DNA of 64,000 bases from Fennellomyces sp. T-0311. Taxonomy: Eukaryota > Mucoromycota > Mucoromycetes > Mucorales > Lichtheimiaceae. Below are positions 1-64,000 of the stretch, piece after piece. The translations under genes and the position numbers were made by a program. Within the stretch, counting starts at the first letter, position 1; the number at the start of each line of letters is the position of its first letter. The stretch is from contig JALLLT010000018.1 of the NCBI GenBank assembly GCA_025266875.1, positions 248,001 through 312,000 on the forward strand, read 5' to 3'. The notes beneath the pieces were generated by a model. It did not search any database. It was not told the origin of the DNA and worked only from the letters and a program-made list of their open reading frames with translations.

Positions 1-678
1 GAACACGGTTACAATCAAGTGCATTGAAAATCTTTTGAACGGCGCGGCCTGACCCGTCAACATGCAGTATTGCTGATGGTCGATAAGGAAAAAATCGCTT
101 ATTTAGGGCGTAGCACTTTCTTTTTTATTTGATCGCCAGTGTTGTGTGGCACCGACGTCGATCTGTGTTTGTTTGAACACAACAATCGCCCCTTCAAACT
201 TTGCAATCCCCTGTCGCAGGAACCATTGTTTCTAAAGAACAAATGTTGTCGACACATTATACTCCCAGCCCATATATACAATATCAACATCAAAACAACC
301 TGTCCAAGGATAATGCGTATGCAATGCAGTGCATGATATAGCCATAAAAAGAAGGACACATGTCGTAATCTCTATATGGTGTGATCTCTTCGTGTGGGGC
401 CTATTGTAAAAAAAAAATATGGGGGAGGGGGGTGGCAAGATAATTCCCCCCCTGTTACAAAATGCGTAAGAGAAGATACCTGGACTTACGAAGCGTATAG
501 CTATTACAATTGCATGGCTTGGCGAATACTGCTCAATTTTTTTTACTGCGCCTGAATACCCCCCTCCCCCCTTGGCACACATATATGCATGGGCTAAATA
601 TAAGATGCGGGCGTAAAAGCCTGGGTCTTTCTTCTTCCTCTTTACACATATATTTTTTCTTTATCTTTTATCCATTAC
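1..678. other. Intergenic, no gene seen
   Basis: Only short overlapping reading frames occur here, on both strands, with no recognisable motif or splice pattern. The last 80 bases are pyrimidine-rich and lead into the ATG at 679, which suits a fungal promoter and leader. Confidence 0.5.
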
Positions 679-1065
679 ATGAGCAACTCTTCTCGGTCAA
701 CAAGTGTTTTAACAAATTCATCAAGTAGTGTATGGTCAAGATTTTCCAGCTTATTCCATCGTCGACGGAAAAGTCGCCAACATCGACGTCCATTATCAAC
801 CTCCTTTTGTAGCAGCTCCTCCATTACTCAAACCACCATATCAACCACACGCCATAGTTATTGCGATTCTATGGTATCCCCCTCACCATCAAAAGACGCC
901 ACCCTCTTTGCCATCCCACCCTATAGCCCCACCTATTGCAAGACCAATGAGTTCCCGTACTCCAATTTTTATGTCAAGTTGCCTGATGGCAGATACATGA
1001 TACGATACCGGTCTGGGAACCGCGAAATCCTCGGCACCGAGATTATTGAAGGCTATATGATATAG
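679..1065 (+). CDS. Small Ser-rich basic protein, unknown function
   Basis: This is a single-exon frame of 128 codons. The first 70 residues are rich in Ser/Thr and contain a basic cluster (FHRRRKSRQHRR, about residues 27-38). The last 45 residues look more ordered and hold the motif VKLPDGRYMIRYRSG, which resembles a two-strand beta hairpin. No signal peptide or membrane segment is visible. I do not recognise the family. The frame is credited because its codon use and ordered tail look coding, its ATG follows a CT-rich leader, and it is followed by an AT-rich tail. The basic cluster could be a nuclear signal, which is inference only. It stands tail to tail with the methyltransferase that follows on the minus strand. 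Confidence 0.55.
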   Translation: MSNSSRSTSVLTNSSSSVWSRFSSLFHRRRKSRQHRRPLSTSFCSSSSITQTTISTTRHSYCDSMVSPSPSKDATLFAIPPYSPTYCKTNEFPYSNFYVKLPDGRYMIRYRSGNREILGTEIIEGYMI

Positions 1066-1334
1066 CCTGAAAAGGGACATGAAATATGTAATGTACGCTA
1101 TTATGTAATATGAATTGTAATTACTTCTTAGATCTTGTTTGTACCATTTTTTCCTTTCTCGATTAAGAAAAGAAAAGAAAATTATGTTTCTTTTTTGCAC
1201 TTGAAAATGAAAAAAAGGGTGGGGGTTTAGAGGAAGAAAAGAAGAAAGGGGGGGACTTTTTTTTTGTGAGTGTCTTGTGAATGTCGATTGTTGGCGTGTG
1301 TGTGTTGAAAGAGGTTAAATGAATGTAAGACAAA

Positions 1335-2670
1335 TTATGATAATGCGGATGATGACGGTTTCCGAGCACTCAACGCCCAGATTTTCATGTGCCAATGATA
1401 GTGTGTACATTCCTGAAAGTATCTCTCGAGCACCATAGTATACTCGTCTGGGTTCTTCAGGAGTCTCTGTGCGAGGAACGGTTTCAATGACCGCATTACA
1501 CTCTTCCATGACCACAGCATCTCGCTTGCAATCGGATCGCCTTCCTTACCTATATCAATATGCGCGTTGAGTTAATTCACATTGGTACGACAGAAGCGGA
1601 ATAAACTCACCAAACTCAATTGCCCGTACATCCTGCTGAATATCAGCAAATGCCGTATCCACCATGAGTGGTTGAAGCTTTGAAGCAATCCAAGGATCTT
1701 GACCCCGGTCCTGCATGGCCCGATGTACTAAAGCCAAATCGATCAGTATCTCTATGCGATTTGTTCCCATGGAAAACCTACATGTTGTCAATACAGCGTC
1801 CATCAATTGCGATTGACCCATTTCCTGTTATATAAGAAAACGTGTTTTAGCAAAGTCGCTCTACACGTGGAAAGAAGTGTTCTACAAGAAAACGGACCGT
1901 AAAATCCGACTCGACCAACTGGACAAGTCCGCCTGGTTTAAGGACCCGAAAGATCTCTGCAAGCACCTTTGGCCACTCTGTGGTTCGAAGGCCTACGATG
2001 AGTTGACGCATATGGACAAAGTCGAATGTGTTGTCGTCGTATGGTAACCCGTCAATGATATTTGTGAGTTGGAACGTTACGTTTTCAGGTCGAATCGCAG
2101 TGGGAAACATATCCGCCATGTCAATGCCAGTAACGTGTGCATTGGGATGCTCGATTGCCATTTCCTTTAAGGAGTAACAATAAGCCATTTTGTTGGGGCC
2201 CCACTTTTTTGAGTAGAATAATTACCATGACCCACGAGCCTGATCCGCAACCAATGTCAAGAATATTGGCATCGTCTGGAAGCTGTTCTTCGACGTTAGG
2301 TAGAATGTTACTATGCAACAAAGAAAATGAATCAACTTCTTTTTCTGGTCATCAAGTTTAAGGGGTGAGAGATTAACCTTGAGTAAAGAGCCTTGATGGC
2401 AAAGTGTTCCTACGTAACAACAGCTATGTGAGTTCCAAATATATACATTCACATATTGAGGCGTGGTGAAGCTGCAAAGAGTCAACGTACTGAATTTAAT
2501 CGGTCTTGTTCTTCTTCATCGCGTGGTAAACAATACGAGCTTGATTCAATGTTGTGATATATCCGTCCGTCGATCATAATTGTGGGTGACGATACCGATT
2601 GGTTGGATGATGGGCTGTTGCTCTCGACACTCGGGTCACGTTGTGATTGTTTAGATGGCCTTGCACCCAT
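1335..2670 (-). CDS. SAM-dependent methyltransferase, class I
   Basis: The protein of about 360 residues would move a methyl group from S-adenosylmethionine to an unidentified acceptor. It begins MGARPSKQ at 2670. Six exons can be joined in frame, including one of only about 35 nt carrying HFAIKALYS. Motif I is DIGCGSGSW, followed by an acidic loop (GIDMAD), the motif LPYDDNTFDFVHMR and the post-motif strand VLKPGGLVQLVE. This is the standard order of the Methyltransf_25/11 Rossmann fold. The C-terminal third (QDPWIASKLQPLM, then a tail with YTMVLERYFQECTHYHW) is a signature I associate with an expanded Mucoromycota family of unknown substrate. The first 60 residues are Ser-rich and probably disordered. 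A pyrimidine-rich stretch precedes the start. The class is secure, the substrate unknown. Confidence 0.85.
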
Positions 2671-3904
2671 TTTGTAATGTTTCAAGTGAGTGTGTGTGAA
2701 AAGAGAAGAGGAAAAAGAAAAAGAAAAAAAAAGGGTCTTGTTTCGCTCTCTGTGTTCTTTTTTCTCGTGACACGTTGCGCGACAGGACCCAGTTGACACC
2801 CAAGACTCCGTCGCCTTTCTGATCATTAAAGGAGTTGAAGATCCCTTTTCCCGGTGCCTTGTTTTTTTTCTTTATTGTAAAAAACCCGGGTCCGTGTGCA
2901 AAAATAATACACAAAGAACAAGCACCAACTTATGTGCACGTACCATTTCTATTCTTTTGGGTCGTTTCGACCGAATCGATCGGACTAGCCCATAATGCAA
3001 AAAATTATACATTCCGTCGACCATCAATCCCCATTGATCGGTTGTCTTGGTGTAACGTTTCGTCTGTCCAGACACTTCGGTGGCTGCAAACTTTTTGTTA
3101 TTTCGATACCTATTTTACGCGTCAATCGGATCACGCCCCGTTTTTAGATTAGCTATGACGCGAAGTTATAGAGAAAAAGAGAAATCCCCCCTCCTTCTCC
3201 ATTGTACTCTCCTTTTACTTTCCTTGGAGAAGAAAGAAAAAGGAGCAGTTTTTTTCACACTGTAAGCAACCGTCGATCATGCTTGTATGTAAAGATTGCT
3301 TGACGGGTTCCACTTTTGTTTGTTTCCCCTCGGGGTAGTAGGGGTCTATCGTCTCTCTACTCTTTCTCCGGCAAAAAGGGCATTCTTTTACTTGTATTAT
3401 GGGTGACGATTGTCAATAAGCAAGCACCCTTGCTAAATATAGTTACTCAGTAAATGCAGCTCTAATTGCATACTGCTCTTATATTAAATAAGGTACTTTT
3501 CAAAAAGAAAATTACATTACTAACATGTCATTAATATTTTTTTGTTCATCAATTTGATAAAGCAACGAAATCTCTTCCCCTTTTACTCTTCATCACTTTA
3601 CATCACTCCCCCTTGTACTTTTTGTCAAAAAAAAACATCGTTCGATATACAGAGGCTGACTTTTTTTTTGACATACAGACACCGCTTTAGCTCCTCTCCT
3701 CCGAAGATCCAAAATGCACGGGCACCTAAAAACGGTGGGTCCCAGATCCTTTCAACTGAGCTTGTATTTGTCGGTATCGACCGATCAAGTGGTGTATTGA
3801 TATTTTGTTTGTTAGGGCTGCAAATCAGATGCTTTTAATTCAACCATACATTATTCGTGTTCCCATGACACCCAATTTTTAATATACCAGTACTTTTATT
3901 ATTA
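2671..3904. other. Intergenic, no gene seen
   Basis: This 1.2-kb AT-rich spacer separates two minus-strand genes. It holds long T and A runs and no convincing exon. The small frames at about 2835-3152 and 3542-3838 have no motif and a biased, low-complexity composition. Confidence 0.5.
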
Positions 3905-4417
3905 CTATTGTTTACGTTTAAAAGCAGCATCACGTAATCCAATTAACCAAGCTTGATGACCATTAAGCATAGGATTTGGCACTTGTTTAGCTAATTTCTT
4001 CGCCGGTTCACCAATTTGTGATTCTTGCGTCAAAATTCGCACTCTTCCCAATGCCAAATCTTCCAATACCCATCCATGCATAACAGTAAAATCTCCACCT
4101 TGCTTTGCAGTCCAAGAAAGTCGGGCCGGTTGCCCAGAACTTGGTCCTTTGAATTCAACGACGTGCGCATCCAGTGGCGGAAATCCGAACGTACTGAACT
4201 TGAAATCAACGTTGGGTTGGAGCATGGGCCCATTGTTTGAAGGAAAATTAATGTCCGCAACATTATCATAGTATGCTTCCCATTTTGATGTATCCACAAG
4301 CAATGGCCATGTATCGTTTACTGATAGTCCTTGAACAACAATCTCGTTGGATACAAAATTATCTGTTGTACCGGGCAAATACTTATCAAGCCAATTGATC
4401 GCTGGTGCTGTGCTCAT
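3905..4417 (-). CDS. SRPBCC / START-like (polyketide cyclase-type) protein
   Basis: The gene is intronless and encodes 170 residues, about the usual size of a lone SRPBCC domain. The pattern fits the fold: an N-terminal helix with a paired strand (FVSNEIVVQGLSVNDTW), a Trp-containing helix segment (LLVDTSKWEAYYDN), then alternating strands (VDFKFSTFGFPPLDAHVVEF and RLSWTAKQGGDFTVMHGWVLE) and a long C-terminal helix. Such domains enclose a hydrophobic pocket for lipids or aromatic molecules, and some act as cyclases or aromatase-like enzymes. No catalytic residues can be named. There is no signal peptide, so it is probably cytosolic. The lack of introns among intron-rich neighbours, and the resemblance to bacterial single-domain members, leave transfer from bacteria open. 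The fold call is from sequence feel, not a search. Confidence 0.65.
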   Translation of the reverse strand: MSTAPAINWLDKYLPGTTDNFVSNEIVVQGLSVNDTWPLLVDTSKWEAYYDNVADINFPSNNGPMLQPNVDFKFSTFGFPPLDAHVVEFKGPSSGQPARLSWTAKQGGDFTVMHGWVLEDLALGRVRILTQESQIGEPAKKLAKQVPNPMLNGHQAWLIGLRDAAFKRKQ

Positions 4418-5245
4418 TGCCTACTTTTTTGTAATTATTGAAAAAAAAAGAGCAAACAACGAAAATGTACAGAGCTTTATTAATTATCCTTGCATGAAAG
4501 TTGACGCGGTAAATTTTGCATGTCGAAATGATATTTATTATGTATGCTCCGGCATCCCACTTACCTTCGATGCCACGGTTGCCACGCATCGAAGCATATC
4601 TATATAGAGTTGATATTACTCGATAAATCACTATTGAATAAAGCCAAGACGTGTCACAGATAACAGTTAGCGTGTGACTGGTCGTGCTCTCAGAGGCCAT
4701 CCTATCAGGTATCTAGACCTGTCGTCATGGTAAAAAAAGAATCGACGTTGTATTACCTTCCATCCCGATATATGGTATTTCATGGGCCGCGTCAAAGAAA
4801 AAGTACGAGGCACTTTTTCCGCGCACGATCGCTATCATACTAAAAACATTTAGCCGTGCAAATCGTTCGACTAAACGCAAAAGTGGTAAGAAGATTCCCA
4901 CGGTGACACAAAAGCATTGACGACTATTCCTTAACAGCTGACCCCACACGTACTACCTGAAAAAAACATTTTTTTTGTCTGGGGCCACTCCAAAACGTAC
5001 TTGTCATCAGAGATTTTTTTTCATATGACATTCAACATTTTTTTAAAAGAAATCGGCAAGGTTGTCTTCAGTCACACATTGAACATTCTGTGTAATAATA
5101 AAAAAAAAGATAAAGTTAGCATAAAAGTCAACGTTACTCAAAGGTGGCGTTTTATGTGAAATGCTGAGCCACATCTTATTGTTACATTTTCCATTAGATT
5201 TATATGGAAAACATATAACTGGACCTTTTTCTTCCTCTTTTATTC
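4418..5245. other. Intergenic, divergent promoter region
   Basis: This 0.8-kb AT-rich spacer lies between the divergently transcribed SRPBCC gene and the USP7-like gene. It contains several A and T runs and no exon that I can support. Confidence 0.5.
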
Positions 5246-8200
5246 ATGCTAAACCGCAGCACCAAGGTAGAAAAAAATAATCAGTTTCAAAAATCTTTTA
5301 TTCATGAAATGTTTCAGGATAGCGAAGAACTTCCAGAATATGGTGAAACTACAGTTACACCGACTCAGGAGCCTGGGCCCCCACGCGCACTGTCCATTGT
5401 ACACGATTGTATGTTGTATAAGGCCAAGCACACATATTATATTATTCTGAGAATATCACAGGGTTCGAAATTTCAAATGGTCTCTTTCCATCTATTGAAG
5501 AACCAGTAATACAAACCCAATGTCATCACTGGGTTATTAATGATTGGGAAGCTTTACCTGTGCGGGCCACAAGCCATACCTTTACTGTCCAGAAACATCA
5601 ATGGTAAATACTCGTGATTATTTTCTTTTGGACGTTTCTGACGACGTCCCTCTTGTAAAGGAAATTGGTCATGTACGCAAAAGGCAATGCAGCAGCGCAA
5701 CAAAATCATTTTTCACTCTATCTTTCTTGGGAAGGTGATCCTGTTGATCCGAATGCTCATATCTGTGTTATGTTTGCTTTTGTTTTATCCAATCGACAAT
5801 ATCCTTCAAGTTATACAACACGGTGTAAGTTTTTTTTTCTTTTCCTGTCGGTAATGGACAGCAATGTGTTGATATGAAAGAAAGGTGGCCATCATCGGTT
5901 CGATCCAATGGGTAGTATTCAAGTATGGGGATACAATAGCATGGCTTCAATCGAAAGTCTTCGTCAATCTGATCAAAGTACTGGTCGTTCCGCCCTTTTA
6001 CAAAATGGACAAATACGTGTTTCCGTCATTATCCGAGTAGTACAAGATGTCACGGGCTACCTATGGGACACAGAGTAAATGAACAGATATCGGTCTGCAT
6101 CAATGCTAACATAAGTTGGATTCGTATAGTTATAATTCAAGAAAAAGTGTTGGTTATGTTCCAATTCGAAATGAACGACTTAAGCAGTATGATCAAGGTC
6201 TTGTCGGTGCATTTCTACAAGTGCTCTTTTGCACGAATCTTTTTCGTCGCAAAATCTTCCAAATTCAAACCAATAATGCCAGCCATTCACCTGTAGCTAT
6301 ACAAATGTTATTTTACAAGCTGCAGTATTCTTTGGATAGCGTCGGTAAGCTTTTGTGGGTATATCTACGCGGGAAAAGTCAGTTCCTGAACATGTCATTA
6401 GATTCCCAGCTTCTTGGTGATATTTTTCATGCGGCACGAGATGTGATCGATGTTAGAGACGCTATATATTCTCATCTTACTCAAAATGTAAGTGCTCTTG
6501 GAGGTAAATACGTGAGTGTATCCATGGTTACTAAAGTATAGTTACATGGTAGTCGGCGATCAAAAAGATTTACGACGAAGTGTTTCGTGTTCGTTTTGGA
6601 GTTGACGAGATAGGTCATTGTGTAGAACGTTTATATAACGGTAGTGGCATCAATTTTTGATACAGAAAATTTAGCTCTTCCTTTGTATTATACGGCACAC
6701 GAGTATTACGGACTTGAACAAGCTCTAGAGGCATTCGGAAAGGAAATTGATATTCTCCCTCCAGTTCTTCACATTGATCTCGAACGCTGGTATGATCATA
6801 GAAAGCAAGACAGTAATAAGAACGAAAAGGTGTGTAATGATATAAGGAGCTTACGGCTGTATACTATTCACTCAATGATAGTAATCCTATACCATATTTC
6901 CATGTATGCAGAACCTTAAACGGTTTACATATCCAGAAGAAATAAACATGGGAATACTCTCGAGTATTTCAATGGGGAAAGGTAAAACGAGGAGTAAAAG
7001 TATACCATCCCAGAAAGTCGAATATGTACTTCACAGGTACGTCTAATCGCTGACAGAATTTATCACGATGTCAAGTACTTTTATAGCGTTATCATGCGCA
7101 ATTCATCCACAAAGAAGTACCATGTGTATATCAGACCATATAGCGGAGAAGCAAAGTGGTTAGTACGTATATATTACCTTTGAGATTGAAGGCTAATAAT
7201 GCTGTGACAATAACGTTAGGCTTCGATTCGAGGTTCATCGTGTGATCCCTGCAAACGTGGACCAAGTACTTCAAACTAAAAACTTTGGCTACAGTACAGA
7301 AAGAGCGCAAATGCTGTCGTATGTACAGAAATCAAAGTTACATGAAGTTCTGATCGATGTTTCATTTCACGATATTCCACGACATATTGGTAAGTTTTGG
7401 CTTCTTTTTTATATATTCATGTATCAGTTAAATCGTTGTGTAGCTCAATGGGGTTACCAAGAAATGCGAGGCAGCGTGGTGCCATCCATGGATCGAATCA
7501 ATTTGATAGTAATTATTAAACAGGTTGCAAGTATGTATTAAACAAAAAGTAACTTTATGTTCCCATTTAGATAGTGACCGACGATACTTTCAGAGACAGC
7601 AAGGTTTTGGATCCTTTCGACATCAATTCGCGATGCGTCACAAAAGTCGTTCGCAACATGTACTCGACGACTGTGAACGATATTTATGCCTTCATAAGCG
7701 AGCATTTCTCTGTACCAAAAGAGACGTTTCGGCTATGGACGATCATTCAAAGAGTCAACAAGACCCTGCGGGTTGATGCGGCGCTCGACACTTCGGATAT
7801 TCAAAGCAGTAAGAATCAGATCGGAAAGACGAAGAGTAGGCATTCTAAACGAAAGGAATGGGAAAAAAAGATTTCCGTACAGTACTTGACAAGTATCATG
7901 TTAAACGGCTGGATGGCGATAATTACCTGTTTTATCTCGAGTACCATTCAGGAAAAAATCTAAACGAGAACGATATCCTCATCTTTATCAGATACTTTGA
8001 TGCTGAAGTTCAAAATGTGCGGTACGTCGCTTCAATACCATCAACAGTTATATGCTGACAATGCAGTAACGTAGTGGGATCAGTCACCTCGTTATTGACA
8101 AACACAAGAAGATCGGATCGATAACCGATACTGTAAATGCAATGGTGGGAAACCCTAGTGACACAGCGCTTGAATTTTACGATGTTAGTAGTACGTTACA

Positions 8201-8531
8201 TTGGTAGTTGAGCAGTAGCTTATTGCATTGGCAGGTGGTACATGAGACTTTGATAGAAAAGTGCGACAGTAGCAAGTCGTTCCAGGAATGCGGAATCAAA
8301 AGTGGAGATGTTATTTGTGCGCAGAGAGCCGCGACAGGAAAGGAGTAGGTATAGCAGGAGCTCCTTGGGACTCGGCTAACAAATTTGGGATACGAACGTA
8401 CTAGAAAATTTACGTTATTTCAGCGTACTATGGATCTGTACGACCATTACGTCTTGGCAGGACTGGTGAAACGAAGCACTTTCAATTTCCAGCGTACGAC
8501 ATCCCGCGGTAAGGATATCATGCCCGAATGA
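5246..8531 (+). CDS. USP7/Ubp15-like protein lacking the catalytic triad
   Basis: About 17 short exons join into one frame of roughly 790 codons; USP7/Ubp15 proteins usually have about 1,100 or more. The order is a MATH domain (HHWVINDWEALPVRA, HICVMFAFVLSNRQYPSSY, GQIRVSVIIRVVQDVTGYLW), a USP peptidase-like domain, then HUBL ubiquitin-like repeats (VTDDTFRDSKVLDPFD, FRLWTIIQRVNKTLRVD, ILIFIRYFDAEVQNVR, FQECGIKSGDVI). The peptidase part still shows GYVPIRN, ILPPVLHIDLERWYDHR and VHRVIPANVDQVL. However, the Cys box (normally NQGATCYMN) reads NERLKQYDQ, the His box (normally GGHY) reads STKKYHVY, and the acidic FDDD before RVIP reads FEVH. A stretch of about 25-40 residues is also missing near 6.63 kb. 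Most exon edges keep frame with 50-60-nt introns; the join near 6,630-6,680 is unsettled. Expected role: a ubiquitin or substrate-binding scaffold rather than a protease. Confidence 0.75.
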
Positions 8532-9036
8532 TCGGATAGGAGTAGCGGTGTCAGCAGAAGCATCCATCGCTCCATTCTGAATTAACTTTGTTTCTCGATA
8601 TTCTATGTATGTGATCATTTTACTATTAGTCTAAATTAAAAGATACGTAATTGCCCCTCGAAGGCTCGCTTAAAGGAACGAAGCCGATTGCTAGTGACAT
8701 TTGCATATCAGCCACAGCAATCGATTCGACAAAGGGAACCCTGATTCATGCAAAGGAGAGACGCTCTCCTTTCAGAAAACCGGTGCTGATGATCGCAGAC
8801 TATTTGCAGGACAGGCCGAAGCCCCTACGCATACAAGGAACAAATGCTTGACAGCAGCTGAGGCACAAGAGCATGCATGAACAAATAGATAAAAAAAAAG
8901 AGAAATGATGCAAATGTTTTACTGAATGTACAGATAAGAACGATGAAACGTCAGGAAGTGAGCGTGTATCCAGTGGCAGGATATATTTTTTTTGGAGTTG
9001 TTGTAAGCTGTAGCTTGTCAATGCGAGGAAATGAAA
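8532..9036. other. Intergenic, convergent 3' region
   Basis: These 500 bases separate the 3' ends of the USP7-like gene and NOP2. A small plus-strand frame at 8651-8851 has no motif and begins inside AT-rich sequence, so I do not call a gene. Confidence 0.45.
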
Positions 9037-11025
9037 TTATTTTTTGCCCTTCTTCTTGCGAAGCTTTGCCTTGGATTCTACACAGAAACAGAAATCAGTG
9101 CCGCCCCTTGGCTTTTGCCCACACGCCTCCTTACCTTCTATATACTTGGCATCCTCTTCATCGTTAAACGTGATCTCCTCGTCCTCCTTCTTATTGCTAG
9201 AGCCGTTTGCCTGCTTCTTTGCAGGTGCATCCTCGTCCTTTCCAGAATCAAACTTGTTGCTCATCTTTTTAAATTTGGCGACGTAGAAACCGTCCATGTT
9301 GTGTACGTGAGGGTAGAACCGACGAGTCAACTTGACGCTGGGATGGAACGTCTGACCACGGAACGAGGTGAAGCCTTCTTTACCGAAATCGAGACCGGTG
9401 GGCACCAACTTGACATTCGGTCGCTTCTTCAGTGCATAGTTGACCACGGCTTCATTTTCTTCCACAGTGACGGAACATGTGGAATAGACAATGTAGCCGC
9501 CAGTCTTGGATTTGGCGTCCACGGAATCGATCGCACTGAGAATCAGCTGTTTTTGCAAGAATGGAATGTCGATGAAGTCCTTTTCGGTCTTGTTCAGCTT
9601 GACACTGGCATCTTTGGAAATAACACCTGTGCCAGAGCATGGGGCATCGAGCAAGACACGGTCGAATCCACCCACAACCTTGGGGAATTCGCGACCGTCG
9701 TAGTTACATACGACCGCATTTTTGACGCCCAAACGATGAATGTTGGCAGTCAAACTCTTCAAACGATCCTTATTGGCATCGTTGGCAAACACCATGCCGG
9801 TGTTCTTCTGCAGGGCTGCAATGTATGTCGTTTTACCACCGGGAGCCGAGGCCATGTCGAGGACACGCTCGTTCTCTTGCGGTGCCAAGGCCATGACGGG
9901 CAAGAACGAGGAGGCTGCTTGCAGAATGTAATGACCAGAGAGGTATTCGGGCGTAGCACCAATGGGCACCTGTGAGTCAAACACTTGAAGACCAACCTTG
10001 CTCCACTTGCCAATGGGATCCAAGTTCACGCCACGGTTGATCAGTGCCTGTGCGAGATCGCGGCGACGGGTTCGTAGGGTGTTGGTACGGATGGTGACGG
10101 GTCGAGGCACTTCGTTGGCCTCAAAGAACTCGATGGCCTCGGACACCGAGAACAGATTGAACAGCTTTTCTGCCAAGAATTCTGAGTAGCCGTAGTAGTA
10201 GGCGATATCCTTGATGAGACGATCAATATAATCCTGACGTGATCTATTTCGCATTGTCAGCACCGTTCTATGCTCCAATATGTTAAAAAAAAAGAGAGCC
10301 TCACGTGTTGGGATCGCGCATGGTCTTGAAGTTGTTCAATACATTGACAAGCTCCTGGATTCGCTGGTTGACGACCGTGACATCGGCCGTAAGCTCTTCT
10401 TCGCCACCTTCGGGCAATTGGAACCCCTCACCCTCTTCAGCAATGTTGGTTTGCATGGCAGACTCCATCAGTTCAGCTTCTGCAGCAGCAGCTTCGCGTG
10501 CTTTGCGTGCCTCGATTTTGCGTGATTTGCGTTCGTCCAAACCTTCAAACTTCAGTCATATTAGCCATTGATCGAGCCATTCATGCCCTACACACCGATC
10601 CTTACCTCAGCAATATGCTCATCATCGTCATCCTCATCGCTATCTTCCTCCTCTTCCTCAGCCTCCTCTTCTTCTTCCGAATCAGAGCCGAGGAAGTTGG
10701 TGTCGGCCTTGGGGAAAATATCCTCGCCGTCACCTTCGAGATCAAACTCATCGTCGAGCATTTCGTCGTCGTCGTCCGAGGCAGCTTCAACATTGTCCCA
10801 AAGATCATCACCACTGTTGTTGGCTTCGGCCAAAAAGTCGGGTTCTTGGTCGCTTTCCTCGACTTTTTCGACAACTTTTTGCTTTTTCAACACCACTTTG
10901 TCGTCGTTGTTTGCTGGCCGCTTTCGCTTGTCGTTTTTCTTATTCTTCGAGGCATTGTTCTTCTTTTTGGAGAATCCGTCCAATGGTGCTGGCGCACCTT
11001 GTTTGTTACGTTGTCGTCGTCCCAT
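9037..11025 (-). CDS. NOP2: 25S rRNA (cytosine-C5) methyltransferase Nop2
   Basis: This nucleolar enzyme methylates a cytosine in large-subunit rRNA (C2870 in yeast) and is needed for 60S assembly. Four exons give about 610 residues: 11025-10606, about 10549-10305, 10243 to about 9138, and a short last exon ending KLRKKKGKK. The first 140 residues contain basic clusters and long acidic runs, as in the family. The core begins RQDYIDRLIKDIAYYYGYS. The SAM-binding motif is DMASAPGGKTTYIA, the first catalytic cysteine lies in LLDAPCSGTGV (motif IV) and the second in YSTCSV (motif VI), so both are intact. The tail is Lys-rich, typical of a nucleolar protein. It is divergent from the Zn2Cys6 regulator gene, with about 617 bp between the starts. 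Confidence 0.95.
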
Positions 11026-11642
11026 TGTTATAAAGTATGCAAGAAAAGCTCAAGCATTTTTTTTTCAGGCAACCCGCCGACACCAAAATCCCCGGAGCGG
11101 AGAATAGGCTGTCACGCTGCGGCTTAGGCCACAAGGTTGAATGATTACCCCTCCTCCGGGTTCTTAGGGAAGGGATGGAACGCCCATCTTGCCACACTTT
11201 TTATCAGATTCGTGGTTCGTTCCTATTGTTTGACGACGGCGGCCGCATACTCCCAGCAAGAACATGTCCTTATCAAAGCTCGTGTTTTTGCTTGCTTTTC
11301 AGGTTATGTACTAGCACAACGTAATCGCTGGGGATGAACCTTGTTCTGTTTTGCAAGGGGAGCGTGTCGTCTGAATAAAGAGAAGTTATCATCGTCGGAC
11401 CGGCCTGTGGAATGGACCGACGTGGTTGTATCCAGAAAGCGCCTGGATGCCTGTTCAAAAGGCCAGTGCTGTCTGAATGTGGCTATCGGATGTGCTGCCG
11501 AAAAAGGGCTAGATTACCAGTGCAAGAGCAGTAAAATGAAGTGCAATGCTTGCTTACACTCCCAGTCCGACACGCAAACACCTTTAAGCCAGCTCAGCTC
11601 TGTCCAAAAAAAATTAAAGTGGTTCTTCCTTGGCCATATGAA
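11026..11642. promoter_or_regulatory. Divergent intergenic region, NOP2 / Zn2Cys6 gene
   Basis: These 617 bases lie between two divergent start codons. No clear TATA box or palindromic operator stands out. An upstream ATG in frame with the regulator occurs at 11541, but the ATG at 11643 (MNSYTRN) is preferred because the region between reads like leader sequence. Confidence 0.4.
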
Positions 11643-14600
11643 ATGAATTCTTACACCCGCAATGAGTCTTCCCAACCTACTCCTCCAACCAACAGTGCTC
11701 AACAGAAACAGCAACAATACAATGCACCGCTGATTCTACCAGCCACACAGCAACAACCAGAAACCAATGATCGACCCAACGACATTGCTCGACCTAAACG
11801 TAACCGTGCCAAGCGAAGCTGCGATCTTTGTCGAAAACGGAAAACTCGCTGCAACGCTGACGTGGTTCAACCTTGCAATACTTGCCAAGGCGCCGGTGTG
11901 GAATGTCAGTTCCTTGTGGAACAAAAGAAACGAGGACCCAACGCAAGCGGGTATATCGGGTCTTTGGAAAGTCGATTAAAACGTCTGGAAAGTCTTTTGC
12001 AACAAGCCCAAAGCGCTGAACGGGCGGAGAAGCCTCGAGAAAACAATGCTGCGCCGGTCGAGAAACACCAACAAGAAGAGTCAAGCCAGTCTGTATCGAA
12101 CGACGAAGACGATGAAATAGAAGAAGTCGATCTCAATTTCAGTGCCTCGGGTGAACCGACCGCTGGTCATGTATGCAGCACGCTTGCTTCCGTCGACCCG
12201 TCGTTGGAATTGGTCGAGCATATGAACCAGCTGCAGTTGAGCGATTATGAACGAACACGATATATCGGTGGTAGTGCAGGATATCATATGATTGACCAGC
12301 ACTTCTTCAGAAAGAATTGGCGTCATCGAATTCGCTCGAATCCCAGTTGGGTAGTACAAAAGGTGAACGATGACGATACCGAACATGTCATCATCAAAGC
12401 CGAGGAACTGCGTTCTCGACCACGTACGCCGTTGGACCACCAGGTCTTGCGAAGGTTTAATTTCTTCCAAGATATCCCGCACCTTACCCAGGAATTGGTC
12501 GATTGCATGATTAACGCGTAAGTGTTTGCCACGGGTGTTATGGCGTGAACGGTGTATTGATGGCCGTAAACGGTTAGCTACTTCAACCATATCCATCCCC
12601 ATTGTCCAATCCTCAACAAAGTTTCGTTTCTGGAGCAATACTATTTCGAGAATCCACATCATCCTGACGAGTATCTCTTGTACGCAATCTGTGCCGTAGC
12701 AACCCAGTTCTTATCTATGGAGGACGACCTTGTAACCGGGACCACCATCAACCGCGAGACAGTGATTACCATTCGCCATTGCTTACGTGAAAAGGCAAAC
12801 CGGATATTGGAAATCGTGTACAAACGATCCCAGATATCGACCGTGCAGACGTTGATTTTGTTATCCATGTTTGTATCCATGTCCAGCGACGATGACGACG
12901 ACACTGTGCAATGGTCAGTATCACCGACAACATCTCGTTATCATACCATAGCAACTCACTGTTCATTTCATTACCCACACTAAAGGTATATCACCGGCAC
13001 GGTAAGTTTTACACTTTAATCGTTTAAACAAGTATACTGACACACTGTGTCTGTTAGGCTATTCGCATGGTAAGCAAGTTGCGCTACTGCAACAAAGCAT
13101 CTGACTAACATTCTTCAGGCTCAAGACCTTGGATTGCACCGCAGTTCAACGCGATGGCTATTGCCAGAAAGCGAAATTGAGTTACGACGACGGATATGGT
13201 ACGCGGTGTACATTATGGACAAATGGATTGCGGCAGAACTCGGTCGACCTGTTGCGATTTTGGATGAAGAGTTTGACGTCGAACTTCCCTCGGTGTACGA
13301 AATCAAGTCGGCGTATCATTCGGAAACAAGAGAGGCACAGCTGCGAAACATGAAGCCTGCTCTGGTCCTTGAGGCCGAGACTTCGTTGCGCGAACAACGG
13401 CCTGTTTACGCAGCCTTTCTGCATATGATTTCGCTGGCTCGAACGCTAGGCCAGGTCCTGGTCTCATTGTATTCGCCTAAAATGCAATATGCCGCACGAC
13501 GCAATATATATCTCGTCGATACTTTGAATATGCAACTGACCAAATGGAAGATGAGCATCCCACCAGATCTTCAATGCGAGGATAATATGCCAGACAAGGC
13601 GTTCCCGAACGGTGGTAAGTGTAATATCACAAAGAGTAGGAAAGAAGGTTAACGTGTCACACAAGGCCTAATGCATATTTTCTACAACTGTGTGCTGTTG
13701 TTGCTTCATCGACCGTTTATTACGGACCAGAACTCTCCCAATATCAACCACGCCTTGCAGTCGCTGAGTACGTGTACAGCAGCAGCCATCAACATCATCG
13801 ACACTGTCGAGGCACTGGAAAATATGGGTGTCATCTGCATGCCATGGAATATGGTGGGATAGTAAGTGATGAGTTGTATGTTACGAGTGTCAGTATTGAT
13901 CACAGTTTTCCGCTAGTTCCACCTTTCAGGCGGCCATTATTTTCTTGTTCAATGCACGTAGCGAAAACGAGTTCATCCAGCACCAAGGATGCAGGAATCT
14001 CTTGCGTTGCTCGAATGCATACAAGCGTGATGAATGCATGCGAAAGAGTCGAGTGTCCAAAGTGCTCTACCAACTTTCAAAGCGATTCAGTGTACCTGTA
14101 GAAACACCAGAAAAAGCCGACAACAGCATGACCGTGGATCGACCAAGGAAACGCGATTACGAAGGCGATGATGGGACTGCTTCCAATCGATCCAGTCCCG
14201 GGAAGCAACAGCGAACATCGAGAGGACCTACTGTAGGAAACACAAGCGAGGAAGCCTCTTTTCTCAATTCACTTCCGCGCGAAATGAATGTCCCCAACGA
14301 CTCCTCTCCCGAATATGTCAGTAGCAGTGGTGTCGTTACACCGGGGAGCACCTCAACTCCACAACCGGTGCGAACAAGTCCTCCACCTGTCTCGATGCCC
14401 GACGAGCCTATTCTCGATGCGTTTTACAACCCTCCACCAGATACTTCACAACCATCTCAACCGCGCAAACCTGTTCAACACACGCCACCAGTTGTTCACG
14501 GTTGTCCATCGAATGGCATATTATGTCCATTACTCGATGATAATGGACCAAACGAGTTACCGCGATCCAGCTATAATCAACCAATGCAACAGCAACAACA

Positions 14601-14958
14601 ACAGAACTATGATCAACCAGCGCAAAAGCAACAACCCAATTATGATCAGCAGGAACCAAGTTACGATCAACCAGTGCATCAAGATGGACCGAATACATTC
14701 CAATTCGTAGATAACTCGGGTGATATCAGTTCAATCCTTATGGAATTGAACCAGCAGCCACCGTCTCAACAGTCTCATCAACAGCAAGCTGTAGATTCGT
14801 TTGAACAGCGTCCATCAGATGTATTGGGCCATACGAGCGCCGCGCAATTCGATCTGTCTAGCTTGACATCCGAGGTACCAATGTGGAACTTGCCAGCCGG
14901 CGTTACGTGGGGCGAATGGGACTCGCTGTTGAATGACTCAAATAGAGACCAACACTAG
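11643..14958 (+). CDS. Zn2Cys6 transcription factor with fungal TF domain
   Basis: Seven exons encode a nuclear regulator of about 990 residues. The binuclear zinc cluster (KRSCDLCRKRKTRCNA, then PCNTCQGAGVEC) sits near residue 60 and is followed by a linker and a coiled-coil-like segment (SLESRLKRLESLLQQ). The fungal-specific middle homology region follows (IHPHCPILNKVSFLEQYY, DEYLLYAICAVATQF, AQDLGLHRSS, RRRIWYAVYIMDKWIA). The C-terminal 330 residues are rich in Gln, Ser and Pro, like an activation region. One exon is only 12 nt (13058-13069, encoding AIRM). Introns fall at the same codons as in the paralogue at 26.1 kb. The target genes cannot be inferred. The start was chosen at MNSYTRN, about 60 residues before the zinc cluster. 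Confidence 0.9.
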
Positions 14959-16009
14959 ATGATTTTTTGTATACCCTCATCACCTTCACCTTCATGTCAA
15001 ACCTTGTACAATTTAAATAAAACACAACAAAATCTTATATTACCTGTATTAAAGATATCACTTTCACACACAAGTAGTAATGTTGTTCGATGTTGCGATG
15101 ATATAGTATCTAATAACATTTGTTTGAATTTATTAATTGATAGTGAAATCACGAGCCTGGGAAGTAAGCATTTCGCTCATGGTTTCTTGTAGACTGCGGC
15201 GAAGCTCATTAAGCTGAAGTTCTCTTACAAGAACTATGTCAATACTTTTGCACGTGGGGATCAATATGTGTGTATCTCCTACCATTCTATTTCAATCGTG
15301 GTGTGAAATATGATACCTAAGATTACTGCATTCTTCTACGACGGATAATGATAACAATGGAGAGCGGATCGCTGCGTGGCCATCGGATTTCCAGTAGTGC
15401 GTAGTACGACAGTTTTTCACGGTATATACGGACTATTGACTCCAAGCCAGAGCCGTTCTTTCATCGTTGTCAAAGTGATTTATTGATGTTATCATGCCTA
15501 CCGAGACTCTTTATGCCTTTCTTTCCAAGATCTCTATCCAAAAAGACGTTATCAGACGGATCAAGTTTGCTGGTACGTCTGATGTAACCCCTAAAACCTT
15601 GTATGCAATTGCATACTACTGTCGTTCATATAATTACTGCGTTGATCGAATGTAATATCGGTAATTGGAATAATTGTATGCAATCCAACAGTACCCTCCC
15701 AAGAAGGCAGCTTGCAGGAATCCGTGATCATCACATACCTGGGCACTTTAGTCCGTCCACGCCGGCTTGTTCCAAGGAACATCACGTGTAGTTAAATACC
15801 GATAGAACGAAGTTATCGTAATTGAAGCCAATGGAAACGACGCCGTTAAGAATGTTAGAACAGTGCAGATATTTTGTCGTGTTCTTTTGAGCTTGTCCAA
15901 AGTAAGCAGATATGGGAACTTGATTTGCGTGCATTGCTTTACGGTATTTAAATCTGAGCAATCCCCTGGATAAGTAGTCGTTCTTCTTCTGTATACTTAC
16001 CTTATCGTT
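14959..16009 (+). other. Non-genic spacer with weak traces of coding
   Basis: No open gene is present. On the plus strand several short pieces read like protein, separated by stops and possible splice sites: about 15,193-15,270 (KLIKLKFSYKNYVNTFARGD), about 15,510-15,570 (MPTETLYAFLSKISIQKD), about 15,690-15,790 (ESVIITYLGTLVRP) and about 15,820-15,900 (NVRTVQIFCRVLLSLSK). They could be a decayed intron-containing gene. I cannot name a family. Confidence 0.25.
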
Positions 16010-16560
16010 TGTGCTTCGAGAGAGAAAAAATGCGTGTTTCGTCCAACGACTAAAACCTCTTTGATGCTATTACTTCCTCAAGTGTCTAGGAGCGTCTCCT
16101 ACACATTGGCTTCACCGTATGAGTAATTGCTCTGGATTTCGCGTACGGGCAGTCGCCACCTTGATCTTTCAAGTATATACGTATGCCAAACTTGTCGGGC
16201 GTTTTTAATATTGATTTTAGGGACCAAGACGGCTGTGAATTGTGTGCTGCTATAAATAAGGTGGTGCGTTAGTTTGATTTCGCGAAGCTTCTCAATCTTG
16301 TTCATCTGGTCAATACAGATTTCTGTCGTACCACAGCAAGTCGATATCAAAGTCCTTGCCTATTCCTGGAGTACAATGACGTATACCACGTATTTGATTT
16401 GTATTTGTCTGCGGTAACAGCACAGACACTCGTTTTCGCGGGACCTTGGTAACGATCTCGCGCTCCAATTGGTATTTCTCGCCTGAGTGCTCCCCACAGT
16501 AGAACGATGTTCGAAAACCGTTGGTAATATCGTGGCCGGGAATCTTTTGCCATTCAAAAG
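16010..16560 (-). pseudogene. Decayed HET-domain gene fragment (copy 1)
   Basis: Reading the minus strand gives pieces of the HET domain in several frames: DFDIDLLWYD, then EICIDQMNKIEKLREI, LVPKINIKN, and finally VVGRNTHFF at about 16,030-16,050. These match, in order, FDQMCINHDDEEEKLKE, LIPELEM and FLGRNTHFW of the intact HET gene just downstream. Stops and frame changes between the pieces show it is broken. It is probably an old relative of the neighbouring gene; the DNA has diverged well beyond a recent tandem copy. Confidence 0.65.
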
Positions 16561-16920
16561 TGCGAACAAGTCATGTCACTCTGAAATCATCCCCCTTTCA
16601 AATCGTCTATGGTGAAGTTTGGATCAGCTATTCTTTGCGGTGTAATGAACTCAAGAAAAAAAAATTTTTGACGCCAAATAGGTTGCAAACCTCTATTTAC
16701 TTCTGGTATTACTTTTCAAAAGTTATATTGTCAATTGTCAGGAACTCTTTGCCTAAATAGAGTGTAAGTCACTGGGGTTTGCGTACGTACCTAAAGATGT
16801 ACAGTTGACTTTGCTCTGAGCAGGCAAAAGACGTACGAGAAAGACGGACTTGGAACCCATCATGGCTTGGAACTCTTGCATTGTGATATGGTGTGATATC
16901 GACAGCCGCGCCTTAAAACT
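16561..16920. other. Spacer between HET remnant and HET gene
   Basis: These 360 bases are AT-rich and contain no exon I can support. They probably include the 3' end of the intact minus-strand HET gene and remains of the N-terminal part of copy 1. Confidence 0.4.
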
Positions 16921-19479
16921 TTATTTGATAATAAACACTCTTCTTGTGTAGGTATTGGCAGTGAACTTGAGGACTCTAAAAACAACACACAGTCCAATTG
17001 ACTTGTAATTGTCGTCCCCAATCTTTTTGATGACGGGAAAGTAATGATAAACTGGATCACAGTAGTCTAACCCGGTTAAAATGAAGCATTCAGAACACTC
17101 TTCGGTCAACGACAGGAACCCACCATGGCGTGTTCGCCCGCGCAATCTGTTGTAAGGGATTTTTTCTGATATGTCCAAGGGCAGGAAATGAGTCTCTTTG
17201 ATTCCGAGATAGGCCAATGGAGTATCTTCCACTGATTTTTTTCGAGTGGGAACAAACGTCAGCCCCAATTGTCCATAGTCTGTAATGACTTCTCCCCCTT
17301 TCAAAGGATAAGTGTATGCCCGCATGTCACTTATTACGGCCATAATGGAACGGCCCCGTTTCACCGAAGCATCGGGTACTATGCGAGCAAACATATAATT
17401 TGATCTCACATATATGGCGGGGTCCCGCAAGCGATAGTAAAACGTTAGTGGGGTATATTTGGGATGAATCGCTCTGCGGGATAAATGAGCACCGCATGCT
17501 CCAGTCCATGAAGGTAACAATTTGGCCTGTTCTTGAGTAATCATTGATTTGCCCGCAGATTCAAGTGGTGCGCCAAATAATAAAATGGTGATATCTTTTG
17601 TTGCCACTGCAGTATAGAAATCCATCAATAGGTCGATTATGGATTGCTTGTAATTGAAACGGATGTTTTTGATGTAATCCGGAAACATGTTGGCAAGTGC
17701 AAATACCCATTCGTGTTGCCTCCTGGTAGTGAGTGTTCTTGCTCTCGACAACGCTATGCAAGCGTTCCAGGGCTTGAGAGCATTGTACTCGATGTCATGT
17801 AGGAACCTGCCTAATTTGCTAGACGCTTCCGCATCGAAGAGATGTGACCAAAAATGAGTGTTGCGACCGAGAAACAGTACTCTTTTGCTCGAATACGCTT
17901 CTTGAAGTGTCCATACGCTCTTGGACCACTGGACCTCTTGTACGATATCAATGTCTAATGAATCGCGATCCTTGTTGCGCGAGATGTTGAATTCTTCGTT
18001 GCCCGGGTTTTCAGCCATTTCAAGCTCGGGTATTAAAGCCAATGTACATATAGCGTTTTCGTAGATCCGGTGCATATTCTCCATCTCCTTCAGTTTTTCC
18101 TCCTCGTCGTCATGGTTGATGCACATTTGATCAAACCATATATAATCGATGCCCAGGTCTTTGCACATCTCTTGAATGAGTCTCTTGAAGCTAACTGCAG
18201 TTTTTCTTTTTTTCTGCTTTGAGATTTTGTTGATAGTTGACACATCCGGAAACGGGTAATGGTATGTTGGTTTTTCCGGTTCATCCCACTCATCGACCTT
18301 TGGTGGTTCGTTGCGTCCCTCCAACTCTTCACACCTCACTGGTCTCTTCACTGGTTTTACAGGTATAGTTTTACTCAATGGAATGGAGTCGTCTAGTTGT
18401 TTGTCCCATCGTGGTGCGATTTCCTTTTCTGTATGTTTCCGTATGTATTCGATTGCCTTGCGTGCGTCTATCAATCGTTGTTCTCGTTCCTTCGGTGGCC
18501 CTTGACTGGTGTACTTTTTTCGTTGCATATTGAGGAGCTGTGCGTCTGTGATTCGCCTACTTATTTCTGCTTTTTCGCGATGCCGCTGAATATCTTGTTT
18601 GTGGAAGTATTCCTCCAGAGGGTGTACCGTGAATCCGTCCCATTTATTATACCCGATCCCAGTTTCTACCGGCTTCTGCGCCTCTTCCTCGTCCACTGGG
18701 AACTGGTACCCTTCGGGAAACTTGACGCCTTTCGGGAGTTTATAGTTTTTCGGGAGGCTGACTCCTTGCGGTAACGTAAAATCTAGCGGCACTGTGAATC
18801 CATCCGGGAGATCGACCTCGTACTCATCATTGGGTTTATTGGCACCGTATCGATCCAATATTGGTATACCCAAATCATCTATTGGTTCGCGCTTTCGCCG
18901 ATACGTAAAAAAGAGCATCTTCGTATTTTGGCTTGCATCGTCTTGGAGATGATGTTTCTCGGCGTCGACAAGTGCTACAGGTTCAAGACTTTTCCACATA
19001 GCTACGCTGTGATCTGTTTTAAGAGGCATACCGTATGTGGGCATCCGCTCTTTGATACGTTTTTCTGAGGCTGTGTCGTCTGTGGATGTATTGGTACCAT
19101 TGACACGTGGCCATATGATCTTATGTTTGCGTTTATCGATTCGCTTGAATGTACCATCACCCTTTTCGATAATTTCACCAGATTGGCTGAAGGAATATGA
19201 CAGGCACCAGTACTTTTTTAATTTGGATCCAGACACGACTTTCATGTCCGACACACGCACTAGTTTGGTAGGTGTGTAGGGGTCTATTGTCCGCGTCAGA
19301 GATCTTTTACATTTAGCTGTTGTCAGAGGCTTACTAGGATTGGGTTCTTGTGCTTCGTGAGTAAGCACGTTGTCCAATCTATCGAAAATTCTGTGCCCAG
19401 AAGTATGCTCAATTACGGAATCGCCCAAAAGGGTGGACTGGTGCGGTCCACGTTGGTTTTTATCATAGACAATATACAT
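16921..19479 (-). CDS. HET-domain (heterokaryon incompatibility-type) protein
   Basis: This long intronless gene encodes 852 residues. HET domains are found in fungal self/non-self recognition and cell-death proteins; the role in this phylum is unknown. The first HET strand is KYWCLSYSFS (residues 89-98). The core follows only at residues 443-530: LGIDYIWFDQMCINHDD, MHRIYENAICTLALIPEL and SVWTLQEAYSSKRVLFLG. Between them lies a charged insertion of about 340 residues that holds six tandem hexapeptides (residues 225-260) and a Lys/Arg/Glu-rich helical stretch. The C-terminal part ends with GFLSLTEECSECFILTG and a short basic tail. No membrane segment is evident. The HET call rests on the WxDxxCI-like box and the WTLQE box. 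Three broken relatives lie in this window. Confidence 0.8.
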   Translation of the reverse strand: MYIVYDKNQRGPHQSTLLGDSVIEHTSGHRIFDRLDNVLTHEAQEPNPSKPLTTAKCKRSLTRTIDPYTPTKLVRVSDMKVVSGSKLKKYWCLSYSFSQSGEIIEKGDGTFKRIDKRKHKIIWPRVNGTNTSTDDTASEKRIKERMPTYGMPLKTDHSVAMWKSLEPVALVDAEKHHLQDDASQNTKMLFFTYRRKREPIDDLGIPILDRYGANKPNDEYEVDLPDGFTVPLDFTLPQGVSLPKNYKLPKGVKFPEGYQFPVDEEEAQKPVETGIGYNKWDGFTVHPLEEYFHKQDIQRHREKAEISRRITDAQLLNMQRKKYTSQGPPKEREQRLIDARKAIEYIRKHTEKEIAPRWDKQLDDSIPLSKTIPVKPVKRPVRCEELEGRNEPPKVDEWDEPEKPTYHYPFPDVSTINKISKQKKRKTAVSFKRLIQEMCKDLGIDYIWFDQMCINHDDEEEKLKEMENMHRIYENAICTLALIPELEMAENPGNEEFNISRNKDRDSLDIDIVQEVQWSKSVWTLQEAYSSKRVLFLGRNTHFWSHLFDAEASSKLGRFLHDIEYNALKPWNACIALSRARTLTTRRQHEWVFALANMFPDYIKNIRFNYKQSIIDLLMDFYTAVATKDITILLFGAPLESAGKSMITQEQAKLLPSWTGACGAHLSRRAIHPKYTPLTFYYRLRDPAIYVRSNYMFARIVPDASVKRGRSIMAVISDMRAYTYPLKGGEVITDYGQLGLTFVPTRKKSVEDTPLAYLGIKETHFLPLDISEKIPYNRLRGRTRHGGFLSLTEECSECFILTGLDYCDPVYHYFPVIKKIGDDNYKSIGLCVVFRVLKFTANTYTRRVFIIK
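18700..18807 (-). repeat. Six tandem hexapeptide repeats within the HET gene
   Basis: Residues 225-260 divide into six consecutive units: PDGFTV, PLDFTL, PQGVSL, PKNYKL, PKGVKF, PEGYQF. The consensus is P-x-[GDN]-aromatic/aliphatic-x-hydrophobic. The DNA repeats are diverged, so this is an old, protein-level repeat rather than a recent microsatellite. Confidence 0.85.
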
Positions 19480-21088
19480 TTTCTAGATGCGTTTAGTTGC
19501 TATTAGAGTTTCCATGCTGTCCCAAAACAAACCTCAGCAAAAACGTGCAGGCGACGATAAAAACGCGGAGGTTTTATTGAAAGAAAGAAAACGAAAGAGG
19601 AAGAAGAATGTTCGCGAGTAAGATTTTTGCAGATAACTCAATTATGTAACTCGCAAGCCACTTTACAAGTCGCTTTGTTCGACATGCATTTGTCTAAATC
19701 ACAATCACAGGCAGCATTACCAACATTATGATTCAGGCGGCACATGTGATCCAATTTGTACTTGCTTTGCATAATGACATTTGGGGTTAGCATGTCTTCG
19801 TACCTAGACTAGCAAGTTACGTGGCATTCTGTCGCAACTCCGTTTTGCTTGGACACGCTGGACGCATCAAATTACATATCCAGGAACCGTAAACATTACG
19901 TTGCCTGGATAAACACAATACTGTTCACTTTGACTGACAACCAACCAGGAAAATTTACAACAGCGTATCAACATAATAGCTTTCATACAAGTGTAGGCTG
20001 TTGCCTAGATTTTTAATATGAGATGCACCAGCATAGACAATGGACGTTAATGCACTCGAAAAATGCCCTTTTAGTTCATGCACCAAGTCAGTGCTTTCAA
20101 AATTTAAAAATGTTTATTATACCTCTATCGAGCACTGCTTCTAAGGAAGGCTGCTTGGCTACTGTATGATCTTCTTGCAGACACCTAGTACTTGTCATCA
20201 TCGCTGATAGTTCAATATCGTTGTAGCACAATAACTGATTACAGTCGTATAAAATGCCATTAGACGGTATGCTTCTAGTCGCTGTCAAAGTTACGTATGC
20301 AAGCCGGCTATGCAGGGCATTGGCAAAGCACTACGCTGAATCAAACAAAAGCGTGCCAACGACATTAATGGATGTTAGAATTGCCAAAAGTGAATCAAGA
20401 CATGCATGGAGTTAAACATTCTACCGATCAAAATAATTGTCGATTGAAAAAACAAGGTTACGCTTTGGCCAAAATGAATGAGCTTCAAGTTTTCATATCA
20501 GTACACTTAGTGCAAGTGGAAACATAGCCTGTTTGCGTGGATTTAGATCTTTGCATTCGTTATTGACTTTTTTTTTCCAATGCGGAGCACTTCGTGGGAC
20601 ATTCACAACGTTTGTGGTAACAAAAAGTCATCAGGATGTAACTTTCCTTATGATAACAGTTATCAAACTTTAACTTCCAAGTTACACCTGTAAACAAGTT
20701 ATTTTGTACTATCCTACACAGTAATACACCCGATTCCGATGGTTCGGTCAGGGCATTAGCTGCGTGCAGCACCATGCTTATCAATTCTACCGAAAGAGTG
20801 GGACGTGGCCGAAGCAGTGCAAGAAAGGAGTCCAATGCACGAACTGCTGCATCATGGTTAGCAGATGATAACCTTCACGGAGGGGGCGGCCAGGGATATA
20901 CTGGGGGAACAACGCAGGCTAGGCAAAAGTAAAATAAAAGTCTATTGCGCGGATCACGTGGGAATTCGAGGCGGGTTACACAAGGCTTATATGATATGAT
21001 TGCAAATGACGAGTTGGACGTGCATACAATTATTAAATAGAAAAACACATACACAAAGCTAACAGTAAAATCAAGGGGGACAATTAAT
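19480..21088. other. Intergenic, no gene seen
   Basis: This 1.6-kb stretch separates the HET gene start from the 3' end of the serine palmitoyltransferase gene. It is AT-rich with scattered stops in all frames. A minus-strand frame at 20560-20835 lacks an ATG and any motif. Confidence 0.5.
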
Positions 21089-23271
21089 CTATCCGGCGTA
21101 TTCTGATTCTTGGGGAGGGGTGACAAGCTTCAGCATCAGCGTATCGCCCACCTCGCTGATTTGTTCCAGGGCGTAATCTGCAAACAAACAGTTAGTATCA
21201 CTCTCTGGCTCAATCCAGACGATGCAACGTTACCAAGATCTTCGCGGGTATGTGCGGCCGAGACACAGAATCTGGCTCTCGAGGAAATGATTGGCGTGGC
21301 AGGATAACCGCCCAAGCAAATGGCAATGCCGCGTTCCATCAGACCGCGAGAAAAGGCACTAAGTTATGTGAGAAATGAATGCTAAAGAAGACCGGATAAA
21401 AGCAGTGCTTACGGCATTTTTGCAGGGTTGAAGAGCAAAAGAGGTATAACGGGGCTACCATGGTCGCCATAGATGATGAAGCCCATCTGGCGCAAACGGC
21501 TGGAGAAGTACAAGGCGTTTTCGGCGAGTCGCTGGATTCGTTTGCGGCCATCATCTGTACCGTCTTCACCGCTGCATGGTGTTTGTTAGCATTGCTTGCA
21601 TCCAACGGCCATCAAAACATTCTTACCAGATGATGCGCATAGTCGTCATGACCTGTTGTGCAACAAGCACCGACATTGGTTCGGCATAAACATAAGCATG
21701 GTTCTTGAGTCTCAGGTGGTCAATGACAGCCTTATCGGCAGCAATGTAGCCGCCAGCAGCACCGAACGACTTGGTGAAAGTGCCCATCATGATATCCACA
21801 TTGGCAGGGTCAACGCCAAAGAAGTCGCAGATACCGCCGCCATTTTCACCCAAAGCGCCAATGGAATGCGCTTCATCGACATACAAGTAGAACTGTAACA
21901 CAAACAGTCAGCCAAAAAGAGAAGCACCATGGGAAATCATGCTCATTTACCCCAAACTCCTTTCGAAGTTCCACAAGTTCGGGCAGGTTCACCATGCTAC
22001 CCTCCATCGAGTAAAGACCCTCGACAATGACCAGGATCTTTTTCCACGGACGATGTGTGCGGGGCTGACCTTGCGAAATCACCTCACGAAGCAATTCGCG
22101 CAGATCGTCCATGTTGTTGTGCTTGAACACGCGGACCGATGCGCCCGACAGACGGACGCCAAAGACGATGGAGGCGTGGTTGAGTTCGTCCGAGATGACC
22201 AGACATCCCTGAATAAGGAGGGGGGAGGTAAACTTAGTGGGAACTGCGCGAAACAGTTGAGTATCAAATGGTCATACCTTATCGACCAAGGCAGGGATGG
22301 TGGTGGAGTTGGTGGCAAAGCCCATGCTGACGACCATGGCATCTTCTTTGCCGACGAATCGTGCAACCATACGTTCCAATTCGGTCAGCAAGTGTGTCGA
22401 TCCCGCTTCGGAACGGGTACTGGTTGAAGTCAAGCCATACTGAACGGTGGCCTTCTCCACCGAATCGGCGCAAGGGCCTTTGTTGTCCGAAAAGCCAAGG
22501 TAGTTGTAGGATGCAAGGTTGAGGTTCTCAGTCTTCTCGCCTGTCAAACTGAAAGCAGCCATTTGTTTATAACGTGGCTCGTTTTGTGGAGTTCATGTCT
22601 CTGTCCTACCTGAACGTCCTGTTAAAGTCTTTGCTCACGCGACTGAGGCAGTTGATGGTTCGGCCAGCCACGCCAGTAACCGGTCTGTTCCAGCAATCAC
22701 TGGAAAGAGAGGGGGATGGGGCAGGTTAGACTCAGGAAGTGTACCATGCATGCAGCTTATCGTTACCGAATGCGCATATAGAGACGTCGGGTGTAAAACG
22801 AATCGAAATCCGACACCAAAGGCGCGTATCCCTATCGCAATATGTCAACATGGTGCAATCAAAAGAAAAGAAAAACAGAACAGCCAGTAGCATTACATTG
22901 CTGGTCTTGAGGTGCGCATACGCTTGCGGCTTGGTCAATTTGCCCAAGATATCGCGCAAGTGGCCAAAGAGAATGAGCACAAAGTAGTTCAAGTATGTCA
23001 GGACCAAGACATACAGTGGAGCGTCGTCCATCTTGTGCTCGAGATCGTCGTACGTCTTTCTAGGCTTTCGCGGCGGCGTCCATCGCTTTGGAGGCGCTTG
23101 CTGCGTGGTGAGTGACGATGCCGATTGACTCAGGAAACGAGGACCATCGTGATGATTCTTTTGGAGAAAACTCGGTGGCGACACGCTGAACGAGTGGTCT
23201 GACGACGATTTCGGAGTCGAGAGATTGATGCTCGGAATGCTGATGGTGTGTGCTCTTTTCCCTTTGCCCAT
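21089..23271 (-). CDS. LCB2: Serine palmitoyltransferase subunit 2 (Lcb2)
   Basis: This PLP enzyme subunit condenses serine with palmitoyl-CoA, the first step of sphingolipid synthesis, in the ER membrane as a heterodimer with Lcb1. About eight exons give roughly 560 residues, starting [14 protein letters not shown]. An N-terminal hydrophobic stretch ([20 protein letters not shown]) anchors it in the ER. Landmarks in order are [12 protein letters not shown], the [10 protein letters not shown] loop, [13 protein letters not shown], and the PLP-lysine box [13 protein letters not shown], which separates catalytic Lcb2 from Lcb1. Near the end are [15 protein letters not shown] and SAAHTREDL, then the final exon ([13 protein letters not shown]) ending in TAG at 21089-21091. 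All family features are intact. It is divergent from the NMN adenylyltransferase gene. Confidence 0.93.
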
Positions 23272-23930
23272 CGTTTAATAATATTTCGCTCGCAAGAGAA
23301 AGAGAGAAAGTTTCAAACTTCGCGCCCTCTCTCGCCTTTTCAGTTTCGAGGGCCGGACGGCGTGTGTCACCTTAAAAAATTTGGGCGCTGCTTCTGGCAA
23401 CCATCAAAAAAAAACTCTTGCTTTCGCCCTAATGCATTGCCCTAATATCGCATGCTGCATGATGCTCCGGCAAGCCATTATCTTAATTGTTTACTGCATT
23501 TTCTTTATGTTTTCACGGTCGAAAAGTTGCTATCTAACAACAATCTTGATTGGTCATCTATTATTGTAACCCATAAGTTCCGCCTTGCGCTATTCGTTCT
23601 TTTTTACTTTTTTTTTTTCCTTGGCTGTCATGCCATTTTTGATCAGGTCAACGTAGCACAATGTTCAAGGTGCATGGATTCACCCGAGTTTCACAGGTTA
23701 CTATGGTAAATGGTAGGCCCGGTTCCTAGGCAACAGTAACCCCGTTCTCTGTTTCTGTGGTGACAATAATCAAGTGAATTTCCTTGTTGAAGCACACGCG
23801 AATCGGCAGCTCTCGTATTAAAACCAATTCCGGATTTAGCATTTCATTGACCGCCAAGTGGGGCATAGCGAGTTCTGCCGCCAAGCCAACCATACGTTGC
23901 GGACACAGGGCCCGCATTTAGATTTTCAAC
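23272..23930. promoter_or_regulatory. Divergent intergenic region, LCB2 / NMNAT
   Basis: This 659-bp region separates the two start codons. A purine-rich run (about 23,290-23,310) directly precedes LCB2 and reads as a CT-rich leader on its strand. No specific operator can be named. A short minus-strand frame at 23726-23917 has no support. Confidence 0.4.
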
Positions 23931-25155
23931 ATGTCTAGTCCAAAACTCATAAAGAGCGTACTCAATTCCAACCGCAAGCAGTCAATAATGAGTACATTTG
24001 ACGAAGCTTATCGATTCCCGCGTCACCATTTGCCCAAAGTCATGAAAAGTATGATTTCTTTGTTCCTTTCTTTTTTATTCTTACTCAATACAATGACCTC
24101 ATTCTTTTTATAGACGATAAAAAGACACCCCTCGTACTCGTTGCCTGTGGCTCATATTCACCCATTACGTATTTGCACTTGCGGATGTTTGGTATAGATA
24201 CATATCAAAAGCTGGATCGAAAAATAAAAAACTAATAGCCACGATTTAGAAATGGCCAAGGATCATTTTCGAGAAAACGAAGAGTTTGAATTACTTGCGG
24301 GATATTACTCACCGGTATCGGACGCGTACAGAAAAGAAGGATTGGTCGAGGCCAAGCACCGGGTCAAAATTTGCGAACTGGCCGTAGAGTCAACATCCGA
24401 TTGGCTGATGGTCGATTCTTGGGAATCGCGTCAGGAACAATATCAAAGGACGGCTGTGGTTTTGGACCACTTCGATCATGAACTCAATGGCATTGGTGGA
24501 GGTATCCGGACATCCGATGGTAGGTCAGAATACGCGAATTGCTCTACAGATATTGACAGCTGGTCAGGGGAACAAAAGAAGATCAAAATTATGCTGTTGG
24601 CAGGTGGTGATCTGATCTCCTCTTTCGGACATCCCGATGTTTGGTCTCCCAAAGATGTACGTACTGGACGAAAAAAAAGGCCGCATATGGTGTGTGCTAA
24701 GAAGGTTTCAATTAGTTGCATCATATCGTTGGGTTGTATGGATGTGTGATCATCGAAAGGTGTGCTTCTCGATTGTTGTTGTTTTCCTGCGGCTAACAAA
24801 AACTGGCACATAGAACGGGGACAGACGTGTACGGATTCCTATTATCACATGATGTGTTGTACGAGCATCGGGTAAATGTTTTTTTTAGTTCGCACGTTTT
24901 GCTTGGAGATGTGTCAATTAACTGGCAATAGATGAATATTTACGTGATCAAGCAACTGATCCATAATGACATCAGCTCAACCAAAGTTCGGTACGTGAAT
25001 ATGCTCTTTTATCACCTTTCTTCCTCGTGTACCAACATCAGTTATGTAGACTGTTTGTGAAACGCGGCATGTCAATCAAGTACCTGCTGCCAAACCCTGT
25101 GATTGACTACATCAACGAGCACGGGCTGTACAAGGCTGCACCTGATCGATACTGA
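23931..25155 (+). CDS. NMA1: Nicotinamide-nucleotide adenylyltransferase (NMNAT)
   Basis: The enzyme joins NMN (or nicotinate mononucleotide) to ATP to give NAD or deamido-NAD. Eight exons join in frame to about 274 residues. The nucleotidyltransferase entry motif is VLVACGSYSPITYLHLRMFE, in which SPIT...H replaces the canonical GxFxPxHxxH pattern, as is normal for eukaryotic NMNATs. It continues with LLAGGDLISSFGHPDVW, then GCVIIERTGTDVYGFLLS, then HNDISSTKVRLFVKRGMS, the ISSTxxR signature. The protein ends GLYKAAPDRY. The N-terminal 25 residues are a short Ser-rich extension. The family contains nuclear and cytosolic members, and localisation cannot be told. Spacing to the converging BOS1 gene is about 150 bp. 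Confidence 0.93.
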
Positions 25156-25304
25156 AGATCACTCCTGCACAGACCAGACATAATTGCTATAGAAACCCGA
25201 CTTTTGAGACAATTACAACCTCACAAACACTGTTAGCCATAACGCATGGTATCTATATCCATTGGCCACCGTTTATTCCAAGCATATTCTTGTTTTTGCA
25301 TACA

Positions 25305-25955
25305 TTAACCGAGGTAATGAGCGATTGCCCACAAGATAAGCAAGGTGATCGCCAATCCAACGATAAAAATCCACTTGTCCTGAGCAGTGCGCCGTTCGAT
25401 ATAGCGGATGACATTCTTGGACAATCCGAGGGTATTTGCGGCATCCAGCAGCTTTTTTTGCGTCTTCTTCAAGATTCCGTGCTGATCCGTCAAGTTTTCT
25501 AGTAAATTTTGGGCCTGATCTATGAAGCTATCCAGCTGTGCGTCGGTATTGTTTGCAAAGGCGGCTTCTCGCATGGCGAATTCAGAGCGAGACTCTTCCA
25601 TTGGGAAATAAGGGTTTTCTGTGGTGCTTCGATTGCGTCGGGCAAGTAAACTGTCCCGGTTTTGTTCATAGCGCTGGTTTTCTTGTTGCTTTTTAATCGT
25701 TTCGAACTGTGTTTTCATGTCTTGCAATTCTCGACGAAATTTCGTTACGCGTGTCAATGCCGTTTCTTTTTTAACCGCCACCACTTCTCGTTTGGCGAGA
25801 TTGTCATAGTCATCAATCGATCGTTGTAACGTATTGAAGGATGCTGATATTTGTCCTTGCAAACCCGCCGAGGAATCTTGGCCGGTGGCGAATTTCTCCA
25901 AATCGCGTTGAAGCGATACTGATTGTTTCAAGGCATGGTTGTATAATGAGTTCAT
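25305..25955 (-). CDS. BOS1: Golgi SNARE Bos1 (membrin/GOSR2 family)
   Basis: This Qb-SNARE acts in ER-to-Golgi vesicle fusion with Sed5, Bet1 and Sec22. The frame of 216 codons is uninterrupted from MNSLYNHALKQ at 25955. It has an N-terminal helical region (SISLQ-like heptads, DDYDNLAKREV), a linker with NPYFPMEESR, the SNARE coiled coil (about residues 125-185, FIDQAQNLLENLTDQHGIL and LDAANTLGLSKNVIRYIERR) and a C-terminal anchor (WIFIVGLAITLLILWAIAHY) followed by two residues. This is typical of a tail-anchored SNARE. An in-frame extension upstream of the chosen ATG exists, but it ends in a likely splice acceptor or leader. Confidence 0.92.
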   Translation of the reverse strand: MNSLYNHALKQSVSLQRDLEKFATGQDSSAGLQGQISASFNTLQRSIDDYDNLAKREVVAVKKETALTRVTKFRRELQDMKTQFETIKKQQENQRYEQNRDSLLARRNRSTTENPYFPMEESRSEFAMREAAFANNTDAQLDSFIDQAQNLLENLTDQHGILKKTQKKLLDAANTLGLSKNVIRYIERRTAQDKWIFIVGLAITLLILWAIAHYLG

Positions 25956-26096
25956 TGGAGCTGCATAAGAAATATATATATATAAGAAGAAAAGACTGAT
26001 TCGAGACGTGGACCAGTGGCAAGAAAGGAGACGAGAGGGCGGAGCTCTCGGGAGAACTATAGGCCCTTTTTTTCTTGAGCTTTCGAACACACAACC
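25956..26096. promoter_or_regulatory. Short divergent promoter, BOS1 / Zn2Cys6 gene 2
   Basis: Only 141 bp separate the two start codons. A TA dinucleotide run (about 25,972-25,985) lies 17-30 bp upstream of BOS1. It may serve as a TATA-like element or loosen the helix. The rest is purine-rich on the plus strand. Confidence 0.5.
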
Positions 26097-28864
26097 ATGA
26101 ATTCGAATTCACTTCCGAGTAAGCAACGGTTTCCAGAAATACGACCATTGCCTACCACTGAATGTAGGCCCGTCATCGACATTCCAAGACAAAAGCGAAG
26201 TCGAGCGAAACGAAGTTGCGATCTCTGTCGAAAACGACGAATCCGTTGCAATGCAGGCACCACAAGACCTTGTCATGGTTGCAAAAGTCTTGGTGCTGAA
26301 TGTCGGTTTGGTGGCGGCGAGAACGAAAAGAAAAACCCTGCGAAGGAAGCGACGGAGCCATTTCAAAATCAATTGAATAGACTGGAAACTGTCATCCAAA
26401 CAACACACGACAGTACTACGCAATCAAAACATATTTCACCTCATGATTTATGTGGTTACGGTGATCTGGATCCGGTGCTCGAGATGACTGGGCAATTGAG
26501 TAAACTGCAGCTCAGTGATTACGAAAGAACTCGGTTTATTGGCAGCAGCGCAGGCATCCATTTGCTGGATGAAACGCTGTTCAAGGATAACCGGCGATAC
26601 AGGGCAAAGAGTGATCCGCCTTACATTGTGCAAAAAGTCAATGTGGAGGCAGACGAGCATATCATTATCAAATCCGAAGAACGAAAGTCAACACCCCTAT
26701 CTATACCTCGTGTACCACAAAGCATCACCGTTCTTCAGGACGTTCCCTTTTTGACAGAAGAACTCCTGGACATTATCGTTCATGCGTAAGATTTTGGTGC
26801 TATCGTGCAAGTCCAGAAATTGATGCGTACTTGTAGATACTTCGTTTACATTCACCCACACATTCCAATTCTCAACAAACTCTCGTTTCTCGAACAATAC
26901 TACTACCAGAATCCTCAACCACCGGATGAATACCTCCTCAGTGCGCTATGTGCCGTGGCGACCGAATTTTTGCACTATCAGGATGATTATGTGGCAGGAA
27001 CCAACATTCATCGTAAAACCGTCACTGCCCTGAAGCAAAGTTTGCGCGACAAAGCTTCCAAGATTATGGGGATTGCCTACAAACGATCGCAAATCAGTAC
27101 AGTCCAAACTTTGGTACTACTTGCAATGTTTGCAGTCGTAGTCGATGATGTGGAGGAAGAAAATTCGGCTCAGTGGTAAGTAAAGTACCCGCTCTTTCTT
27201 ATCGATCGATCTAACAGGTCTGCTACCAGGATCATTGCAGGAGCGGTAACCATGATAACCTATCTATCCCTTCACATTTACTAATCTTTTATTGACATAA
27301 ACGTTACGTGTATAGGCGATAAATAAGGTACGTCCTGACGAATGATATGGTTATTTTCAAAGGCGGCTAACAGGAAGCAATAGGCACAAGATATTGGTTT
27401 ACATCGCTCTTCTACCAGCTGGGATTTACCAGAACGTGAAGTAGAATTACGGCGACGGCTGTGGTACACTATCTACCTTATGGACAAATGGATAGCAGCA
27501 TCCCTCGGTCTACCGATGACCATTCCAGAAGATTCATTTGACGTCGAGCTTCCTTCGCCATACGAACTCGATTCAGCTTATCATACCGCTGCTCGGGGCG
27601 GTCCTGCGCTCATTGCTCAAACGGAAGCTTCTTTACTCGAGCGAGAACCTGTATATGGCCCATTTCTGGAAATGGTTGCTTTGTCAAAAGTGTTAGAGCA
27701 CGTGCTGGTCAGAATGTATGCGCCCAAAGTACAACTCACGGATCGACAAAAGACAGAGAACGTGGAAGCGTTGGATATCGAGTTGAATACTTGGCGACTA
27801 AATCTAGCAACAGAACTCCAATTTAATCCATGCAAACCGGTGAAAGCAGTATCGCATAGTTGTTCGTGTTTTTTTTTGCTCGCTTTGAAAAACCAAACGC
27901 TAACATTTCCGGTATTTAGGTGTACTATACATATTTTATAACTGCGTCATGATCCTTTTACATCGTCCATTTATCAAAGGTCCAAACGATTCCGATGGGA
28001 CCATTGAATCACTTCAATCGCATAGTGTATGCACAACTGCCGCCGTTAATATCATTGAGGCGATAGAATCCATGCTTGGTGCTGGAGCTCCATATATTTC
28101 TCGAAGTTTTATGGGATAGTAAGTACGAAAAGAAAAAGTTTGAAACCAACTTTCAAGCTCATTTCCATTTGAGTGCCGTTCTCCAGGCATCCATCATTTT
28201 CGTCATCAACGCCGGTAGTGAAGATGGACACGTCCGTCGCAACGGATGCAAGAACTTGGCACGTTGCGCAGCAGTGTATTCCATCAACGGAATCCAACTG
28301 CGTGTTGGACGAATTCTTGATCATCTATCAAAGCGATACACTGCCTTGCACAAGAGCGTTACACCCCAAGTAGATTATGCACTAGACCGTAAAGAAACCT
28401 CACCGAGACGGCCTCAACGAATGGTTACTGTGCCCATGTTGAGCAGTACCAGTGCCGAGGCATTATTTGTTAGTTCGTTGCCGCGTGAAATCGCTCTTTT
28501 CAACCAATTATCGCAATCTGGAGAAGCACCTCGACCTCCGTATGAAGACATTACAGTCAATATCAATCCTCCGTCGGGGCCAGTCGATATGGCATCCAGA
28601 TCAAGGCTGCTTCCTGATTCTTCGATGAGCAATACACCCACCATTTACAACAACGCTCAACATGGATCTTCCGAAATGATCCAAATTCCCACCGCCACTT
28701 GTGCTCCCATCGTGTCACTGGAGGATACGTTTAGACAACAACAAATTGCAATGTCTTCAGCACTTGAACTGTTACCAATAGAAAATCTTCCCAGTGGCAT
28801 GTATTGGGCTCAGGAGGAATGGGATGGCTTTTTGCACAGTGTGGGATATGAACGGCACATGTAA
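26097..28864 (+). CDS. Zn2Cys6 transcription factor, paralogue of the 11.6-kb gene
   Basis: Seven exons encode about 800 residues. The zinc cluster is KRSCDLCRKRRIRCNA followed by PCHGCKSLGAEC, close to the N terminus. Then come the shared block LSKLQLSDYERTRFIGSSAG and the fungal TF domain (IHPHIPILNKLSFLEQYY, DEYLLSALCAVATEF, AQDIGLHRSS, RRRLWYTIYLMDKWIA). Much of the sequence and all seven exon junctions correspond to the first gene, including the 12-nt exon (27316-27327, AINK). The coiled-coil linker and the Gln-rich C-terminal region are shorter here. One intron near 27,860-27,920 needs a weak GTTGTT or GTTCGT donor to stay in frame. The two genes are probably an old duplication, in the same orientation about 14 kb apart. 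Confidence 0.88.
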
Positions 28865-31484
28865 TATACATTTTATTGTACGATACCCTTTTCCTGCATT
28901 CTCCACTCTTTGCGTATATGTACTTATAAACCATACATGATATATAAAGCCCTTTTTGATTAAATGCATGTGCGCGTACGCAGACCACTTAAGCCATTTA
29001 CGTAAGTCATTTTGAAAAGCTACTTTTATTTAAAGATACATGGTATCGCTTTTGATCAAACGACATCTGTTTATGTCCGTACTGTACGTGGATTTTGAAA
29101 CCTACTCCGGTGTTCATCTAAGGCGGAGATCGTTTAGTAAATAGTTGCCTCACGTGGTGTGGTATTTTCAAAGTCGGGATCATGCATATTTATGAGCAAG
29201 GTCGAGCTAATGTTTTGTCACTGCCGACCTTACGTCTGGCACTATCGTTTTTTCACCCGTTGTATGAAGGCTTTCCAACTACGTATTCTTCTTCCAAAAT
29301 CATTGGGTTGCTATTCTTGAAATTTTTTTCAGCTTGATGAATCTCGTATAGACCCCCATTATGGACAAAATGTTTGACATATGTCAAGCCCATACGTCTG
29401 ATATTGGATAAGCGGTTTTCTACATAATAAATCTATATATGAATGAACTGGAAAGACGTAACGAGTATACGTAAAAATTACCGAGAGTGACTGAAAGGGC
29501 GCTTTACAGTGATGGAATTTTGAATTAAACGCACTCTGTATGTGTAGCCTATTGCTACAGTGAACCCTCATTTTCCCTTCATTCTCAGAGATAACATACA
29601 TACTACATATCTATATTTATCTGCATTTGTATTTGATCCTGCACATGTACAGTGGTCCCTGATTTTATCTTATGCGGATGGAACGCCAAAAGCAGAGTAA
29701 AAAGCTGGGGAGGGGGATGAGGAAAAAGCGAGGTAATGTCGACAAAAGTCGAACGGGCAGTATGCTCAGACCTAGGAAAAACGCCAGGGCGAGGTAAAAA
29801 CGGAGGAGGAAAAAGCGGGTTTCATCGTATGTTATTATCGAGGCAGATGTGTAATCGCTTACTAGGTATCAGATCGGTGATCGTATATCTAAAACTTTCT
29901 ACAATGCTAACGAAATCCGATCCAAGTTGAGACCGTGACAATTGTAAAGGGGATGGGTTTGATCTTGCTACGAAGTATATCGTAACTGTTAATTATGCGA
30001 GTTGTCTGGGAGGCGACATAATCGGCCGTATAGGTTCCTGGAGTACTTGCCACATGCGACTCTTCGACCCTGGTCGTCAGTCCGAGTCCACGGAATACAG
30101 CATTCAAAAAAAATTGGCGGCAGACTGAGGTACAGTTCCTTCCAGAGCAAAACTGGATACTCATAACTTGACCTGTTCAACCAAAAGGTTAGGCAATGCA
30201 GCAAATGACATAGGCAGGTCATCACTGTGTCAGCTACTACACGTTTCTGCCATTCCTGTTAGAAAACCGTCATCGTCGTCACCCTTACTATTGCTCTCAT
30301 TCATCTTGTTACTTTTACTGCGTACACAAATTGCTACCGCTTTCTACAGGTGTGGTATCCAAGGTACTAGCTAGTCGGCACTACCGGGTAAACGTATGAC
30401 GGTACCTGAATAATACATTGACAGCCTTCCGGCTTGACTAGATCTTCCAAGAAGTCTAGAAAAATTGCCGTGTCGGCTATACGATATGGCATCCTCCCGA
30501 CCGCGGCTATTTGATTTTGAGTTTTATCTCGAGCAATATAAATAGAAAGAACCGTTAACATAATAAAGACATATTCGATTCTCACAGAACTTACTGTTTT
30601 TCTCGATCTATTCTCTCTCACCACAACAGGTCTCACCGAATAGCCGGGTTAATTTCCGTAGGTCCACCATATGTAATATCATCATATAGTAACATGTACA
30701 AACTTAGAGATAGCTTCTTGTTGTCTAAATTATGCATGAGAACTGTATACATTATCCGGCTCTTTGGAGTATATACATATGAGGTATTAGCCATCCGCAG
30801 TTAAATGGCATCAACTGTCGTCAGCCACGCATATATTTTTTGGCCAAGTGATTAAGTATCGCAACCATCTTATTGAATGCACCAGGCATTATTTATTGAC
30901 ATCATGTCCTAGGGATTCTCTTTGGAGAGGCACTGTGAAATGCGTTCTCTGATGTAGACCAAAAAAGAAAGCGATATCGCTGGGAACCTTTCAACAAAAA
31001 TAAAATTCAAAACGAAACTGCCAATCAACAATAGTCTGTTATCTGAGCAGAAAATTGCCTTTGTACGAATCACTTGTGGCGGAAACGTCACTGATGAGGC
31101 GCCACCAACACAAAGAGCACAAAGGAAAATCTAAACACTATTTTTTTTTTTAAAAAAAAAACTGTAGTTTGACGTATTGATAGCACGGGTCGCGAGCGTG
31201 TGCCTGATGACTTGAATTCGATTCGGGCCCTGTACATATGTAGCTTGATGCAGACCCCCGAACGTCACTCCGTCCGTTCAACCCCGCAGCATCTCCCTTT
31301 GTGGATCATCATGGCCTCCGATCCAATTTACATTTTAGCACCTTTTTTTTTTCAAAGCCAAGGCCTAATGTTTTACAAAAGCAGAGGTATATATATATCT
31401 CGTACACAACAAAATTATTGGAAAGGAAAGGCATTGGTTGGGGGAGGAGAGGGGATATTGTTTACATCTAAAATATGCAATTCC
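28865..31484. other. Intergenic, possible decayed gene at 29.9-30.6 kb
   Basis: Most of this 2.6-kb stretch shows nothing. On the minus strand at about 29,910-30,640 a few pieces read like protein (IAAVGRMPYRIADTAIFLDF, FLEDLVKPEGCQCIIQ, TRVEESHVASTPGTYTADYV) but lie in different frames with stops between them. They could be a broken gene of unknown family. A T11A10 junction occurs at 31,141-31,161. Confidence 0.3.
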
Positions 31485-32837
31485 TTATTGGTAATAGAAA
31501 GGATGCGAGAAGAACTCACACTCTTCTTTGTCGTCCGTTACTGCTTTCAACCTAAAAAAAGAAAATTAATTTCCGTTATTTGGTAAAAAAAGAAAACGAG
31601 ATATTTACTTGTAAAAGAAGGCTTCGTTATCGGCTGTTGTGACATCCACGGGATCCTTGAAACTGGTAATATCGTCGGCTTCTTCGGATCCGCTCCAGGC
31701 CTTATGTACAAGTTCTTTCTTTTTGTTCTCCGTGTGATACTTGTACAATTCAAGTTCTTTGTATACGCTAACTGGAGAGACAGATGCATGTTCTATTTTT
31801 TGCCATAAGTAAACCATAATGAAAGTATTCCAAAAAAAAATCCACACGTACTGATAGCAACGCGGATGACACCATCTTTGGCTGAGAGTTTATCGCCAAT
31901 TTCGGGTTGGATCACATCAATACCGAAGCAACCTCGGTCAATGTCACTATTGAGACTTTGCATAGCATAGCTAGCGTCGTTTGAATGCGACGATGCTGCT
32001 CTGAAAGGCTATAAAAATGTGTCAATTTTTTTTAAGGAGTACTATAAAAAAAAAGCTCGGCTCTTACCTTTGATTGCAAAGTACAATCGGGGCCTAGATC
32101 GACAAAAGAACTAAAAGTGATTAGTTTGGACAAATCATTAAAGTTGTGTTGAGACCATACCGGCTTCGTTGTGAACCCATACTCTACACATTTCAATATA
32201 GTTTAGTGTCTATTTTATACCACGAGAAAAAGGGATAATTACCTAAACAAGTACTGGCCCGCATCACCAGCGCCTTCTACGGTCGTAATGTCGACAGTCA
32301 ACGTTGCTTTGCTGTTGAGCGAGTAGCTGCCTTTCCATGGTGTACCGAGATATGTTGCTTTACCGTTGTCAGCAACAGAGTAGATCTAGAATATACAAAA
32401 AAAATGTATCAAATATACTTTCGTAGTAAAATTTAAGGAGGGGCGCTTCCATCCCCTTATTTTTAACTTACATCAACACCGTTCACAACCTTGGCTTGTT
32501 CATTCGGTTGTCGTTCTAATTTTGTTTGTTTTAAATAAATGATTTGGGAATATGCAACATGTTTTTCTTGCAACTTACCAACAGTGACAGAAACTTTTGT
32601 GGGATCGGCAAACTGTTGGCCTTGGGTAGGTGCGGTAACCGAAATGCCTAACGTGTTTCATTAGTACACGACGTATTTCATTGTAGTTGCCATGAAAAAA
32701 AAATAGATGGAGTTCTTCTTACCACCGCAGAACTTCTGTTTGGCTTGAGCGATTTCGTCAGCCATATCACCGTGAACAAACGGAGTGGATACGGCGAACA
32801 AGGCCAAGCTAAAGGCAGCAATGGATGACAATCGCAT
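31485..32837 (-). CDS. Secreted protein with two tandem beta-sandwich-like modules
   Basis: Nine small exons join to about 250 residues. The start, MRLSSIAAFSLALFAVSTPFV, is a clear signal peptide, so the protein should enter the secretory pathway. Two similar modules follow. Module 1 runs from GISVTAPTQGQQFADPTKVS through DIYSVADNGKATYLG to CTLQSKPF. Module 2 runs from IDVIQPEIGDKLSAKDGVIR through LYKYHTENKKKELVH to CEFFSHPFYYQ. Each begins with a Pro/Gly turn motif and a strand and ends with a cysteine plus F/PF, like Ig or Kre9/Knh1-type cell-wall domains. I cannot assign a named family. A pyrimidine-rich leader lies upstream. The function is unknown; a wall or extracellular ligand-binding role is inference. 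Confidence 0.7.
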
Positions 32838-33082
32838 GGTTATAGAAAGAAAAAGTCCAAATGTGTAAAGGAAAAAAAGAATAAGACAAAGGAAGGGAAA
32901 AGGGCAAAGAAGAAGAGAAAGAAAGAAATGAACGGACAACAAGAAAGGGCGCCCTCCAGAGGTTTTTCGCACAGCAGGTTAAGCTGTGCAGAAAGAACGG
33001 ACAACTCCGCGTCCGACCAACATTTTAGCCCCTAAATGATCATCGCTTGTATTGTATAATATTTATAGGTAGTACTGGTTTT

Positions 33083-34680
33083 TTATAGCAAGCTACCAAA
33101 TACACGGTTATGTCTACAGATGCTTGGTCCATATTCGTCATATTCTGCCTTGGTGTGGCAGTAGTTATAGAACTCTGCTGTAGATGCCAACAAACTACCT
33201 CCCAGCCATACAGCATGTCGCTGCTTCTTGTGTGAAATCACATTCACGTCCATGGGTGTGGCCTAGACAACATATTGTTGTCAGCATTTGTCATGGTGAC
33301 TTTATCAAGAGCTCGACTTACCCGTGCTCCGGTACCACTGAGCTGTTCACTCAATCGGATGCGTTCATCCACAGTCCGCTTAATATCTCGTTGAAGACGC
33401 TTGTCAAAGTCTTTAAACATGGTCGAGCCACCCGAAAGCACGATATTCTACACATAAAACGCATCAGTATAAACCTAAACTTGCAGCAGTTTTTGCTTTT
33501 ACCTTGTAAAGACCTCTGCGAACGTCAATAGGACTTGTCTGGATGACGGTATCGACAACTTCGGGAAGAGGCGTCAAAAAGTCCGAACTGGCGATCTCCG
33601 GATTGAAGAAGATTTCGGGAGCTAGGAAACGCTCGAAACCAACATCAACCGAGTACTCCTTGCCAGTCATGGTGTGGATGCCGTTGTACTTTTTGAAATA
33701 CTTGCCGGGATCCTGGTCGTACTTTTTGAACTCCTTGACAATGTCGGGGCAGACATATGAGTAGTTCTCTTTGATCAATTGGGCAACACGGAGGGAATCT
33801 TCAGGTGGAATGCTTGTTTCGCCACGTTCACGAAGCAGCGATTGCACAAACGACGTGATGTCGCTACCTGCGATAGGAACCGACTTGATCGAACTGCCAA
33901 TGACATAACCTTCCGCCTAAACATCAATAAGTAAAGAGAAAGATATACATCTAGACAGTAAATGATACTTTACCACAGGGATAACGTGGGTAACACCGTC
34001 GCCGGAATCAATGACCGTACCCGTCAATGTTTGCTCCTCGACCTTGTTGGAAGTCCAAGAGGCAGCCAATGCAAGCACAGCCTGTACAGCGATATATAAA
34101 CCTTTGATATTGAACGACTCAAACATGATTTCAGCTGTCATTTCACGATTTTCGGGCGGGTTCAATGGAGGTTCGGTCTAATATGCGTGTGAGCCTTCTT
34201 TACCATGCTCCAAGAGACGCCTGTGTTTTTTTTTTTACCAGCAGGAAATAATGGTCTTCGGGTTCACATCTGAGGTATTTGAAGATAGACTGCTCCCAGT
34301 ACCTTTCCATATGATCCCAGTTGTTGATTTGACCGTGACGAATGGGATAGTTGATTGCCATTGTTTTGGCGTTTGCAACTGCCTCATCACCAATGTAGAA
34401 ATCAAGGTCCTCGATACCCCGCTTGGACGCCAGATTGCTGCTCAGAAACGAAGGCTTGCTAGGCACACCAGGACGACCGGACGAGGATGGAGCCTCACGC
34501 GTCGAAATGGCAGTCGGAAACACGAAAGAAGGCTCATTGTTGCCACTGAAACCGAGTTTGGAATACCTGATTGGGGAGAACAAATGATTCTTTAGTTAGC
34601 TACGAATTGGCGAAGCTATATACATCTTCATCATTTTACCCGGTTCCATTGTCCATAACCACGACAGGTAAATTCGTCAT
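33083..34680 (-). CDS. ARP3: Actin-related protein 3 (Arp2/3 complex)
   Basis: Arp3 is a core subunit of the Arp2/3 complex, which nucleates branched actin at endocytic patches. About six exons give some 430 residues. The gene starts with a short first exon ([20 protein letters not shown], split by an intron) that carries the phosphate-1 loop. It continues with [50 protein letters not shown] (phosphate 2), [17 protein letters not shown] (adenosine loop) and [13 protein letters not shown], and ends [11 protein letters not shown]. Arp3-specific features are [20 protein letters not shown] and the insert around [14 protein letters not shown]. All nucleotide-binding motifs look intact. Confidence 0.95.
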
Positions 34681-35001
34681 CTTGAACGAACCCGTCTTTT
34701 TGTTTTAAAATGTGTTGTTTTTTCCAGTAGATAGCAAGAGAACCTATTCTTCTCTCTTTGACAAAGGGAAAATACTCTCGTTGCCAAGAATAAACCTATA
34801 AATTTGGCGTCGTTGGCTCACTAAGAGCGGAATACTCCACCCAAAGTGGTCCAAAAATGCGCGTAACCATGCCAACTCCGATCTGCCTTGCATGGGTCAA
34901 AGCCGACCTCTTTTGAAGCAAGTCTCTTCATTTATTTACTTTTTATGCTCTCGCACGAGACGTGTGCATACACGGCTTATTTATTTTTCTACCTTCGCGA
35001 T
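34681..35001. other. Spacer upstream of ARP3
   Basis: These 320 bases hold the presumed ARP3 promoter and the 3' flank of the carrier pseudogene. No exon or distinct element is seen. Confidence 0.4.
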
Positions 35002-35749
35002 TTTTACACCGCCTGTCGCTCCCAGCATTCTTTAAATGTCGCCGTAAATGGCGCTACGAAAGATAGCACGTTAGAAATACGAAAGTGAACTTTATTTGGA
35101 CTTACAACTGACCGGCTGTACGCGTGGCAATCATAATAATACGAAGGCCAAGGCCAATGAACAGACCACCGACACCCAGCTGTTTGGCCATATCGATCAA
35201 GCATGAGATGGTAGACTGACGCTCGACACCCTTTTGCTTGTTGATCTTGGACAACAAGGTGTCAGCGTGCTGGGGAAATGACGACACCAATGTTGCTTGC
35301 ACCGAGGTTAACCATGATGATAGTAGAAGAAGGCAGCAGATCCTTGAGTGTCTTTACAGTACGCAAAATTCGTTCCCTGTTATGTATAAAGCTTAGTGCC
35401 TGTTTACAAACACTAAGAAAAACGCTTACGCTGCATGCTCGTAAACCACAAACTTGGCCATAGTTACGGCACTTGTTTGAAAAGAATGGGGCCGAAATCA
35501 GAGTAGAGACCGCGGATAGCACTTTCTTCGGGCAAAAGGCGAGTGAATTGACTTACAAGTCCAGTAGCAAAGCCTGGCTGAGACACCAAAGGAATGCGTG
35601 TCGCTTGCAGAGGACACAGCACCACGTTAAAGAACTGTGATGGCGCAACGCACGGCACCAGCAAAGGCGAAGCGGGCATACAACTCCATGCCGGTGGGAG
35701 CTGGTTTGTCCGCTGGCGAAGGGATGAAGAAGGTTCTTTTCAAGGTGCT
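35002..35749 (-). pseudogene. MIR1: Mitochondrial phosphate carrier pseudogene (Mir1-type)
   Basis: The sequence clearly derives from the mitochondrial phosphate carrier of the inner membrane. It retains [20 protein letters not shown] and [17 protein letters not shown], then jumps directly to [20 protein letters not shown]. About 100 residues, covering the first carrier signature through the third helix, are deleted and the frame changes at the join. One base is lost in the motif normally read VPYTMAKF, shifting the frame again. Another frame change precedes HADTLLSKINKQKG. After the intron in TAGQ/FAIYGDI a stop (TAA) replaces Lys before RMLGATGG. Introns are kept, so it arose by DNA duplication and not by reverse transcription. 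A functional copy is presumably elsewhere in the genome. Confidence 0.88.
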
Positions 35750-35945
35750 CTGCAATGGAAATACGGATACTTGTTTACGTTGTGGACCAGGCAAAAGGAA
35801 AGAAAGAGAAACAAAGGAAAATAGGAGGCAATGCGGCTTCTATTTTAGTTGATAGCATCATGCCTTATGCGGGAAGCGAAATCCCCGGTCTGGTGCAAGA
35901 GCCACAGAGCGTTTTGGAACTTCCCTGGAAACAACAAAAAAAAAT

Positions 35946-36880
35946 ATGTCAACCGAGAAATGCCCAGTAGATCATAAGCAGCCCGCTGAGCCTGCCAAAT
36001 GTCCCGTTGACCATGACAACATGAAAGCCGCCGCTTCCACGGCAACCTCGAGTGAAAAGTGTCCCGTCGATCCCAGTGCTTATCAACATTTTCTACCCAA
36101 GCAGCAGGAACAATCAAGCGAGGCAGAGAAATGCCCAGTCGATCACAACGCATACAAGCACTTTATTCCGCAATCGCGGGAAGCAGAAGGGTGCGATTCA
36201 GACGCGATCGATGCTCGCAACAATATGCCAGCTGTTGCACAACAAGCGCCTCACCCCGGACAAAAATCTGCATTGAACACTGAACGTGAAATATCCAGTA
36301 TTCCGCGTGCAGACAAGGAAGAGCAGCGTTGGATCTATCCATCCGAACAGATGTTCTTCAATGCCATGCGTCGCAAGAACTGGAACCCAGAAGAACGGGA
36401 TATGTCGGTGGTCGTGCCCATCCACAACGCTGTCAATGAGATGGCCTGGGTCAAGATTCTGGAATGGGAAAAGATGCATGATACGTAAGTGTAAATATGC
36501 ACAAAGCGATTGGCACAGCTTATTGACTATGTCGCATGTAGCGTATGCAACCAGCCCAAACTGGTCAAATTTCAGGGACGACCAAAGGACATCACGCCCA
36601 AGGCTCGTCTGTATTCCTTCTTTGGGTATGACTGGCGCTTATCATGTATAGAGGATAACTGACAACGCCGATTAGATACAAGCTGCCTTTCGATCGACAC
36701 GACTGGGTGGTGGATCGTTGTGGCGAAAAGGTGACCTACGTGATTGACTTTTATTCGGGCAAACAGGACCCCAGACGACCTGAGGCCGTGAGTTTCTACC
36801 TGGATGTGCGACCGGCCGTGACCCTGTCCGGTATCTGGGACCGTTTGCGCATGTCGTTCAAGAAGGGCGAAATCATCTAA
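35946..36880 (+). CDS. CYC3: Cytochrome c haem lyase (holocytochrome c synthase)
   Basis: This enzyme of the mitochondrial intermembrane space attaches haem to the CXXCH motif of apocytochrome c. Three exons give about 276 residues. The N-terminal 75 residues carry four Cys-Pro-Val motifs (Cys at about residues 6, 19, 39 and 63; EKCPVDH, AKCPVDH, EKCPVDP, EKCPVDH), which in this family bind or sense haem. The catalytic part starts around [19 protein letters not shown] and includes the conserved haem-ligand region [14 protein letters not shown]. It continues with [24 protein letters not shown] and LDVRPAVT. The final residues are [11 protein letters not shown]. Start chosen at [10 protein letters not shown], immediately after an A-rich leader. 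No cleavable presequence is expected for the family. Confidence 0.95.
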
Positions 36881-36979
36881 AGTCGATATACCAACGGTGG
36901 CTTGTCGGGCACAAACCTTACTTAATTCTGGGCCACAAAAAAATACGTTGCATAGATTCTTTCAAAAAAAAAGTTATTC

Positions 36980-39037
36980 ATGGGCCAACCAAAGCATAGT
37001 AATAAAGACGCATCCAACACGGCGCTTTCAGCAGCCGAAAAGAAATACCAACGTGGCAAGCCCGTTCCGTTCAAAGTAATTCTATTTCTTTTATTATTTT
37101 TGCCGAGATCGCGATCGATCTAACCCGTTAACAGAAAGTTAGGAGTGGAAAGCTTCGAGGAAAATTAGAACGACAAGAAGAGAAAATTCGGGATGCCATA
37201 CAATCAGCTGCCAGGGCCGAGATGCTGCTTGGTGAAGAAGCAGGCTTTCTCGAAGCCGAAGGACTCGAAAAGACATACCAGTTTAAGCAGAATCAACTCG
37301 CCAAGGAAGCTGATATTAATACCGCACAAAAGGTTTGCGTCAACGACACTGGTATGTGTCCTGGGCTCATCCGTGTTTGCATATAGATCTTTTCGTTGGA
37401 TTTACCCGATCATGGCCCATATAGCATTGATTATACTCGCAACGGCAGGTATGATCCGATATACACCTCTTTTTATACGACCATGACAGATGTTGACACA
37501 CAGTAACGGATAGACATTTACTTGTTGGCGGCAAAGCAGGTCATTTGGCTGCATTCGATTGGCAAACGGGAAAGCTCCATTGTGAAATCCATGTTAACGA
37601 ACTAGTACGGGACGTCAAGTAAGTTATCAATATCCAGCCGACACATAGAGCATAGTTCTAAAATGACCCACAGATGGCTCCATAATGAAACAATGTTCGC
37701 CGCCGCTCAGAAACAATACGTATACATCTACGACAACAACGGATTGGAAATCCATCGACTAAAGAATCACAACGACACCACCAAACTTGAATTTCTGCCA
37801 TACCACTACTTGCTCGCTTCTATTGTATGTATAGCCTAACATGGATTGGAGAAGAGATCAGTAGTATAACTGGATTCATACAGGGCAACGCCGGATATCT
37901 GCGGTACCAAGATACATCCACAGGCCAACTGGTTGCCGAGTTACGAACCAAACTTGGACCATGCGCAACCATGGCACAAAACCCATGGAATGCCATCTTA
38001 CATTTGGGTCACGCAAATGGTATACATTGGATTTCTGCTCGAGGGAAAAGGGTTTGGTTGTGTTAACAAACAGGTTGCACTAGGTACTGTCACATTATGG
38101 TCCCCCAACATGTCACAACCGGCAGTCAAGATGCAGTGTCATCGAGGCAATGTGCAGGCACTGGCAGTAGATCCCACAGGTCGATACATGTCAACAGCAG
38201 GCTTGGATGGACAGTTGAAGATTTGGGATATTCGGAAGTATGAGATTTTACAAGAATATTACTCTCCACGACCAGCAGCATCATTATCTATTTCTCAACG
38301 AGGATTATTGGGCGTTGGATGGGGTTCACACGTTACAGTAAGTTCTATCAAACAGTCCGAGAAAGAAAGAAAAAAAACTAAAGTCATACTAGGTATGGAA
38401 AGATGCATTTTTGACCAAACAAAACTCGCCATACATGAATCATCTGCAACCCTCATCATCTATTCGTGATATCCAATTCGTTCCATACGAAGATGTGCTC
38501 GGATTCGGCCACGCCAAGGGCATTTCTAGTATTGTTATTCCAGGTAAAGAAAAATTGGTGTTTAATTCCCTTCAAAATAAGTGACACTCGTTGACTTATC
38601 GTAACGATCAGGTGCTGGTGAACCCAACTTTGACTCGTTGGCTGCCAATCCTTACCAAACCAAGAAACAACGACAGGAAGCTGAAGTACACAGTCTTTTG
38701 GATAAGTTACAACCTGATATGATTGCATTGGATCCTACAAACGTCGGCAGAATGACCAAGATGTCAAGAGGCGATATCATGAGAATTCGAAAGGAAGAAA
38801 GGGAACAGGATGAAGCTGAGAAGTATCAAAAGCTGAGAAAGAAGACGAAGAAGCATTTGAAGCGACATGAAAATGTTATTGATGCACGAAAGGTAATACG
38901 CTTACTTGATGTCTGGTTGTCTTTGCTAATCGACGCAATAGATTGCGATCCAAGAGCAATTCGAGCAGGAAAAGCAGAAGCGTATTGCAGCAAAGGAAAA
39001 GCCAAAGCCGTTCACAGCTTTGGACATTTTCAAATAA
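36980..39037 (+). CDS. UTP7: U3 snoRNP protein Utp7 (WDR46), WD40
   Basis: Utp7 is part of the small-subunit processome that makes 18S rRNA in the nucleolus. About eight exons join to some 530 residues. The protein starts [12 protein letters not shown] with a Lys/Arg-rich segment ([25 protein letters not shown]). A seven-bladed WD40 propeller follows, with units such as [58 protein letters not shown] and [20 protein letters not shown]. The C-terminal family signature is [20 protein letters not shown], which is diagnostic of Utp7/WDR46, then a charged helical tail ending [12 protein letters not shown]. It lies on the same strand only 99 bp after the haem lyase gene, with its own AT-rich promoter. 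Confidence 0.93.
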
Positions 39038-39299
39038 ACCATTTTTTGTATATTTTTTGCATCACTATATGCTGCGTGGTGATAATTTGATATGAGGAGT
39101 TGGATAGTTAAGCAGTAATCATGCTTTTTCTAACTACGCGCGGAGTAAGTTTATATCCGTATACCCACCCAAAGAGGCATTGAAGAAAAAGTCAACTGCA
39201 CTTTTTATCAGGTAAAGTCTAGTGACTTATCGTTTATTATACATGTTTCAGAGAGATGACACTGTAACTTTTGTAACGCAAAGTAACCGATCCAAACAT

Positions 39300-40205
39300 T
39301 GCCAAGCATCGAGTAGTTAATCACATGACGAGGTCGCAGTGGTTCTACGGAACGGGACACTGGAGGAAGTCGTCATGTTAACTCCCGTACAAGCAAGATG
39401 CGATTCCTATCGACATTGATTACAAACGCAACGTATCGGTAGCAATGGCCTCTCTCATTTGCTTTGGATCAAACTTGTTTCCAGACGAGCATCCTTCCAA
39501 TGCGACGATGAGGTATTTTTTTAACGACGAACGAGGAAAGAAAGCAAATGAAAACCTTTACAAAGTGATCTGCTCGATAGCTTTGATGGTGTTGGATTGG
39601 AGCCCAAGGATTAAATCCGATAAGAAGTCCAAGTCGAGGATATCTCCTTTGCGCGTTACCAGAATTGTTAGCGTCGATCTGTCAACACTCCGTTACCTCG
39701 GTCGTACTAAGAGACCAAGAGAAAGACCAAGAGAATCAATGAGGTAAGTCTGTCATATGAATTCGAAGGAAGCAACCGCGTATAAAAGAACCATCGTAAT
39801 AATAGATAGCAAGCTGTTCGGATTTTTAGAGATAAATCTATGTCTTTGAGGGTTCGTTTACTCAAATCCCCACATGCTGGACTGGAGTCAATGGCCGATG
39901 TGAAGAACAGCAGGCTGCTATTCCACTCATTATTACAAACCAGACAGCCAGGCTCAATTCATCTCACCGGTATTGCCACTCTCCCTCACTGAAGAATGCG
40001 ACGAGTGCGTTATATTAGGTATCGTATTTAACAACGTGAATATAGTAAAATGGACGATCTCTTTGCTAACTATAGCTACTTCTATATATCTCCAATTTCA
40101 GGAAAGCCCGATTGATGGTTACTTATACAAAATCATTAATACGATACTTTTGAGGCGTTTCCAGCGTGTAGAATCGCACATGCAAGAGTCAAGAGCTTTG
40201 TATTG
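39300..40205 (+). pseudogene. Decayed HET-domain gene fragment (copy 2)
   Basis: The pieces run in the plus direction. At 39311-39335 there are 25 bases that match the complement of 49561-49585 at 24 positions (the region before the WTLEK-like box). About 39,450-39,515 matches the complement of about 49,195-49,260 well. At 39,973-40,010 the reading LSLTEECDECVIL equals LSLTEECSECFIL from the C-terminus of the intact HET protein. A tail (YKIINTILLRRFQ) may match the end of that protein. Stops and frame changes break it throughout. Confidence 0.65.
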
Positions 40206-41066
40206 AATAAAACTGGCGTTTACTATCTCTCTGTATATAATGACATTCCTTGCTCTGCGCTGAAGGTAATGATATTATCAGTTAATTGAATTTTTACCGT
40301 CAGTGTTCAAGCTGTTGTTTGTACATAATTCTCAGACATTCTACTAAACCGTAGCATATCCACCCTTATTACATCTAATTATTACAACTGCAATACTTCA
40401 CAAATACAACATTTTCATTACATAGATCATCCAAGTGCTAACCCACCCGTGCGCCATTGAATTTTTGATTTGAAGTAATATATATATACGAGCAGCAACA
40501 GGTCGTTGATGCATGTTCTAAATTGGAGACATAAAACGGAGAAGAGTGTTATCGGCATATAACGGCGGTAAAAGTGAAACTACGATCTTTTGCTTTCGAT
40601 CACTTCTCATATGTACCCAAGGGTCTGGCAGACTCAGTATGAGTGATTAACCGTAGTACAATAGTTTTCATTTGATTCACACTTTTAGCAACTGACGGAC
40701 CACCGCATTATGTAAGTAATGAAGTATTTGTACAAGAGCTTATGAACCACGAATCATTAACAGCTATATCACGGTGGATGATACTGTAGGGCTGTCATTG
40801 ATATATGTAGAATGTTGAAACTACGAAGCAGGAGGCACACCTTCTCTCTCCATTATTATAATGAATACCTTCCACGTGGTTACGTTTTTCTCATCTCCAG
40901 AATATCAAACGGCAGCGTTACATAAGGATGAAATAAAGGTCTATATAGACGACATTTATGAACGCGCGCTGACCACAGATTTCCGCTCTTGTTTGATCCG
41001 GTTGAACAAGGAATGAAAACCTTATGCGGCACTAGAGGAAGGGAAATAGTCATGAGGAACTCTTGT
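40206..41066. other. Intergenic, no gene seen
   Basis: This stretch is AT-rich with stops in every frame and no splice-bounded exon that I could support. It leads into the MITE. Confidence 0.5.
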
Positions 41067-41210
41067 TACAATAGAACCCCGCTTTTTGCATCAAGATCTC
41101 GTTCAACCAGCCCGACTTCTCTGCCAATTCACTCCCGGTTTTTGCATACCCTCAGTTTTCGCACTACATTTTCTGCAAATCCGCCTGTGCAAAAACGGGG
41201 TTCCATTGTA
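41067..41210. mobile_element. MITE, Tc1/mariner-pogo type, about 140 bp
   Basis: The two ends are inverted copies: the left end reads CAATAGAACCCCGCTTTTTG and the right end, on the complement, CAATGGAACCCCGTTTTTGC (one mismatch and one gap over about 22 bp). Each end is flanked by TA (41067-41068 and 41209-41210), the target duplication of the Tc1/mariner superfamily. The interior has no coding capacity, so it would need a transposase from elsewhere. No second copy was found in the window. Confidence 0.75.
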
Positions 41211-41555
41211 CTCGAAAACACATATAATTATGTAGCAGTTCATGATCTTATTACTAGCGAGCTGCCTAGGCAGTGACTGCTTTACCTTTTTTAAGCGCAA
41301 CACTACATATATTATAAACGCAACGCAGGTGCGTGCTGGTGTTAATGATAAAAACTGTATGTCATGGTCAAGATGATCATAGTACTTGTGATAATAATGG
41401 AAACTGTTGGTGATGCACGGGTAACCTTTAATGTTATTTTTACAAATATTGATTAATTAGCAAGAACCAAGTATACACGCTATAAGTAAGTTTCGATATG
41501 TACATATGGATGAGCAAGGTAAAGAAAAATAAGAATGAGTGAGAGAAGCAGTAGT

Positions 41556-43530
41556 TTACAGAAGGCACTTTTTGTTTAAGATCTTCTTGACTTCTTGTGC
41601 GACATTGATGATTGCTTCCAAGGTATCCTCTTTGTCCTTTGGGTTTCGGAGAAAAGTTGCTGGAAGCCAAGACGGTGCCTCTCCAAGTTCAACCAGAAGA
41701 TTCTCAGCGAACCTAATCACCCATTGCTCGCGATATAAGGCTAGCTTGTATATCACGCGGCGGGGTTTGTAAGCGGACAGGTCGAGGGGAAGATCATGGC
41801 GGTCACGAGTGATGTTCAAGCGGCTTACGTCCCAGATCTCATCCTGCGTGAGCTCGATACTCCAGTCACCATTGTAGGCATAGACCCATTCCTTTTTCTG
41901 AGTAACCAACCGGGGAGTATAGCATCGTGACTTTAGATGGAAAATGAGTCGATTTGTGTCAGTGTTCAAAGCAAGTCCATCGGCAAACAGGCCATGAGGG
42001 GTGCCACGTATCTCGCCCTTGGTCGTATGAACTGCTCGCTGCAACTTGAGTTCCCAATCATAATCGTTCTGCAAGTCAGCGCTGCGGATCGTAGTGACAT
42101 CAAAGCTTTGGGTAAGGCAACGCCAAGTGCCAACACGCTTTTCACCAGTAAATTTGACAATAAGGGTCGTTTCCCATTGTTCCTCGCCCAGTGGTCTCTT
42201 TTGCTTGACCCGGCTCCTATCAGTGGTGTGCTGCTCAACAAAAGCTGGAAACTGGGTTGCCTCGATCACGTAGCTGGAGCTCGGGGAGTCAGAGTATTTG
42301 GTACCATGACAACCAGTCAAAGACGTCGCGGAGATCATCTTCTGTCTTCCCAACGCAGGGTGCAAAATTTGCCTCAAAATTCTTGTGCGGAAGAACCTTT
42401 CCAACAAAGTAATCGAGCGATCGCGCGATATTCTGGCGCGGGTACTGCGTCAGAACGATGTGACCAAACCGAACCTTCATCTTCATCTCCCATTGGGTCA
42501 AACGAAGGCTCTCGAGACCGGCCTCTAATGCACTCTCCATAGCCTTGATGTTGGCTGCATCCAGATTCTTTACAGTATCAGATAGTTCATTGCCGACATC
42601 ATCTTGAGGATTATCCAAAGTGATGAGACCCAACTGGTCGTCAATTTGACCCACGACAGCACCAGTTGTTAAACCTTCCAGCAAACTGCCCTTGCCCTGC
42701 ATGGCTTGCTCTTCTCCGGGCGGCGCATAATGATACGTAAAGAAATGGGGAGGGAGCGTGCAGAATTGGACCACCATGATATGGTTTGGCTGCTTCAAAA
42801 GATGGATCAAGCTGACCTTGGGAGTTCGAAAAACTTGGAGATACCAGTTGCGCATGCGCTTGCCGGCCTTCACGACATTTTCTTCCTTTTTGTGGGTGAG
42901 CTCAATCATATTATGCGCGTCGTTGAAGCGCATGTAGCACTTGCATTCCGCTCGAAGTCGGTTCAGATATTCATCTTGAGCGCCAACAACTCTGGTAGGA
43001 TGAAGCGAGCGATCCGGGAAAGGCATGAAGCCGGTGTACTGAAAAGGCACATCCGGGTATTCCCGATAAGTCAAGTCTTCTGTGTGCTTGGCCAACTTTG
43101 GATCTGCGCGCTTTTGCTCTGCTTTGGTTAGTTCTCGTTCAGGTTTGCTCCACTTTCTGCTCTTGGGCATCGACGCGTCCCGCTGCTGTTGCAATCGCTC
43201 CATGATCAAATCCAGCATTCGTCGAGCCCGTTTCACTGATTCTCGATCGCCCCAAATGTCAAGCTGTCGCAATGGTTCATTGAGCTTGAGTGAGGTGTTG
43301 GTATCTCGTCGGATCTCTTCCAACTTGCAACGCCCCTTGCCCAAAACTTCTTCAAGAATAAAGTCTGTCGTACTCAGCCAGCTGTCATCCGGTACTTGGA
43401 TCTGGCTGCGCTCATTGTAAGGCTGTTCATTGACCGAATAATGCCCAATAATCTGGTGATCGCGCCAGTTCTCTTCTTTCTCGATTGTGTCCAGGTCAAC
43501 ATCGTAAGGCACTTCTGGTTCGATGGACAT
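41556..43530 (-). CDS. KH-domain RNA-binding protein, two frames joined
   Basis: The first frame (43530 to about 42305) starts MSIEPEVPYDVDLDTIEKEE and contains two KH-like units: LGKGRCKLEEIRRDTNTSLK with LDIWGDRESVKRARRMLDLI, and LNRLRAECKCYMRFNDAHNM with ENVVKAGKRMRNWYL. It then stops at WLSWYQIL. A second frame, shifted by one, carries on without a break (YVIEATQFPAF, GEKRVGTWRCLTQSFDVTT, WVYAYNGDWSIELTQDEIW) and ends KKILNKKCLL at 41556. Removing 42274-42304 as a 31-nt GT...AG intron restores frame, but that is very short for this genome. The alternative is a true frameshift or an assembly error. The composite is about 680 residues. Sls1-like mitochondrial proteins combine KH units similarly, but no presequence or anchor is seen, so I do not assign that name. 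Confidence 0.7.
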
Positions 43531-44843
43531 GTTAAATGGTATAGGAGGAGTGTACGATTGGCAACATCAGTAGACGCCAGCCATTTATGGTCCTGTTCAT
43601 GCAGACACGCCTATGGCTCCGGGTAATACAGCCATCACCCTTTGGTGCTGTCCTAGTGTACTTTATCACCGGACGCCCGCTTTTAGGGAGCTTTTGCTAT
43701 TGTATATCTTGTCCATACTGTTGCAAGCACAGTAGTTTCTAATCCTTTGTACTCTCCTTGCAACGATCCCATACACACATAGACTTGCTTAAGCACACTC
43801 AGCCGCAGTTTATGATTCACTTGATATCGGCCAGAACCAAACGAAAACTAGCTTTCATGTCAATGTTAGCCCCGTGGCATCATTTGCATAGGCTTGACTG
43901 CCTGACGAATAAAATGCACGGGATCACTTGCTTCCACAAAAATCAAATACATCGTTCGTACTGAACAAACATATTTGAACATAATATGGCTTGGGTACAT
44001 GTGTACTTTTATGATAGGAGAGCTTTTCAAATCTACTAGAGATTCCATGCTGCTTTTGTACGACGGTAAAGCAAAATGTCATGTGTAACTCATATCCGAA
44101 GCTCTGTGATAGCTGTATCCTCCATTCGTTTGATTGAGAGGGGCTCTATTTTACATGTACGTAGCATGTGTATGTGCTTAAAGGAAAAGCTGTACTAATA
44201 AAAAGGCAATCGTAAAAGTGCATGGTTTGTTCCACAAATGGCTGAGCCCATTCCAGTGGCAGATTGTTGAAAATTAGTAGTAATGCGCAGAATTGATGTG
44301 GCATAATTAAATGTAGAGAACGATAAACCGGCTAGGCCCAATACTTTGTGCAGCTTGTCAGTATCATTAAATTCTTCGGCAGTAGATCGACCTGTCTTTA
44401 AAGCAGCAGATTTGTGTAACAATCTCCTTGCCACGTGGCAACTACAGAAATCCTTGTAATTGGGACATGGCCCCATTGTCGTCCAGTGAACACTTTTGTG
44501 ATTGGTAACTTCTTCTGAATCACCTGCCATGGTGCTATATACAATCCATTAGAACGTCCAACAATTTATCCTATGCAACGTCCTTGTCATCTTTGCGTTT
44601 GCTTTGGATCGGCTGCCTCCCCCTCTGCTAAAGTAAGCAGTACATCCGTTCAAATGTATGCGTCAATCGTAACGTGGCTTCATCCGGTTTACCATGTACT
44701 TGCTCACCGTGTCGGAATGGACTCAGGAAAATGGATTTTACGCGTACGCATAATATTTGAGAATCCATGTGCGAGTCCCCATCGTCATTACGTGAGCTAT
44801 GTATCAGTCGCCCAAGTACCGGCGGCTGTGAAATGAAGCATGA

Positions 44844-44869
44844 TTGCCATGAAAACTATTTCATGGCAA
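44844..44869. repeat. Perfect 11-bp inverted repeat, 4-nt loop
   Basis: The arms TTGCCATGAAA and TTTCATGGCAA are exact complements around the loop ACTA. The RNA would form a stable hairpin. No gene depends on it visibly, so it could be chance, a binding site for a dimeric factor, or a remnant of a mobile element end. Confidence 0.6.
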
Positions 44870-45941
44870 CAGCTTGCGACATGGACAGAAATGCGAGGAT
44901 ATGCTAGATATACTATAAGTTTGACAGCTGTTGTGGCACTACAGATCTGTTTGTTTGTAGCACAGCACTAAAATATCGGGATGAAGACAATCCATCCAAA
45001 CGCACTCGATCTGAAATATCACCGTGTGGTATGCAACAGTGTAGCAATCTGTTTATACTTGTGCTTTTATGCGTTTCTTGAATGTAATAAGCAAAGATAG
45101 TCACATGACAAACAATGTCGTATCCACAGTTTAAAGGAATGGATGATGATCCATTAACAGTTTGACATGCTATCGTGCAGTATTCGTCTTTTTTTCTCTA
45201 TCGCATCTTCTCCTCTAATTGTCTCCGTTGCTTCTCCTGCATCATTGCCCTCATCCAGTTTCTTAATTTTCACCGTATTGGGTGTCGTACTTTTCGCGGA
45301 GCAGTGTACTTGGGTCACATATGGACTCTGTGTGATACCAAGGATAGACGCAATTGAAACAATCCGCTCAATATTTTCGAGAGAGACGTTGTACGTGCTG
45401 TTGCGGAGACCGTCTCATTGCAATTCGTTCGAGAATTGACTATGAGCATCGTGGATAAGCTGGCTGGATCGACCTTTCGAGCAGTGCTTGTGTATGTACT
45501 CCTACGGTGTTGACCTGACTATGATTATGCAGAACTAGAAAGAAACATACATAGGTAATAAGTTTGAGAAAATATAGGCTTCTCCACATGTTCGGAACGC
45601 ACAGACTTTTTTTGTTGGGGATGTTGAGGATGTTTATTTTCGAGCAAAATGGATCTGAAGGCGACATTTCGAGTTCAAGGCTTGCAATCTCGGTTAGTTT
45701 TTTTTTTAAAAAAAAAAACAAAACCCAATGCACGAGCATGCTGCCTCCACTGCAACTTGAGCCTGTTGTTAAACAAAAGAAAACATCGTATCTTTGCACC
45801 AAAGATAACAATAGCCCCGCTAACAAAGGCGTCACAGAGTGACATTGCCAGGGGATACTCACCCCTGGAAACGGTGTCCAATCGCAACGACCGAGAAATC
45901 GTATAGTCGGGTAACGAAAAAAAAATTTTTCGATCGCCACC

Positions 45942-45950
45942 CAATATAAA
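45942..45950 (+). promoter_or_regulatory. TATA box of the ADP/ATP carrier gene
   Basis: CAATATAAA lies 61-69 bases before the ATG at 46011. It is followed by a pyrimidine-rich leader (about 45,977-46,003), a combination typical of strongly expressed fungal genes. Confidence 0.65.
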
Positions 45951-46010
45951 GAAGGGAGGCGACGATGCGGATGTGGTTTCCTTCCTTCTTTCAACCCCTC
46001 TCTATTAAAA

Positions 46011-47070
46011 ATGGCCGCCGAGAAGTCCCAGAACCAGTTCGTCATCGTAAGTACAGGAGCATCCGGAATTCACCATTGAAAAGATCGTTTGTGAATATGA
46101 GTATCAACCAATCCAAATGTTATTAGGATTTCCTTATGGGTGGTGTTTCCGCCGCTGTCTCTAAGACTGCTGCTGCCCCCATCGAGCGTATCAAGCTCTT
46201 GATCCAGAACCAGGATGAAATGATCAAGCAGGGCCGTCTTGCCTCTCCCTACAAGGGTATTGGCGACTGCTTCGCCCGCACCATGAAGGAAGAAGGTGTC
46301 ATCTCGTTCTGGCGTGGTAACACTGCCAACATCATCCGTTACTTCCCCACCCAGGCTTTGAACTTTGCCTTCAAGGATAAGTTCAAGCGTATGTTCAACA
46401 AGGATAAGAAGAAGGATGGTTACTGGGCCTGGTTCGCCGGTAACTTGGCTTCCGGTGGTGCTGCTGGTGCCTCGTCGCTCTTCTGTAAGTAAATTTGTTT
46501 ATATTTTCAGGGGTATAAGGTTCTTATTTCTAACTTAAAAATTTTACAGTCGTCTACTCTCTTGACTACGCCCGTACCCGTCTTGCCAACGACGCCAAGG
46601 CTTCCAAGGGTGGAGGTGAGCGCCAGTTCAACGGTCTTATCGATGTCTACCGTAAGACCTTGGCCTCCGATGGTATTGCCGGTTTGTACCGTGGCTTCAC
46701 CATCTCCTGCGTTGGTATCATCGTCTACCGTGGTCTGTACTTCGGTATGTACGATTCGCTCAAGCCCGCTCTTCCCGAGAACCTCCAGAAGAACTTCTTG
46801 GCCACTTTCTTGCTTGGCTGGGCTGTTACCACTGGTGCTGGTTTGGCTTCGTACCCCATTGACACCATCCGTCGTCGTATGATGATGACCTCCGGTGCCG
46901 CTGTCAAGTACGACTCCTCCCTCCACGCTTTCCGTGAAATCGTTGCCAAGGAAGGTACCAAGTCCCTCTTCAAGGGTGCTGGTGCCAACATTCTCCGTGC
47001 CATCGCTGGTGCTGGTGTCTTGTCTGGTTACGACGCTCTCCAGGAAATCCTCTTCGGCAAGAAGTTCTAA
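46011..47070 (+). CDS. AAC1: Mitochondrial ADP/ATP carrier
   Basis: This carrier exchanges cytosolic ADP for matrix ATP across the inner membrane. Three exons give about 310 residues: a short first exon ([12 protein letters not shown]), a second ending [10 protein letters not shown], and a third ending QEILFGKKF. The three mitochondrial-carrier repeats are present ([36 protein letters not shown]), and RRRMMM is the hallmark of ADP/ATP carriers. The coding sequence strongly prefers codons ending in C or in G after pyrimidines (GGT, GCC, CGT, AAG, TTC), unlike the neighbours. This agrees with very high expression. It has a good TATA box and a poly(A) signal about 105 bases after the stop. Confidence 0.97.
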
Positions 47071-47176
47071 ATTCCTTAATACCGCACACATCCATCCATC
47101 CCAAAAGCATTAGACTATCTTTTTGATAAATCATATATAGAGGGGTCTATATAAAAAAGCTATGCCTTTTGTTCCA

Positions 47177-47182
47177 AATAAA
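47177..47182 (+). terminator. Poly(A) signal of the ADP/ATP carrier gene
   Basis: AATAAA occurs 107 bases after the stop codon, in AT-rich sequence, as expected for a fungal 3' end. Confidence 0.55.
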
Positions 47183-49189
47183 AAATTGACGTGTAATTTG
47201 CCCTGAATTATTTTGTTTATCTGCTGCTAAATCATCGGAACATTACGGAAATCAGCCATCCGAATAGCCTTTTCGTATCCAGCCTTTTTGCACGATTTTT
47301 AAAGTTACATCGTGTCCTGCTTGTTCGTTTATATCGCATTTTAAGGGGAAATATATGCATGCATAATGGCGCATCCTGTTTTTTACAGTGCGTTTTCTTT
47401 TTGGCTCTTGCGTTTTTTTTCTTTTTTGCAAGAAAAAGGTACCGGAAGCGGACTTGGCATTAAAAAAGGCGGTTCCTGAATCGTTTGTCAAATGTTGATC
47501 ACGGGAAACCCATGCGTCCATGTTACTTTATCAAAATAGTGCTATACTCCCCCAGACTTATGCTGGGATCAAAGTTGAGATAGTCAACAAAACGTGATCA
47601 TATGAAAATGACCGTGCGCTCCGAGTTCATCGGATCCTCTTATGACCCACCACTTTCTCCCAAGAAACTGTTTTGTTTATAATTCCCATGTTTCATGACT
47701 ATTTTTTAAGGTTCCCGAAGAAAAGTACCGCCTTTCTCGAAACTTTGTTGCGTAAAGCAGGGTGGGGGCTTTATAAACCATGCTAAACTTTTCGGTGTCA
47801 AATATTTTCCGCAAGGTTTCATTTTCACCTGCGTTTAATTCAGCTCATGGGTAAACAATGAAGTGTGATGTTCAACTAATGGATGAATGTTTAAAGTGTA
47901 TGCAGCATGGTCATATGAATGTAATCATTTAAGCGAACTAACACCATACATATACCATCATTTATAATGGAACTTGCGAGTGCTACAGAGAGGTTTCAGT
48001 GGCAATGGCAACATCCCTGTTCTTCGATAGACAAATACAAGTATATTGTATCAGAAAAAGTTATATTTCTAGCCTGGATCGATAAATATTGACAAAGCAT
48101 CCCAATTCATGCCTTGGCCTGTGTGTCTTTTCCTTTTTCGGATACAGCACCAAAGACCGATTTCTTTAATAACGATAGTCGACCACCCTAGTTAATATAC
48201 ATCTGTGGCGCCGGTTTTGTATACCAGGAAAGGTAGTTCCTAAAAAAAGCATGTCACTTCCAAAAGCATTTATTAACCTGCGCGTACCTTATCACTGATC
48301 TTCGTAGTGCTCAGCAGCATTTAACTATGGTCGCTACACTTTGCATAGGAAAAGTGACAACCAAGTCCGTGGTATACTTGGTAGTATTTTGCTTTAAAAA
48401 GAACACTTGCCAGATATATATACGCACAAACTGTTTAAATTTAATGACACGTTTGACACAATTATGAACGGTGATATTTCTGTCGATGACGATCAGTTAC
48501 AGTACATAGGGACATTTAAAGTCAACAAAATCGACCCGAATCAACGACACGTATATCATGCAACAAGTAGATAATAATCAAGTAATTCTGCAAATCGGTA
48601 TGAAATTCATCGCAGAGTAGCTCAATCACGGGTCAAGCTGTATCTCTTTGGATTCCCTACCTACACACAAATTGTGCTTTAGGCTTCCACGTCATCTGCT
48701 TTCACGACGTGCTATACTTGATGGTAATACGGAGAAATGGATCGTTTTCATTTTGGAATCTAATCCAAATTCTTCCTCAGGAGCGAGTTTAAAAGCTTAT
48801 GTATGATCCAAATGACTATTCACCAAGAGATTAGATATGCAGATAATAATGTCGCTGAAATATCAACAATATCTACATAATCAATAAATAGCATCGTAAA
48901 CATTCAACAGAAACGCCATTGCGTATATTTTTTGTGTTTAACTTCCTAACAACAAAGTTGTAAGATTGTCTGCCCCGAATATTTCGTCCATTACTTCTTG
49001 AGGACTGATGCGTGTCTCGTCATACTGAAAATACTTCAAAAGCATCAGACATACCAATGATTTGGTATGAAGAGTCATCAATGGTCTTTCTTGCAATTGA
49101 AGCGAGTAAAGTGTGGCTATAGCCGGTCAAGACGTTTGTCAGACAATGCAGCTATCACACTGTTAAATACGATACGTACCCAATATAAC
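47183..49189. other. Intergenic, no gene seen
   Basis: This 2-kb stretch is AT-rich, with no reading frame above about 90 codons and no recognisable motif. It may contain unrecognised remains of older genes. Confidence 0.5.
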
Positions 49190-49750
49190 ACACTCGTCGC
49201 ATTTGAAGAATGTTCGCCTGGAAATAAGGTTGATCCAAAGCAAATGAGAAATAGATCCTTTTGGGCCATGTGTCGATAAACTGTGGTCCATTGCAGCGGA
49301 TACCTCGCTATCGTAATCAACGTCGGGGAAAGTGCTGACTAGCGTTGTTTCGTGCTTGTACGGGGGTGGGCAAACTAAAGCACGCAGTGATTTTCCAATA
49401 GTTGTTCCTTGAATCTGAGCTTAACGTTTGCCAGAGCATTGTCTTTCTTCTGTCTGCCGCCTTGCAAGAGACCAAAAATGCGTGTTTCATCCAACGACCA
49501 ACGTCCGTGTTGGCATCGCAACTTTTTTTTTCCAATGTCCAGTTCCGTTGGAACCATAATGACCTCGTCACGTGATTAACTACTCAGAGCTTGATTTTGG
49601 TGCTGTTTAACTTTGATATAGATTTCAGGGACCAAGGCGACTGTTGGTTTTCAGCCTGATTCGTCTGGTCGATGCAGAGACTTGTTGTACTCCAAGTACT
49701 TAATGTCACAGTCCTTGCATATATATGCCAGAGTAGGTCGTCGTAGGTCA
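49190..49750 (-). pseudogene. Decayed HET-domain gene fragment (copy 3)
   Basis: In the minus direction the pieces are KDCDIKYLEYNKSLHRPDES and VALVPEIYI at about 49,620-49,730. RNWTLEK at about 49,535-49,555 corresponds to the WTLQE box. Then comes a stretch at 49,479-49,499 that matches 16,030-16,050 (copy 1, GRNTHF region) at 20 of 21 bases, and finally FFKCDECVILG near 49,190-49,220. Stops and frame changes separate them, and much of the HET gene between the WTLEK box and the C-terminus is missing. Confidence 0.7.
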
Positions 49751-50322
49751 CATTCATGGCTCGTGTTTGCTTCCTATATTGTACGGATCGTCTCGGGTTT
49801 TCGCCTTCCGAGGATCTTGGTCGAAGTTTGGTGACGCCCTTTGTCGATCAAACCGTACTGGCCATATTTCTTGTGAACTTCCTTGCTTGACTGCTCCAAA
49901 ACAGAGGGTAATATGTGGTAACCGTCACCCGCATTGGTGCCAGGAACGAGCGGTTTGCCAGTCGAAAGAGCAGATGACTCATGCCCCGGTGTATACGGGT
50001 CTTCCTACGAATTGCACTTGGTCGGCTACTCGTTGTGGCGCGATATACTCGATAAACATGTTTGTGGCATACTATTTTATGGTGCAAAGGGGTAAATCCC
50101 AAAGCTTTACGAGACAACGTACAATCGACTCTTCCAGACGCAGACGGAAAAGGACGAAAGAGAAGAGTTTGGGGTTCGTGTTGTGCACAATGCAGCATAC
50201 ACAGCCAAGCCAATACTTTATGACCCGAACACACGCAAACGTACGCTTCCCAAAACATGAACCCGGACAGTGTACGCTAGAGTCTGTGCGTCAAAAGCTT
50301 CTAAAATTGCTTCGTATTTTAA
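49751..50322. other. Spacer before ISA2, no supported gene
   Basis: A plus-strand frame of up to 189 codons (49767-50336) overlaps the end of ISA2 and the edge of HET copy 3. It has no motif and an odd composition, so I treat it as chance. The region may hold the eroded N-terminal part of HET copy 3. Confidence 0.4.
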
Positions 50323-50993
50323 TTAATTTTGAGTAAGCATATCCAGATCAATGTCGTAAGAAATGTTGCATCCACAGCTATTCTTTGCATTTGGATTATC
50401 GATGACCTGGAACGTCGATCCAATCAGTTCTTCTACGAAGTCCACCGTGGATCCTCGAACAAACTGCAACGAGATGGAATCCACGACGACCCGCACGCCG
50501 TCTCTTTCGAACACACTACAGAAAACGCTCAGCAAGCCTGGTCCAATGACAAAAGTGACGATGCAAACATACGTGTCATCTTCCTCAACGGTGTCGGTTA
50601 TTTCCAATTTGTTCTGGTATCCATGACAGCCTCCTGAATCAACTAATATCCGCAGCATCATGCTTTCATCGTTGTCACGTTCCGCGATGTATTTGAGTTG
50701 CTTTTTGTTGCTGCTGTTAACGTGAAAAGGGCTTGAGGATATGAATAAAGTCGGTAGCTTACATTGAAGGCCTTATCCGAGATCGTGATACCATTTTCGA
50801 CGGTAGCTGGCTTGACGGTTGCTCCGTTGGGCATTGCGGTTCGCGTTACTGTCGAATGACTGAAGAGCCGGGTTTTATGCAATGCGGTCAATGGACGAGC
50901 CTGTCGTTGGAGCGGAAGTGGGCGTGATAAATAGTGCGAGCGCATGCACGACGAACGAGCAATGGTGGAGGCCAATGACCAAGATCGATGCAT
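50323..50993 (-). CDS. ISA2: Iron-sulphur assembly protein Isa2 (A-type carrier)
   Basis: Isa2 works with Isa1 and Iba57 in the mitochondrial matrix to make 4Fe-4S clusters for aconitase, lipoate synthase and others. Three exons give about 189 residues. The start at MHRSWSLASTIARSS is followed by about 60 Arg/Ser-rich residues without acidic residues, a presequence. The domain has ITISDKAFN, MLRILVDSGGCHGYQNKLEI with the first conserved Cys, FERDGVRVVVDSISLQFVRG, and NAKNSCGCNISYD with the C-terminal CGC pair. All three cluster-ligand cysteines are present. The second intron uses an AAAAAG acceptor to keep frame. The gene is head to head with the MCUR1-like gene. Confidence 0.92.
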
Positions 50994-51110
50994 TAGTAAG
51001 CTTGTTGAATGGTAGGAAAAGAGAAAAAGAAATAATACTGGGCCTGGGTTCCGCACAAACAGCACACAAAAGTGCTCAATTTTTCAAACTAAGAAAACAA
51101 ACCTATTTTC
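50994..51110. promoter_or_regulatory. Shared 117-bp promoter, ISA2 / MCUR1-like
   Basis: Only 117 bp separate the two start codons. Both products are mitochondrial, so co-regulation through one bidirectional promoter is likely (inference). No TATA box is evident. The centre is purine-rich on the plus strand (about 51,014-51,034). Confidence 0.5.
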
Positions 51111-52151
51111 ATGCTTCATACCACACGACGAGCTCTGTTCAAGCCAAGGTTCGTCCGATCCATCGCGTCTGACGATGCCTCTCGGCCATTTCCGTCACCG
51201 TACCCAACGCGTCCGGCCATTCCCACGGAAGAAGGAGAAGGAGAAGGAAGAGAATCCCAACTACCGGTTCTAATGGAAACGGCAACGGAGGAAAAGCAGC
51301 ATGGTGACTACGAATGCACACCATTCCGACCGCAACATCACTTTGACACATATAAATTGCTCTTGGCGTTGGAACGTCAGGGGTTTAGCCGTTCGCAGGC
51401 AGAAGTTGTTATGAAGGGCATTAAATTCAAACTACGGGAAAGGTAATAACGGGTGGGTGGGTGAGTACAGCGCTTCAATAACAACCCATCCAGCTCGGCA
51501 TTCATTCGGAGGCGACTGCTGCTACGATCTGATCTCGACAACGTAAGGAGAGAGCGGGCACTATTATATGGGGATAACAAACAATTGGGTTGCAGGAGAC
51601 CTATTTGTTCAAGGCGGGGTTGTCTGAGTTGCGAACGGAAGTGCAGACCATGCGAAGAAATGACACGCAGATGCTTCAGGCTGAAATGACGGCGGTGACA
51701 CGAGAAGTGGAGGCGCTGGAGCAGCGACTCAAGGAAGACGTGGCGTCGATGCGGAACGAGGTGACGCTGGATCTGAACAATCGCAAGAACGAAGGGCGGG
51801 AGGAATTGAAGGCCATTGATATGCGGATCCAAGAGATCAACAACAAGATCACGGTGTCGCTGGGAGATGTGCGCACAGGGATCGAGGCGGTGCGCTGGGA
51901 AACGATCTGGAAAGGCATGAGTAAGTTTTTGTTTATCTTTTTAAGATCTGCATCTTTTTTAACCCTCGCTTATTTGTTGTTCAGCGGGTGTTGCGGTGGC
52001 TGCGATGGGGATTGCAGGGTTGGGGTACCTCTTGACTCGCTATGCCGATCACAAGGCGGAGGCCATCCGCGTGCAACGGCAACGGCAGCTCAAACAATTG
52101 CAGGAAGATGCACGGGCTGCAGGAACAGCCGACATGGAGGTTGTGTATTAA
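51111..52151 (+). CDS. FMP32: MCUR1/CCDC90 (Fmp32) family mitochondrial protein
   Basis: Four exons give about 290 residues. The N-terminus (MLHTTRRALFKPRFVRSIAS) is a mitochondrial presequence. The family core is FDTYKLLLALERQGFSRSQA followed by an inserted helix pair and a long coiled coil (about residues 130-230, ELRTEVQTMRRNDTQMLQAE onwards). It ends with one transmembrane helix (GVAVAAMGIAGLGYLLTRY) and a short basic tail. This is the DUF1640 layout. The yeast relative Fmp32 has been linked to cytochrome oxidase assembly and the animal relative MCUR1 to the calcium uniporter; which applies here is unknown. The protein is expected in the inner membrane, with the coiled coil on the matrix side. 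Confidence 0.88.
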
Positions 52152-52368
52152 ATGTAGAGTGGCAAGCAGAGAAATGGAGTGTTTCCAGGGGGTTATGAAA
52201 GAGAGAAAGAGAGAAAGTCATGTGCCACCCTGTTCGTTTTTTTTGCATGCAATGCTCCTGATGCCTTGTGTTCAATTCCATCCAGCAAACCTTTTTTTCT
52301 TCTCTTTTTCTCTCTCTCTCTTTTCTTTCTTTCTTTTTTTCCAACTCCTCTTTTTTTTATCGTTTTAA

Positions 52369-53510
52369 ATGAGAAAGACATTGAGTCATCGTCACTCATA
52401 TCCACCACCATCTCGTCTGTTGAGCCAGCCGGATAGTCTGATAGCATCACCCCCCACGCCTGCTGCTCCTGCCGTCGTCGATCCCGGTACCACCACAACA
52501 ACTCCGTCCTCACGATTTTCTGAGATTGAGCAGGTGGAGCCATCCTACCCACGTCCAGCCATACCCGATCAACACGTTCCACGCATCGAGCCATTCGTCA
52601 GTCCCTTAACCGAAGCCAATCTCAAGTACCACACCAATTCCGTAAGCTGGTTTTCCGTTTTTTTTGTTTTCTAACGTCGTGGAGCCAGCGTGTGCTTATG
52701 TGTATAAAGTACCCGACCAGTCGAGAAGCACGCCATTTTCACATTGAATCCTACGTCGAGTCCCAGGCCAACGTAGTCCAACTGGAAGCCGAGCTGCAGC
52801 GACGACGACGAGCAGAGATTCGATCCCTTGTCCCGCTTGACACGGTATCAACGAGCGACGAGGTGATTGTGCAACTGCCCGAACCTGCCGAAGACGCCGG
52901 CCAGCAGGAGGAGAAGAAAAAGAAAAAGCGACGGAAATGGTATCAATTCCGCAACCCATTCAAAAAGCCCAGAGAGGGCCAAGAAACTGTTACTACTGCT
53001 ACTACTACTACTACTACTACTACTGCGCACATAATACCTCAACGGAACTCTTGGGCCGCACCTGACCCGTCGAGTTACCAGCATTACCAAACCGAAAAAT
53101 TAGAGATTATGCATGAAGGCTTGTGTGGCCTTAATAATGTCAACATTATCCGAGCCTTGGGTGGCGATAGACCAACAACCACTTCCATGGTGCTATTACC
53201 GTCCCAGCAACAGCAGGAATTGAAACGTGATTCCGGCGTCTCCTTTGCCAGTCAAAAAAGTCGTCGCAAGCGCTTTTCTGTCCGGCTGGGTGCACTCCGT
53301 GAAGACGACCAAGAGCAGCAACAGCAGCCACCTTCGCCATCAACCTTGATTGGCGTGCGGTATCCCCGAATGATCCATCGGCAGACATTGCGCGATGCCG
53401 CCATTCATGTACTGTCGTCGGATCTATCGGTATGGGATAACGATGACATGGACGAAGAATATCCAAGAAACAAACGTTTTTCAGATCCAGGCTTGGTGTT
53501 CTCACCCTAA
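52369..53510 (+). CDS. Low-complexity Pro/Ser/Thr-rich protein, unknown function
   Basis: Two exons join in frame (intron about 52,642-52,690) to about 365 residues. The N-terminal 90 residues are rich in Pro/Ser/Thr. A helical segment follows (ESQANVVQLEAELQRRRRAE), then a strongly basic patch (EEKKKKKRRKWYQFRNPFKK), a threonine run from an ACT microsatellite, and a C-terminal part with short ordered motifs (KSRRKRFSVRLGALRED, RQTLRDAAIHVLSSDLSVWD). It has no signal peptide. I do not recognise the family; the pattern suits a disordered regulatory or membrane-surface protein. The CT-rich leader (52,290-52,360) and clean splice support a real gene. Confidence 0.65.
52992..53024 (+). repeat. 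ACT microsatellite in coding sequence (poly-Thr)
   Basis: Eleven trinucleotide units, one of them GCT, encode a threonine run with one alanine. Its length probably varies between strains. Confidence 0.85.
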
Positions 53511-54035
53511 AAAATTTACCCCGGACAAGGAGTGAGTTTCACCATATTTTTCCTTACATAAATGGATGTTTTCACACAGCACACGCGCATGATTATGGAA
53601 TTTCGTTCATTCTTTTTCTTTGACTCGATGCGGAGAGCATGCATGTGCGTTCCTTGGCAACAGCTGAACGTCCACCCCTGTCATTCAGGTGGCGGTTGTC
53701 GTGGAGACCGCGCATGATGGATTGTGCTGGTGAAAACCACCTTGGAAGGTCGAGAAGTGTAACCACTGGGAGCCGTCGGACCAGCAAGTGTGGAAAATGG
53801 CTACAGCAAGAATTCTGGCACATGGTTGCAACCTTTTCACGTTTCAATCTTTTTATAGAACGTATGGATCAAGTTTCGTTATTGGTGTAGCGTCAACACA
53901 GACATTCAAAAATAAGCGAAAAAAAAGCCTGTCGATCAGCAAAAAAATTCATTTTGAGAAGTCCTGTGTTTCACCAAGTAAAAAGGACTCATATTCTTAT
54001 TTCTCCTCTTCCCCTTTTCAACCCACATACCCGCA
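53511..54035. other. Intergenic, no gene seen
   Basis: These 525 bases separate two plus-strand genes and contain A-rich runs near 53,910-53,950. Small overlapping frames have no motif. The last 40 bases are CT-rich and serve as the leader of the transporter gene. Confidence 0.45.
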
Positions 54036-55173
54036 ATGTCCGCTTACTACACACGCCGGACGTTCACAAAGAGGGAGCTCTTACCAACGACGAATGGGGG
54101 CATAAAACGTAAACTGCGAATTGTCTGCCTGTTTTTTTCTTTTCCTATAAAGAAAAAAAAAGACATGTATACTCATCGATCCCTTAGAAACAGAACCAAT
54201 GGTGTTTGGCGTCACACGAAAACAACTATCGTTGATTGTGCTTGTGGTTCAGAATTCCACGCTAGTTCTCATGATGCGATACTCGCGTGTCATGCAGAAA
54301 CCAGGACAACCAATGTACATTGCGTCGACGGCCGTGTTCCTAGCCGAAGTATTGAAAATCGTTGCGTGCCTTATTGTAATGTACCATCAGCAAGGAAGCT
54401 GGAGCAATTTCTCGTTACTGGTTCGACAAGAAATCATTGCAAAACCTCGCGAAACGGCCAAAATGTTGATTCCATCGAGTCTGTACGCTTTGCAAAACAA
54501 TCTACTCTATGTCGCTCTCAGCAATCTCGAAGCGGCCACATTCCAGGTCACTTACCAAATGAAGATTCTGTCCACGGCCATCTTTTCCGTGGTCTTGTTG
54601 GGTCGGTCACTGAGTCGAGACAAATGGCTGGCGTTGGTGTTGCTCATGATTGGTGTCACGTTGGTCCAGTCTCAAAGTATGGCAACGCCTCCCAATGACG
54701 ATGGTGTCCAAAGTCCGTTGATTGGCTTATTGGCCGTTATTACAAGCTGCATTTCGTCGGGTTTCGCCGGCTGTTACTTTGAAAAGATTTTAAAGACATC
54801 AGAGACGTCAATGTGGGTCAGGAACATCCAGTTGGGCATCTCGGGCGCCTTCTTTTCCCTGGTTGGAATGCTCATGTATGATATCCAGCCCTTGCGTCAA
54901 GGTGGCATGTTGCAAGGTTACGATTGGCTGACCTGGGTCGTCATTGGCAACCAGGCCCTGGGTGGTCTGCTCGTCGCCATCGTCGTCAAGTACGCCGACG
55001 TCATCCTAAAGTCGTTCGCAACAAGCATATCACTCATCCTATCCAGCACAATCAGCTTTTACTTTTTCGACTTTCAGCTGTCGATCCAGTTCGTCATTGG
55101 CGCGTGCATCGTGATCCTGGCAACGTACAACTACAGTCTGCCGGACAAGCGGGTGCCCAAGGCGCACTTATAG
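54036..55173 (+). CDS. Nucleotide-sugar transporter, SLC35A family
   Basis: This Golgi antiporter imports a nucleotide sugar in exchange for the nucleoside monophosphate. The first exon (MSAYYTRRTFTKRELLPTTN, cytosolic tail) joins through an intron at about 54,110-54,189 to a long second exon, about 352 residues in all. The ATG at 54199 would also give a usable start, but the joined exon fits the frame exactly. About ten membrane helices are visible. Family motifs are VQNSTLVLMMRYSR in helix 1, the conserved SLYALQNNLLYVALSNLEAA block with ATFQVTYQMKILSTAIFSV, and GFAGCYFEKILK, then the C-terminal KYADVILKSFATSISLILSS. These place it with CMP-sialate/UDP-galactose/UDP-GlcNAc transporters. The exact substrate cannot be told; UDP-galactose or UDP-GlcNAc is likely in a fungus. 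Confidence 0.92.
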
Positions 55174-55437
55174 CTGGACGTGTAAGAGAGAAAGAGGAAA
55201 AAAAAATAAGAGAGAGGGAAAGCATATATTGGTTATTATTAGTACTTTAATTAATTTAGATATACTCGGGGGAATCGATGCCGTTTGTTACGATAAAAAA
55301 GAATGTATATATAAAAGGAGATATAAGCCCATCCCAAGCTATTCTGACACAATCTGCAACGGGGATGGGGGAAGGGAAGGAACGGGGGACTTTACAAAAT
55401 GTGTTTTTGTTGCGGTGTAATAAGTGTACAAAATAGA

Positions 55438-57822
55438 CTACCAGTGGCTCGCCAACTGTGTTTCACCAAGCACCCGGTGCCGGACTTGGAAGGGAACCGA
55501 ATGCCACTTCTCCAACCAAGCCAACGCAACCTTGGGATCCTCCTCGTCGTCTCGTTTTCGTTTCCTCGACGATCGCCGACGTGGAGGACACGACGCTCGT
55601 GCACGTGGGCGCCGATGAAACCGCTCCAGCAACCCACGCGCCTGTTTGCCCGTGACGTCGACGAGTGAGTTGATGGATCGCGAAGTCTTGAGAAACTCGT
55701 AGGCAAGCACGCGTTTCTTTGTTGCGACGTAGAGATAATGGCCGTCATTGGACCATTGGATACCATTGATCTTGGCCAATATCCGAAGTCGGCGATCACG
55801 TTCTCCACGGAACGAAACCATGGTAATCTCCTGGTGCGCATGCAAGTCCCTGGTATGATTTGCTGGGAGATCATCCCCTTGACAACTCGAGTTGCACATG
55901 TGGCCACGCGACACCGATGTTTGCTGGTCGAAATCAAGAATGCTCAACACTTCGTTTGATTTGGACAGCGATTCATCCAGATTGACTGTGTGAAAGTATC
56001 CATATCGATTGGTAAATGCCAACACGCCTTCTAGGCGCGGATGGAACGCAATGGCATACGTGTAGCCCGCTGCATCGATGGAATACAAGACTTGTTTTGT
56101 TTCGGCCCGCCAAACAAAGACGTTGCTATGCGTATCGGAGGTATGTGCAAAGTGTTGCGACGATCGACTCCATGCCACGTATTGCGATGAGTACGGCATT
56201 TCGTCCGCCACAACGCCACCGCATCGCAGTAGATGAGACGGTACATGCAACTTGACAGGTGCACCGAACGATACACCCGTTTCATCGTCCCGCGCAATGT
56301 CCAGGATAAACACGTACGAGTCATCGCCCACGCACACCATCCGTTTTCCGTCGGGACTCACTTTGGCATCGTTGATCGGCACGCGATCGAAACAGCGCAA
56401 ATGGGTATACAGTTGAACGACCTGGGCTTGTTGATGGCTTGCTGGCATGGCCTGACACTCGCGATGCGAAGGTAGCTTGTAAACAAGGATTCCTGCCTCG
56501 TTCATACATGCAATGAGCATATACTCATACTTTGCTTTGTCCTGATCATCTTGTTCCTCCTGCTTTCGCCATCGAACAATCTGCACGGCATTGGTCATCA
56601 GTTGGACGTTATCGCGACTCTTGAACTTGGTGCCCCAGATCTTGCGCGGGACCGATCGATCCATGCAGCAGTACAGTTCAAACTCGCCTTCGAGACCTCC
56701 AATCGCCATGTATCCGTATTTCTGAGCCAGACACAGCGGTTCAAAGTCCAAGGCCATGTACGCATCCTGCGCATACACAGGCGGAAAGTCGGTTCGTTTG
56801 ATGTACTTTGTAAACGGTCGGAACCTGGATATGCCCGAGGCAGGTGACCGTGCAGCGGCGCCAAACGTGGCCTTTTCGTTGGTGGTGCTTGCGGTGGATC
56901 GTTTCAGGGATACCGACAGATGGGTTTCGCAGAATTTGGAGCTGGAGCTGCTGGAGGTGGTGGTGGTGGAGCTGGAGCCGCTTGCGGTGTTGTTAACGAC
57001 AGCGGTTGTGGTGGATGGGGTGGTTGTGGTTGTGGTGGTCTTGGTGGAGGAGGAAGGCGGAGGTTTCGACGAAGAGATGGCGGTTGAGGAATAAGGAACA
57101 TGGTCACTGTCGATCCACGTCAGCGTATCATGTGTTGTAGAGTATTTGGTTTTGGTGCGTTCATCATCAGATTCCAACGGAGACTGATCGGAACTAGCCA
57201 ATCGACCGCATTCATAGATACGGTTACGATAAACTGCATACAACTGCTCTTCCAATCCATAGTTGCTCAGTACCAAACATAACGCATTGGCGGCCTGATC
57301 ATGGTTGGTGGTTGAGCAAGACGAAGGCAGCTGTTTGGGCCAACCTTTTTCCTTGCGCCAAAAACTCTTCTGCCACGGCAGCTTGTTGAGTTTTTCTTGC
57401 CGAGACTTGATAAAGTGTGTCAGTCGCATGTCGTTGGATTCCCATGTGTAGTCATTGGTACTGTATGGATCTTCATCCCACATGTCGAAAGCGGCTGAAG
57501 ACGATGCTGCGTACGTCACGGAATCGTTATCCGACAGCTCGGACGCATCACTGTCAGGATCATCTCGGCACCGGTAGTTGGGATTTCGTGGTCCCAGGTA
57601 CTCGTAATCCAAAGAGTATTCTGAATCGTCGCTGTACGCGGAAGGATCGTCGGCGTCATATGCATATGGTGTCAAGTCCACGGGTTGTTCGGCGGGTTGT
57701 TCATTCTCATAGGACATCGCGTTCGGATCACGCACATATTCATCGTCAGTGTCGTATGAGGCTATGGGCGTGTCATCTTCATCGCAAGGTAGATCTTCAC
57801 AGTCAGCCTCATAGTACGCCAT
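55438..57822 (-). CDS. WD40-repeat protein with acidic N-terminus
   Basis: This uninterrupted frame encodes 794 residues. The first 120 are very acidic and Tyr/Ser-rich (DDTPIASYDTDDEYVRDP). Then comes a helical part (RLTHFIKSRQEKLNKLPWQK, DQAANALCLVLSNYGLEEQL), a Ser/Thr-rich spacer, and a WD40-type propeller from about residue 320. Propeller strands include YMAIGGLEGEFELYCC, VSPDGKRMVCVGDDSYVFIL, FAHTSDTHSNVFVWRAE and INGIQWSNDGHYLYVATKKR. The tail has a basic cluster (PPRRRSSRKRKRDDEE), possibly a nuclear signal. The pattern resembles fungal DUF2415-type WD proteins, but I am not sure. A long purine tract lies just upstream of the start. It converges on the transporter gene with 264 bp between stops. 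Confidence 0.85.
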   Translation of the reverse strand: MAYYEADCEDLPCDEDDTPIASYDTDDEYVRDPNAMSYENEQPAEQPVDLTPYAYDADDPSAYSDDSEYSLDYEYLGPRNPNYRCRDDPDSDASELSDNDSVTYAASSSAAFDMWDEDPYSTNDYTWESNDMRLTHFIKSRQEKLNKLPWQKSFWRKEKGWPKQLPSSCSTTNHDQAANALCLVLSNYGLEEQLYAVYRNRIYECGRLASSDQSPLESDDERTKTKYSTTHDTLTWIDSDHVPYSSTAISSSKPPPSSSTKTTTTTTTPSTTTAVVNNTASGSSSTTTTSSSSSSKFCETHLSVSLKRSTASTTNEKATFGAAARSPASGISRFRPFTKYIKRTDFPPVYAQDAYMALDFEPLCLAQKYGYMAIGGLEGEFELYCCMDRSVPRKIWGTKFKSRDNVQLMTNAVQIVRWRKQEEQDDQDKAKYEYMLIACMNEAGILVYKLPSHRECQAMPASHQQAQVVQLYTHLRCFDRVPINDAKVSPDGKRMVCVGDDSYVFILDIARDDETGVSFGAPVKLHVPSHLLRCGGVVADEMPYSSQYVAWSRSSQHFAHTSDTHSNVFVWRAETKQVLYSIDAAGYTYAIAFHPRLEGVLAFTNRYGYFHTVNLDESLSKSNEVLSILDFDQQTSVSRGHMCNSSCQGDDLPANHTRDLHAHQEITMVSFRGERDRRLRILAKINGIQWSNDGHYLYVATKKRVLAYEFLKTSRSINSLVDVTGKQARGLLERFHRRPRARASCPPRRRSSRKRKRDDEEDPKVALAWLEKWHSVPFQVRHRVLGETQLASHW

Positions 57823-58687
57823 ACGGGGCTGGTGAGAAGTTGGGGGGGGAGAGAGAAAGAGAGAGAGAAAGAGAGAGAAAGAGAGAAAGAGAAAGAAAGA
57901 GAAGGAGTGTGAAAAGAAAAAAGAAGAAAAAAAAAAAGAGAGAGAGAGAGAGAAGAGAGAGAGAAAGTATAAAAAGAAGCAAAGAAAAAAATTCTTAGAA
58001 GCAATGGCTAGAACCGGAAGGGCCCTATTCCCTTCTCCAACTATGAACGTGGCGTATGGACTATATCATGATTTTTTGTTACTCCTACACAGTTCCCTTT
58101 TTCTGGATGCGCGCCCGAGACTGAAGCTGCAAACAGACTTTGGAGCAGAATTCGAGATGTCGAGAACAACTTGGAATCCTTCCTTTGCACTCCGCCCTTT
58201 TGTTTATCGCACATGACAAGCTCGCACACACATCGAATACATAGTGCGTGTATTCTTGGTTATTCGCAGCGCTGTTACCTTTGTGAAACGGGTTTGGCTG
58301 CTGGCCTTATGCTGTACAACCGGTTATTCCCAAACTTGATCCTTAGGTCCGTTTATTCGCCCCTTCAAGGGGTGGGGCCCCAGTGTGAGAAAGAAGATGG
58401 CATTGTTTTCCAGTATCTCGATCACCAGCTACTCTTTTAAATTAGATGCTCGAGCATGTACGTACGGAGGAATCATATCTCGTCTTTCGAATATTCCAGC
58501 GCCTTTGATTATTCATCCTGATTCCCATATGCAGTTCCGCTAGCCCGTGCTTGTATCACCCTTGCTGATCTTCATTTACGAACGCACATTCTCTCTATCA
58601 TGAGTTTCTTCGCGTATTTACAACATTCTTTACTTTTTTTTTTTAATCATATCTTAATGGCTGATCTTTTTCTGCTGCGTGGCCCAA
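57823..58687. other. WD40 promoter and 3' flank of GTR1
   Basis: The first 170 bases are the leader of the WD40 gene with its purine tract. The remainder is AT-rich and holds no supported exon. The end of GTR1 lies at 58688. Confidence 0.45.
57845..57985. repeat. Purine (GA/GAA) microsatellite tract
   Basis: About 140 bases are almost entirely G and A in GAGAAA-like units, with only a few interruptions. On the minus strand it is a CT-rich leader starting about 25 bases before the WD40 start codon. Such tracts can form triplex DNA and are variable in length. Confidence 0.8.
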
Positions 58688-60114
<1,427 letters not shown>

Positions 60115-62443
60115 GATTTACGGTTTTCTTCAAAAACGATAAAGAGAGACGGAACTTGGAGCAAGTTCGAGCTCCGTTGATTTCCAATTTGGATGAGTCG
60201 GCCCTTTACGTTGACAGTCTTCTCGCGACATCGATGATACTTGCTATAGATGTGTCTTGTTTCCTGACCACCGATTGGGAGGAATATGTCTATAATTAGT
60301 CAGTTTGCTATAAGGACAACAAACTGCTCCATAGCAATTACGGCTTTTGTTTTCCCTAGCACAGGATCCAGGGCTCAATGTTACATGGTACGTCAGTCTT
60401 TCTTTTTTTTACTTTGGTACGTATTACAATGCGTGGCCCGATCTTTTTCCCGCCTGCGTTTGAGTTATGCAGGTTGTTATAAAGTCTATCATTGAAAAAT
60501 AAAAGCTTTTTGGCGTGGTTATGCGTATGGCTTGATAAGTATCTCGGGACAACACGCGGCCCTGACTCAGTGGTTCGAAAAGACCCTTAATAAAGGGTAT
60601 AGTTATCGCAGGAGTAGAGCTATCCCATAGCAACCCTTTGTCCAAAGTTTAAGCGGTCCCCTCATTATGATGACTAAACATGTAATACGTATGAAGAGTC
60701 ATGCACACTTCTCCGGATACCGCTGCAAAATAGGGATGCATGCAATATACTCTTGTCAGACGTTTCATTGTCTGTTCAAGAGTATTTTTAAAAAGTAGGA
60801 TTCCGGGTATCTGGAATCATTACTACTTTAATTTCCCAAATCGCGTGACAGAGCCTTCTCTCTCTCCGTTTGACGAGAATAGGAGTGTAAATGTCTACAG
60901 TGCATGAGAAATCAAGGTTAGTTGACGTGTAAAGAATGTCAATTCCAAACTTTAAAGTTGGTTGCATATTAAACACGCACTACTGTCTGCAATAAATATG
61001 TGACGATGTGAAGACGAAATCGCAACTTCTTCTGCGATTGCCGTGGGAACGATTTCCTAAACTGTTATCCATTTTTTCCAAACGCATAGATGCATTGTGC
61101 ATGGACACTTTTTTCTCCTTGATCATGGCAAATCGAGAAAAAGACTAACTTCGAAGAGCGAAAAAAAAAATTGGGCTATTGGTCAACACTAGTAACAAAT
61201 TCTGCTTACAAAAAAAGCATTGCAGAATGATTCGTGAAAGTAGCAAATGACGCTTATACGTGCCAGTTGTACCATAACCTTGGTTTTCTGCGTTAAACTG
61301 CTGGAATGGGAACCATAACGGGCAAAGCACTCGTTTCTTTAAGAATAAATATACTACTTTTGACGACTCTATTTCTTTTGGTTCATTTTTACGCATATTT
61401 GTTCATCAGGAACGTGGAATCCACTTGTTTAGGTAGCTCTATCCTTCGTGGATCCAAACGATTGCTTTTCTGACCCTTTATTTAAAAATAATAGTAACTG
61501 TTTTTGTTGTTTAAATTTTCTTCTTTGGAATCTTTTCATAAAAAGTAGTCTGGTCCATCAGTACTACCATGTACATGGGACTTTTTTTCTGATCATGTAC
61601 CTACGTACGTAGTACTCTTAAGCTATTATGGGCATTTATAAACCCCTATTTGCACTACAAGATCCGTTTTCTCAGAATCTAAAACAATATCAAGCCTTGA
61701 CTGTAAGGATACTGCTGTACGTGTTTGTTGCCATGGTTGAACTATTTTTATAAAGAGGTGCATATGTTTAAAGTCGTACAAAACCCACTTGCATGACGTG
61801 CTTTCTTCAGTTGCGGGATTTTTTTAGAGCCCCGGTCGGTTTGTCTGTGCATCTATTGTCTCTCCTTAATGAATGCATTTCCAGTAGTTTATTAACTCGC
61901 AGCATTTGCATAGGGTTATTGGGGAAAATCTTGATGTTATGTAATAAGAAGCAAATTATTATAGTGGCAGTTTCTCATTTTTCTACCAGAAAACTTGAAA
62001 TGGTAAAGCTCACTCGAAGAATTTGGTAAGCTGTATAAATAAAGCTAGTACACTTTTTTTTCTTTCTGTCTCTTTCTCTGAGTGTATTGTTAGAAGCAAA
62101 AAATAGACTGAACGCTCTGGTTACATGTTTTACTCGATATTGCCCTGAAGCATATGCTGGATTAAAAATATAAAGCGACGCGGTGTTTTCTTTTTGTGAA
62201 ATGGTTGTACAAACGAATGTGATCGTCCCCATAAAAGATCGACACGGAAGGGCCGATGTGAGAAAGATAACGGACCTCTAACATTAGTGTGATGGATGAT
62301 TGTTATTTGCCAAGATCATTACCTTTCCATATCTAGTTACGTCTTAATGTACATTTCATCATCCATATGCTAAAAGTTAAATCTCTTTTTTTTGTTTTCT
62401 TCTTTGCAAACCCTTTCTTTTTTTCTTACTCCCTCCATAACAC
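60115..62443. other. Intergenic, no gene seen
   Basis: This 2.3-kb AT-rich region contains only frames below 90 codons with no motif and long T/A runs. The last 60 bases are CT-rich and form the leader of the next gene. Confidence 0.5.
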
Positions 62444-64000
62444 ATGCTCAAATCTCAACGACTGCGGGTGGGACTTTTGTCTCTCGTGTTACTCAGTATA
62501 ACCGGCTTGGTTTTTCGGTGGCACCTGACAAATGACAAACCATTGCAGTCATTACCAACACCTGAAGCAACTGAAGAAACCTTGCCTCCGCCATTTTCGT
62601 ATGACAAGCAAGATCCTCGAATATCAAAGGTTTTACAAAATATTGACAAGAAATACTGCGGAGGTCCATGCAGGTTCATGCTTCCAGTATTTATCATGGA
62701 ACAAGGTATAAGACAGACGCTGTTACATATATATATATAACAATAACTAAAAAAATAAAGGACAGAGTCCAAGGCTCAAATGCATTTCCGGCAATTGGCA
62801 TTCATGGCAGGCATGATCAATCGTACCATTGTGTTGCCTCAAGTGGGTGGTTCACGACTAGGTGCATGTCTGGAACACGACTTTGGATTTTATTACTCGG
62901 AAGACTGGGCACCTAGCAACGCAGACCACTTTTCTTACATTGCCATGGATAAATTCACGGCATGGGTCAAGGAACGAAAAGCCGTCGGATTTCCAAGTAC
63001 TTCTCAAACATTTCATGTGCATTTGAGTCGTGACCATAAACAAATTGGTGAAAGCGATAATTGCTTTGCTCCCCTCATGGACAATGCTCGCTTTTCCGAA
63101 AAAAGTATCTATCTCCATGACAGCGGCAATGTACGTCGACGGAAGAAGTACCAAAAGATCATCAAGGACTTTTTTACCGAGAAAGATCCTAAAGCCAGCG
63201 ATGAACCGGAGGTGATGAGTGTGTACTACGATCGAAGGTACCTTTATTTTTTTTTTAAAAAAAAAACCTTTTCAATCTTTTATACTAAACCATCGTTTTA
63301 AGATTCCCTTTCATTCACAACACTGTATCGGAGAATCCTATCCCATACAATGACCAAATAACCAAAGCAGCGAACGCCATAGCCGACGCAATGTCACCGT
63401 ATTTGGCTGTGCACTGGCGTACCGAACGTGCGGAACCTGCAGAAAATCTTGTCGGATGTGCAGAATCGTTGACGGATCTAATTCAAGATCGAGCTAGCCA
63501 ACTCGGCTTGTCATCGCCTACATTTTTCCTTTTGACGGACTATCCTCATGTGTTTGACCAAAAGGTAGTGGACGAAGCAGTGAAATCCAATAGCACGGAA
63601 AACGATCAAGGATTTGTTCCGGCGTCGGCGTCGTTTTCGGCCAAATCATTGACCGTCTATCACCATCGAGCGATCCAATACCTGTACAGCCATTTCAAAG
63701 TGACGGTCACCAGTCTGGAAGCAGACATGATGGACGATAAATCACCTGCAAATTGGACTGTGCTACCGGTGCAAGCGTCACTTGCCAAACAGGATAGCGG
63801 AATACTTGGCATTATTGACAAACTATTGGCTATTCGAGCAGATCTTTTTATGGCCGGCAAACCGGGGGTTTGCGCGAGACGAAGCAGTTTTACCGGTCGC
63901 ATCGTCGATGAACGTATTGCGCGTCGACTGGATGAACTCAAGGACACGCACCAGTGGCTGGATGATATGGATGAGACCATCGAAGAATGGACGGATTACT
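62444..64000 (+). CDS. Fucosyltransferase-like type II membrane protein (3' cut off)
   Basis: Three exons are visible and the gene continues beyond the window. The N-terminus has a short basic tail and one membrane helix (VGLLSLVLLSITGLVF), then a Pro-rich stem: the plan of a Golgi glycosyltransferase. The luminal part has CGGPCRFMLP, MHFRQLAFMAGMINRTIVLP, LGACLEHDFGFYY, then YLAVHWRTERAEPAENLVGC with the HWR motif, FFLLTDYPHVFD, and AGKPGVCARRSSFTGRIVDE near the edge. HWR/HxR and the late ARRSSF-like loop are what one expects of the GDP-fucose O-fucosyltransferase (PF10250) fold. Intron 1 is about 62 bp with a GTATAA donor; intron 2 contains a T10A10 junction. The acceptor cannot be told. 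Members of this phylum contain fucose in their cell walls, so a wall-glycan role is possible. Confidence 0.72.

Follow-up and report, generated by a model that had tools for sequence, protein, structure and literature searches.

The gene described here occupies positions 5246-8531 on the plus strand of a 64,000-nucleotide stretch of DNA (hereafter, the window) from Fennellomyces (Mucorales, Lichtheimiaceae), the genome of which comprises 45.6 Mb in 182 contigs; we use C90 for both the gene and its contig. These positions correspond precisely to the ATG through the stop codon. We built the gene model by hand, exon by exon, and obtained 18 exons (5246-5266, 5318-5408, 5462-5603, 5661-5824, 5885-6074, 6130-6344, 6402-6487, 6553-6613, 6666-6829, 6912-7036, 7087-7158, 7220-7389, 7444-7530, 7575-7808, 7883-8021, 8075-8183, 8235-8344, and 8405-8531), which are separated by 17 GT-AG introns of 44-82 nt with matched phases. 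The coding sequence of 2307 nt is translated into 768 amino acid residues in a single frame and contains no internal stop, which bears out the initial annotation of about 17 exons in one frame with canonical splice sites. The marks of an ordinary pseudogene (frame breaks, stops, and lost splice sites) were all absent from C90. The downstream neighbour, at 9037-10335 on the minus strand, encodes an RNA methyltransferase of the RsmB/F type (Pfam, 2e-75).

A database protein for the same locus (P0001; 781 amino acid residues), named as an "ICP0-binding domain of USP7" protein, supports the coding region and differs from our model in four splice choices, at 6614-6665, 7390-7443, 7531-7574, and 7809-7882. 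Our exons were picked by hand, and these four choices are ambiguous. P0001 translates 7390-7443, a 54-base GT-AG stretch that is intron 12 in our model and looks like a retained intron.

The encoded protein contains a MATH domain, a USP domain, and HUBL1-2, in this order. Three Pfam matches were above the cut-off: USP7_ICP0_bdg (1.6e-31), MATH_2 (1.7e-10), and UCH (2e-9). The MATH (TRAF-like) domain is encoded by exons 3-5 (5462-6074) and retains the Trp of the peptide site, as VWG in place of DWG. It is followed by an eroded USP thumb, placed by alignments in exons 6-7 (6130-6487), shortened fingers and the start of the palm (LPPVLH) in exons 8-9 (6553-6829, where the splice choice within 6600-6675 is uncertain), and the palm in exons 10-12 (6912-7389); the best UCH stretch is limited to profile positions 118-254, over residues 304-478. 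HUBL1 and HUBL2, the ICP0-binding region, are encoded by exons 14-17 (7575-8344). The last exon (8405-8531) ends with the stop codon at a place where the canonical copies run on into HUBL3-5. Neither USP7_C2, the C-terminal HUBL part, nor a zf-UBP zinc finger was found among the Pfam matches of C90 at E up to 1, and downstream of HUBL2 the alignment of canonical USP7 into the DNA was poor. Thus, the previously described order of MATH, peptidase-like, and HUBL regions, as in USP7/Ubp15, holds, but the absence of HUBL3-5 had been missed.

The relationship of C90 to USP7 was evident from several comparisons. The protein matched USP7 of solved structure at 3.4e-27. The spliced alignment of window positions 4401-9400 to the canonical USP7 of the same genome scored 708 and was free of frame shifts and stops, its tail extending beyond HUBL2 into poorly matching DNA. 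None of 20 dinucleotide shuffles scored above 121, and none of 21 other combinations of window stretch and strand above 160, which rules out a chance match or a wrong frame. For 12 of the 17 introns, one or more of the three canonical copies has an intron in precisely the same alignment column and in the same phase; when introns were placed at random 5000 times, the mean number of matches was 0.13 and the highest was 3. By these alignments, C90 is an intron-bearing duplicate of a USP7 gene, and the duplication occurred at the DNA level, because the introns were kept.

Other copies in the genome were sought using three protein queries plus a domain profile; only the best candidates were scored, and the number found is therefore a lower bound. 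Besides the window, at least eight places were USP7-like. Three of them are canonical USP7 genes, which have the complete triad and can be aligned up to and including the C-terminal HUBLs, located on contig C1 near 444 kb (C1a) and near 1,896 kb (C1b) and on contig C13 near 369 kb (C13). Two others have open frames without the triad: C133 (G000:C133:238501-241731, minus strand, 741 amino acid residues) and C95b (contig C95 near 546-549 kb, 546093-549170, 702 amino acid residues, with an unclear N-terminus). C90, C133, and C95b all stop just after HUBL2. Directly upstream of C95b lies a frame-broken copy, C95a (about 1570-5040 of the stretch G000:C95:540000-549999). The remaining two are 3' fragments: C117, a near-copy, about 1.4 kb long, of the 3' end and downstream flank of C133 (near 1,139.7 kb; 3168-4747 of the stretch examined), and C104, an older, decayed copy of the 3' end of C133 (near 10.5 kb; 3365-3778 of the stretch examined). 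With a frameshift-tolerant aligner and one profile shared by both, C90 showed no breaks and no stops, and C95a showed six breaks and two stops. The same six frame shifts and two stops were counted in C95a against C95b. This count varies with the query, being five and two against C1b, and one and zero against C90, in which case the aligner used 23 exons and skipped the broken stretches.

A DNA search gave, besides C90 itself, only 97 bases in C133 and 80 bases in C117; a recent duplicate of C90 was thus rejected. The protein database returned only the C90 locus and canonical USP7 relatives (from three chytrids, a plant, and an alga), and hence no orthologue of C90 outside this genome, in a weak search that returned no other USP7 from Mucorales. 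The same search missed C133 and C95b even when their models were in the query. Because the database did not return them, these two genes are probably not annotated in their present form.

The catalytic triad of human USP7 is numbered C223, H464, and D481 (PMC6188144, PMC7419626, in the passages concerned). In hand-aligned blocks with this numbering, C90 keeps none of the three residues and each of the three canonical copies keeps all of them. For these residue counts, the blocks were lined up by eye, since the switching loop of C90 and C133 had come out of register in the automatic alignment. The degenerate Cys box (6170-6199, by alignment) reads NERLKQYDQ followed by Gly and contains no Cys. 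The initial annotation placed Gln at the position of the catalytic Cys, which is correct for a gapless reading; the alignment with the sister copies puts four extra residues in the Cys box of C90 and gives Gly, as in the sisters, and there is no Cys in either case. The degenerate His box (7106-7129) reads STKKYHVY, in which Lys (7115-7117) takes the position of the catalytic His and the next Tyr is kept. At 7227-7238, the alignment shows FEVH replacing the acidic FDDD, as noted before, but the change at the catalytic position is the conservative one of Asp to Glu. The earlier statement that all three catalytic residues are lost was therefore borne out by the alignment. C133 and C95b also keep none of the three. 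Gly occupies the position of the catalytic Cys in C90, C133, C95b, and C95a; the position of the His is occupied by Lys in C90 and C133, Met in C95b, and Ala in C95a, and that of the Asp by Glu in C90, Asn in C133, Gln in C95b, and His in C95a. The Cys box of C95a, GSTGYMN, is close to the canonical box, with Cys changed to Gly.

An error in the gene model, in which an unrecognised exon would carry the Cys or His box, is hardly credible. The splice choices near 6614-6665 and 7531-7574 are ambiguous and the two models differ, as described above. Both models lack a Cys box and a His box, however, and the check for an alternative exon that had been proposed earlier, performed here on the DNA, found neither the Cys-box pattern nor G[GH]HY in the six frames of window positions 4701-9000; one loose GHY occurs on the minus strand in that region. 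In addition, the introns on either side of the two box-bearing exons (6 and 11) lie at canonical positions, and the sister copies show the same loss of the triad.

C90 is thus predicted to be unable to cleave ubiquitin. Some USPs that had been called dead, namely USP53/54 and USP52, were later reported to be active, as stated in passages of two papers (PMC12037411; PMC10919355), and C90 contains eight Cys residues; the protein might still act as a deubiquitinase through another cysteine, a claim made for USP52 and a matter of debate for USP39. USP53/54, however, keep the catalytic Cys, according to a passage of the former paper (PMC12037411). C90 has none of the three catalytic residues, its His-box loop and fingers have changed, and it lacks HUBL4-5; UBL4-5 are described as required for the full activity of USP7 (PMC7419626, in part). 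We consider activity through another cysteine very improbable.

The initial annotation also stated that the ubiquitin-binding parts were well kept, and this did not hold. The fingers, described in a passage of PMC7419626 as the primary ubiquitin interface of USP7, comprise 55 residues in C90, 42 in C133, and 51 in C95b, versus 85 in C1b and C13. A single fingers deletion common to all the dead copies was considered: it is plain in C133, C95b, and C95a, but for C90 only a shortening is shown, as phmmer and MAFFT aligned the C90 sequence YYTAHEYYGLEQ with the very segment missing from the other three. For the cleft that holds the ubiquitin tail, the claim was half true. We counted nine residues, which are nine of the 15 listed for the thumb-palm inhibitor site S7 in the part of PMC6188144 concerned; in hand alignments, five of them are kept in C90, four in C133, eight in C95b, and all nine in each canonical copy. 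Of the six other S7 residues, H294 is replaced in each of the open dead copies, M407 is Lys in the canonical copies as well, and the remainder are M292, Q351, Y411, and Q417.

A non-catalytic scaffold, in which the dead USP core of C90 would still grip ubiquitin or a ubiquitin-like protein, draws on the cleft residues kept (5/9, and 8/9 in C95b) and on the match to the UCH profile above the cut-off. We regard it as quite unlikely for C90. The shortened fingers are hard to align, the cleft of C133 retains only 4/9, H294 is replaced in all the open dead copies, and the USP domain has diverged far more among the dead copies than among the active ones (see below). As C95b keeps eight of the nine cleft residues, it is a better candidate than C90 for a dead USP that might bind ubiquitin.

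The two other regions were inspected for their own binding residues. In the MATH domain of C90, D164 is changed to Val and W165 is kept; C133 and C95b keep both. Of the acidic patch of HUBL2 (D758, E759, and D764, judged by eye on alignments), only D764 is kept in C90. With D164 and most of the acidic patch lost, the usual ligands may not bind, and these changes suggest an altered choice of partners. An AlphaFold2 model of P0001 with five homologues had a mean pLDDT of 54.5 and a pTM of 0.33, with residues 196-350 under 50; the model was usable for MATH and HUBL1-2 and not for the thumb and fingers.

In a maximum-likelihood tree of 11 sequences, from which the frame-broken C95a was left out, C90, C133, and C95b formed one clade with a support of 100, and C90 grouped with C133 within it, also with 100. 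The dead clade together with C1a and C1b was separated from C13 and the outgroups with a support of 98, and C1a grouped with C1b with only 49. The branches leading to the dead copies are long (0.81-0.94 substitutions per site), and the exact attachment of the clade is uncertain for this reason. The simplest reading of the tree is that catalysis was lost once and that duplication followed.

We then compared the conservation of the USP domain with that of the regions on both sides. Among pairs of canonical copies, the USP domain was identical at 253/321, 223/320, and 238/326 positions (70-79%), and MATH plus HUBL1-2 at 38-42%. Among pairs of dead copies, the corresponding values were 82/228, 68/228, and 76/250 (30-36%) for the USP domain and 142/349, 111/339, and 126/344 (33-41%) for MATH plus HUBL1-2. 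The pair C90-C133 (USP 36%, flanks 41%) differed from the pair C1a-C1b (USP 79%, flanks 151/358, 42%) in the USP domain (Fisher's test, p = 3e-24) and not in the flanks (p = 0.70). As the identity of the USP domain dropped and that of the flanks remained equal, constraint across the clade has left the enzyme core and stayed on MATH and HUBL1-2. This domain-wise pattern is better explained by a retained role in binding than by mere decay.

Between C90 and C133, the differences at codon positions 1, 2, and 3 were 0.48, 0.35, and 0.63, and four-fold sites were saturated at 0.74, a pattern of purifying selection over the long term; no dN/dS value is given, because the dS of the NG86 method was saturated in the three pairs tested. 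In a neutral simulation starting from the C90 coding sequence, a mean of nine stops had appeared at 0.1 substitution per site, and none of the 500 runs at each of four divergences from 0.1 to 1.0 was free of stops. C90 is thus unlikely to be a dead gene, because its frame is open and no neutral run remained so.

A more recent comparison was offered by C117, in which the greater part of the three final exons of C133 and about 1.1 kb of noncoding DNA are duplicated, with 92-94% identity. The exons differed at 5/280 positions versus 82/1127 in the noncoding DNA (p = 2.5e-4); the exon differences comprised 2/221 nonsynonymous (p = 5e-5) and 3/58 synonymous sites. By this count, there is recent constraint in C133/C117, which covers the 3' exons of HUBL2 of C133 only and not C90. 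C104, on the other hand, is 73% identical to the 3' end of C133 (pN 0.22, pS 0.29), has two stops within the aligned codons, reads Glu at the stop codon of C133, and shows nonsynonymous change not significantly below the noncoding change (p = 0.15). Since C95a and C104 are broken, the dead-copy family evidently also decays. Maintenance after the loss of catalysis is supported by these sequences at the level of the clade and for the sister pair C133/C117; C90 enters this evidence as a member of the clade.

The GC3 of the dead copies (0.38-0.42; 0.39 in C90) is near that of noncoding DNA (0.36 GC in the C90 introns), and the canonical copies have values of 0.55-0.62; such a low GC3 could reflect relaxed codon choice or weak expression. 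Of the two neighbours of C90, the upstream open reading frame (3905-4420) has a GC3 of 0.33 and the downstream gene has 0.60. C90 could accordingly be a relict, that is, a once-useful truncated copy of USP7 that is now under weak or no selection and in which no frame break has yet arisen. The low GC3, the long branches, the broken C95a and the stops in C104, and the change of D164 to Val in the MATH site all speak for such a relict. We nevertheless judge it unlikely, in view of 768 codons and 17 introns without a stop or frame break where no neutral run remained open, of flanks conserved to the same degree as in the active copies, and of the recent constraint in C133/C117.

With a probability of roughly 0.55, we favour the reading that C90 is a non-catalytic, C-terminally truncated USP7 paralogue in a small dead clade and acts as an adaptor or decoy through MATH and HUBL1-2. 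The sequence shows that a normal USP7 gene was duplicated at the DNA level with its introns, that the triad is replaced, HUBL3-5 are missing, and the fingers are shortened, and that the frame is open. The TRAF-like domain and UBL1-2 are the two major substrate-binding sites of USP7, according to a passage of PMC7419626. MATH, which would recognise peptide motifs, and HUBL1-2, which would recognise basic motifs, may therefore hold partners that C90 shares with active USP7. Having neither triad nor activating tail, and with its grip on ubiquitin cut, C90 would hold these partners without releasing ubiquitin. As an adaptor or a competitive decoy, it could limit the access of at least one of the three active USP7 copies to some substrates or ligases; competition with active USP7 would be the most direct consequence of such binding. 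The initial annotation had proposed a maintained, non-catalytic ubiquitin scaffold or decoy; the kept frame and the replaced triad agree with this, but the ubiquitin scaffold is not supported, because the fingers are shortened and constraint has dropped in the USP domain. A substrate-binding adaptor or decoy fits better, because MATH and HUBL1-2 are as constrained as in the active copies. The strongest evidence comes from the sister copies, of which the initial annotation was unaware. More tentatively, and with some doubt on our part, a USP7 copy that no longer had catalytic activity, the complete fingers, or the activating tail may have given rise, in this mucoralean lineage, to a birth-and-death family of MATH-HUBL1-2 adaptors that antagonise the active USP7 enzymes of the same cell, the choice of partners diverging from copy to copy. 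If this is true, there is a pseudoenzyme branch within the USP7 family.

Ubp15 is an active deubiquitinase with the architecture MATH-USP-HUBL1-5, like USP7/HAUSP. C90 resembles these enzymes in having MATH, USP, and HUBL1-2 in order and 12 of its 17 introns in common with the canonical copies, and differs from them in that the triad is replaced, the fingers are short, HUBL3-5 are absent, and the USP domain has ceased to be the best-conserved region. USP39/Sad1 and USP52/PAN2 are described in a passage of PMC10919355 as USP-type pseudodeubiquitinases, working genes without catalytic residues. C90 likewise contains a homologous, USP-derived domain minus the catalytic residues, by which such proteins are defined. 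PAN2 has an exonuclease as an accessory part. USP39 has a zinc finger (PMC10919355, in part), whereas C90 has MATH and HUBL regions and comes from a USP7 branch with several copies. The Drosophila homologues of OTUD4, CG3251 and Otu, are described in part of PMC4654579 as cases in which the catalytic Cys was lost repeatedly and duplicates apparently function independently of deubiquitination. The C90 clade shows the same combination of Cys loss and duplicated copies; CG3251 and Otu, in contrast, belong to the OTU family, have Cys changed to Ser, and have an unrelated domain architecture. TSPYL5 restrains USP7 by competing at the TRAF-like site (a passage of PMC7419626). The outcome proposed for C90, fewer substrates reaching active USP7, is similar, but TSPYL5 binds USP7 itself. 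To our knowledge, TSPYL5 is not a paralogue of USP7. Among the matches listed in a search of the open-licence full-text literature, no pseudoenzyme branch of USP7 was found. USP-type pseudodeubiquitinases are known, as is Cys loss with duplication in OTUD4. As active, dead but open, and broken copies occur in one genome, the order in which catalysis was lost and binding was kept can be studied here, and the C90 family would provide a clean test of whether the two substrate-binding parts of USP7 are useful without the protease.
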